From Chloroflexota bacterium (GTDB taxonomy: Bacteria; Chloroflexota; Dehalococcoidia; Lucifugimonadales; G022566795), in the NCBI GenBank assembly GCA_022566795.1, contig JADFIF010000012.1, positions 1-35,856 on the forward strand: a stretch of DNA of 35,856 nt. The letters are read 5' to 3'. A program made the translations under genes and the position numbers. Below the pieces are notes generated by a model. That model did not search any database. It worked only from the letters and a program-made list of their open reading frames with translations, and had not been told where the DNA came from. This document shows positions 1 through 35,856 of this stretch, piece by piece; within the stretch, counting starts at the first letter, position 1, and each line of letters opens with the position of its first letter.

Positions 1-279
1 ATGGAGGAGGCGATTCAGGCCTTCGACTTCCTGCTGACGCCGTCCACGGCAACGCCGGCGCCGCGCGACCTGACCACGACAGGCGACCCCAGCTTCCAGA
101 CGCCGTGGACGACCTGCGGATTCCCTGCGATGTCGCTGCCCTCAGGCTTGAGCGAGTCGGGGCTGCCGTTGGGGATTCAACTGGCGGCGGCCCCGTTCCA
201 GGAGGAGACGCTGCTGGCGGCGGCGCGCTGGTGCGAAAGGACACTCGACGTGGGCCTGGTGCCGCCGGAACCGGCCTAG
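1..279 (+). CDS. Amidase (amidase-signature family), C-terminal fragment cut by window edge
   Basis: This is the last 92 or so residues of an amidase-signature enzyme, a family that hydrolyses amide bonds (GatA, acetamidase and relatives). The segment LLTPSTATPAP, followed by a glycine/serine-rich stretch ending SGLPLGIQLAA and then the ETLLAAARWCE helix, is the usual C-terminal core of the fold. The Ser-cisSer-Lys catalytic residues lie further N-terminal and are outside the window. The ATG at position 1 is almost certainly an internal methionine, because family members are 450-500 residues long. The gene ends one base before the convergent sigma-factor gene. Substrate cannot be told; it could be a GatA-like or a stand-alone amidase. 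Confidence 0.8.
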   Translation: MEEAIQAFDFLLTPSTATPAPRDLTTTGDPSFQTPWTTCGFPAMSLPSGLSESGLPLGIQLAAAPFQEETLLAAARWCERTLDVGLVPPEPA

Positions 280-280
280 C

Positions 281-832
281 CTACTGGGGGACCTTCATGT
301 AGTCGGACATGTAGTGTCGAAGAAGCACGCGTCCCCTGTGCAGGCGAGACTTCAGGGACGATACCGTGATCTGCAGGATCTCCGCAGCCTCGGAGTTGGA
401 AAGCTGCTCGACGTCCCTCAGTATCACGGCGGCCTTCAGGTCCGTCTCAAGCTGCGCAATCCCATCCTGAAGCTTCTCTCCCAGCTCCGAGCTGGCCGCG
501 AACCTCTCCGGTGTGTTGTCCCAATCGGCGATATCGACATCGTCGAGGCCGGTCTGAGTGAGGGTGCGGGCCCGCTTCTCCTTCCTCAGCTTCATCAAAG
601 CGGCGTTCACGGTAATCCTGTAGAGCCACGTAGTAACCCGCGACTCCCCGCGGAATCGGTCGAAGGCACGATAGGCGGACAGGAAGGCATCCTGGCCCAC
701 ATCCTCAGCGTCCTGAGGGTTGCCCATCATGCGAAGGGCCACGTTGTAGACGAAGCTGGAGTACTGCTCGACTAGTGCGTCGAAGTCGAGGATGTCAGTT
801 TCGCCATCGGGCACATTTTGCGGCTCGGACAT
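281..832 (-). CDS. ECF-type RNA polymerase sigma factor (sigma-70 family)
   Basis: This 183-residue protein has the two-domain layout of extracytoplasmic-function sigma factors, which direct RNA polymerase to stress promoters. Region 2 is seen in the segment with VYNVALRMMGNPQDAEDV, then AFLSAYRAFDRF and TTWLYRITVN. Region 4 is a C-terminal helix-turn-helix, with LSNSEAAEILQITVSSLKSR and the closing LHRGRVLLR. I chose the ATG at 832 because it gives a normal family length; the open frame runs upstream to 1054 but that part resembles no sigma domain and would overlap the divergent neighbour. The Shine-Dalgarno site is weak. A zinc-finger anti-sigma-like gene starts 165 bp away on the opposite strand and is the likely partner. 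Confidence 0.9.
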   Translation of the reverse strand: MSEPQNVPDGETDILDFDALVEQYSSFVYNVALRMMGNPQDAEDVGQDAFLSAYRAFDRFRGESRVTTWLYRITVNAALMKLRKEKRARTLTQTGLDDVDIADWDNTPERFAASSELGEKLQDGIAQLETDLKAAVILRDVEQLSNSEAAEILQITVSSLKSRLHRGRVLLRHYMSDYMKVPQ

Positions 833-997
833 AGAAACCCGGTTGACAAGGCTAAGTCCGCGAAGAAGCGGAAATCCATAAAGCGGCGGGCGCATCCAAT
901 TGTAACGGAGGACATCGAAAAGTAAAAGGTGTTGACCAGCACACACCCGTCCACTACAGTGGATGGGCTCGTTAGAGAGTACGATCCGGAGTATAAG

Positions 998-1273
998 ATG
1001 GTTTCTCGCTTGCTCGGGCTGTTCAAGCGCGGTGACGAAGACCCCGATTGCCATGAGGTCCGCGGCGTCTCATCGGATTACATAGACAGTGATCTCGACC
1101 ACGCTTCGGAGGAAAGGGTCAGGAAGCACCTGGAGTGGTGCGGGCCTTGCAACGCCTTCATTAGCACCCTTCGATCGACGGTGAGCATGCTACGCTCGTT
1201 GCCCAAGGGTGAGGCATCGGAGTCGTTTCGTGAACGAGTTCGCGAGGCCGTCAAGAACGAGGGCGACGACTAG
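998..1273 (+). CDS. Putative zinc-finger (zf-HC2 type) anti-sigma factor
   Basis: This 91-residue protein resembles ZAS-type anti-sigma factors, which bind and silence an ECF sigma factor. Visible metal ligands are Cys18/His19 and the hallmark H-x3-C-x2-C at His44, Cys48 and Cys51, in KHLEWCGPC. Between them is the typical amphipathic helix with YIDSDLDHASEERV. No transmembrane helix follows, so it should be a soluble cytoplasmic form. I chose the ATG at 998 because CCGGAG lies about 6 bases upstream; a GTG at 929 in the same frame is possible but adds a low-complexity tail. It is divergent from the sigma gene, whereas such pairs normally share an operon. Confidence 0.75.
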   Translation: MVSRLLGLFKRGDEDPDCHEVRGVSSDYIDSDLDHASEERVRKHLEWCGPCNAFISTLRSTVSMLRSLPKGEASESFRERVREAVKNEGDD

Positions 1274-1276
1274 GAC

Positions 1277-1449
1277 TTAGGAGCTATTCTCAAAGGGGCA
1301 AAGCCTTGTTCCCACCGCCCGCCGATAGGGTTTTTGGCTCCTGGGAGGCGCGTCCCTTCGGCAGGCTCAGGGCAGGGCTCCCCAGACCCCTTGCCAGAGG
1401 GGTTAACCCCTCTGGACTCCCCCGACGGAATTTTGAGATAGTTTCTTAG
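1277..1449. repeat. Non-coding inverted-repeat element (MITE-like), about 173 bp
   Basis: The ends form imperfect inverted repeats: 1277-1294 (ending CTATTCTCAAA) and 1431-1448 (starting TTTTGAGATAG). Inside is a perfect 22-bp palindrome at 1394-1415 centred on GTTAAC, and a CTTCGGCAGGCTCAGGGC motif of the kind common in dispersed intergenic repeats. No coding potential is seen. The element begins four bases after the anti-sigma stop codon. Confidence 0.5.
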
Positions 1450-1667
1450 TCAGCAAGAAAGCGATACGTACTTTTTCCCACCCGCCCGCCCGTGAGGAAT
1501 TTTGGTCTGGGGGCTTAGCCCCTCGGAGCCCGTTCGACGGTGGTCGGGCAGGATGTATCAAGACTCATGCAACCAAGCACTAGGTTGGCCACCGCGTAGC
1601 GGCGCACCACCGATGCCCCCGCGCTACTCCGCCCGGCGATGGCCGACGGGCCATCGGATAGCACCTC
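1450..1667. other. Intergenic stretch with a second repeat-like hairpin
   Basis: I see no gene here. The segment GGGGC-TTA-GCCCC at 1510-1522, preceded by GAGGAATTTTGG, resembles the right part of the preceding inverted-repeat element and may be a degraded partial copy. No convincing promoter for the downstream etf gene was found. Confidence 0.35.
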
Positions 1668-3509
1668 ATGAAGATTGCCGTCTGCATCAAGCAGGTCCCT
1701 GTCGTCTCGCTGCTCAAGTTCGACCACGAGACGAAGCGTCTCGTTCGCGAGGGCGTGCCCAGCGAGGTTAACCCCTTCGACGTCCTCGCCATGTCCGCGG
1801 CCGCCACCCTCAAAGGTGCTACCGGCGCCGAGATCGTGGCCATTACCATGGGCCCGCCAGACGCCAGGGAGGCGTTGGCGCAGTGCATCGCAATGGGCGC
1901 CGATGCCGCGGTGCACCTGGTCGACAGAGCGTTCGCAGGGGCCGACACGTTGGCGACGGCGCGCGCGCTGTCGGCGGCCCTCGAGCGCGAAGCCCCCGAC
2001 CTTATCCTCTGCGGGCTGAACAGCGTGGATGCCGAGACCGGGCAGGTCGGGCCTGAGATCGCCGAGCTGATGGGCCTGCCCCACGTTGGGGCCGTTCGCC
2101 GGCTGGAGCTGAATGTCGACGGACGTGAGCTGATGGCGGAGCGACTGACCGATATCGGCCATGAGCGGGTTTCCTGCCCTCTGCCCGCCCTGGTCACGGT
2201 GACCGAGGGCATCGCGCCGGAGGTCTATCCGTCCCGAGAGGCGATGGAGGCTGCCCAGGATACGCCCATCGCCCAGCTTACCGCGGCCGACCTGGGCGGC
2301 GACGTGTCCCGTTTTGGCGTGGAAGGCTCTCCAACGGCGGTCAGCGAGATACGCCCGGTCGAGATCGACCGCGACGGCATCGTCATCAGGGACAAGCCGG
2401 TCGACGAGTCCGTCGAAGAGTTGTTGACCTACCTCGATGCCAGGGGAGTGTTCGAGGTTACCGCGTCTTCGGCAGTGGCCGAACCTCGAGGGCCGAGGCG
2501 GGAGAGGGGCGATGCCGGCGCCATCTGGGTCTTCTGCGAGGTCCTGGCGGGCGAAATCGGCCCGGTTACGCGGGAGCTTCTTGGGCGAGCCAGGGGGCTT
2601 GCGGCGGAGATCGACACCAGCGTCGAGGCGGTCCTGCTCGGAGGTGACGTTGGGCGCCTGGCCGGGGCGCTGGCGGCCTACGGGGCCGACCGCGTCCTCG
2701 CGGCGGAGGATGTCTGCCTCTCCCTTTTCGACGCGGAGGCGTACGCCACAGTGTTGGCGGAGGCGGTTCGCACCGAGGGGCCTTACGCCCTGCTGTTTCC
2801 ATCCACGATCGTGGGCCGCGACGTGGCATCGAGGCTGGCGGCCCGGCTCGGGCTGGGGTTGACGGGCGATTGCATCGGCCTCGAGATCGACGCCGAAAAG
2901 CGTCTTGTCCAGCTCAAACCCGCGTTCGGCGGCAATATCGTGGCGCCGATAGTATCCAAGACCATGCCCCAGATGGCCACCGTGCGGCCCGGCGTCCTCA
3001 GCGCGCTGCAGCCCGACTGGTCCGTCGAGCCCGTGGTGCAACCGCTTCGGACGGGCAGGCTGCCTGAGCCACGCATCAAGTTGTTGGAGAGTATTTCAGA
3101 CGAGTCGCTGGCAGAGGCCGGCATCGAGCACGCGTGGGCGCTGGTCGTCGTAGGCATGGGGGTGGGATCGCCCGGGAAGGTAGGCGTCGCGCGGGAGCTG
3201 GCCGAGGCGCTTGGCGGAGCTATTGGCGCCACGCGCGATGTTGTCGACGCCGGTTGGCTTCCCCGACAGGTCCAGGTCGGGCTGTCGGGGAAGGCGGTGG
3301 CACCCAAACTTTACGTTGCGGTGGCCGTGCGCGGGCCTTATAATCACACGGTCGGAATTCGCAAGGCGGGAACCGTGGTCGCGATCAACAACAACGCGCG
3401 GGCCCCCATATTCAAGGCGGCGGACATCGGCATCCTCGGGGACTACGCCGAGGTGGTGCCGGCTCTGACGACAGCGGTCAAGAACCGTATGGCGGCCCAG
3501 CGCATCTAA
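1668..3509 (+). CDS. etfBA: Fused electron transfer flavoprotein, beta + alpha subunits in one chain
   Basis: This 613-residue protein joins EtfB (about residues 1-255) to EtfA (about 285-613). ETF carries electrons from acyl-CoA and other dehydrogenases to the quinone pool through FAD. EtfB features are MKIAVCIKQVP at the start, the VNPFDVLAMSAA segment and the nucleotide-binding-type LILCGLNSVDAETGQVGP. EtfA features are the segment with LFPSTIVGRDVASRLAARLG, then KPAFGGNI, GATRDVVDAGW, and the C-terminal FAD domain QVGLSGKAVAPKLY (from residue 536) through INNNARAPIFKAADIGI. Several usual FAD-domain residues differ (LSGK for QTGK, VRGPYNH for the typical ISGAxQH), so flavin binding may be altered. 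ETF subunits are normally two genes. A CDGSH iron-sulfur gene follows after 28 bp, probably in the same operon. Confidence 0.93.
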   Translation: MKIAVCIKQVPVVSLLKFDHETKRLVREGVPSEVNPFDVLAMSAAATLKGATGAEIVAITMGPPDAREALAQCIAMGADAAVHLVDRAFAGADTLATARALSAALEREAPDLILCGLNSVDAETGQVGPEIAELMGLPHVGAVRRLELNVDGRELMAERLTDIGHERVSCPLPALVTVTEGIAPEVYPSREAMEAAQDTPIAQLTAADLGGDVSRFGVEGSPTAVSEIRPVEIDRDGIVIRDKPVDESVEELLTYLDARGVFEVTASSAVAEPRGPRRERGDAGAIWVFCEVLAGEIGPVTRELLGRARGLAAEIDTSVEAVLLGGDVGRLAGALAAYGADRVLAAEDVCLSLFDAEAYATVLAEAVRTEGPYALLFPSTIVGRDVASRLAARLGLGLTGDCIGLEIDAEKRLVQLKPAFGGNIVAPIVSKTMPQMATVRPGVLSALQPDWSVEPVVQPLRTGRLPEPRIKLLESISDESLAEAGIEHAWALVVVGMGVGSPGKVGVARELAEALGGAIGATRDVVDAGWLPRQVQVGLSGKAVAPKLYVAVAVRGPYNHTVGIRKAGTVVAINNNARAPIFKAADIGILGDYAEVVPALTTAVKNRMAAQRI

Positions 3510-3537
3510 GTTTGCGAACACGACCAAAGGAGGGATT

Positions 3538-3741
3538 TTGCCTGACGTCACGATAACAGCGAGGAAGAACGGGCCCTTAATGGTGCAGGGGACGATCACG
3601 TTCATCGACAGGGATGGGAACGAGAAGGAGCTAGGGGCCGACGGGCCCGTCGTGCTCTGTCGATGCGGCGGCTCCTCGAACAAGCCTTTTTGCGACGGCA
3701 CCCATCGGACGGAGTTTAGCGACGAGCCGGCCTCGGCGTAG
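3538..3741 (+). CDS. CDGSH-type [2Fe-2S] protein
   Basis: This 67-residue protein carries the complete CDGSH ligand set: Cys41, Cys43, Cys52 and His56 in CRCGGSSNKPFCDGTH, which binds a redox-active, labile [2Fe-2S] cluster as in mitoNEET. The start is a TTG at 3538, supported by the strong AAAGGAGGG site five bases upstream; the first downstream ATG would remove a conserved strand. It follows the fused ETF gene by 28 bp and is followed by a strong hairpin terminator, so the two likely form a transcription unit. A role as small electron carrier or cluster donor near ETF is inference. Confidence 0.88.
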   Translation: MPDVTITARKNGPLMVQGTITFIDRDGNEKELGADGPVVLCRCGGSSNKPFCDGTHRTEFSDEPASA

Positions 3742-3760
3742 GCGGGTCCGCGGGCAAACT

Positions 3761-3790
3761 GAGAGGGGCGGCCACTCGGCCGCCCCTCTC
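3761..3790. terminator. Strong hairpin terminator between convergent genes
   Basis: A perfect 13-bp stem (GAGAGGGGCGGCC) with a 4-nt loop ACTC sits between the CDGSH gene and the convergent ccmE gene. It can serve both directions. The T-run is short (CTATTT on the plus side). Confidence 0.8.
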
Positions 3791-3823
3791 CTATTTCAGG
3801 GCCTGAGCCGCCACCAAGACCTG

Positions 3824-4306
3824 CTATCCTTGATCGTCGACCGCGACGTACTTGGATGGGCACTTGACGATGACGTTTTGGCTTTGGAAGACGCCTCCGG
3901 GCGTATGGGAGCCCTCAAGGATGATATCCGAATGCTCGTTGAAGAACAGCTCGGGAATCACGCCGTCGTGCGTCGCCTGTAGGACCTGCGTACCGTCGGT
4001 CAGACTGAAGCTGGCCACCGTCGTCCCGTCGCCACGGGTGAAGGAATCGGGTATGAGCTTTCCGCTAACGCGAACGAGCCTCCCGTCCGGCGTCGGTCCA
4101 ACCTCGCTCATCTCGCTTACGGTGTAGTAGTAGACCGTGGCGCTCTGGAAGGCCATGAAGGCGAAGTACCCCATGGCGCCGATGAGCACGACCATCCCGA
4201 TCAGGAACTTGCCCCTGTTGGCGACCATAGAGCCGCCCTCGTCCACCTGCTCGGGATAGTACGACGCTGCCCGCGGCATCTCGACTTGCTTCCCCGCTGC
4301 TTCCAC
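3824..4306 (-). CDS. ccmE: Cytochrome c maturation heme chaperone CcmE, CxxxY type
   Basis: CcmE takes heme from CcmC and passes it to the CcmF/H ligase outside the membrane. This 160-residue protein has an N-terminal cytoplasmic tail, one membrane helix (about residues 34-54, FLIGMVVLIGAMGYFAFMAF), and an OB-fold beta barrel with VRVSGKLI and DIILEGSHTPGGVFQSQNV. In E. coli heme is attached to the His of an HxxxY motif; here the motif is CPSKY, Cys149-Tyr153, the CxxxY variant known from Desulfovibrio, archaea and some other bacteria. The start is GTG 4306 with GGAGG seven bases upstream. It is the last gene of a ccmC, CcmD-like, ccmE operon. Confidence 0.9.
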   Translation of the reverse strand: MEAAGKQVEMPRAASYYPEQVDEGGSMVANRGKFLIGMVVLIGAMGYFAFMAFQSATVYYYTVSEMSEVGPTPDGRLVRVSGKLIPDSFTRGDGTTVASFSLTDGTQVLQATHDGVIPELFFNEHSDIILEGSHTPGGVFQSQNVIVKCPSKYVAVDDQG

Positions 4307-4325
4307 TGGCTCGCCTCCAAGAGAG

Positions 4326-4679
4326 CTAACGGCTCTCCCGCTCTGAAACCGGCTGTCGCTGGCCGTCCGTTTCCGCCAGGGCCCTCTTGAGAGTCTCTAT
4401 CTCGCGTTGCATGTCCCGCTGTCTCCGCGACATCATGAAGACGTACGCGAAAAAGGCCGCCCAGGTTACGAAGAACACGGCGAACAGCCAGGGCAGCTCG
4501 GACTCTCCGTCGCGGTCCTGAGCCTGCGGCTGAGGAGCCAAGGGCGACTCGGCCGCGTTCTGGTCAGCGTAGTCGGGCGAAGTCTGAGCGCCGACCACCC
4601 CCGCCGGCGCGGTCGCCGCCATTGCCACCAACAGAGCGGCGGGCAGAAGCGCGCTACGCAACGCTCTGGTGAATCTCAT
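4326..4679 (-). CDS. CcmD-like small membrane protein with signal peptide
   Basis: This 117-residue protein lies between ccmC and ccmE, the usual place of ccmD. It has an N-terminal signal peptide (about 1-31, ending VVGAQ), a Pro/Gln/Asp-rich linker, one membrane helix (about 63-84, LPWLFAVFFVTWAAFFAYVF) and a charged coiled tail, MSRRQRDMQREIETLKRAL. CcmD proteins show the same helix plus basic coiled tail and help release holo-CcmE from CcmC. It is longer than enterobacterial CcmD (about 70 residues) because of the signal peptide and linker. Its start overlaps the ccmC end by 26 bp, which suggests coupled translation. Confidence 0.75.
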   Translation of the reverse strand: MRFTRALRSALLPAALLVAMAATAPAGVVGAQTSPDYADQNAAESPLAPQPQAQDRDGESELPWLFAVFFVTWAAFFAYVFMMSRRQRDMQREIETLKRALAETDGQRQPVSERESR

Positions 4680-5388
4680 CGAGGGCGGCCTCCGATCTCC
4701 TTAGCGAGTACCGCTCGACCAGGATGTAGGCGTAGAGCACCGTGAACGTGATCACCGCCACCATGAGCGTCACGTAGATCCGACCGGAGCCAAGGGCATC
4801 GACGTCTTGGGCCAGAGGACCGGTGTTCAGCTCGGGATGCGCGGTACGCCACCAGACCGTGGCCATGTAGATTATGGGCGCGTCGATGGCGCCGAACAGC
4901 GCGACGACGGCGCCGAAGCGGGCTCCCTGCGAGCCCTTTGGAGCGTAGGCCCTGACCATCAGGTACCCCACGTACACGAACCACAGTATCAGAGTCGTCG
5001 TGAGCTTGGCATCCCACGTCCACCACCAGCCCAGGTCTCCCCTCGCCCAGATCACGCCGGTCACCAGGATCAGGCTGGAGAAGACGACGCCCAGCTCGGC
5101 CGTGGTGTAAGCGAGGCTGTCCCACTTCTCTTTGCGGGTGATCAGGTACATGATGCTGGCGAATGCCACGAGCATTATGGAGAGCATTCCCAGCCAACCG
5201 AGGGGGACGTGGAAGTAGAAGATTCGCTGGGATACGCCAAGGTTAAGCTCGGTCGGGACCCAGAAAAACACCATGTAGAGGGTGAGGCCCATGAGCGCCG
5301 CGCTGGCGGCGAATAGGCCGTCCCGGGTGAGGCTGACGCGACCCGCGCGTGGGCCGGTTTCCACGTCTATTACGCTTGCCTTGGCCAT
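4654..5388 (-). CDS. ccmC: Heme exporter/handling protein CcmC
   Basis: CcmC is the six-helix membrane protein that loads heme onto CcmE. The 244-residue sequence carries the WWD heme-handling motif (GDLGWWWTWDAKLTTTLILW) flanked by conserved histidines: one in IFYFHVPLGWLG before it and one after it in VWWRTAHPELNTG. Hydrophobic segments fit six helices. I prefer the ATG at 5388 (MAKASVID); an in-frame TTG nine bases upstream is an alternative, and neither has a strong ribosome site. It is first in the ccmC, CcmD-like, ccmE operon. CcmA and CcmB, the ABC partners, are not in the window. Confidence 0.92.
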   Translation of the reverse strand: MAKASVIDVETGPRAGRVSLTRDGLFAASAALMGLTLYMVFFWVPTELNLGVSQRIFYFHVPLGWLGMLSIMLVAFASIMYLITRKEKWDSLAYTTAELGVVFSSLILVTGVIWARGDLGWWWTWDAKLTTTLILWFVYVGYLMVRAYAPKGSQGARFGAVVALFGAIDAPIIYMATVWWRTAHPELNTGPLAQDVDALGSGRIYVTLMVAVITFTVLYAYILVERYSLRRSEAALDEIHQSVA

Positions 5389-5459
5389 CTCGTGCAATAT
5401 ATCACAAAGTGTATTCGATGCCTAGTACGTTTACTACAGAGCGGCGTTCCCTTCTCCGA

Positions 5460-5483
5460 CTCTCCCCGCCGCGGTTGGGAGAG
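5460..5483. terminator. Possible hairpin downstream of ilvD
   Basis: CTCTCCC (5460-5466) pairs with GGGAGAG (5477-5483) across a GC-rich loop. There is no T-run, so it may be a terminator or only a repeat remnant. The rest of 5389-5533 shows nothing recognisable. Confidence 0.3.
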
Positions 5484-5533
5484 GGTTTCACCGGGTCGAT
5501 GGCTGACAGTGCAGATCTACCGCCCCTTTCGCA

Positions 5534-7219
5534 CTACGTAGTGACCGCGCCTTTAGATGCGGAGGAGACGAGCTTGGCGTACTTGGCCATGACACCGGTG
5601 TCGTAGCCGTTGTCCCGCGGCTGCCATGCCTGGCGGCGCTCCTCCAGCTCCGCGTCGGATAGCCTTACGCTGAGGTCGCGGGTCTCGACGTCCAGCACGA
5701 CGGTATCTCCGTCGCGAATGAGGCCGATGGCGCCGCCGACCGCGGCCTCCGGGGCCACATGCCCTATCATCGGGCCGTGGGTGGCGCCCGAGAAGCGTCC
5801 GTCGGTCAAAAGCAAGACATCGTCTCCCAGCCCCTGCCCCATGATCGCCCCGGTGACAGCAAGCATCTCCTGCATGCCGGGCCCGCCCTTGGGTCCCTCG
5901 TAGCGGATGACGACGACGTCACCAGGCTTGATCCTGCCCTGCGTTACCGCCTCGAAACATGCGCGCTCGCCGTCGAAGACACGCGCGGGCCCCTCGTGGC
6001 TCAGGTGCTTGGTGCCGGCGACCTTCATTACGGCGCCCTCGGGAGCCAGGTTGCCCTTGAGGATGACCAGCCCGCCGGTAGGGCTGCGCGGAGACGAGAT
6101 CGGGTGCATGACCTTGGCGTCGGGCTGCGTGTCGAAGGCCGAAAGATTCTCGGCCAGGGTCTTGCCGGTGACCGTCATGACGTCGCCGTGCAGGAGGCCA
6201 CCCTTCAGCAGCTCGTTCATCACCACCGGCACGCCCCCGGCCTTGTCTACGTCGGACATGACGAAGCGGCCGCCCGGACGCAGGTCCGTAAGGTACGGGG
6301 TGCGCCGGCTGAGCTTATCGAAGTCATCGATATCCAGGGGGACTTGAGCCTCGTACGCGATAGCCAATAGGTGGAGCACGGCGTTGGTGGACCCGCCCAT
6401 GGCCAGCACGACCGTGATGGCGTTCTCGAAGGCCTCCCGGATCATGATGTCGCGGGGTTTTATATCCCTTTCGAGCAGGTTGTATAGCACGGCCCCCGCC
6501 TGGAGCGCTACATCCTCGTTGCGGGGGTCTACGGCGGGAATCGAGGCCGCGCCGGGTATCGACATGCCCATGGCCTCGATGGCAGACGACATCGTGTTGG
6601 CGGTGAACATGCCCGAGCATGCGCCCTCGCCCGGACAGGCGACGCACTCCATGGCGATGAGCTCGTCGAGGGTCAGGTCGCCCTGGGAGTAGGCGCCGAC
6701 GGCCTCGTACATGTCCTGGATGTTGATGTCCTTGCCCAGGTAGTTGCCGGGCAGGATGGCGCCGCCGTAGACGAAGAGCGACGGCACGTTGAGCCGGGCC
6801 ATGGCCATCATGGCGCCGGGCATGTTCTTGTCGCAGGCGGCCACGACGACGAGGCCGTCCATGCTCTCGCCGAAGGTCACCGTCTCGATGGAGTCGGCGA
6901 TGACCTCGCGGGAGACCAGCGAGGCCTTCATGCCCTCGGTGCCCATGGAGATGCCGTCGCTGATGGTGATGGTGCCGAACATGAAGGGGACGGAGCCGGC
7001 GTCCCAGAGGCCCTGCTTGACCTTCCGGGCGAACCGGTCCAGGTGGACGTTGCATGGCGTGACGTCGCTGGCCAGGTTGGCGACGCCGACGAAGGGCTTG
7101 TCCATGTCCTCGTCCTTGAGCCCGACGGCGCGGAGCATGGACCTGGCCGGAGCCCGGCTCGGCCCGTCGGTGACGACGTGGCTCTTGCGCTTGAGGTTGA
7201 GCTTGGTCTCGGTGGCCAT
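5534..7219 (-). CDS. ilvD: Dihydroxy-acid dehydratase IlvD
   Basis: IlvD dehydrates 2,3-dihydroxy-3-methyl acids to 2-keto acids, the third common step in isoleucine and valine synthesis. At 561 residues it is full length. The three cysteines expected to hold the Fe-S cluster are present: Cys56 (SDVTPCNVH), Cys129 (ACDKNMPG) and Cys201 ([19 protein letters not shown]). Also visible are [15 protein letters not shown] and the C-terminal [19 protein letters not shown] with the catalytic serine region. The start at 7219 has AAGGAG about seven bases upstream. No other branched-chain amino acid gene is adjacent, so it is a stand-alone gene with its own promoter near 7260. Confidence 0.97.
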
Positions 7220-7258
7220 GTCGGGGTCTCCTTGGGTTTGCAGTTGGGGTAGGGGAGG

Positions 7259-7264
7259 ATTATA
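7259..7264 (-). promoter_or_regulatory. Probable -10 box for ilvD
   Basis: TATAAT on the minus strand, 40 bases before the ilvD start codon. The -35 region is poor (about TTTCGC at 17 bp). Confidence 0.5.
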
Positions 7265-7343
7265 TCAATCGGTATGGTGAAGCGAAAGACGAGCAGCGAA
7301 GGCCACGCCTTCTCGTGAAGGAGAACAGCCAGAGCAAGGAGCC

Positions 7344-7532
7344 CTACCCAGGCTTGTGCTTTTCGATGAGGGTGACGGCGCGGGGGTCGAGGTCGGCGTT
7401 GAGGGGGCGGCCGGCGTCGAGGAGGGCGACGCCCAGGTGGACGTCCCGGATGAGCTTTTCCCAGCCGGGCGTGCCCTCGAACTCTTGCCTCATCTCGGCT
7501 ATGAGGGCGTCCACCTGATTCTTCTTGAACAT
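7344..7532 (-). CDS. Small protein of unknown function, 62 residues
   Basis: I do not recognise this protein. It begins MFKKNQVDALIAEMRQEF and ends with LDPRAVTLIEKHKPG, and looks like a small soluble, mostly helical protein without cysteines or membrane segments. The ATG at 7532 has GAGGAGT about eight bases upstream; the open frame continues further upstream but that part reads through a hairpin terminator and is unlikely to be coding. It lies between ilvD and the reductive-dehalogenase-like gene on the same strand, separated from the latter by a terminator. Confidence 0.6.
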   Translation of the reverse strand: MFKKNQVDALIAEMRQEFEGTPGWEKLIRDVHLGVALLDAGRPLNADLDPRAVTLIEKHKPG

Positions 7533-7570
7533 GTGTTTGACTCCTCGACGTCCGGTTGGCCAGCAAAAGT

Positions 7571-7601
7571 ATGCGGGGCCAGCAGTGCGCCGGCCCCGCA
7601 T
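7571..7601 (-). terminator. Hairpin terminator downstream of the RdhA-like gene
   Basis: Perfect 10-bp stem ATGCGGGGCC / GGCCCCGCAT with an 11-nt loop, followed on the minus strand by ACTTTTG. It would end transcripts from the gene at 7788-9038. Confidence 0.65.
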
Positions 7602-7787
7602 GTTGTCAGCTTCCAGCGGGTTCTGCCGCAGTGTCCCGTGAAGCCCGGGCATTGTCGAGGGCGGTCGCTCTAGACCCTTCGGCTTCGCTCAGGGTGACAG
7701 GTTATTTAGCTCACAGGGTGACAATCTCGACGAGGGTCTCTCGTCAAGAGCCCGGTGCCTGCCGCGGGAGCAGAGAACAGACCGGCG
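7602..7787. repeat. Intergenic repeat remnants
   Basis: The segment 7674-7730 contains CTTCGGCTTCGCTCAGGGTGACA and a second CAGGGTGACA, a pattern typical of short dispersed intergenic repeats. No gene is seen. Confidence 0.35.
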
Positions 7788-9038
7788 CTACTCGTCGCCT
7801 CGGGTCGAGTTGCCCTCGTCCAGAATCTTCTTGACCTTGCCCGCAAACTCCAGGACCTGCTCGGTGTCGGGCACGCCCTCGCGCTCGAGCCTCTGCTTGA
7901 ACTGCTCGAAGAGCCAGTCCTCTTTTCGACCGTGAGGAATGTCGAAGAACGCGCGGTCGAAGTGCGGGAGCTGGCCGGGACCGAAGTACCCCTTGTCGCT
8001 GAGGGAGTACCCCTCCAGGTTATCGGTGCCCTTGCCGAGCACCTCGCCCGTCTCGACGTAGTGCTCCATGACCGGCTTCATGCCGTAGCGCTGCACCGGG
8101 CAGACCTTCATGCACACGGCGCAGCCCTCGTAACGGGCCATGACGGGCCGGCACCGCTCGTAGATGAGCTTGTTCTTCTCGGCGCCGCGCCACCAGACCT
8201 TCTGCTTCTCGAGGGCGCGACCCGGGCACCGGTTTACGCAGACCTGGCACTTCTGGCAGAAGTTGTGGATGCCGTAGTCGATCGGGGAGTCGTAGGTCAC
8301 CGGGCCGTCGGTGGTGATTATCATCAGCCGGGCACGAGAGCCGAAGTGGGGCGACAGGAGCTGCCCGTTGGCGCCGAGCTGCCCGAGGCCCGCCGCCACG
8401 AACATGGGTATGTAGGCGGCGCTATTGTCGTTGGGGCTGTGAATCTGAGCGTGGTAGCCGAGACCCCGAATGTACTCGGCCAGCTCCAGGGCGAGGGCGC
8501 CCTCCGTTTCGTAGGTGCCGAAGTGGGCGAACTCCGCCTCCAGGCTGGGGATGGTCTGGGTCTGGGTGTAGTCTTGCTCAAGGGCAATGCAGATGGCGTG
8601 CTCGTACTTGACCCAGTGCTTCTTGCTTACGTAGGTGTACCTGCGGTTGTATCTGGTGAAGCCGACCTCGCCGAATCCCAACTCGCGGGCCTTCTGGCGA
8701 ACGTCTTCGGTGATGTTCTTGCCGACGACGGGTTCGGCGGTGGGCTCCAGGTCGCCGGAGTAAGATGCGGCGTGTACGAGGGGCTCGTTCCGCTCGTCGT
8801 GCTCCTCGCGGTACTTGAAGACCTCCTCGCTGTAGACGGTCCAGACCCACTCGCGATCGGCGGCCTTCTCGATGTTCTGCGTCTCGAGGGGGTACACCCT
8901 GCTGTAGAATGCGACGTCGTCCTCTCTCTGAGGAATCCCCGGGACCGTGGCGAGGTCCTCTGCAACGGGGATCTCGACATCCGGCTCGTCGAGAGTCCGC
9001 CCGGGCCGCTTTACGACATGGTGTACTGCCTTAGGCAT
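7788..9038 (-). CDS. Reductive-dehalogenase-like / QueG-related 4Fe-4S protein without Tat signal
   Basis: This 416-residue protein has the C-terminal double ferredoxin motif of the reductive dehalogenase (RdhA) superfamily: C-x2-C-x2-C-x3-CP at Cys261, 264, 267 and 271 (NFCQKCQVCVNRCPGRAL), and a second set at Cys296, 306, 309 and 313 (GCAVCMKVCPVQRYG). Before it is the corrinoid-binding-type region, with ALELAEYIRGLGYHAQIHSP, then FVAAGLGQLGANGQLLSPHFGSR and DSPIDYGIHN, which read like RdhA. It lacks a twin-arginine signal and no rdhB anchor is nearby, so it should be cytoplasmic. The ATG at 9038 has GGAGGG eight bases upstream. It could be a catabolic dehalogenase, another corrinoid reductase or a QueG-like enzyme; substrate is unknown. 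Confidence 0.75.
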   Translation of the reverse strand: MPKAVHHVVKRPGRTLDEPDVEIPVAEDLATVPGIPQREDDVAFYSRVYPLETQNIEKAADREWVWTVYSEEVFKYREEHDERNEPLVHAASYSGDLEPTAEPVVGKNITEDVRQKARELGFGEVGFTRYNRRYTYVSKKHWVKYEHAICIALEQDYTQTQTIPSLEAEFAHFGTYETEGALALELAEYIRGLGYHAQIHSPNDNSAAYIPMFVAAGLGQLGANGQLLSPHFGSRARLMIITTDGPVTYDSPIDYGIHNFCQKCQVCVNRCPGRALEKQKVWWRGAEKNKLIYERCRPVMARYEGCAVCMKVCPVQRYGMKPVMEHYVETGEVLGKGTDNLEGYSLSDKGYFGPGQLPHFDRAFFDIPHGRKEDWLFEQFKQRLEREGVPDTEQVLEFAGKVKKILDEGNSTRGDE

Positions 9039-9158
9039 GATTATGTCCCTCCAGCAATGATTGGGCGCCGGGGCCGAGTGTATCGTCAATGCCGCAGCCA
9101 AGTCAAGAGAAATGCTGCATGTATTGCGTTTCACCTTTTGGGATGCATCTCTGGGATG

Positions 9159-10223
9159 CTACGCCTCGCGGCCGGCCTCCTGCTCGACGGCCAGCGTCGT
9201 CGAGGACGACAGCCGGCGATTCCTATGCGCCTGCCAGACTTGACCCGCCAAGAATGCGACGAATCCCACCGCAACGACGCTCAGATAGGTTATGGAGCGG
9301 TCGACTACCGTGACCGAGACGGCGTCGACGCGGCCAAGACCCAGCAGAAGCAGCCCGGTCAAGCCGGGCTCGACGACGCCCACGCCGCCCGGTGTTGGAA
9401 CCACGCTTAGAATCGCGTGGCCCATCGCGACGACGAGGACCAGGGCCAGCCCGATGTCGAGCCCCAGCGCCTCGACGACGAAGTAGACCCTGGCCATCTC
9501 CATCACCCACCCCATGAGCCCCAACGTAATCAGCAGCGGCATCCGCCTAAAGCTGCCCAGGGTACCTTGACGGAACCGCGCGTAGATGACCTGAAGCCGG
9601 CCGGGAAGAAATCGTATCACCCTCTCTCCGGAGAGCTTCATTACCGCTACGAGCGTGACGAGGGCGAGGGCCATGGCGGAGGCCGCGACGAGGATGTAGA
9701 TCGAGGCGGAGGAGTCCGACGAGCTCGATAGGAAGATGGCGCCCACCACCATCAGCGCGAAGATTATCGCCATGTCCATCACCCGCTCCGCCAGGATCGT
9801 CCCGAGGCTCCACGGGAAGCTCTTCCGGGAGTCGGCGGCCAGGGCGTAGGAGCGGTATGCGTCCCCAAGCCGCAGCCAGGCGATCGCGTTGACGAACCAA
9901 CCTATCACGATGAGCTGGGCGAACCGCGGCCACGAGGGGAGATCTGGGCCCGGCGCCTCGCCTGAGGCTGCGTTCTGCGCCAGGATCCGCCACCGCAGCC
10001 CTCGGAACACAAAGCTTAGGTAGTAGGAGATGATGGCGACCGCGTACAGCCAGGGGTTGATCGCCCGAACGTTGTCCCAGGTGTCTGTCCAGTCGACGTC
10101 GAAGCGTGCTGCCAGCAAGAAGACGAAGGCGGCCGCCACGCTGAAGGAAATGAGCGTGGGTACGGACAGCACGCGCCTCTTGAGCGAGATGCCCGGGGGT
10201 GAGTCCTGGCGCTGAGAGCTCAT
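9159..10223 (-). CDS. Flippase-like integral membrane protein (UPF0104 / AglD-MprF type)
   Basis: This 354-residue protein has about eight hydrophobic helices and the family pattern of the lysylphosphatidylglycerol-synthase membrane region: RGLRWRILAQ near residue 75, WFVNAIAWLRLGDAYRSYAL, and the C-terminal VVPTPGGVGVVEPGLTGLL. Members move or modify lipid-linked molecules across the membrane; this one lacks the C-terminal lysyltransferase domain of MprF. It starts 27 bp after the rsmG stop on the same strand and may share its transcript. Substrate cannot be inferred. Confidence 0.85.
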   Translation of the reverse strand: MSSQRQDSPPGISLKRRVLSVPTLISFSVAAAFVFLLAARFDVDWTDTWDNVRAINPWLYAVAIISYYLSFVFRGLRWRILAQNAASGEAPGPDLPSWPRFAQLIVIGWFVNAIAWLRLGDAYRSYALAADSRKSFPWSLGTILAERVMDMAIIFALMVVGAIFLSSSSDSSASIYILVAASAMALALVTLVAVMKLSGERVIRFLPGRLQVIYARFRQGTLGSFRRMPLLITLGLMGWVMEMARVYFVVEALGLDIGLALVLVVAMGHAILSVVPTPGGVGVVEPGLTGLLLLGLGRVDAVSVTVVDRSITYLSVVAVGFVAFLAGQVWQAHRNRRLSSSTTLAVEQEAGREA

Positions 10224-10250
10224 CAGTCGAGTGCTGCTACCGACACAGAC

Positions 10251-10967
10251 CTAACGAAGGGGCCGCTTCGAAGGTATCCCGGGCCTTCTAGGGTAGCGCT
10301 CGGGAGTCGGCTGGCGCTTCTCGAGGACGACCAACACGCGAGGCGAGAGGATGCCCGCAACGGCGACTTCTCTGACGTCTTTGACGCCGCCGCCCAGCTT
10401 CTCGATCGCCTTCTCGGATGCCCTCAGCTCCTCCTCGACGCCGAGGCTCTTTTGCGCCACAACGATGCCTCCGGTCCGGCACAGCGGCAGGGTGAGCTCC
10501 GCGAGCGTGCTCATTCCGGCTACGGCCCGGACGAAAACGCAGTCGAACCCGTCGCGCAGGTGCGGTTGCCGCGCCAGGGTCTCCACACGCTCCGCAAGCA
10601 CTTCCACGTCGAGCAAGCTCAGAACGCCCTTCAGATGGAGAAGGAAGGCCGCCTTCTTGGCCGTCGCCTCGATGAGCGCGATGCTGATCGCTCGAAACGC
10701 AATCTTGAGCGGGACGCCGGGGAAGCCTCCACCGCTACCCACGTCGGCGAATCGGCCACCGGCGAGCATCGCGCTCGGGATGACCTGCGCAACTGTCAAC
10801 GAGTCGACGAAATGCCGGGCCTGGACCTCTTCAGGCTCGATGACGGTAGTGAGGTTCACGCGCTGGTTCCAATCGGCAAGGGTCTCGTAGTAAAGCTGAA
10901 AGCACCTGATCTGACCGGGGCTCAACTTGATCCCGAGGTCTGCGGCGCCCCTCTTCAGGAGATCCAC
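10251..10967 (-). CDS. rsmG: 16S rRNA (guanine-N7) methyltransferase RsmG (GidB)
   Basis: RsmG methylates G527 of 16S rRNA. The sequence has LYYETLADWNQRVNLTTV, RHFVDSLTV, the SAM motif VGSGGGFPG (about residues 76-84 from this start) and the C-terminal FVRAVAGMSTLAEL. I place the start at GTG 10967, giving 238 residues that align with the N-terminus of known RsmG. The open frame extends to an ATG at 11099, but a TATAAT box at 11044-11049 on this strand lies between the two, and no other start codon follows it before the GTG. The C-terminal tail is rich in Pro/Arg. Confidence 0.92.
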   Translation of the reverse strand: MDLLKRGAADLGIKLSPGQIRCFQLYYETLADWNQRVNLTTVIEPEEVQARHFVDSLTVAQVIPSAMLAGGRFADVGSGGGFPGVPLKIAFRAISIALIEATAKKAAFLLHLKGVLSLLDVEVLAERVETLARQPHLRDGFDCVFVRAVAGMSTLAELTLPLCRTGGIVVAQKSLGVEEELRASEKAIEKLGGGVKDVREVAVAGILSPRVLVVLEKRQPTPERYPRRPGIPSKRPLR

Positions 10968-11043
10968 AACCTTTCTCTTACCCTCCAGACGCAGAGCTCC
11001 GACGGTCTTGGCGCCCGTGTCGTCACGGAGCGACGCTCGGGGA

Positions 11044-11049
11044 ATTATA
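11044..11049 (-). promoter_or_regulatory. Probable -10 box for rsmG
   Basis: TATAAT on the minus strand about 77 bases upstream of the GTG start. The -35 match is weak. Its position argues against the longer rsmG reading frame. Confidence 0.45.
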
Positions 11050-11059
11050 CCACCGGGCG

Positions 11060-11455
11060 GCCTGAGGAGATTGTGCTGGCTCTCGTCAGCTTTTCGCAAG
11101 GCGGCGCGACGTCGGTTGACAGTGGATGTGGCCGTGGCTAGACTGGCGCCGAGACGGGCCGCCCCGCCTCATCGTGGTGACGGTCGGGTCCCCGGGTCTC
11201 CGTCATTGGTGTGAAAATAGGTCATTCTTGTATCTTGATTGTGGACGTGGCAGATCGGTTCATTCTTGGTCAGGTTAGACCGTGGTTCAGCAGGATCAGT
11301 GCGCACTCGGACAGCTGTGGCCGGGTATTTTCAATATTTCTTACAGTAGTCGCAACCACCACGAGCGATTCTAAGAGACACCCCGACCCGAGGGGAGCGA
11401 GCCGCGTGGCGTCGCCATAGACCTCAGCGCCCCTGTTCGGCCGGAGAAGACTATC
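11060..11455. other. Intergenic stretch between rsmG and tenA, nothing recognised
   Basis: Short open frames here lack ribosome sites and family features. I looked for a TPP riboswitch ahead of tenA (CTGAGA and ACCTGATC-type conserved segments) and did not find one. Confidence 0.4.
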
Positions 11456-12115
11456 ATGCCGTTGACAGACCGGCTTCGCGCACGGCATCATGGCCTATGG
11501 CAGAAGGTAGTGGCCCATCCCTTCGTCGAGGAGATGGGCGATGGCACGCTGCCCACCGAGAAGTTTCGGGCCTACTTTGTCCAGGATTACATCTTTGTGC
11601 GCGACCTGGTATCGCTGGTAGCGCTGGGAGTGTCGAAGGCGCCGGACCCGGATGCGGCCGGCCGCCTGAACCGGTTCTTGGCCGGCATCCTGGACCCCGA
11701 GAACGATCTCTTCGTGCGGGCTTTCGGCGCCCTGGGTGTTCCGAAGGAGGTATACGCCTCGGCGCCCGCGACTCCGACCACAAGGGCGTTCGGCGACTTC
11801 TTGGTGCGCGTGGGTCATGAGGGCCGGTTCGAGGAGATCGTTACGGCGCTGTACGTCACCGAGGGCACCTACCTCGATTGGGGGACGCGGCTTGGGGCGG
11901 ACCGTTCGCCTCGGAACGCGGTCTACCAAGAGTGGGTAGACATCCACGGCCCCGCGGTGCTGGGCGAGCTGGTCCGCTGGATGGGGACTGTCGTGGACGG
12001 CGCCGAATCCAAAGGGACCTCGGGCAGGATAGACGATGTCTTCCTGACGGCTCTGCGGTATGAGTACCTCTTTTTCGAGTCGGCCTACCGCGGCGAGAGC
12101 TGGCCGGACGAGTGA
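11456..12115 (+). CDS. tenA: TenA-family aminopyrimidine hydrolase (thiaminase II), cysteine-free type
   Basis: TenA proteins hydrolyse degraded thiamine pyrimidines to HMP for reuse. The 219-residue sequence shows HPFVEEMGDGTLP, FRAYFVQDYIFV (with the substrate-binding Asp), and a C-terminal RYEYLFFESAY carrying the conserved Glu. There is no cysteine anywhere in the protein, so the nucleophile of classical TenA_C enzymes is missing; this places it with the TenA_E type, described as hydrolysing amino- and formylamino-HMP without that cysteine. The start has CCGGAG about nine bases upstream. thiD follows after a small ORF on the same strand, which supports a pyrimidine-salvage unit. Confidence 0.88.
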   Translation: MPLTDRLRARHHGLWQKVVAHPFVEEMGDGTLPTEKFRAYFVQDYIFVRDLVSLVALGVSKAPDPDAAGRLNRFLAGILDPENDLFVRAFGALGVPKEVYASAPATPTTRAFGDFLVRVGHEGRFEEIVTALYVTEGTYLDWGTRLGADRSPRNAVYQEWVDIHGPAVLGELVRWMGTVVDGAESKGTSGRIDDVFLTALRYEYLFFESAYRGESWPDE

Positions 12116-12124
12116 GCCGATGCC

Positions 12125-12277
12125 ATGAGCGAAGAGGATACCAAGGGCGAACGTCGGGAGGCGAAGCGACGGAAACGCCGCAGCATGCGGGTCGTAGGCC
12201 GGAGCGTAAGGATCTTGCAGGACATCATCCGCCGCAAAGCTCTACGGGCGGGGAAAGAGGGCGGCCGACACCCATGA
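12125..12277 (+). CDS. Small, strongly basic ORF (50 residues), unknown
   Basis: The frame encodes 50 residues beginning MSEEDTKGERREAKRRKRRS, followed by MRVVGRSVRILQDIIRRKAL. More than a third of residues are Lys or Arg, so it could bind nucleic acid or ribosomes. It sits 9 bp after tenA and 19 bp before thiD, as if part of that operon. There is no clear ribosome site, but translation could be coupled to tenA. I do not recognise the family; a chance ORF is possible. Confidence 0.4.
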   Translation: MSEEDTKGERREAKRRKRRSMRVVGRSVRILQDIIRRKALRAGKEGGRHP

Positions 12278-12296
12278 CGATGGCGACGAGGCCTGG

Positions 12297-13100
12297 ATGA
12301 GATCGGTTCGACGAGCCATGACCATCGCCGGCTCCGACTCGGGAGCGGGCGCCGGGATTCAGGCGGACCTGAAGACCTTCGCCGCCTTTGGCGTGTACGG
12401 GACGTCGGTGGTCACGGCCATTACGGCGCAGAACACCCAGCGGGTGACGGACGTCCTCGAGTTGCCGGCCACTCTCATCGCCTCGCAGATCGACGCGATA
12501 GTAAGCGACATAGGCACCGATGCGGTGAAGACCGGAATGCTGTCGTCCTCCGCCATCATCGACGCCGTGGTCGACAAGCTTCGGGAGTACCGCCTGGCTA
12601 ACGTGGTGGTCGACCCGGTAATGGTGGCGAAGAGCGGCGACAAGCTGCTTCAGGACGAGGCGGTTGAGGCGCTGCGCACACGGTTGATCCCCCTGGCGGC
12701 CGTGGTCACTCCCAATATTCCAGAGGCCCAGGTGCTGACCGGCCGGAAGGTCGAATCTCTGGACGACGCGCGGACCGCAGCCGGGGAGCTGGTGCGCATG
12801 GGCGCTAGGGTCGCGGTGGTCAAGGGGGGGCATCTCCAGGGTCCGGCGACGGACATCATGTACGACGGCAGGGAGTTCAGGGCCTTCACCCACCAGCGCA
12901 TAGCCACTACAAGCACCCACGGCACCGGGTGCACCTTCGCCTCCGCCGTGGCCGCGGGACTAGCGCGGGGGACTCCGGTTCGCGATGCCGTATCGCAGGC
13001 CAAGACCTACGTAACGGCCGCGATCCGCAACGCCTTTCCCATGGGCAAGGGGCACGGCCCTCTGAATCACTTCTACGCTACCTGGGAGCGGGAAGACTAG
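12297..13100 (+). CDS. thiD: Hydroxymethylpyrimidine/phosphomethylpyrimidine kinase ThiD
   Basis: ThiD phosphorylates HMP and then HMP-P to HMP-PP for thiamine phosphate synthesis. The 267-residue protein is of the ribokinase fold: AMTIAGSDSGAGAGIQADLK at the start, VVTAITAQNTQ, VVDPVMVAKSGDKLL, TPNIPEAQVLTG, and the C-terminal anion-hole motif GTGCTF (from residue 209) followed by ASAVAAGLARG. The ATG at 12297 has GAGG five bases upstream. It follows tenA and a small ORF. Its TAG stop codon lies inside the left end of a MITE-like repeat. Confidence 0.95.
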   Translation: MRSVRRAMTIAGSDSGAGAGIQADLKTFAAFGVYGTSVVTAITAQNTQRVTDVLELPATLIASQIDAIVSDIGTDAVKTGMLSSSAIIDAVVDKLREYRLANVVVDPVMVAKSGDKLLQDEAVEALRTRLIPLAAVVTPNIPEAQVLTGRKVESLDDARTAAGELVRMGARVAVVKGGHLQGPATDIMYDGREFRAFTHQRIATTSTHGTGCTFASAVAAGLARGTPVRDAVSQAKTYVTAAIRNAFPMGKGHGPLNHFYATWERED

Positions 13101-13280
13101 CAGGGCCAGCCAAAGAGATGAGCTGCGCGGTCCCGAACCGTCGGGATTGTCGGTCCTTCGTCCTTCCTCCGAAGCGTAAGAGCCCGCCCTGAGGTGTGTC
13201 CCTCACATACAACTTCTTCCTTTTCCTCGTTCGAAAGGGCACCGAAGGAATGGTCGAAAGAGTTTTTCAGGGCCTGCTAG
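13097..13280 (+). mobile_element. MITE-like element, copy 1 (about 184 bp)
   Basis: The left end CTAGCAGGGCCAGCCAAAG is the inverted partner of the right end, which ends TTTTTCAGGGCCTGCTAG. Internal segments match two other copies in the window: a CCGTCGGGATTG segment near 13138 (shared with copy 3), and CTGAGG..GTCCCTCA.ATACAA.TTCTTCC near 13190 plus a CGAA.GAGTTTTTCAG segment near 13255 (shared with copy 2). It has no coding capacity. It lies between the convergent thiD and DsrE-family genes and supplies the thiD stop codon. Confidence 0.75.
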
Positions 13281-13302
13281 GCTGCGAAGGCGCAGTCCTG
13301 TG

Positions 13303-13665
13303 CTAGAAGGTTATGACGCGATCGTACTCCGCGTGAGCGTTGGCGCCATCGACAGGGGTTCCGAATCGGGCGTTCTTGCCTGCCAGGTCCTGTTCCGTGA
13401 CCCCACGGGCACGGGCACAGAGGCCTCAGACCGTTATCGGGACTTCATTCGCGACGAGGAACTCCACCAGCTCCGTCAAAGGCGCTATGCCCACGCCGTG
13501 AACCTGCTGGGCGATATGGTCCTTTATCAGCGGCGCCGCCTCTCCCATGAGGATGAGGCCCGTCTCGTGTCCTCCCTCGATGGCCCCCTTGGCCATAAGG
13601 AAAGGAAAGGTAGCCTGGGTCGGGTCGTCGGTGCCGCGGGTGCCTATGTACAGAAGCTTGGCCAT
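13303..13665 (-). CDS. DsrE-family protein with in-frame UGA: probable selenoprotein (Sec80-x-x-Cys83)
   Basis: The protein starts MAKLLYIGTRGTDDPTQATF, with ALMG-type DsrE/F features (AIEGGHETGLILMGEAA, then VHGVGIAPLTELVEFL). The frame meets TGA at 13428-13426 directly after VPITV, then continues in the same frame with GLCARARGVTEQDLAGKNAR and closes with AEYDRVITF and TAG at 13305-13303. Read through, it is 120 residues, a normal DsrE-like length, and the UGA falls where this protein type is expected to carry a redox Cys of a C-x-x-C motif. A SECIS-like hairpin follows (separate entry). The ATG at 13665 has GGAGGG six bases upstream and a TTGACA-18-TACTAT promoter. A nonsense-truncated 79-residue protein is the alternative. 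The molecular role is unknown; DsrE relatives handle sulfur or thiol redox. Confidence 0.72.
13390..13420 (-). promoter_or_regulatory. SECIS-like hairpin after the in-frame UGA
   Basis: The upper stem CCGUG/CACGG encloses a GGGU loop (13395-13408); a lower CUGU/ACAG stem closes it. The loop begins 22 nt after the UGA and starts with G, matching the described bacterial SECIS rules (loop about 16-37 nt from UGA, a G among its first two bases). The structure was judged by eye, without energy calculation. Confidence 0.6.
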
Positions 13666-13701
13666 GTATCCCTCCATGAGTGGTTAGCAGCGATCGCGGC
13701 G

Positions 13702-13731
13702 ATAGTAGGCCATACTTATGCGACGTGTCAA
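13702..13731 (-). promoter_or_regulatory. Sigma-70-type promoter for the DsrE-family gene
   Basis: TTGACA (13731-13726) and TACTAT (13707-13702) are separated by 18 bp on the minus strand, about 37 bases before the start codon. Confidence 0.65.
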
Positions 13732-13837
13732 CCGCATACGTTTTGCGCCCTGCGTCACCTCGTCTATCGGAGTCTTCGGACGGACAGCGGCGCGCTCCTC
13801 AGGACTGCGCCACGCATGAACTCGCGGCGCAACTTTC

Positions 13838-13868
13838 ATGTGAAAAAGTTCACGTACCCATATATAAT
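13838..13868 (+). promoter_or_regulatory. MFS gene promoter with overlapping dyad operator
   Basis: TATAAT lies at 13863-13868. The -35 position is poor but is covered by the inverted repeat GTGAA-AAAG-TTCAC (13840-13853), extendable to seven pairs per arm with a G-T wobble. This looks like a regulator-binding site in the gap between the DsrE-family gene and the MFS gene. Confidence 0.45.
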
Positions 13869-13957
13869 GGGCCAGTCGCGCTCGCATGAGGGTCGGCCGG
13901 GGCTCGCGGATCGCGTGACGATGATGTGCAATCCGGCACGAGGAGACTGGGGCGCGT

Positions 13958-15187
13958 ATGCGGGCTGTCAGGGTATCAGAGGAGGTCCGAAAGGGCCGCA
14001 ATCAGCTAGCGGCCACCGTAGTCTTAGGACACGCAATCAAGCACATATACAACTCTGGGCTGCAGTCGATCCTGCTGCCGGAGATCAAGCTTGGCCTTGG
14101 GCTCAGCGCTACTCAGCTAGGGACGCTGGCCTTCTCGCGGCAGGCGACGGGATGGTTCTCGACGGTCGGCGCCGGATACCTGGGCGACCGGTTCGCCAAT
14201 CGCGCCTCCCTGATGCTGGGGACCTCTCTGACGCTGATGGGTGTGTCGTTCTTCCTCGCGGGGAGTGCCCCCACGTACTGGCTGATGTTCTTGGCCATGT
14301 TGTTGGTCGGGGTCGGACCGTCGCTGTATCATCCGCCGGCGATCGGGGCGCTTTCGAGACGGTTCCCGGACAAGCGTGGCTTCGCCATATCCCTGCACGG
14401 CACCGGTGGCAGCGTCGGGGAGGTGCTGGGGCCGCTGGTCGCCGCCGGCGCTCTCACCTTCCTGATGTGGCGGGACGTGCTCCGGGTCAGCGTTTTTCCG
14501 GCGATCCTGGCGGCGTTCGTGATCTGGGCGATGATGCGGAGCGTGCCCGGCGAGGTTCCGGGGTCGTCGTCCGCGAGGTCGTACCTCTCCTCGCTGACCA
14601 CGCTGCTGAGGAAACGGACGATGCTCCTGCTGGTCGCTGTGACGGCGCTTCGGAGCATGGGGCAGAGCTCGGTGCAGGTGTTCTTGCCGGTGTATCTCCG
14701 AGAAGACCTCGACTTCTCGATAGGCAAGGTGGCGATCTACCTGGCGCTGGCCCAGGTAGTGGGAGTCGTCGCGCAACCGGCAATGGGGTTTCTGTCGGAC
14801 AAGTTTGGGCGCAAGTCAGTGCTCATTCCGGCTATGGGAATCCTGGGCCTGCTATTCCTGGCTCTGGCAGGGGCCGGTAGTGAGCTACGGCTCTTGCTGA
14901 CCATCATGGCGCTGGGGGCTTTCCTGTACTCCCTCCATACGATCTTCATCGCCGCGGCCATGGACATCGCAGGAGGCGAGATACAGTCCACGGTGGTCTC
15001 GCTCATATACGGCGCGAGCTTTCTGGGGACGGTATCGCCGATCATCGCAGGGGTGATCGCCGACAATTACGGGACCTCCAGCACGTTTCTGTACGGAGGC
15101 GCGGTGACGCTGGTGGCCACGGTCGTGTTGGCGCTTCTCAAGCTCCCGAAGACAGCCACCCAGATGCAGGAGGCGTCTGGGGGCTGA
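13958..15187 (+). CDS. MFS transporter (FSR/fosmidomycin-resistance-like)
   Basis: This 409-residue protein has about 12 membrane helices in two halves. Visible features are GHAIKHIYNSGLQSILLPEI in helix 1, the loop GYLGDRFANRASLMLG with the MFS motif between helices 2 and 3, PSLYHPPAIGALSRRFPDKR (the Y-H-P-A pattern common in FSR-type exporters), and the second-half FLSDKFGRKSVLIPAMG. It most likely exports a small molecule; the substrate is unknown. It is divergent from the DsrE-family gene and preceded by a promoter with a dyad, so it may be regulated by a dimeric repressor. Confidence 0.88.
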   Translation: MRAVRVSEEVRKGRNQLAATVVLGHAIKHIYNSGLQSILLPEIKLGLGLSATQLGTLAFSRQATGWFSTVGAGYLGDRFANRASLMLGTSLTLMGVSFFLAGSAPTYWLMFLAMLLVGVGPSLYHPPAIGALSRRFPDKRGFAISLHGTGGSVGEVLGPLVAAGALTFLMWRDVLRVSVFPAILAAFVIWAMMRSVPGEVPGSSSARSYLSSLTTLLRKRTMLLLVAVTALRSMGQSSVQVFLPVYLREDLDFSIGKVAIYLALAQVVGVVAQPAMGFLSDKFGRKSVLIPAMGILGLLFLALAGAGSELRLLLTIMALGAFLYSLHTIFIAAAMDIAGGEIQSTVVSLIYGASFLGTVSPIIAGVIADNYGTSSTFLYGGAVTLVATVVLALLKLPKTATQMQEASGG

Positions 15188-15229
15188 TAGAAGGATGAGC
15201 CTGGCGACCGCGCGTCAACCTATTTTTGC

Positions 15230-16405
15230 CTAGGCTTGGATGAGCACCACCGAGCGCTGGACCTCGGTTGTCACCCGAGGGCCGTCGTCTCCGATATACA
15301 CGTCGATCTCCGAGCGGACGCCGAACTCGGGCAGGTAGATTCCCGGCTCGATGGTGACGGCCACGCCGGGGATGACAAGCCGCGTGTCGTGCGTCTCCCA
15401 GCCGTCGAGGTTGACGGCGTTGCTGTGGACCTCGCGCCCGAGGCTGTGCCCGAGCCGGTGGTTGAAGTATTGGCCGTAGCCCGCCGCCGCTATATGGTCG
15501 CGCGCCACCCTGTCTACCTCCCAGCCCTGCACAGGCCGCCCTTCGTCGAAGGCTGCTTTCAGCGCGGACAGTGCCGCGTCCCTGGCGCCGATCACGATGT
15601 CGAACACCTCCTGGTGCTTCGGCGGGACGGTATCGCCCACGAAGGCAGTCCAGGTTATGTCGCCCGACATGCTGTCCTCTCCGAGCAGCCTTGACCAGAG
15701 ATCGATGAGCACCCAGTCGCCCGGTCCGATCGCCGAGGAAGACCCTGCCATCGGGTCGAAGTGCGGGTCCGAGGCGTGCTCGTTGACGGCGACGATCGGG
15801 CCGTCGGTAACCTCCAGCCCCTCCTCGACGAAACGCGAGCGAATGAACTCGGCCGCGTCGCGCTCCGTCGGGCGCGAGGATAGCCCCTCTCCGATATAGC
15901 CGAAGGCGTCGAGGACGATGCGGCTCAGCTTCTCGGCAGCCACTTCGTGCGACTCTAGCTGTTCGGCGGTCCATCGCTGCGTGGCCCACTGGACAAGGTC
16001 TGCGGAGGAGACCACCTCGACTCCGAGCCCGCGGACCATCTCCAGGGTCCCGGCATCGACGCGCGAGATTCTCGGCAGCTCGCCCTGAGGCGAGTACTCC
16101 ATGGCCAAGGTGCGTGCTCGGGCGACAAGCTCGGCCAGTCGCGCCGTCATATCCGCCCGGCTGACGAAGAGTGTCGTCGGAAGGCCCAGGTGGGCGAATC
16201 GCCCCTGGTCGACGTAGCTCACCAGCAATCTGGGCTCGCCGTTGGAGGGAATCCAGAGCCAGCACGGCCGGGTGACATTGGAGATTGCGCCGACGGTGTC
16301 CCAGAGGATAGGGTTCATGCCGCGGTAGTCGTACAGCAGCCACCCGTCGATATCTTGGCCGGCCATGAACTCCTGCGCCTGTTGGACCGCTGAGTCGATT
16401 GGCAT
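15230..16405 (-). CDS. M24-family metallopeptidase (Xaa-Pro aminopeptidase/dipeptidase type)
   Basis: This 391-residue protein has a creatinase-like N-terminal domain and a C-terminal pita-bread domain with all five metal ligands: Asp235 (VLIDLWSR), Asp249 (MSGDITWT), His320 (HRLGHSLGREVH), Glu353 (TIEPGIYLPEFG) and Glu366 (RSEIDVYI). Such enzymes cleave bonds next to proline in short peptides. It lies 40 bp downstream of an atypical SDR gene on the same strand. AAGGAG is 13 bases ahead of the ATG at 16405, a little far. The exact substrate is not clear. Confidence 0.9.
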   Translation of the reverse strand: MPIDSAVQQAQEFMAGQDIDGWLLYDYRGMNPILWDTVGAISNVTRPCWLWIPSNGEPRLLVSYVDQGRFAHLGLPTTLFVSRADMTARLAELVARARTLAMEYSPQGELPRISRVDAGTLEMVRGLGVEVVSSADLVQWATQRWTAEQLESHEVAAEKLSRIVLDAFGYIGEGLSSRPTERDAAEFIRSRFVEEGLEVTDGPIVAVNEHASDPHFDPMAGSSSAIGPGDWVLIDLWSRLLGEDSMSGDITWTAFVGDTVPPKHQEVFDIVIGARDAALSALKAAFDEGRPVQGWEVDRVARDHIAAAGYGQYFNHRLGHSLGREVHSNAVNLDGWETHDTRLVIPGVAVTIEPGIYLPEFGVRSEIDVYIGDDGPRVTTEVQRSVVLIQA

Positions 16406-16445
16406 CTGGGCTTGGTCGCTCCTTGGGGCGGAGGCGCGGCGCCGT

Positions 16446-17237
16446 CTACAGCATGGAGCGGATGACTCCGCCGTCGACCTGGATGGTGGCGCCGGTGATG
16501 TAGCTTGACGCGTCCGAGGCCAGGAAGACCACGAGGTTGGCGAGCTCCTCGGGCCGTCCGACGCGCCCCATCGGGATCATGCTCGTCAGGGCGCGCATAG
16601 ACTCCTCCGAGGTAACTCCGGACGCTGCGGCCCGAGATTCGATTACCTCCATCATCCGGTCGGTGAGCAGGTACCCAGGCGCGATGTTGTTGACCAGGAT
16701 GCCGTCCTTGGCGACCTCGTCGGCCAGGGTCTTGGCGAAGCCGAGCGCCCCCAGCCGCGTGGCCGCCGACAGCATCAGGTTCTCGATAGGCTGCTTGACG
16801 GAGCTGGCGAAGATGTTGATGATCCGGCCGCCGCCGCGCGAGCGCATGTGAGGTATCACCTCTCGGCTCATGCGGGCGAAGAACATGAGCGACATCTGTA
16901 CCGCCTGCTCCCACAGGTCCTCGCCGGCATGCTCTGCGGTCCCAGCCGGAGGCCCTCCCGAGTTGTTGACGATGATGTCCACGCCCCCGAATTCGTCGGC
17001 GGCGGCACCGATGAGGTGTTTGACTCCGGCGAGACTAGACAGGTCACTTGCGACGGCGAGGACCTCCGCACCGGTCTCGGCGCCAATCTCCTCAGCCGTC
17101 TGGCCAAGCACATCCGCGTTCCTGCTGCATATGGCAACGCGAGCGCCCTCCCGCGCAAGGCCGAGGGCACAGGCCTTGCCAAGGCCCTTGCTGGCACCGC
17201 CCACGATGGCGACTTTTTCGTGCAGGCCTAGGTCCAT
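16446..17237 (-). CDS. Atypical short-chain dehydrogenase/reductase (BKR-like, Tyr-Lys pair missing)
   Basis: This 263-residue protein has the SDR Rossmann start HEKVAIVGGASKGLG (cofactor motif 13-20), the NNSGG motif at 91-95, and the end-of-fold IAPGYLLTDRMMEV and GATIQVDGGVIRSML. The catalytic YxxxK is replaced: the aligned residues are Ser157 and Arg161 in LMLSAATRLGALGFAKTLADE. A BKR-like SDR subgroup with an imperfect tetrad is known, so this is probably a family trait. ATG 17237 is preceded by GAGGTGG. The very long open frame that continues upstream on this strand is antisense to two good genes and is not coding. Confidence 0.88.
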   Translation of the reverse strand: MDLGLHEKVAIVGGASKGLGKACALGLAREGARVAICSRNADVLGQTAEEIGAETGAEVLAVASDLSSLAGVKHLIGAAADEFGGVDIIVNNSGGPPAGTAEHAGEDLWEQAVQMSLMFFARMSREVIPHMRSRGGGRIINIFASSVKQPIENLMLSAATRLGALGFAKTLADEVAKDGILVNNIAPGYLLTDRMMEVIESRAAASGVTSEESMRALTSMIPMGRVGRPEELANLVVFLASDASSYITGATIQVDGGVIRSML

Positions 17238-17268
17238 CTCCGACCACCTCAGTTCGGATGCGCGTCCA

Positions 17269-17297
17269 ATGATACAGGCCGTCCCACCGGCGGGCAA
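17269..17297 (-). promoter_or_regulatory. Promoter for the SDR gene
   Basis: TTGCCC (17297-17292), 17-bp spacer, TATCAT (17274-17269) on the minus strand, about 32 bases before the SDR start. Confidence 0.5.
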
Positions 17298-17308
17298 GAG
17301 GCGTGGGC

Positions 17309-17336
17309 TTGACCCACCGTGGCGCTCTGGTAGAAT
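17309..17336 (+). promoter_or_regulatory. Promoter for the GNAT gene
   Basis: TTGACC (17309-17314), 16-bp spacer, TAGAAT (17331-17336), with a TGG extended -10. It lies back to back with the SDR promoter. Confidence 0.6.
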
Positions 17337-17432
17337 TGGGCGTGCCCGAGCACCCAGGATAGAATCCCCCGTAAAGAACGCCACCCCGACGACGGTCGCG
17401 TGAACGCTGGTTCGCGCACAGGAGGATTTGAG

Positions 17433-18017
17433 ATGCCCGAGCAGAAGGTAACCCTCAAGCCGATCACCCGGGAAGACGTATCGCGCATCAAGACCTGGCT
17501 GGAGGACGAAGAGATCTCCGAGAGCTGGTTCGGCCGCTACTCCTACGGAGACCCAGCCCACCTCGGATATCACCCGGCCGAGATGGAGAAAGCGTCGGAT
17601 GCCGAGTGGGAGCGGATGTTCAGCGACCCTGAGCATCGCATGCTCTCGATATGCACTGAGCAAGGGGAGCACATTGGCGAGTTGCACTTCGCCATCGAGG
17701 AGTCGCTGGGCGACGCCCACCTGTCGATCCTCATCGGGCGAAAGGACCTCTGGCATCAGGGCTACGGAACCGCGGGAATGAGGGCAGCGCTCGCCGTGGC
17801 CTTTGACGAATACGGTCTGTACCGCGCGTGGGTCGACATTCCCGAGTACAACACCGCGGCGCGAGCGATGTGCAGCCACCTGGGGTTCGTGCACGAAGGA
17901 ACGCTTCGCAAGAGCAGGCCCCACGAAGGGTCGCGCTTCGACTCGGTGGTGATGGGCATCCTCGCCGCGGAGTACAAACAGCGGGCTGACGAGAGCGCGG
18001 AGGCGCACGCTGTCTAG
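17433..18017 (+). CDS. GNAT-family N-acetyltransferase (RimJ/RimL-like)
   Basis: This 194-residue protein resembles GNAT acetyltransferases, which move an acetyl group from acetyl-CoA to an amine. It starts with VTLKPITREDVSRIKTWL, has the acetyl-CoA loop in IGRKDLWHQGYGTAGMRA (about 104-121), and ends the fold with YNTAARAMCSHLGFVHEGTL, the typical pattern of the RimJ/RimL group. The ATG at 17433 has AGGAGG seven bases upstream. Substrate is unknown. It is monocistronic or cotranscribed with the CapA-like gene 99 bp downstream. Confidence 0.88.
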   Translation: MPEQKVTLKPITREDVSRIKTWLEDEEISESWFGRYSYGDPAHLGYHPAEMEKASDAEWERMFSDPEHRMLSICTEQGEHIGELHFAIEESLGDAHLSILIGRKDLWHQGYGTAGMRAALAVAFDEYGLYRAWVDIPEYNTAARAMCSHLGFVHEGTLRKSRPHEGSRFDSVVMGILAAEYKQRADESAEAHAV

Positions 18018-18116
18018 GGCGGGTATCTCCTTGAGGCGGCGCCTCCGACCCACCAACCCCCTCCTCAGAGGTTTCTTCCCAGGGGAACCCTTGCCGCCGG
18101 TCTGATGGGATAAGAG

Positions 18117-19442
18117 ATGCTTTACGACGCTGAATCGGGCGATCTCACGCTTGTGGCCAGCGGCGACACTATGATTACCCGCAAGCTGTCGGTCTTCACT
18201 GAGGACCGGTTTACCGCCCTGGTGGACCTTTTTCGCAGCGCCGACGTAGGCTTCACGAACCTCGAGATGCTCATGCACGAGTTCGAGCACTCGCCCGGGC
18301 AGGCAGGCGGTACGTTTACAGGCTCCGACCCGAGCAACCTCCAGGAGCTGGTTTGGGCGGGCATCAACCTCGTGTCGTGCGCCAACAACCACGGGTACGA
18401 CTATGGCGAGGGCGGGGTGCTGACTAACCTGAAGCACCTGCGAGCATCTGGCCTGACGCACGCCGGCACGGGCCGGAACCTCAGCGAGGCGCGCGCTCCT
18501 GGGTACCTGGACACCGCCAATGGACGGGTCGCGATAATCTCGGCGGCCTCGACCTTTGCCGAGGCGGGGCGCGCCCTCGACCAGCGGCCCGACATTCTGG
18601 GACGGCCGGGCCTAAATCCGCTGCGCTTCGAGACGACGTACACGGTCGACCGGCCGGCCTTCGACGCCTTGTCGCGCATCAGCAACGAGCTAGGACTCGA
18701 GGCCCGAAGGGCCGCCGAGCGGCGCTTCCGGCCCCGCGGCGCAGTGCCCGAGGATACCGACTCGGAGATCCACTTCCTGGAGCAGCGGTTCACTCTCGGC
18801 GAGGAGTTCGGGGTCGAGACCGCGCCGCACGCCCAGGACATGGAGGGAAACCTGAAGTGGGTCCGGGAGGCCAAGCGCATGGCCGACTGGGTAGTGGTTT
18901 CCTTCCACTGTCACGAGAGCGGCAAGACACGCGACGAGCCGCCAGAGTTCCTGACAACCTTCGCCAGGGCCTGCATCGACGCCGGCGCCCACGCTTTCAT
19001 CGGCCATGGCCCCCACGTCACCCGGGGCATCGAGATCTACGAGGGCCGGCCGATCTTCTACAGCCTGGGCAACTTCATCTTCCAGAACGACACCGTGCGC
19101 TGGCAACCGTCGTACAACTACGACCTCGTGAAGCTCGACAGCGAGGCGACACCGGCGGACTTCTACGACGCCCGCAGCGAGAAGGGCTCGCGCGGATTCC
19201 CGGCGGACTCGGTCTACTGGGAGAGCGTGGTAGCCCGATGCGAGTGGTCCGAAGGGGCGCTCAAGGAGGTCCGGCTGCTCCCAATAGACCTGGGCTTCGG
19301 GCGGCCCCGCTCGCAGCGCGGGCGGCCCGTCTTCGCCGGAGCCGAGCTGAGCCGCAAGGTCCTGGAGCGGGTAACCCGGCTGTCCAAACCCTTCGGCACC
19401 GCGATCAGGACGGAGGATGGGGTAGGCCTAGTGCGGGTCTAG
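18117..19442 (+). CDS. CapA-family putative metallophosphatase
   Basis: The 441-residue protein has the CapA (PGA synthesis protein) fold related to metallophosphoesterases. Motifs are TLVASGDTMITRKL near the start, ADVGFTNLEMLMHE, INLVSCANNHGYDYGEGGVL, VVSFHCHESGK, and the C-terminal HAFIGHGPHVTRGIEIYEGR with PIFYSLGNFIFQND. These hold the Asp, Asn and His metal ligands. No signal peptide or membrane segment is seen, so it may be cytoplasmic, unlike classical CapA. No capsule genes are nearby. Its ribosome site is weak (GATAAGAG). Confidence 0.87.
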   Translation: MLYDAESGDLTLVASGDTMITRKLSVFTEDRFTALVDLFRSADVGFTNLEMLMHEFEHSPGQAGGTFTGSDPSNLQELVWAGINLVSCANNHGYDYGEGGVLTNLKHLRASGLTHAGTGRNLSEARAPGYLDTANGRVAIISAASTFAEAGRALDQRPDILGRPGLNPLRFETTYTVDRPAFDALSRISNELGLEARRAAERRFRPRGAVPEDTDSEIHFLEQRFTLGEEFGVETAPHAQDMEGNLKWVREAKRMADWVVVSFHCHESGKTRDEPPEFLTTFARACIDAGAHAFIGHGPHVTRGIEIYEGRPIFYSLGNFIFQNDTVRWQPSYNYDLVKLDSEATPADFYDARSEKGSRGFPADSVYWESVVARCEWSEGALKEVRLLPIDLGFGRPRSQRGRPVFAGAELSRKVLERVTRLSKPFGTAIRTEDGVGLVRV

Positions 19443-19490
19443 GCGATCTGCCCGCCGCGTTGTGGACGAGGTACGCCGAGCCTGCGGCCC

Positions 19491-19994
19491 CTAGGATCGC
19501 CCAGCCGCAGAAGAGCTGCGTCCGTCGTGCAAGTCTGGGCGCGATGTGCGAAGCGCGGTGCTCCGGTAACGAGTCCAACTCGCCCTGACCATCCAAAGTA
19601 CGATGGGGGCGAGGTTGCCAGCTATGGCCGCGCCTTTTAGGATCCCAGATAGCTCCGCTATCCCCGGCATTCCCGCCTGAATGAACACCGTCCTGCCGTA
19701 CTGCAGACCGACCCAAGCGCCACCCAGCGCGGCCAGGACCCCGAGCATTACGCCGAGGAGAATCCGAGATCTGGGGGCGTCCAGGTCGGCCCATCCCAGC
19801 GCTCCGCCCACCCCCGCCCCTGTGCCGATCGCCGAGATGGCGGTCACCTGGATGGTCATCGGCGTAAGCTGCCAAAAAGACACGAGAATCGCCCAGGCTA
19901 CCACGTAGCCCACCCCGGCGAAGATCAACGCAAGGAAAAACCCCAGGACTGTGCGAGCTGCAAAGGGGACGAAATGGTCGGTGACGACGCGCAT
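19491..19994 (-). CDS. Small integral membrane protein of unknown function, linked to ABC permeases
   Basis: This 167-residue protein has about four hydrophobic segments (for example TVLGFFLALIFAGVGYVVAW and LLGVMLGVLAALGGAWVGLQ) and a glycine-rich loop GTGAGVGGALG. I do not recognise the family. The ATG at 19994 is the first start after the oppC-type stop codon, 35 bp away on the same strand, so it is likely translated from the same transcript as the ABC importer. The longer frame to 20138 would overlap the permease gene and has no family features. Confidence 0.6.
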   Translation of the reverse strand: MRVVTDHFVPFAARTVLGFFLALIFAGVGYVVAWAILVSFWQLTPMTIQVTAISAIGTGAGVGGALGWADLDAPRSRILLGVMLGVLAALGGAWVGLQYGRTVFIQAGMPGIAELSGILKGAAIAGNLAPIVLWMVRASWTRYRSTALRTSRPDLHDGRSSSAAGRS

Positions 19995-20029
19995 CTCACG
20001 GACTGGGAGTACCGCCAAAACCGTCGGCC

Positions 20030-20935
20030 TTATATCTGGCGCAATCGAGGGTCCAGCCGGTCCCGCAGCCAGTCTCCCAGGAAGTTGAGGGACATGACCG
20101 TAAGAAAGATGGCGCCCGCGGGCATGATGGAGATCCACCAGGCGCTGATAAGGTAGTCGCTCCCCTCGGCGACCATCAGGCCCCAGGCCGGCGTTGGGGC
20201 GGGAATACCTGCCCCCAGGAAGCTCAATGTGGCCTCGGTGAGAATCAGGCCCCCGACGGAAAGGGTGGCGATCACCACCATCGTGTTAAGGACGCCTGGA
20301 AATATGTGGACCATCAGCATCCGGGGTGTGGACGCCCCGGCGACCCTCGCCAGAGCGACGTAGTCCCGCTCTTTCAGGGTAAGCACCTCGGCCCGCACAT
20401 TTCGCACGAATGCCGCCCATGCCGACATCGCCAGCACCACCATCAACGTCTGGACGCTCTGACCGAAGACGATTACGACGACCAGCGCCACGAGCAAGAA
20501 CGGTAAGGCGAACCAGATATCGACTATGCGAGTGACGATCTCGTCGACTATACCTCCGTACCAGCCGGCGAGCAGGCCCAGCGTCGAGCCTATGAAGAGT
20601 CCACTTGCGAGGCCGACTCCCGCCACCATCAGGGAGATTCGAGACCCGTGTATGATGCGGCTCAAAATATCGCGCCCCACGTGGTCGTTGCCCAGGAGGT
20701 ACTTCGTGGTGCCGCCCTCAAGCCAGACCGGCGGCCCGTTCCTGTCCCGCAGGGACTGTTTGATGGGGTCGTGAGGAGCGATCACGTCGGCGAAGATCGC
20801 CCCCAGAACAAGCACCGACAGGACGACGACCGGGATGATCGGCCAGCGCTTGATGAACTGGAACGACCGGCCCGGCACAGAGAGCCACCCGGTTTTGGGC
20901 TCAAGGTCTAGTACTATGGTAGTGGCGCTGGCCAT
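20030..20935 (-). CDS. ABC transporter permease, OppC/DppC type
   Basis: This 301-residue inner-membrane permease shows the OppC/DppC layout: an N-terminal helix (IPVVVLSVLVLGAIFADVI) followed by the PHDPIKQSLRDRNGPP linker, HVGRDILSRIIHGSRISL, four to five more helices, and the EAA-type ATPase-contact loop RDYVALARVAGASTPRMLMV. The C-terminal ATLSFLGAGIPAPTPAWG is also typical. It imports peptides or similar solutes with the neighbouring OppB-type permease (7 bp upstream) and lipoprotein. No ATPase gene follows. Confidence 0.93.
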   Translation of the reverse strand: MASATTIVLDLEPKTGWLSVPGRSFQFIKRWPIIPVVVLSVLVLGAIFADVIAPHDPIKQSLRDRNGPPVWLEGGTTKYLLGNDHVGRDILSRIIHGSRISLMVAGVGLASGLFIGSTLGLLAGWYGGIVDEIVTRIVDIWFALPFLLVALVVVIVFGQSVQTLMVVLAMSAWAAFVRNVRAEVLTLKERDYVALARVAGASTPRMLMVHIFPGVLNTMVVIATLSVGGLILTEATLSFLGAGIPAPTPAWGLMVAEGSDYLISAWWISIMPAGAIFLTVMSLNFLGDWLRDRLDPRLRQI

Positions 20936-20942
20936 CGATCCT

Positions 20943-21881
20943 CTACGTGTAGCGAATCCGCGGATCTATCCAGGCGTAGAGAAGGTCGGCAAAGAGGCTG
21001 ACCATCAGGTAGATCACTATGAACACCAGCACCGCGCCGGTAAGCAAGGGGAAGTCGTTGTTGTTCACCGCCTCCACCAGGGCCACCCGGCCGAGACCGG
21101 GCCAGGCGAAGATCACCTCGGCGACGACCGCACCGTTAAGCAGGCCGGCCAACAGAAGGAACGAAAACGTCAGGGGCGCGATAAGCGCGTTTCTCAGGGC
21201 GTGCTTCCAGATAACCATCTCGTTGCTCAAGCCCTTGGCGCGGGCCAGCTTGATGAACTCCGAGTCCAGTATCTCCAGCATTGCGGAGCGGGTCAGGCGA
21301 GTGTAACCTGCCGCAGCGGCCCATCCTATGGTGATCGCCGGCAGTATGAAGTGCTTTATGCTGATGCCGTCCCCTTTGAAGGCGCTGGGCAGCCAGCCCA
21401 GCTTGACCGAGAATATCAGGATGAGGACTATTCCTACGGTGAAGGCCGGAAGGGCCTGCCCAAAGAGCGCAAACGTCCTGCCGAAATAGTCCCAGGCCGT
21501 GCCCCTTTTGACGGCGGACAGCACCCCCAGCGGGATTCCAACGATTGTGGCCAGCAGCCACCCGGCGAAGGCCAGCTGGAACGTGTTTCCGAGCTTTTGC
21601 CTGATGACCGTGGTGACTTTTCTCTCGCCAAGCAGGGTCCTGCCCAGATCGCCTCTGACCATCCTGCCCATCCACATGCCGTACTGAACTATCAGGGGCT
21701 TGTCCGTACCCAGCTTCCTGCGGAGGTTGTCCAGATATTCGGTGTCGACGCCGTACCCGGCGGGCTTGGCGTACAGCAGCACGGGGTCGCCGGCCATTCT
21801 CGACAGCGCGAACACAAAGGCTGTAGCCCCTACTACCGACAAGAGGGCGAAAGCAATCCGCCGCATCAAGAATCTTCTCAT
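20943..21881 (-). CDS. ABC transporter permease, OppB/DppB type
   Basis: The 312-residue permease begins MRRFLMRRIAFALLSVVGAT, the usual OppB N-terminus, and contains GDLGRTLLGERKVTTVI, six helices, the EAA loop EFIKLARAKGLSNEMVIWKH and the C-terminal EVIFAWPGLGRVALVEAV. It pairs with the OppC-type protein. I chose ATG 21881, with GGAGG 11 bases upstream; a GTG at 21893 directly abuts the same site and is less likely. It lies 175 bp downstream of the substrate-binding gene, after a hairpin, so permease expression may be lower than that of the lipoprotein. Confidence 0.93.
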   Translation of the reverse strand: MRRFLMRRIAFALLSVVGATAFVFALSRMAGDPVLLYAKPAGYGVDTEYLDNLRRKLGTDKPLIVQYGMWMGRMVRGDLGRTLLGERKVTTVIRQKLGNTFQLAFAGWLLATIVGIPLGVLSAVKRGTAWDYFGRTFALFGQALPAFTVGIVLILIFSVKLGWLPSAFKGDGISIKHFILPAITIGWAAAAGYTRLTRSAMLEILDSEFIKLARAKGLSNEMVIWKHALRNALIAPLTFSFLLLAGLLNGAVVAEVIFAWPGLGRVALVEAVNNNDFPLLTGAVLVFIVIYLMVSLFADLLYAWIDPRIRYT

Positions 21882-21968
21882 CCGAGTGCCCACCTCCGGC
21901 GGGCGTCGTGGCCAGGCGAGCGACTGTGCTCACTAAGCACGCTTTACGAGAAAACCGTTTGCAAGTAT

Positions 21969-22007
21969 GGCCCTCACGAGCCAGTCGTTAACCGGCTCGT
22001 GAGGGCC
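21969..22007 (-). terminator. Hairpin between substrate-binding gene and permeases
   Basis: A perfect 14-bp stem GGCCCTCACGAGCC / GGCTCGTGAGGGCC with an 11-nt loop. There is no long T-run on the minus side. It probably acts as an attenuating or RNA-stabilising hairpin, as often seen after solute-binding genes. Confidence 0.7.
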
Positions 22008-22056
22008 ACTTGTTCGCTCACTCGACTAATACGTTCTATGTCGAGAGCTAGTTTTG

Positions 22057-24291
22057 CTACCTGGCGGCCGGAACGATGTTTTCGTACTCGGTCACCTGCG
22101 CGAAGAGACCAGGCTGCATCGGCCATGCGGAGATGGAGCCCGGGTTGATGGTGATGGGGGCAGGCTGGCCGACGATGCCCGGGCTGATAGCCTGTTGGAA
22201 CAGGTACTCGGCAACGCTATTCGTGATCAAGATCCGCTTGGCCGGATCGGGCTCCGCGGCGGCGTCTACCCAGCCATTGGCCACCACAGGAATCTCGACA
22301 CCGCAGCCGAATCCGCCGCGCGTCAGGCTGGTGTGGTCCTGAGACTTCGGCCAGTCCCACGGCCAGGTGCTCTTGCCGTCGTCGCACTGGGAGGTCCACG
22401 GCATTGTCGTGGACCGTTGAACGATAGTCGGCCTGTAGACCGAGTACGAGAACTTCTGCACCGTGGTCTTTACGCCTATCTCGTCGAAGAAGCCGGCCAC
22501 GGCGTCGGCGAGCTCAGAGTCGTTTCCAGGGACAGGGGCGAAGAGCGGCATGTCGAAGCGCTTGCCGTTCTTGAGAGGCCAGCCGGCCAGGTCCAGCAGC
22601 CTCGCGGACTCCGCGGGATCGAACGGGTACTCCCACTTGCTCTGCCAGTTGGGGTTGTTGGGGCTGAACTGGTTCAGGTAGCTGGGGAATCCAAGTCCCG
22701 CCTGAATGACCTCGTTGATGAGGTCGCGGTCATAGGCCCTGGCCAGGGCGTTGCGCACGAGCGTCGCCTCCTCGAAGTCGGTCAGGGTCCCTGCCTCCGC
22801 GCTCGCTATGGCGGTCGCCAGGGTTTGCGTCGTCGTGTCGGAGCCTTCCGGATTGCCGATCCAGGGCAGGTCGCGCATGTACGGCGCCGCCGTGTCCAGC
22901 GGGTCGCCCGATATTACATGGTGCGTCTCCCAGACGTTGCCGGAGAAGATGACGGAGACCAGGTCCTTCAGACCGTTGTCCACCGTGTTGAAGCCCCCTT
23001 CCAGCATGCGTGGGATATTCTTCGTGGTCAGAAATGCCCCGTCGACCTCACCGGTCTCCATCAGCGCTACCTTCGTGGACTCTTCTCCCACCTCGCGTAG
23101 CGTAAGGTTCACCTGGGCATTGGTGCCGCTCCAGTGGTCGTACGGCACGGGCTCCAACACCAGGCGGTCGTCCTGGATCCACTCGATGATGTTGTACTGG
23201 CCGGTGGAGATCAGAGGGTGGTCCTTCATCCACGTTAAGCCGTTGGCGTCGCGAAGGGCGGTGCTCTGGACGCTGAAGGCCTGCGCGGCGTCGTTCAGCA
23301 GGTTCGCGTTCCAGCGCGGGTCGAAGTTGGGAGTGCCATCGGGCTTTTTGGAGAAGGTGAACTCAAGGGTCGTGGCATCGATCACCACTATGGGGTTGTC
23401 GCCGAACATGGTGACGAAGTCGCCCGCCTGCCAGTGAATGCTATTGTTGTTGATCGCGTTGTTTCCGTCGTTAATGGTGAAGGCGATGTCGGCCGCCGTC
23501 ATCGGGCCCCAGCCCCCGGACGGGCTTTCGGCCCAGGCCAGCCCCTGGCCGTGGAAGATCACGTCGTCGCGAATGGTCAGCGTGCCGCCGCTCAGGTCGC
23601 TTTTCAACGTGAAGGCCGTTGCCAGCATCGGCGCCGCGCTGTTTTCCGCGGTGGCCTGGAACGTCACCTCGCCCACGCCGATATAGTGGATCTCGTCCGC
23701 TAGCTGAGAGCTTCCAAGGCCCGTGGAGGGCCACACGTCGGTCTGGGCTATGACGATCGAGCCCGCGCTGCTCTTGGGGGACGGCAGGTTCGCCGGCTTG
23801 ACGACGGCCACGGGGACGGACGTCGGCGTGACCACGATGGTCTCTGTCACAACTATGGTTTCGGGGATGGACGCAACCGCCGCCGAGACGATGGCCTCCA
23901 CGTCCGAGGCGCTTAGCGCCTCGCCGGCGGCCTCCCGGACGGCCGAAGATACCAGACCCTCGATGTCCGCCGCCGTGAGCCCCTCACCGAGGCCCGCGGT
24001 GGCCGCGTCTACCGCCGCCCGGATGTCCGCGGCGCTCACTCCCTCAGGGATATCAATAGTCCCCACGGCGGCGGCGACCGCACTCGTCACCAGCGCGCTT
24101 ATCTCAGCTGCGGTAGGCCCAGCAACCACCGGTGCAGGGGCTGGCTGAGCCGCAGCCGCGGCGGCCAGGGCCTGCTGCAACTCTGCCGCGGTAATTCCCT
24201 CGTCCGCGGAACCACAGGCAGCCACGAACGCCAGGGCAAAGACCGCGGCGAACCCTAACAGTAGCCTTGACTTGAACCGTCTCCTAATCAT
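22057..24291 (-). CDS. Family 5 ABC solute-binding lipoprotein with N-terminal helical repeats
   Basis: This 744-residue protein is an extracytoplasmic binding protein for an oligopeptide-type ABC importer. It has a lipoprotein signal ending in the lipobox FVAAC (Cys26). The binding domain starts near residue 165 and includes GTLTIRDDVIFHGQG, MTAADIAFTIND, the central NIPRMLEGGF and ALARAYDRDLINEV. Between lipobox and domain lies an Ala-rich region of about 110 residues with five related helical units (TAAEL, TAAEIS, SAADIR, TAADIE, SASDVE), then a Val/Thr-rich linker VTETIVVTPTSVPVAVV. ATG 24291 has GGAGGAGG six bases upstream, and a TTGACA promoter lies at 24399-24427. The substrate is unknown. 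Confidence 0.92.
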   Translation of the reverse strand: MIRRRFKSRLLLGFAAVFALAFVAACGSADEGITAAELQQALAAAAAAQPAPAPVVAGPTAAEISALVTSAVAAAVGTIDIPEGVSAADIRAAVDAATAGLGEGLTAADIEGLVSSAVREAAGEALSASDVEAIVSAAVASIPETIVVTETIVVTPTSVPVAVVKPANLPSPKSSAGSIVIAQTDVWPSTGLGSSQLADEIHYIGVGEVTFQATAENSAAPMLATAFTLKSDLSGGTLTIRDDVIFHGQGLAWAESPSGGWGPMTAADIAFTINDGNNAINNNSIHWQAGDFVTMFGDNPIVVIDATTLEFTFSKKPDGTPNFDPRWNANLLNDAAQAFSVQSTALRDANGLTWMKDHPLISTGQYNIIEWIQDDRLVLEPVPYDHWSGTNAQVNLTLREVGEESTKVALMETGEVDGAFLTTKNIPRMLEGGFNTVDNGLKDLVSVIFSGNVWETHHVISGDPLDTAAPYMRDLPWIGNPEGSDTTTQTLATAIASAEAGTLTDFEEATLVRNALARAYDRDLINEVIQAGLGFPSYLNQFSPNNPNWQSKWEYPFDPAESARLLDLAGWPLKNGKRFDMPLFAPVPGNDSELADAVAGFFDEIGVKTTVQKFSYSVYRPTIVQRSTTMPWTSQCDDGKSTWPWDWPKSQDHTSLTRGGFGCGVEIPVVANGWVDAAAEPDPAKRILITNSVAEYLFQQAISPGIVGQPAPITINPGSISAWPMQPGLFAQVTEYENIVPAAR

Positions 24292-24398
24292 CTGGACCTC
24301 CTCCAAAAACCAACGATGGGTGGCAAGTTAAGAGGACAAGCAACCGTCAGACACGTTCGGCCTGATGGTTCCACGCTCTCCTCCGTCCGTTCCGCGGA

Positions 24399-24427
24399 GT
24401 TTTAGCACAAACCCTTCGGCTTGTCAA
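24399..24427 (-). promoter_or_regulatory. Promoter of the ABC importer operon
   Basis: TTGACA (24427-24422), exact 17-bp spacer, TAAAAC (24404-24399) with a TGC extended -10, about 108 bases ahead of the solute-binding gene. Confidence 0.65.
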
Positions 24428-24475
24428 CACTCGCCTTCCGATGCAATGGTGTCCACGACGGCGGCGCACCATTAC

Positions 24476-25522
24476 TCAGTCGCCGGCTTCCGAAGGCTCT
24501 GCCGCGTCGTCTCGCTCGCGGGCCCTGCGCCAAAGAGCGTATGCGATGACTCCCGCCATCAACACTCCCAGTGCCACGGGCGCCGCAAGCTCGAAGCGGA
24601 TGCGGTCTAGCGGCTGGCGTACCCGATCGGCCAGCCCGGGCTGAGGAAGGTCCTCGAGAAGCAGGTCGATGCTGGCGCCCCGTTCGATTCCAGTGGCCTC
24701 GAGGAGGTGGTACTCCCGCTGGCCGATGAGAGTGGTCTTCGGCCCGCCGAGCCGGCCGCTTGAGATTCGCAGCACGTCCACCGGAGCCAGGACGCGAAGA
24801 CGGTCGGCGCCGTAGTTGAAGGATTTGCCATACTCGAACGCTCGGCCCGAGTAGGGGAACTCGTAGGTGTACAGTATCTCGTGCTCCCCTGGGGGGATGC
24901 TGGCAATCAGGGCGAATCCGCGGTCGACCTGGACGAAGTCGGCGCCCGGGAGGCGGGTGTCCACTCGCAATCTCGCTGCCCCCGGCGGCAGACCGAACCG
25001 GACCAGGTCCATGGGCTCCGGTCCCGGAACGTAGGTGCGATCGGAGCCGTTGACGAGCTGGATGATCTCCAGGACGGCCACCAATCGAGTCGACTCATCG
25101 GCTGCGGCGTAGAGCACTGAAGCCGAGGCGGCCGAGAGAGCATCGTCGTCGCTGGTCGCCTCGTATACGACGATCTCCACGGCGGGGGGCGACCCGGCCG
25201 ACAGGTCCACGTTGACGCCGTAGAGCGCGCCCCGGTACGTCACCGACAGGCCGTACACGAGCGCCGCGTCATACTCAACGCCGTCGAATCGAAAACGGCC
25301 GGCGGAGTCGGTGACGGCCTCCTGGTCTTGGTGGCTGGTACCGCTCTCCTCGTGCAAGACGACCGTCAGGCCGCCGGCGTCACCGCCTCCCGAGGTCCCG
25401 TTGGTGACTCGCCCCTCGACCGTGATAGGAGCCTGCTGGGCGAAGGCCGAGGAAGACAAGGCGCTCGCCGAGGCAGCTGCCAGCGTAATGGCGAGGGCCA
25501 AGGCGAGCCAGGGCCTACCCAC
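24476..25522 (-). CDS. Exported membrane-anchored protein with carboxypeptidase-regulatory-like domain
   Basis: The 348-residue protein has a signal peptide (ALALAITLAAASASALSSS, cleaved near FAQQ), then a beta-sandwich like carboxypeptidase regulatory domains (ITVEGRVTNGTSGGG, DSAGRFRFDGVEYDA), a long beta-rich exterior part, and a C-terminal membrane helix (LAAPVALGVLMAGVIAYALW) followed by a basic tail. I start it at GTG 25522 because AGGAGG is six bases upstream and the frame overlaps the upstream gene's stop by eight bases, a coupled arrangement. It ends the ccmH-ccmF-CcmI-like cluster, so a role in cytochrome c maturation or apocytochrome handling is possible, but this is inference. Confidence 0.7.
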   Translation of the reverse strand: MGRPWLALALAITLAAASASALSSSAFAQQAPITVEGRVTNGTSGGGDAGGLTVVLHEESGTSHQDQEAVTDSAGRFRFDGVEYDAALVYGLSVTYRGALYGVNVDLSAGSPPAVEIVVYEATSDDDALSAASASVLYAAADESTRLVAVLEIIQLVNGSDRTYVPGPEPMDLVRFGLPPGAARLRVDTRLPGADFVQVDRGFALIASIPPGEHEILYTYEFPYSGRAFEYGKSFNYGADRLRVLAPVDVLRISSGRLGGPKTTLIGQREYHLLEATGIERGASIDLLLEDLPQPGLADRVRQPLDRIRFELAAPVALGVLMAGVIAYALWRRARERDDAAEPSEAGD

Positions 25523-26060
25523 CCACCGCCTCCTCGGGTAGCTCTGGGGGCGGCTCGGCGTCGGAGTCCATCGCGCCCGCGTCGTCCATGGGCCGGCCAC
25601 ATTCCGGGCACTCGCCGGCGTTCGCCTCGACCGGCGTCGCGCAGGCGGGGCATACGGTCGGCCCGTCCGGACCGACCACTCGAATCCGGACGCTCCTGAT
25701 CTCTCGGCGGACCGACGAGAGGAGGTCGCGCTCTTGCTCCAGCCCGAGGTCCATGGCCTTCATGACCAGCGCCGCCTCTGTCATGTACTGCTCGCGAAGC
25801 AATCTGTAGTCGGTCTGTGCAAGGTTGCCAATGGCGTGCTCAAGCTCTGTGGTCTTGAGGCCACTCAGAGCGGCGTCCCACCGCCTGGCCAGCTCCGCCT
25901 CAGTGGAGCCCTCCTCCACCACGGCTCTGGAGACCGAGCGGCGTCGGAGAAAGGGGTAGAGCACGGCGACGGCGGGGATCAGGGCGAGGAGGAGGGCGAT
26001 GAGGACTAGCATCTCTTGGGTGCGCGGGAGCGCTCCGTGTTCCGGAGTTCGGGCACCCAT
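25515..26060 (-). CDS. CcmI-like membrane protein with C-terminal zinc ribbon
   Basis: This 181-residue protein has one N-terminal membrane helix (about 18-36, LVLIALLLALIPAVAVLYP), a helical middle like CcmI N-terminal regions (LEHAIGNLAQTDYRLLREQY), and a zinc ribbon with Cys137, Cys140, Cys151 and Cys154 (CPAC and CPEC). CcmI presents apocytochrome c to the heme ligase. The gene follows ccmF by 85 bp. The start at 26060 has GAGAGGTCAGG just ahead; an in-frame ATG at 26012 is possible. The tetratricopeptide part of proteobacterial CcmI is missing and replaced by the ribbon. Confidence 0.65.
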   Translation of the reverse strand: MGARTPEHGALPRTQEMLVLIALLLALIPAVAVLYPFLRRRSVSRAVVEEGSTEAELARRWDAALSGLKTTELEHAIGNLAQTDYRLLREQYMTEAALVMKAMDLGLEQERDLLSSVRREIRSVRIRVVGPDGPTVCPACATPVEANAGECPECGRPMDDAGAMDSDAEPPPELPEEAVGG

Positions 26061-26145
26061 CCTGACCTCTCCCCGCGGGCGTAAGGACTCGGCCCTCGGC
26101 TAGGAGGGCGGCGATTTGGCACTGTATGGCTCCGCCGACCCTGGC

Positions 26146-28131
26146 TCATGCGCCCGCCGGGCGGAGGCGGGAGGGGACGCGCAGCGTGCTTGGGGCGGGC
26201 TGACGTTGCGGCGAGAGGGCGAGGAGCACGCCCAGGGCGATGATTGGCCCCGACGCCCACATCCACCATACCAGCGGGTTGATGAGCACGCGGAAAACGG
26301 CGGGCCCCTCACGATCGAGGTCGGATGGCACTATGTAGAAATCCTCGATGGGGGTGCTGCGAATGGCGCCACGAGCCGCGGAGATGCGGAAGCCGGGGTA
26401 GAAGGCCCGGAAGGGCCGCATGACGCCCAGGTACGAATCGCCCTTGAACACCTGGAACTCGGCGACGGTTTCGTCCCGGTCGGCGTAGGTAGAGGTCTGC
26501 GTGCCGAGGTACTGGAAGGAGTAGTCGCCCAGGGACGCCCGGTCGCCCGGGTTCAAGGCGAAGTCGCGCTGAACGCTGTAGAAAGAGGAGGCTATCGCCC
26601 CCACCGCCAGCATTATGATGCCCAGGTGCACGACGTAACCGCCGTACCGCGGCCGGTTGCCCGCCAGCAGCCTTCCGAAGGCCAGCGGGTAGCTCTCGCC
26701 CTTGCGATGGCGCGACGAGGTCCCCCGCAGCCACTCGTGGAGGATGCCTACAACCACCGTCGCGCACGTGGAGAAGGCCACCACCGCGACGGGCTGACGG
26801 ATGCCGGCCGCCACCAGCCCGATGCCGACGGCGACCCCTGCGCTCACGGGGAACCTGAGGGACCGGATCACCGTTCGCGCCTTCGCTCTGCGCCAGGGCA
26901 ACAGCGGCCCTACGCCCATGAGCAGAATGAGGAGCAGCAGCAGAGGACCGTTGACGCGGTCGAAGAAAGGCCGGCCAACGGTAAGTGTCGAGCCCTCCAC
27001 GACCTCCGAGAATATCGGAAAGACGGTACCCCACAGCGTCACGAAGGCCACCGCCAGGAACAGCACATTCTGCATCAGGAACACGGCCTCGCGCGAAAGC
27101 ATCGAATCGAGACTCTCTCGGCTCTTCAGCGTGCCGGACCGCCAGATGAAGGCCGCCAGGGAGCCCAAAAGGGTGAAGGCCATGAAGAAGAGGAAGAGCC
27201 ATCCCATGGTGGATTGGGCGAAGGAGTGCACCGAGGGCACGGGCCCACCGCGATTGATGAACATGCCGAGCTGGGCGAGCGTGAAGGCGACGATGATGAG
27301 CACCATGTTCCACATCCGGAACATGCCGCGGCGCTTCTGGACCATGATCGAGTGGACGAAGGCGGTCATTGCGAGCCACGGCATCAGCGCGGAGTTCTCG
27401 ACGGGGTCCCACGCCCAGTACCCGCCCCAGCCGAGGATTGTGTAGGCCCACCAGCTCCCAAGTAGAAGGCCTGTGGTCATGATGAGCCAAGAGATCATCC
27501 CCCAGGTCCTACCGAGGCCGACCCACTCGTCGCGCCCTCCGCGGCCGGCCAGCAGGGCTCCCATGGCGATGCTGAACGGGACTGCCACCGAGATGAGCCC
27601 GGCCATCTGCAGCGGGGGATGAATGAACATTCCAAAGTGGACGAGCAGCGGGTTTATTCCTTGGCCGTCCAGAGGCGAGACGGCGAGGCGTTCCAACGGA
27701 TTCGCCAGAGTCAGCATGACGGCCAGGAAGAAGGTCAGCACCAGGGCCATGATTCCCGTTGCATAAGGGGCCGTGTAGGGCAGCCGATGTCGCATGCTGA
27801 GCACTGCGGCGACGGCGAGCGTCGAGAAGACGATGGCGAGGAACAGGAGGGAGCCGGCGTTGCCCGCGTATAGCGCGACCCACGTATAGGCCTTGGGCAT
27901 CGCAAGGCTGCTGTTCTCGGCCACGTAGCGCACCGTGAAGTCGTTCCCTACGAAGGCGTACACGAGGGCTGCGGTCGCGACGAACAGCAGAACGGGGACT
28001 GTATACAGGCCGTACCGTCCGCTGGCCACCAGCTCGGGAACCCTGCGGGTCGCGCCCAAAAAGGATGCCACGGCGGCGTAACCGGCCACCACCACCGAGA
28101 TCAATAGCGCCATCTGCCCGGCTTCGACCAT
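26146..28131 (-). CDS. ccmF: Heme lyase subunit CcmF
   Basis: CcmF receives heme from CcmE and, with CcmH, attaches it to CxxCH motifs of apocytochromes c. The 661-residue protein is highly hydrophobic, with more than a dozen helices. The WWD motif is at about 233-250 (GWGGYWAWDPVENSALMPW), with flanking histidines (HFGMFIHPPLQMAG at 165-171, and FVHSIMVQKRRG). The C-terminal segment YGGYVVHLGIIMLAVGAIAS is also conserved. ATG 28131 has GGAGGAG eight bases upstream. ccmH lies upstream on the same strand, separated by a MITE-like insertion. Confidence 0.96.
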   Translation of the reverse strand: MVEAGQMALLISVVVAGYAAVASFLGATRRVPELVASGRYGLYTVPVLLFVATAALVYAFVGNDFTVRYVAENSSLAMPKAYTWVALYAGNAGSLLFLAIVFSTLAVAAVLSMRHRLPYTAPYATGIMALVLTFFLAVMLTLANPLERLAVSPLDGQGINPLLVHFGMFIHPPLQMAGLISVAVPFSIAMGALLAGRGGRDEWVGLGRTWGMISWLIMTTGLLLGSWWAYTILGWGGYWAWDPVENSALMPWLAMTAFVHSIMVQKRRGMFRMWNMVLIIVAFTLAQLGMFINRGGPVPSVHSFAQSTMGWLFLFFMAFTLLGSLAAFIWRSGTLKSRESLDSMLSREAVFLMQNVLFLAVAFVTLWGTVFPIFSEVVEGSTLTVGRPFFDRVNGPLLLLLILLMGVGPLLPWRRAKARTVIRSLRFPVSAGVAVGIGLVAAGIRQPVAVVAFSTCATVVVGILHEWLRGTSSRHRKGESYPLAFGRLLAGNRPRYGGYVVHLGIIMLAVGAIASSFYSVQRDFALNPGDRASLGDYSFQYLGTQTSTYADRDETVAEFQVFKGDSYLGVMRPFRAFYPGFRISAARGAIRSTPIEDFYIVPSDLDREGPAVFRVLINPLVWWMWASGPIIALGVLLALSPQRQPAPSTLRVPSRLRPAGA

Positions 28132-28155
28132 CAGCTCACTCCTCCGCTACGCGCT

Positions 28156-28275
28156 CTGACAGGGCGCTGAATAAACTCTTTCGACCATCCAGTTCGGCGA
28201 GGCTCAGGACAGGCTCTCAGACTCGCGGCAATCCCGACGGCTCGGAACTGCACTCCCCCGTTTTCATCAGACTTT
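28156..28275 (-). mobile_element. MITE-like element, copy 3 (reverse, shortened to about 120 bp)
   Basis: Read on the minus strand, it runs from a left end containing GTCTGATGAAAACGGGGGAG, which matches copy 2, to a right end with GGTCGAAAGAGTTTATTCAG, which matches copy 1. It also shares CCGTCGGGATTG with copy 1. The CTGAGG/CCCTCA and TTCTTCC central parts of copies 1 and 2 are missing. It sits between ccmH and ccmF, where it may affect readthrough. Confidence 0.7.
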
Positions 28276-28286
28276 CAAAATGCGGC

Positions 28287-28826
28287 TCACTGGTCTCTGG
28301 TCGGGGCCGGTGCGCCGGGCGGCGCATCGAAGTCGAGGACCGCCTCGATTCGGCGGAAGTAGTCGTCCCGCTCTTCGGTCGAGAGCTGGGCCGGCTCCCC
28401 AGCGATGTCGGCCTGATCGGTCCGTGGCCGGCGCATGAGTCGCAGCGTCAAAAAAAGCGCCAGGGCCGCAGCCCCGACCGCCAGCGGGGGCAGGACCCAC
28501 ACGACTAGGTTAAAGCCACTGGCTGGAGGCTCCAACAGAACGCTCGTCCCGTAGCGCTCGACGAAGAAGTCCTTGATCTCGCTTTCCGTTCGGCCCTCCT
28601 GAAGCTGCTCCAACACAATGGCGCGCATCTGCACGGCCAGAGGGTTTTGCGACTGGTCGATCGACTCGCCCGGGCACACCGGGCACATGATCGCCTTGTC
28701 CAGCTCGTAGGCGCGGCGCTCCAGTGGCGGCACGCCGTACTGTGTCGTGCAGCCGACGGCGAGAAGCAACCCGGAGAGCACGATCGCAAACGCCGAGCGC
28801 GCAAGGGTCCCGCACCTCAGTTTCAT
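28287..28826 (-). CDS. ccmH: Cytochrome c maturation thiol-reductase CcmH (CycL-like), lipoprotein
   Basis: CcmH reduces the cysteines of apocytochrome c before heme attachment. The 179-residue protein has a lipobox (LLAVGC, Cys26), then the active-site CPVC (Cys48, Cys51), followed by the conserved ESIDQSQNPLAVQMRAIV, GRTESEIKDFFVERYG and VLLEPPASG. A C-terminal membrane helix follows (VVWVLPPLAVGAAALALFL), then a charged cytoplasmic tail. The predicted lipid anchor plus helix is unusual for CcmH, which normally has a cleaved signal peptide and one helix. The ATG at 28826 has only a weak ribosome site. It heads the cluster. Confidence 0.9.
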   Translation of the reverse strand: MKLRCGTLARSAFAIVLSGLLLAVGCTTQYGVPPLERRAYELDKAIMCPVCPGESIDQSQNPLAVQMRAIVLEQLQEGRTESEIKDFFVERYGTSVLLEPPASGFNLVVWVLPPLAVGAAALALFLTLRLMRRPRTDQADIAGEPAQLSTEERDDYFRRIEAVLDFDAPPGAPAPTRDQ

Positions 28827-28956
28827 GGACCTACTCGAGCCTTCATGACTCACTCCGCTCGCCACCCAGCTTCGCCGGCCGCCCAACGGGGTTACGAGCC
28901 ACGCTTGGGCATGGATTCGGACGGGACACATGCTGCCAGCCGGGGATGGCGCTCCT

Positions 28957-28962
28957 ATTATA
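28957..28962 (-). promoter_or_regulatory. -10 box for the ccmH-ccmF cluster
   Basis: TATAAT on the minus strand, about 130 bases before ccmH; the -35 match is poor (TGGAAA at 17 bp). Confidence 0.45.
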
Positions 28963-29011
28963 GCTGTCGCCGCCGAGGTTTCCATCTGTCGATGCGGATA
29001 CAACCCGCGTT

Positions 29012-29020
29012 TGCTATAAT
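29012..29020 (+). promoter_or_regulatory. Extended -10 promoter for the P-loop/DRTGG gene
   Basis: TGCTATAAT, an extended -10. The 170-base leader that follows holds two GC hairpins: CCCGC-GGAG-GCGGG and GGAGGCG/CGCCTCC around 29084-29105. No further gene is seen in 28827-29196. Confidence 0.5.
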
Positions 29021-29196
29021 TCGCCCGCGGAGGCGGGTGAGTCGCGGGCGCCTGTCCCGCAGATACGGCGGTGCTAGCGGAGGCGGAGCGCTTCGCCTCC
29101 TCTCTTAAGCGCTCCCCTCGTGGAAGGCGAGCGGTAAGGCCGCCGGAGGGTCAATTCAATCCAAACCAAGTGGCGCCCGCCTGCACGGAGCTGAGA

Positions 29197-30219
29197 ATGG
29201 CCGTACTGTACGTTGCCTCAGATCGGGAAGGAGCGGGCAAAACATCCCTTTGTCTCGCCCTGGCCCGAAGTTTCCAGGGGGCAGGGAGGTCGGTCAGGGT
29301 CGTGAAGCCGGTGGCCGCTGTCGATCTGGACGCGCAATCGGACCCCGACTCGGAGATAATCTGCAACCTTCTGGGGCAACCGGCAGATGGCTGGCCGGTA
29401 GCTCCAGGGGAAACCTCGCTGAACGACGCTGTGCTCAGGGATGCCGCCGCCGTTGTGGCCAAGGCTACCGAGGGGAGCGATATCGTCATCGTCGAGGCGT
29501 CCTGCGCTCTGTCGCCAGCGGAGTCGGCGCGGATGGCCGAGGCCTTGGACGCCACGGCGATCGTCGTGGTCCGCTACCTCCGTGAGCTCACGGCCTCCGA
29601 CCTCAAGCCGCTGGCTGGGGCCTTCGGAGACCGTTTCGGGGGCTGCGTAATCATCGGCCTGACGCGGTACATGGGCACCGAGCTCCAGACCAAGCTGCTT
29701 CCTTCGCTAGAGTCGGAAGGCGTCAAGTGCTTGGGAGTCATTCCGGAGGAGCGGCGGATGCTCGGAGTGACCGTCGGAAAGCTGGCCCAGCACCTTCACG
29801 GCCGGTTTGTCGTTTGCGGTGAGGAGACGGAGGGGCTGGTCGAGCACCTGTTGGTCGGCATGCCGAGCATGGACCCCGGAGAGTTTTACTTTGGAATCAG
29901 GGAACGAAAGGCGGCCATCGTCCGGGGGGACAGGCCCGACCTGCAGTTCGCCGCCCTCAATACCGATACGGCCTGCCTCGTTCTGACCAAGGGCTACGAG
30001 CCCATCGAGTACGTCCGCTACGAGGCGGAACAGGAGGAGGTGCCCGTAATGGTCGTCGACACCGACACGCTGACCACGATGGACGCCTTGAACACGCTCG
30101 TGGACGGCGCTCGGTTCGATCACCCGCTAAAGCTGGAGAGGCTGGCCGAGCTGGTAGAGTCGCACCTGGACGTACCGGCGCTGTTGCGCTCGTTGGGCGT
30201 GGGGGGCGGCGACGGCTAG
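29197..30219 (+). CDS. P-loop (BioD/Pta-N-like) ATPase with DRTGG domain
   Basis: This 340-residue protein begins like a dethiobiotin-synthetase-type P-loop: AVLYVASDREGAGKTSLCLA (Walker A residues 11-17). The middle continues as the BioD-like fold (VIVEASCALSPAES, VVVRYLRELTASDLKPLAGA). The C-terminal part reads as a DRTGG domain, with FVVCGEETEGLVEHLLVGMP, REKAAIVRGDRPDLQ-type strands and VPVMVVDTDTLTTMDALN. The same arrangement forms the N-terminal regulatory part of long phosphotransacetylases, but the catalytic Pta domain is absent. ATG 29197 has CGGAG seven bases upstream. The role is probably nucleotide-dependent regulation; no partner is visible. Confidence 0.82.
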   Translation: MAVLYVASDREGAGKTSLCLALARSFQGAGRSVRVVKPVAAVDLDAQSDPDSEIICNLLGQPADGWPVAPGETSLNDAVLRDAAAVVAKATEGSDIVIVEASCALSPAESARMAEALDATAIVVVRYLRELTASDLKPLAGAFGDRFGGCVIIGLTRYMGTELQTKLLPSLESEGVKCLGVIPEERRMLGVTVGKLAQHLHGRFVVCGEETEGLVEHLLVGMPSMDPGEFYFGIRERKAAIVRGDRPDLQFAALNTDTACLVLTKGYEPIEYVRYEAEQEEVPVMVVDTDTLTTMDALNTLVDGARFDHPLKLERLAELVESHLDVPALLRSLGVGGGDG

Positions 30220-30245
30220 CCCCGACCTCACGCGCTTCGGGCTGA

Positions 30246-31130
30246 CTACTTGGCTCGCGAAACCGCCTCACGGATGACGCGCTTTGCGAACACCGTCGTG
30301 AGGTGCGCCCGGTACTCGGCGGACGCGTGGATGTCTTCCTGAAGGTCGACTCCGGCGCCGGCGCGCGCTGCGGCGGCCTCAATTACGTCTTCGTCGATCT
30401 GATCGCCATGCAGTAGCCGGTGGCCGTTCAGCAGCGCCTCAGTCTCCGTCGCCCTGGTAGCCTTTGGCCCGGCTCCCGTGACTCCGACGCGGGCCGCCTC
30501 ACAGGTGCCGTCCGGGCTCAACGTGACCGACGCCGCCACGCCTACTATCGCAAAGTGCGAGGCCTTGTTGCCGAACTTGGCGTAAGCGGTGCCGGTCCGA
30601 GGCAGCAGAGCAGGTATGGCGATTTCGCTGAGGATCTCGTCTGGGCGCAGCCCGGTAGTCAGCAGGTCCACGAAGAAGTCGTCGGCCTCAATCGTGCGGT
30701 GGCCGCCCGTGGAGCTGGTAATGAGCCTGGCGCCCAGAGCCAACATCACAGCGGGGAGGTCTGCCGCCGGGTCGGCGTGAGCCAGGCTCCCACCGATGGT
30801 GCCCATGTTCCGGACCAGCGGATCCGCAATCATCCCCGCGGCCTGGGCCAGCGCGGGTGCTTTGCTTTTGACCAGGTCGGACGTTTCAAGGTCCACGTAC
30901 TTGGTCATCGCACCGATGGCCAGTCCGCCATCGGCCTCGCGGATGTAGGCCATCGACTCTATGCGGCCGAGGTCGATAAGGACCTTGGGCTCGGCCAGCC
31001 GGCTCTTCATCATCGGCACGAGGCTGTGCCCCCCCGCGAGGAGCTTGGCGCTATCCCCGAACCGCGTAAGAAGCTCCGCGGCCTCGGCGACGCTGGTAGG
31101 CGCGTGGTAGTCGAACGAGCTTGTTACCAT
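30246..31130 (-). CDS. coxM: FAD-binding medium subunit of a xanthine dehydrogenase/CO dehydrogenase-family enzyme
   Basis: The 294-residue protein carries both FAD-binding motifs of the CoxM/CutM family: AKLLAGGHSLVPMMKSRLAEP (AGGHS, about 32-36) and MGTIGGSLAHADPAADLP (TIGGS). The C-terminal CODH-type domain follows with KFGNKASHFAIVGVAAS. It passes electrons from the [2Fe-2S] small subunit to FAD. It lies 28 bp after coxS on the same strand. The molybdenum-binding large subunit, normally in the same operon, is not encoded next to it. Substrate therefore cannot be assigned. Confidence 0.92.
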   Translation of the reverse strand: MVTSSFDYHAPTSVAEAAELLTRFGDSAKLLAGGHSLVPMMKSRLAEPKVLIDLGRIESMAYIREADGGLAIGAMTKYVDLETSDLVKSKAPALAQAAGMIADPLVRNMGTIGGSLAHADPAADLPAVMLALGARLITSSTGGHRTIEADDFFVDLLTTGLRPDEILSEIAIPALLPRTGTAYAKFGNKASHFAIVGVAASVTLSPDGTCEAARVGVTGAGPKATRATETEALLNGHRLLHGDQIDEDVIEAAAARAGAGVDLQEDIHASAEYRAHLTTVFAKRVIREAVSRAK

Positions 31131-31158
31131 GACGTCCTCCTGTGAGAGCCAGTGGTGG

Positions 31159-31629
31159 CTAAGAGCTCATCTTTTCAGCGGCGTACTGAACGGCCTTTAC
31201 GATGTTGTGGTAGCCGGTGCACCGGCACAGGTTTCCCGCCAAACCGTGACGAATCTCCTGCTCCGTGGGGTTCGGGTTCCGCTGGAGCAGGTCGTACGCG
31301 GATAGGATCATACCGGGCGTGCAGAAGCCGCACTGGAGGCCGTGCTTCTCCCAAAACCCTTCCTGAATCGGGTGAAGCTCGCCGTTGGTGGCCAGCCCTT
31401 CGATGGTCGTCACGGTGGCGCCGTTGGCCTGCACCGCAAACAACGTGCAAGATTTGACGGCCGCACCATTCAGCAGGACGGTGCAGGCGCCGCAGCTTGT
31501 CGTGTCGCAGCCGATATGGGCGCCCGTGAGATTCAGGGTTTCTCTAAGGTAGCTCGACAGGAGCAGACGGGACTCGACCTCGTTAGTATGCTGAGTTCCG
31601 TTTACGTTGATGGAGATGCCGTATGTCAT
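31159..31629 (-). CDS. coxS: [2Fe-2S] small subunit of a xanthine dehydrogenase/CO dehydrogenase-family enzyme
   Basis: The 156-residue protein has the plant-ferredoxin cluster, Cys41, Cys46, Cys49 and Cys61 ([16 protein letters not shown]), and the C-terminal helical-bundle cluster, Cys100, Cys103, Cys135 and Cys137 ([11 protein letters not shown] and [12 protein letters not shown]). These relay electrons from the molybdenum site to FAD. ATG 31629 has GGAGGG seven bases upstream, preferred over an in-frame TTG at 31635. A TATAAT box at 31688-31683 on this strand probably drives coxS-coxM. Confidence 0.95.
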
Positions 31630-31682
31630 GGTCAAACCCTCCGGAGCCGCTGAATTGGTGGCCTTGAGCCGAAGACGCCGGG

Positions 31683-31688
31683 ATTATA
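31683..31688 (-). promoter_or_regulatory. -10 box for coxS-coxM
   Basis: TATAAT on the minus strand, 54 bases before the coxS start. No good -35 is seen. Confidence 0.45.
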
Positions 31689-31839
31689 TCAGGATGCCAG
31701 GCCCTCGGCTACAACCCGCACGGCAGCGGCAGCACCTGCCGTGCGAGGCCGTAAACTCTCGTGCGCCCTCGCCGTCCGTGATGTTGGCGCGGAGCCGCCA
31801 CTTGTGGTAGATTTGGCCAATCGTGAAAACGCGGAGCGC

Positions 31840-32292
31840 ATGGCAGTGAGGGTCGAGGGCTCGTTCACAGTAGGGGCCGATCGCGGGACGGTGTGGGCGT
31901 CGCTGCTATCTTCAGAGATGCTGGCGTCGTGCATACCCGGTTGCGAGGGCCTGCAGCCCTTGGAAGACGACAGCTATGAGGTGTCGCTGACGGCCGGTGT
32001 CGGTCCTATAAGGGCGACCTATGCGGGCCGGATAGCTCTGTCCGACAAGATCGAGCCTGAGTCGTTTCGGATGCTCTTCACCGGGCAAGGCTCCGCCGGT
32101 TCGGTTCGCGGTGAGGGTACTGTGACGCTGGTCGAAGCCGGGGACGAGACGGAGATTCGCGTCGTCGGCGACGCCCAGGTGACTGGGGCGATAGCTCGCG
32201 TGGGTCAGCGGCTGATGGGCAGCGCGTCGAGGATGCTCATGAACCAGTTCTTTGCCTGCGCGAAAGCGAAGATCGAGGAGTCCAAGCAGTAG
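31840..32292 (+). CDS. coxG: CoxG-family (SRPBCC/START-like) protein
   Basis: The 150-residue protein matches the CoxG fold: VEGSFTVGADRGTVWASLLS, CIPGCEGLQPLEDDSYEV, VGPIRATYAGRIALSD and the C-terminal GSASRMLMNQFFACAKAKI. CoxG recruits CO dehydrogenase to the membrane in carboxydotrophs, and relatives are common beside xanthine-dehydrogenase-family genes. The ATG at 31840 has a GGAG close by. It is divergent from coxS-coxM. It supports a working Cox-type complex, but the large subunit is missing here. Confidence 0.87.
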   Translation: MAVRVEGSFTVGADRGTVWASLLSSEMLASCIPGCEGLQPLEDDSYEVSLTAGVGPIRATYAGRIALSDKIEPESFRMLFTGQGSAGSVRGEGTVTLVEAGDETEIRVVGDAQVTGAIARVGQRLMGSASRMLMNQFFACAKAKIEESKQ

Positions 32293-32371
32293 CGGGCCGG
32301 TGAACATGGGGGGTGGAGAGGGCGAAGGCGCCTTGAATCCAACCGCATGTTGGAGAACCGCGCCAAAAGCC

Positions 32372-32546
32372 CTAACAGGCTGATGAAAAAATGGGGAGTG
32401 CAGAGGGGCGAAGCCCCTTTGCCGGGACTCTGAGGGTGTCCCTCAGATACAATTTCTTCCCTCTCCTTACTGCACAGGGCGCCAGAGAGCCTGCCATGAG
32501 TATCGTCGAAGGGGACGGGCGAAGGAGTTTTTCAGCGCCTGCTAAG
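32372..32546 (+). mobile_element. MITE-like element, copy 2 (about 175 bp)
   Basis: The left end CTAACAGGCTGATGAAAAA and right end GTTTTTCAGCGCCTGCTAAG are inverted repeats. Inside are the hairpins GGGGC-GAA-GCCCC and CTGAGGG-TGT-CCCTCAG, then ATACAATTTCTTCC, all shared in part with copy 1. It lies just upstream of the crotonase gene, whose ribosome site begins directly after it. Confidence 0.75.
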
Positions 32547-32563
32547 ATCACCAGGAGCCCAAG

Positions 32564-33430
32564 ATGGCATACGAGTACATCAAAGCAGACGAGGTCGGCG
32601 GAGTCCTGGTCATCACGATGGACGACCCGCCGACGCGCAACGCGATAGGCGATGAGATGGCCAGCGAGATCGGCGCCGAGCTCGATCGCCTGGAGGCCAG
32701 CCCCGACATGCGGGCTGTCGTAATCACGGGACGCGACCCCGCGTTCTGCTCCGGCGCCAACGTCAAGCGCATGAACCAGGCCAACGACGCGCGACAAGGC
32801 GAGCCGGGGATACCCGACGATCTGAGCCCAAGGGAGTATCTGGACCAGCGGTGGCGGGCGCAGCCTGCCGACTCGGACGCAGGCGGAGCGACCTTAGACG
32901 GCGTGCGCTTCATACCGCTGCGGCTCTACGAGCTTCAGAAGCCGTCCATCGCGGCCATCAACGGCCACGCGATGGGCCTGGGCATGGGAATCGCGCTGTC
33001 GTGCGACATTCGGATAGCCTCCGAGAACGGCAGGATGTCGGAGACCTTCATTAGAAGAGGGCTGATTCCTGCGGACGGCTCGTGCTGGCAGCTACCCCGC
33101 ATGATCGGACTGGGCAACACCTTCATGCTCCAGTACACGGGCGAGGTGCTCGACGCCGCGGAGGCTTACCGGCTTGGTATCGTCAATAGGGTGACGCCTC
33201 ACGGCGAGCTGATGGAGACGGCGATGGACCTGGCACAGCGTCTGGCCCAGGGACCCACCTATACCATGGGGCTGATCAAGCAGCTGGTGCAGAGGTCACT
33301 GCACATCGGGTTCGAAGAGAGCCTCAGGCTGGCGGGCCCCGCTCAAGAGATCGCCAGGGAGACGGAGGACCACCGTGAGGGAGTCAGGGCCTTCGTCGAA
33401 AAGCGGAAGCCTGCGTTCAAGGGCCGGTAG
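32564..33430 (+). CDS. Enoyl-CoA hydratase/isomerase-family (crotonase) protein
   Basis: The 288-residue protein has the crotonase fold: VLVITMDDPPTRNAIGDEM, VVITGRDPAFCSGANVKRM (oxyanion-hole region), PSIAAINGHAMGLGMGIALSCDIRIA, and the segment with SETFIRRGLIPADGSCWQLPR. The two glutamates used by enoyl-CoA hydratase appear replaced: Gly in GLGMGIALSCDI and Phe in SETFIRRGL. An Asp in IPADG matches the isomerase-type subgroup, so an isomerase or other CoA chemistry is more likely than hydration. A MITE-like element lies immediately upstream. ATG 32564 has AGGAG seven bases upstream. Confidence 0.9.
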   Translation: MAYEYIKADEVGGVLVITMDDPPTRNAIGDEMASEIGAELDRLEASPDMRAVVITGRDPAFCSGANVKRMNQANDARQGEPGIPDDLSPREYLDQRWRAQPADSDAGGATLDGVRFIPLRLYELQKPSIAAINGHAMGLGMGIALSCDIRIASENGRMSETFIRRGLIPADGSCWQLPRMIGLGNTFMLQYTGEVLDAAEAYRLGIVNRVTPHGELMETAMDLAQRLAQGPTYTMGLIKQLVQRSLHIGFEESLRLAGPAQEIARETEDHREGVRAFVEKRKPAFKGR

Positions 33431-33481
33431 CGGCGCACACGCGCAGGGCCGGCCCGCAGGTGACCGGGCCAGGAGAGTGGG

Positions 33482-33736
33482 ATGATGAGGATGAAAGAGG
33501 CGTTGGTCGGCACCTATCCCAACGAAATGGAGGCGCGTCTGCTGGCGAGCCGTCTCCAAGAAGAGGGCATCCGCTCGGTGATCAAGCCGCGAGGCGCGGG
33601 TTATGCTCTGGGGTATGGGGCGCAGTCGTTCACCCCGCACTCCCTCTACGTTCTGGAACGCGACCTGGAACGGGCAAGAAGTGTCGCCGACACCGCGTCG
33701 CCCGAGAGGGACGCGGATGCCGGTCTCGCCTGCTGA
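33482..33736 (+). CDS. DUF2007-like small protein (putative signal-transducing)
   Basis: This 84-residue protein has the DUF2007 pattern of a small ferredoxin-like fold: EALVGTYPNEMEARLLASRL, then QEEGIRSVIKPRGAG and SLYVLERDLERARSV. No function is established for the family. The first ATG of the ATGATG pair has AGGAGAG about six bases upstream. It follows the crotonase gene by 51 bp and ends one base before the convergent hydrolase gene. Confidence 0.75.
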   Translation: MMRMKEALVGTYPNEMEARLLASRLQEEGIRSVIKPRGAGYALGYGAQSFTPHSLYVLERDLERARSVADTASPERDADAGLAC

Positions 33737-33737
33737 A

Positions 33738-34577
33738 TCACAAGCCGTCAAGGAACCACCGGACGGTGCGCTCGAACGCTCCCGGGAACTCCTGGTAGAA
33801 CCAGTGGCCGCCGCCCTCGAGCTCCGCGAGCCTCGACCCCGGAAGGGCCTCCCGCATCCGAACCGCAACCTCGTGGTTTAGCAGATCGCTCTGACGGCCG
33901 CGGATAATCAGCGTCGGGCACTTGAGCTCCGACCACTCCTTCCAGAGGTCCGGGCGCTCGTATCCGGCCAGCAACGCTGGATCCCGCCTCCACACCCTAC
34001 GACCACCTTCGAGCTCTCTTGTCATGTGCAACGCTTGATGAAGGAGCATCTCGTCGTTCGAGTTCGGTTGGCGGCTCCTGAGGCGCTCCACGACCGCTTC
34101 GATCGACTCCCAATCGCCAGGCTCGCGGCCGTACCGCTCGAACATCTGGCGCGACTCGGGGTTGATCTCGTCCGGGTCTATGTCGACGATGATCAAGGCG
34201 CGTATCAGGTCCGGGTGGGACAGCGCGAACAGGAAAGCATTGCGTCCTCCGGCCGAGTGGCCCACCAGCACGCAGTCTCGGAGCCCGAGGTGCGAGAAGA
34301 GACCTTCGACGTCGGAAACGTAGTCTCGAAGCCGGTATCGGCCCTTGGGCGCCCAGTCGCTATCGCCGTGCCCTCTGTGGTCCAGAGCGATGACTCGAAA
34401 GCGCGCCCGGGCGCTGGAGGCAAACTGGTCCCAAGAGCGGGCGCAGTCCTGCAGTCCGTGCAGCAGCACGAGTGGGCGGGCTTCCTCATTCCCCCAATGG
34501 ACGTAATGGAGGCGAAGGCCGCTGAGCTCGAAGTGGGAGTCGGCGGGTTCGGGCGAGATGCTCAAACGCGGATCCAC
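33738..34577 (-). CDS. Alpha/beta hydrolase
   Basis: This 279-residue protein is a standard alpha/beta hydrolase. The oxyanion segment is VLLHGLQDCARSW, then ALDHRGHGDSD. The nucleophile is Ser108 in VGHSAGGRNA, the acid is probably Asp231 (IIRGRQSDLLN), and the base is His258 (GGGHWFYQEFP). Substrate is unknown; esters, lactones or epoxides are possible. The start appears to be GTG 34577 with GGGG upstream. It is convergent with the DUF2007-like gene. Confidence 0.9.
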   Translation of the reverse strand: MDPRLSISPEPADSHFELSGLRLHYVHWGNEEARPLVLLHGLQDCARSWDQFASSARARFRVIALDHRGHGDSDWAPKGRYRLRDYVSDVEGLFSHLGLRDCVLVGHSAGGRNAFLFALSHPDLIRALIIVDIDPDEINPESRQMFERYGREPGDWESIEAVVERLRSRQPNSNDEMLLHQALHMTRELEGGRRVWRRDPALLAGYERPDLWKEWSELKCPTLIIRGRQSDLLNHEVAVRMREALPGSRLAELEGGGHWFYQEFPGAFERTVRWFLDGL

Positions 34578-34620
34578 TTGCCCCAGTGCCAGACACCATG
34601 GCTTTCTACGAAGGATGAGG

Positions 34621-34809
34621 CTACTGGACGGTCCAGTTCTCGGTCTCGGCGTAATGGATCATCTCGGTAAGTTTCTGCATCCAAGGCCCCGACCATGCCT
34701 TGCCTTGGGGGCTATCCGCCGCTTTTCTGTCGGCGGCCACTATCTCTTTGAGGCTTGCGCCTTCCACGCCCACCACTACACGGTCCGTCCGGCCACTGTG
34801 TAGGCCCTG
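34621..34809 (-). pseudogene. C-terminal remnant resembling a dimeric alpha/beta-barrel (NIPSNAP-like) protein
   Basis: The frame downstream of the methyltransferase remnant stop codon encodes about 62 residues without a good start: RTDRVVVGVEGASLKEIVAA, then a middle with MQKLTEMIHY, ending ETENWTVQ and TAG. It resembles the C-terminal half of small ferredoxin-like-barrel proteins (a strand with Arg-Val-Val, then a helix with Ser-Leu). No N-terminal half is seen. It could be translated from GTG codons, but a fragment is more likely. Confidence 0.4.
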
Positions 34810-35400
34810 CTAGCGCCGACCGGCTATACAGATTGCCTCATTCTCCATCCGGATCGTTCCGTCCGCCGTGGCGTACTGCCCCACGGCACCAGCGATAGCC
34901 TGCCAGACCTTCTCACGCAGGTCGGCGGGCTTGTCGGCCAGCGCAGCCGGGATTGGGGCAGCGGTATCCTGGATCATGCTTAAGTAGGCTTCGACCGAGG
35001 GAAAATCCATTTATACGCTTAGGCGTTCGCTGCGGACGTCGGTGAAGCCCGCCTGCTTTAGAGCCTCCTCGAGGGTACCGGCATCGGCCAAGCTGAACGG
35101 CCCGGGTGCCCCCGGCGGCGGTGCGGGCATATCCATCATCTGACGCATTACACCCATCGGCAGGCTGAGCATGGGTACGGCTTGAGGCTCGGCCCATACG
35201 GCTGCTGCGAGTCTCCCGCCCGAGGCCACCAGCCGATGGATACCACTCAGAGCGCCTGCCAGATTGGGCAGGAACATCAGCCCCAGCGGCACAGGACCCC
35301 ATCGAAGGACTCTTCCGGCAAATCGAGGGCTTCAGCATCCATCTCCCGGAACTCGGCGAGGGGGGCCCGGGGCGCCAACATGGTAGCACCGGACGCCGGT
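34810..35400 (-). pseudogene. Disrupted class I SAM methyltransferase gene
   Basis: Three pieces of one methyltransferase can be read in order. The first has MLAPRAPLAEFREMDAEALD and ESFDGVLCRWG. The second continues in another frame with LMFLPNLAGALSGIHRLVAS; a one-base loss in the GGGG run near 35281-35284 would join them. The third, MDFPSVEAYLSMIQDTAAPI onward to AICIAGRR, follows the second in the same frame across a TAA at 35013-35011. The SAM motif I region upstream is not intact, although GTGIQ-like residues appear in another frame near 35430. At least two lesions plus the missing N-terminus indicate a decaying gene; one frameshift could be a sequencing error. Confidence 0.7.
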
Positions 35401-35475
35401 CCCTTCAAGGCTGGCGCGGCGGCTGGATGCCGGTGCTCCGCGCAGCCGGGCCACTCCAGGGGGCCGGTTTTGTGC

Positions 35476-35481
35476 TATACT
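35476..35481 (+). promoter_or_regulatory. Extended -10 promoter for the dGTPase-like gene
   Basis: TGCTATACT (TG at 35473-35474 counted with the box). The predicted start of transcription, six to seven bases after it, falls on or next to the ATG at 35487. No -35 is seen. Confidence 0.4.
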
Positions 35482-35486
35482 GATGG

Positions 35487-35856
35487 ATGCGCGTCATTTC
35501 GCTGTCGCCAAAGCCACGCCGTGGAATACGTGCATCCGGCGGCCCCACCACGCAGGGCGCGCCAACTCAATCTCACCTCGAACGAAATGGTCTTACCCTG
35601 TCTAGCGACGTCGTCACCACGCCCATTCGCCATCGACTGGAGGAGCTCGAGCTGCGGCTGTCGCCCTTTGCCGTTCAGTCGGCCCGCAGCCGAGGGCGTG
35701 AGGTGTCCGAGAAGCCGTCGCCGATGCGCACGGAGTTCCAGCGCGACCGTGACCGCATAATTCACTGCAAGGCGTTCCGGAGACTCAAGCACAAGACTCA
35801 GGTATTCATCGCGCCACTGGGCGACCACTACGTCACACGCCTCACTCACACGCTGG
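35487..35856 (+). CDS. dgt: dGTP triphosphohydrolase-like protein, N-terminal part cut by window edge
   Basis: An open frame with no stop runs from ATG 35487 to the window end (123 residues so far). From about residue 46 it matches dGTPase-like HD proteins: [20 protein letters not shown], then [39 protein letters not shown] and THTL. These proteins remove triphosphate from dGTP or other dNTPs; the HD metal motif would come just after the window. The first 45 residues look unlike the family, so the true start may be later, but no ATG, GTG or TTG in frame precedes the conserved part, which favours 35487. It may be leaderless. Confidence 0.85.

Follow-up and report, generated by a model that had tools for sequence, protein, structure and literature searches.

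The stretch of DNA analysed here (the window, 35,856 nucleotides from a Chloroflexota bacterium) carries on its minus strand a DsrE-like gene at 13303–13665, which comprises 120 codons and a TAG. The frame runs from an ATG at 13665 to the TAG at 13303 and its single interruption is a TGA at 13428–13426 (codon 80; 13426–13428 on the minus strand), a codon that probably specifies selenocysteine, to judge from the presence of tRNA-Sec, SelA, SelB and SelD and of UGA in relatives. An earlier note had described this TGA as following VPITV, with 40 further codons to the TAG and a Sec-x-x-Cys motif, and the frame re-reads in the same way. The read-through product is MAKLLYIGTRGTDDPTQATFPFLMAKGAIEGGHETGLILMGEAAPLIKDHIAQQVHGVGIAPLTELVEFLVANEVPITV-U-GLCARARGVTEQDLAGKNARFGTPVDGANAHAEYDRVITF; codons 80–83 give Sec-Gly-Leu-Cys (U-G-L-C), in which Cys83, the UxxC partner of Sec80, is encoded by the TGT at 13417–13419 (minus strand). 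A ribosome site, GGAGGG, lies before the ATG at 13665, as the note had said, and the sigma-70-like promoter that it had proposed, TTGACA-18-TACTAT, is found at 13731–13702 on the minus strand (13702–13731), where it is a consensus match only (10/12 positions; the scan gave 2 sites vs 0.2 in shuffles). The expected truncated product of 79 residues is correct from the ATG at 13665, but a gene caller may instead pick the ATG at 13677, giving 83 residues up to the UGA; a standard annotation would therefore report a stump of 79–83 residues. The genes flanking the DsrE gene in the window (thiD and an MFS transporter) give no functional hint.

Two other regions of the window should be mentioned. At 11456–13100 (plus strand), a TENA/THI-4 family gene is followed by phosphomethylpyrimidine kinase (thiD), so that these thiamine genes are convergent on the DsrE gene. 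A protein of 448 residues is encoded at 7788–9134 (minus strand). It matches no Pfam family at 1e-5, its cysteines form clusters of the Fe-S type (CQKCQVCVNRCP), and we take it to resemble a relative of the reductive dehalogenases.

The Pfam DsrE family (PF02635) matches residues 3–120 of the product, and hence extends across the UGA (E 3e-13; 50.4 bits vs a gathering score of 22.7); no NCBIfam model scores above its cut-off. AlphaFold predicts one confident domain for the 120 residues, with a mean pLDDT of 96.3 and all residues at 90 or above. The best structural relatives of this model are YchN (1jx7), DsrEFH (2hy5), TusBCD (2d1p) and other DsrE proteins, and in a profile alignment Sec80-x-x-Cys83 falls on the C-x-x-C of YchN.

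UGA is present at codon 80 in 36 genes, that of the window included, which are distributed over families and classes across the phylum. Close relatives among these have 74% identity, and others form a graded series below 45%. One gene occurs in two collections (L009 and L012, the latter from the window's order). The earlier note had proposed a check of homologs at position 80: they keep UGA or Cys there, the alignment reaches the end of the protein, and the 40 codons 3' of the UGA are conserved in the relatives rather than degenerate. More distant homologs have CxxC at the Sec80 site, and the partner Cys83 of the UxxC or CxxC motif is conserved; among plasmid sequences, the matches are to DsrE proteins in which Ser or Cys occupies the Sec80 site. 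A close natural Cys variant, L054 (G408:C10:7479-7838), has TGC at codon 80 and Ser in place of Cys83. The loop of its hairpin is UCG instead of GUG, the leading G being lost, and selB was not found in its genome (G408, 76% complete).

The hairpin in question lies directly past the UGA. In the window it has the form CCGUG-CCC-[GUG]-GGG-(U)-CACGG (13395–13414, minus strand), with its loop at 13406–13404, 19 nt past the UGA, an 8-bp stem, one bulged U and an energy of -12.3 kcal/mol. The earlier note was right that a hairpin exists past the UGA. The GGGU loop that it gave is slightly misplaced, because both the comparative support and the minimum-energy fold of the region give GUG, closed by CCC/GGG. 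The published rules for bacterial SECIS elements are a loop of 3–9 nt, an upper stem of 4–16 bp, a distance of 16–37 nt from the UGA, a G in the first two loop positions and an energy of -7.5 kcal/mol or lower (PMC13188914), and the hairpin of the window conforms to them. Its folding-energy z is -0.65 for 64 nt and -1.99 for 22 nt, and folding energy alone is weak evidence; the conservation of the hairpin across relatives exceeds chance. Nearly all the Sec-DsrE genes have [N]GCCC-GUG-GGGU[N] directly past the UGA, and RNAalifold, applied unaided to 33 sequences, returns exactly a 5-bp stem with a GUG triloop. Within this core, 97% of cells are paired vs 88% in shuffles, and slid versions of the hairpin are 34–71% paired. 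The covariation score is 0.176 vs 0.060 in shuffles, a value reached by 0/500 of them, and 18 genes have G-C as the outer pair, 12 having C-G. Rfam gave chance-level matches only in the gene region.

The same constraint can be seen in codon choice. Arg87 is CGT in 33/36 Sec-DsrE genes (background elsewhere in the same genes, 8.3%) and Gly88 is GGG in 34/36 (background 21%), while the wobble base of Val89 matches base 85.3 in 33/34. In L103 and L104 the C-G pair at 86.3/88.3 is replaced by U-A, both sites being synonymous. The non-Sec CxxC homologs differ at the hairpin codons, with Gly as GGC, GGG, GGT or GGA and Arg mostly as CGC. On the protein tree there are approximately eight changes of the outer pair; the independent pairs are concordant, and only four lie on well supported branches, too few for the tree-corrected sign test to reach significance. 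Of the Val89 sequences, only the window copy has a mismatch (U-C) at the outermost covarying pair, and it forms the longer stem with the bulged U instead. Because the outer stem varies between relatives in register and bulges, the claim made here is limited to the five core pairs.

The genes on whose presence the earlier note had made its reading depend (selA, selB, selD and tRNA-Sec) are all in the genome above family cut-offs: tRNA-Sec scores 70.4 bits, with the anticodon given as tca by ARAGORN, and selB, selA and selD score 342.7, 548.2 and 385.2 bits, respectively. The selD gene (L047, G000:C113:4309-5229) has an in-frame UGA of its own ('SCAGUASKF'), presumably at the usual Sec/Cys site of SelD, and a 9-bp hairpin 33 nt past it. 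The triloop of this hairpin is GUG, as in that of DsrE, which would be expected if a single SelB reads both. At two other sites of the genome CCCGUGGGGU follows a UGA; inspection of the sequence past the UGA showed no likeness to selenoprotein genes. Among 17 genomes (that of the window, 15 further Sec-DsrE genomes and that of the Cys variant), selB is present in 14; the three genomes with no match are 63–76% complete, and include the Sec-DsrE genomes G026 (74%) and G201 (63%).

Taken together, the frame, conservation, hairpin covariation, decoding genes and predicted fold indicate that selenocysteine is almost certainly inserted in the cell, and we put the probability of such decoding at codon 80 at approximately 95%. 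The insertion proposed in the earlier note is thus supported by the Sec genes of the genome and by UGA or Cys at position 80 in homologs. It might be argued that translation does stop at the UGA, or that the UGA reflects a sequencing or assembly error in a Cys gene, and that a truncated or decayed gene has been observed. The assembly is indeed a draft (189 contigs, 85% complete) and the folding energy is by itself unremarkable, but over 30 genomes, from different families and classes, have UGA at the same codon, 40 conserved codons with frozen synonymous sites follow it, and the genome has the complete Sec machinery; we consider this very improbable. That the UGA is read as some other residue, through a Trp code or non-specific read-through, is more improbable still: although the frame would be open under any sense reading, homologs lacking the UGA have Cys there, the UGA lies within a UxxC motif, the SECIS-type hairpin that accompanies it is conserved, and the genome has a full Sec system.

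With decoding as selenocysteine, the gene would encode a 120-residue protein of the DsrE/YchN type, SelB and Sec-tRNA-Sec decoding the UGA under the direction of the hairpin downstream. In DsrE, Cys78 carries sulfur, and the equivalent Cys is essential in TusD (PMC3397948). Sec80 would occupy this catalytic position, with the selenol as the reactive group and Cys83 as the partner that resolves it. The protein would then most likely act in selenol/thiol redox chemistry or as a sulfane-sulfur carrier, cycling via a Sec80–Cys83 selenenylsulfide; both this chemistry and the partner of the protein are weakly inferred, and the cargo may be either electrons or sulfane sulfur/selenium.

Some indication of function comes from relatives of the gene. 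In G049 (L011:863-2684, minus strand), the DsrE gene lies between MduS-like and ArsM-like methyltransferases, each with a frame that extends beyond an in-frame UGA, so that as many as three Sec genes may be consecutive. A Sec-ArsM-like gene adjoins DsrE in G585 (L082:1976-2605, plus strand), and in G119 (L022, about 1250–1500, plus strand) one has a degenerate stretch of DsrE next to it; the contexts of the ArsM-like UGA across these three loci are 'GUIAGAL' and 'RUIGGAL'. These neighbours hint at metalloid or selenium handling. Such adjacency is not mentioned for DsrE-like selenoproteins in PMC1088965, PMC2398784 or PMC13188914, and the link provides a lead to their function. Compatible with Sec decoding is the view that Sec80 is purely redox-active (thiol-disulfide/selenenylsulfide), in arsenic or other metalloid handling, and takes no part in sulfur transfer. 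The conserved Cys83 partner speaks for it, as does the proximity of the gene or its remnant to Sec-ArsM-like methyltransferases in three genomes and to an MduS-like one in G049; on the other hand, the fold and the active-site position are of the sulfurtransferase type, and the window copy has neither ArsM-like nor MduS-like neighbours. We would give this view somewhat less than an even chance.

Three relatives have UGA-N6-UGA, i.e. Sec-x-x-Sec: L013:1738-1785 (plus strand), L015:1576-1623 (minus strand) and L056:1738-1785 (plus strand). They belong to three genera and are near each other in the tree, which makes a sequencing error unlikely. In these genes no more than 10 nt separate the second UGA from the conserved hairpin, less than the 16–37 nt of the rules, and for this reason a second SECIS element is proposed. 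A candidate, ACCGACCA-GGAYU-UGGYYGGU, has its loop 26 nt past the second UGA and is confined to L013, L015 and L056, with 7, 8 and 6 of 8 pairs, respectively (others have five or fewer); L015 has an A-U pair where L013 and L056 have A and C, a mismatch. When the peptides are recoded at random with synonymous codons, the observed pair counts are reached in ~2–17% of trials per gene, and the three genes are related, so that the evidence is suggestive only (n = 3). It is possible, and we suggest it tentatively, that this group evolved Sec-x-x-Sec together with a tandem second hairpin that decodes the second UGA. If so, this would be a natural case of bacteria using two SECIS elements to decode selenocysteines that lie close together. 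A scan of the phylum for exact occurrences of UGA-N6-UGA with the hairpin gave no match, and no further UxxU genes were found by an order-wide profile search or in the viral contigs searched. Other selenoprotein families of bacteria are known to include UxxU; for DsrE, the published tables list UxxC only (PMC1088965, PMC2398784, PMC13188914). The relatives therefore provide, besides a well-defined SECIS core common to genes across the phylum, natural material for comparison: genes with UxxC, genes with UxxU, and one in which Cys replaces Sec and the hairpin loop lacks the leading G. This makes the decoding of two neighbouring Sec codons in bacteria directly testable.

It remains to compare the gene with known systems. 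DsrE of DsrEFH and TusD of TusBCD have the fold in common with it, and the catalytic Cys78 lies near the position of Sec80 (PMC3397948); they are, in contrast, parts of three-subunit sulfur relays, whereas the window gene has no adjacent DsrF/DsrH or TusC/TusB. E. coli YchN (1jx7) has the same fold (TM 0.77), with CxxC at the same place as UxxC, but it has Cys for Sec and 22% identity in the structural alignment. The closest likeness is to the DsrE-like UxxC selenoproteins described since 2005, from the Sargasso Sea (PMC1088965) and as 'DsrE 2' in the GOS study of 2008 (PMC2398784), in agreement with the earlier note, which had placed such proteins in marine metagenomes. A 2026 review gives them as one-Sec UxxC proteins (PMC13188914). 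As in the window gene, they belong to PF02635, have one Sec in UxxC with a SECIS element directly downstream, and come from environmental bacteria (PMC1088965, PMC2398784, PMC13188914). The window gene is a further DsrE-like selenoprotein, of a family already known; compared by description, it differs in coming from Chloroflexota and from a genome with the decoding machinery, and three of its relatives have UxxU, whereas the published proteins have UxxC only.
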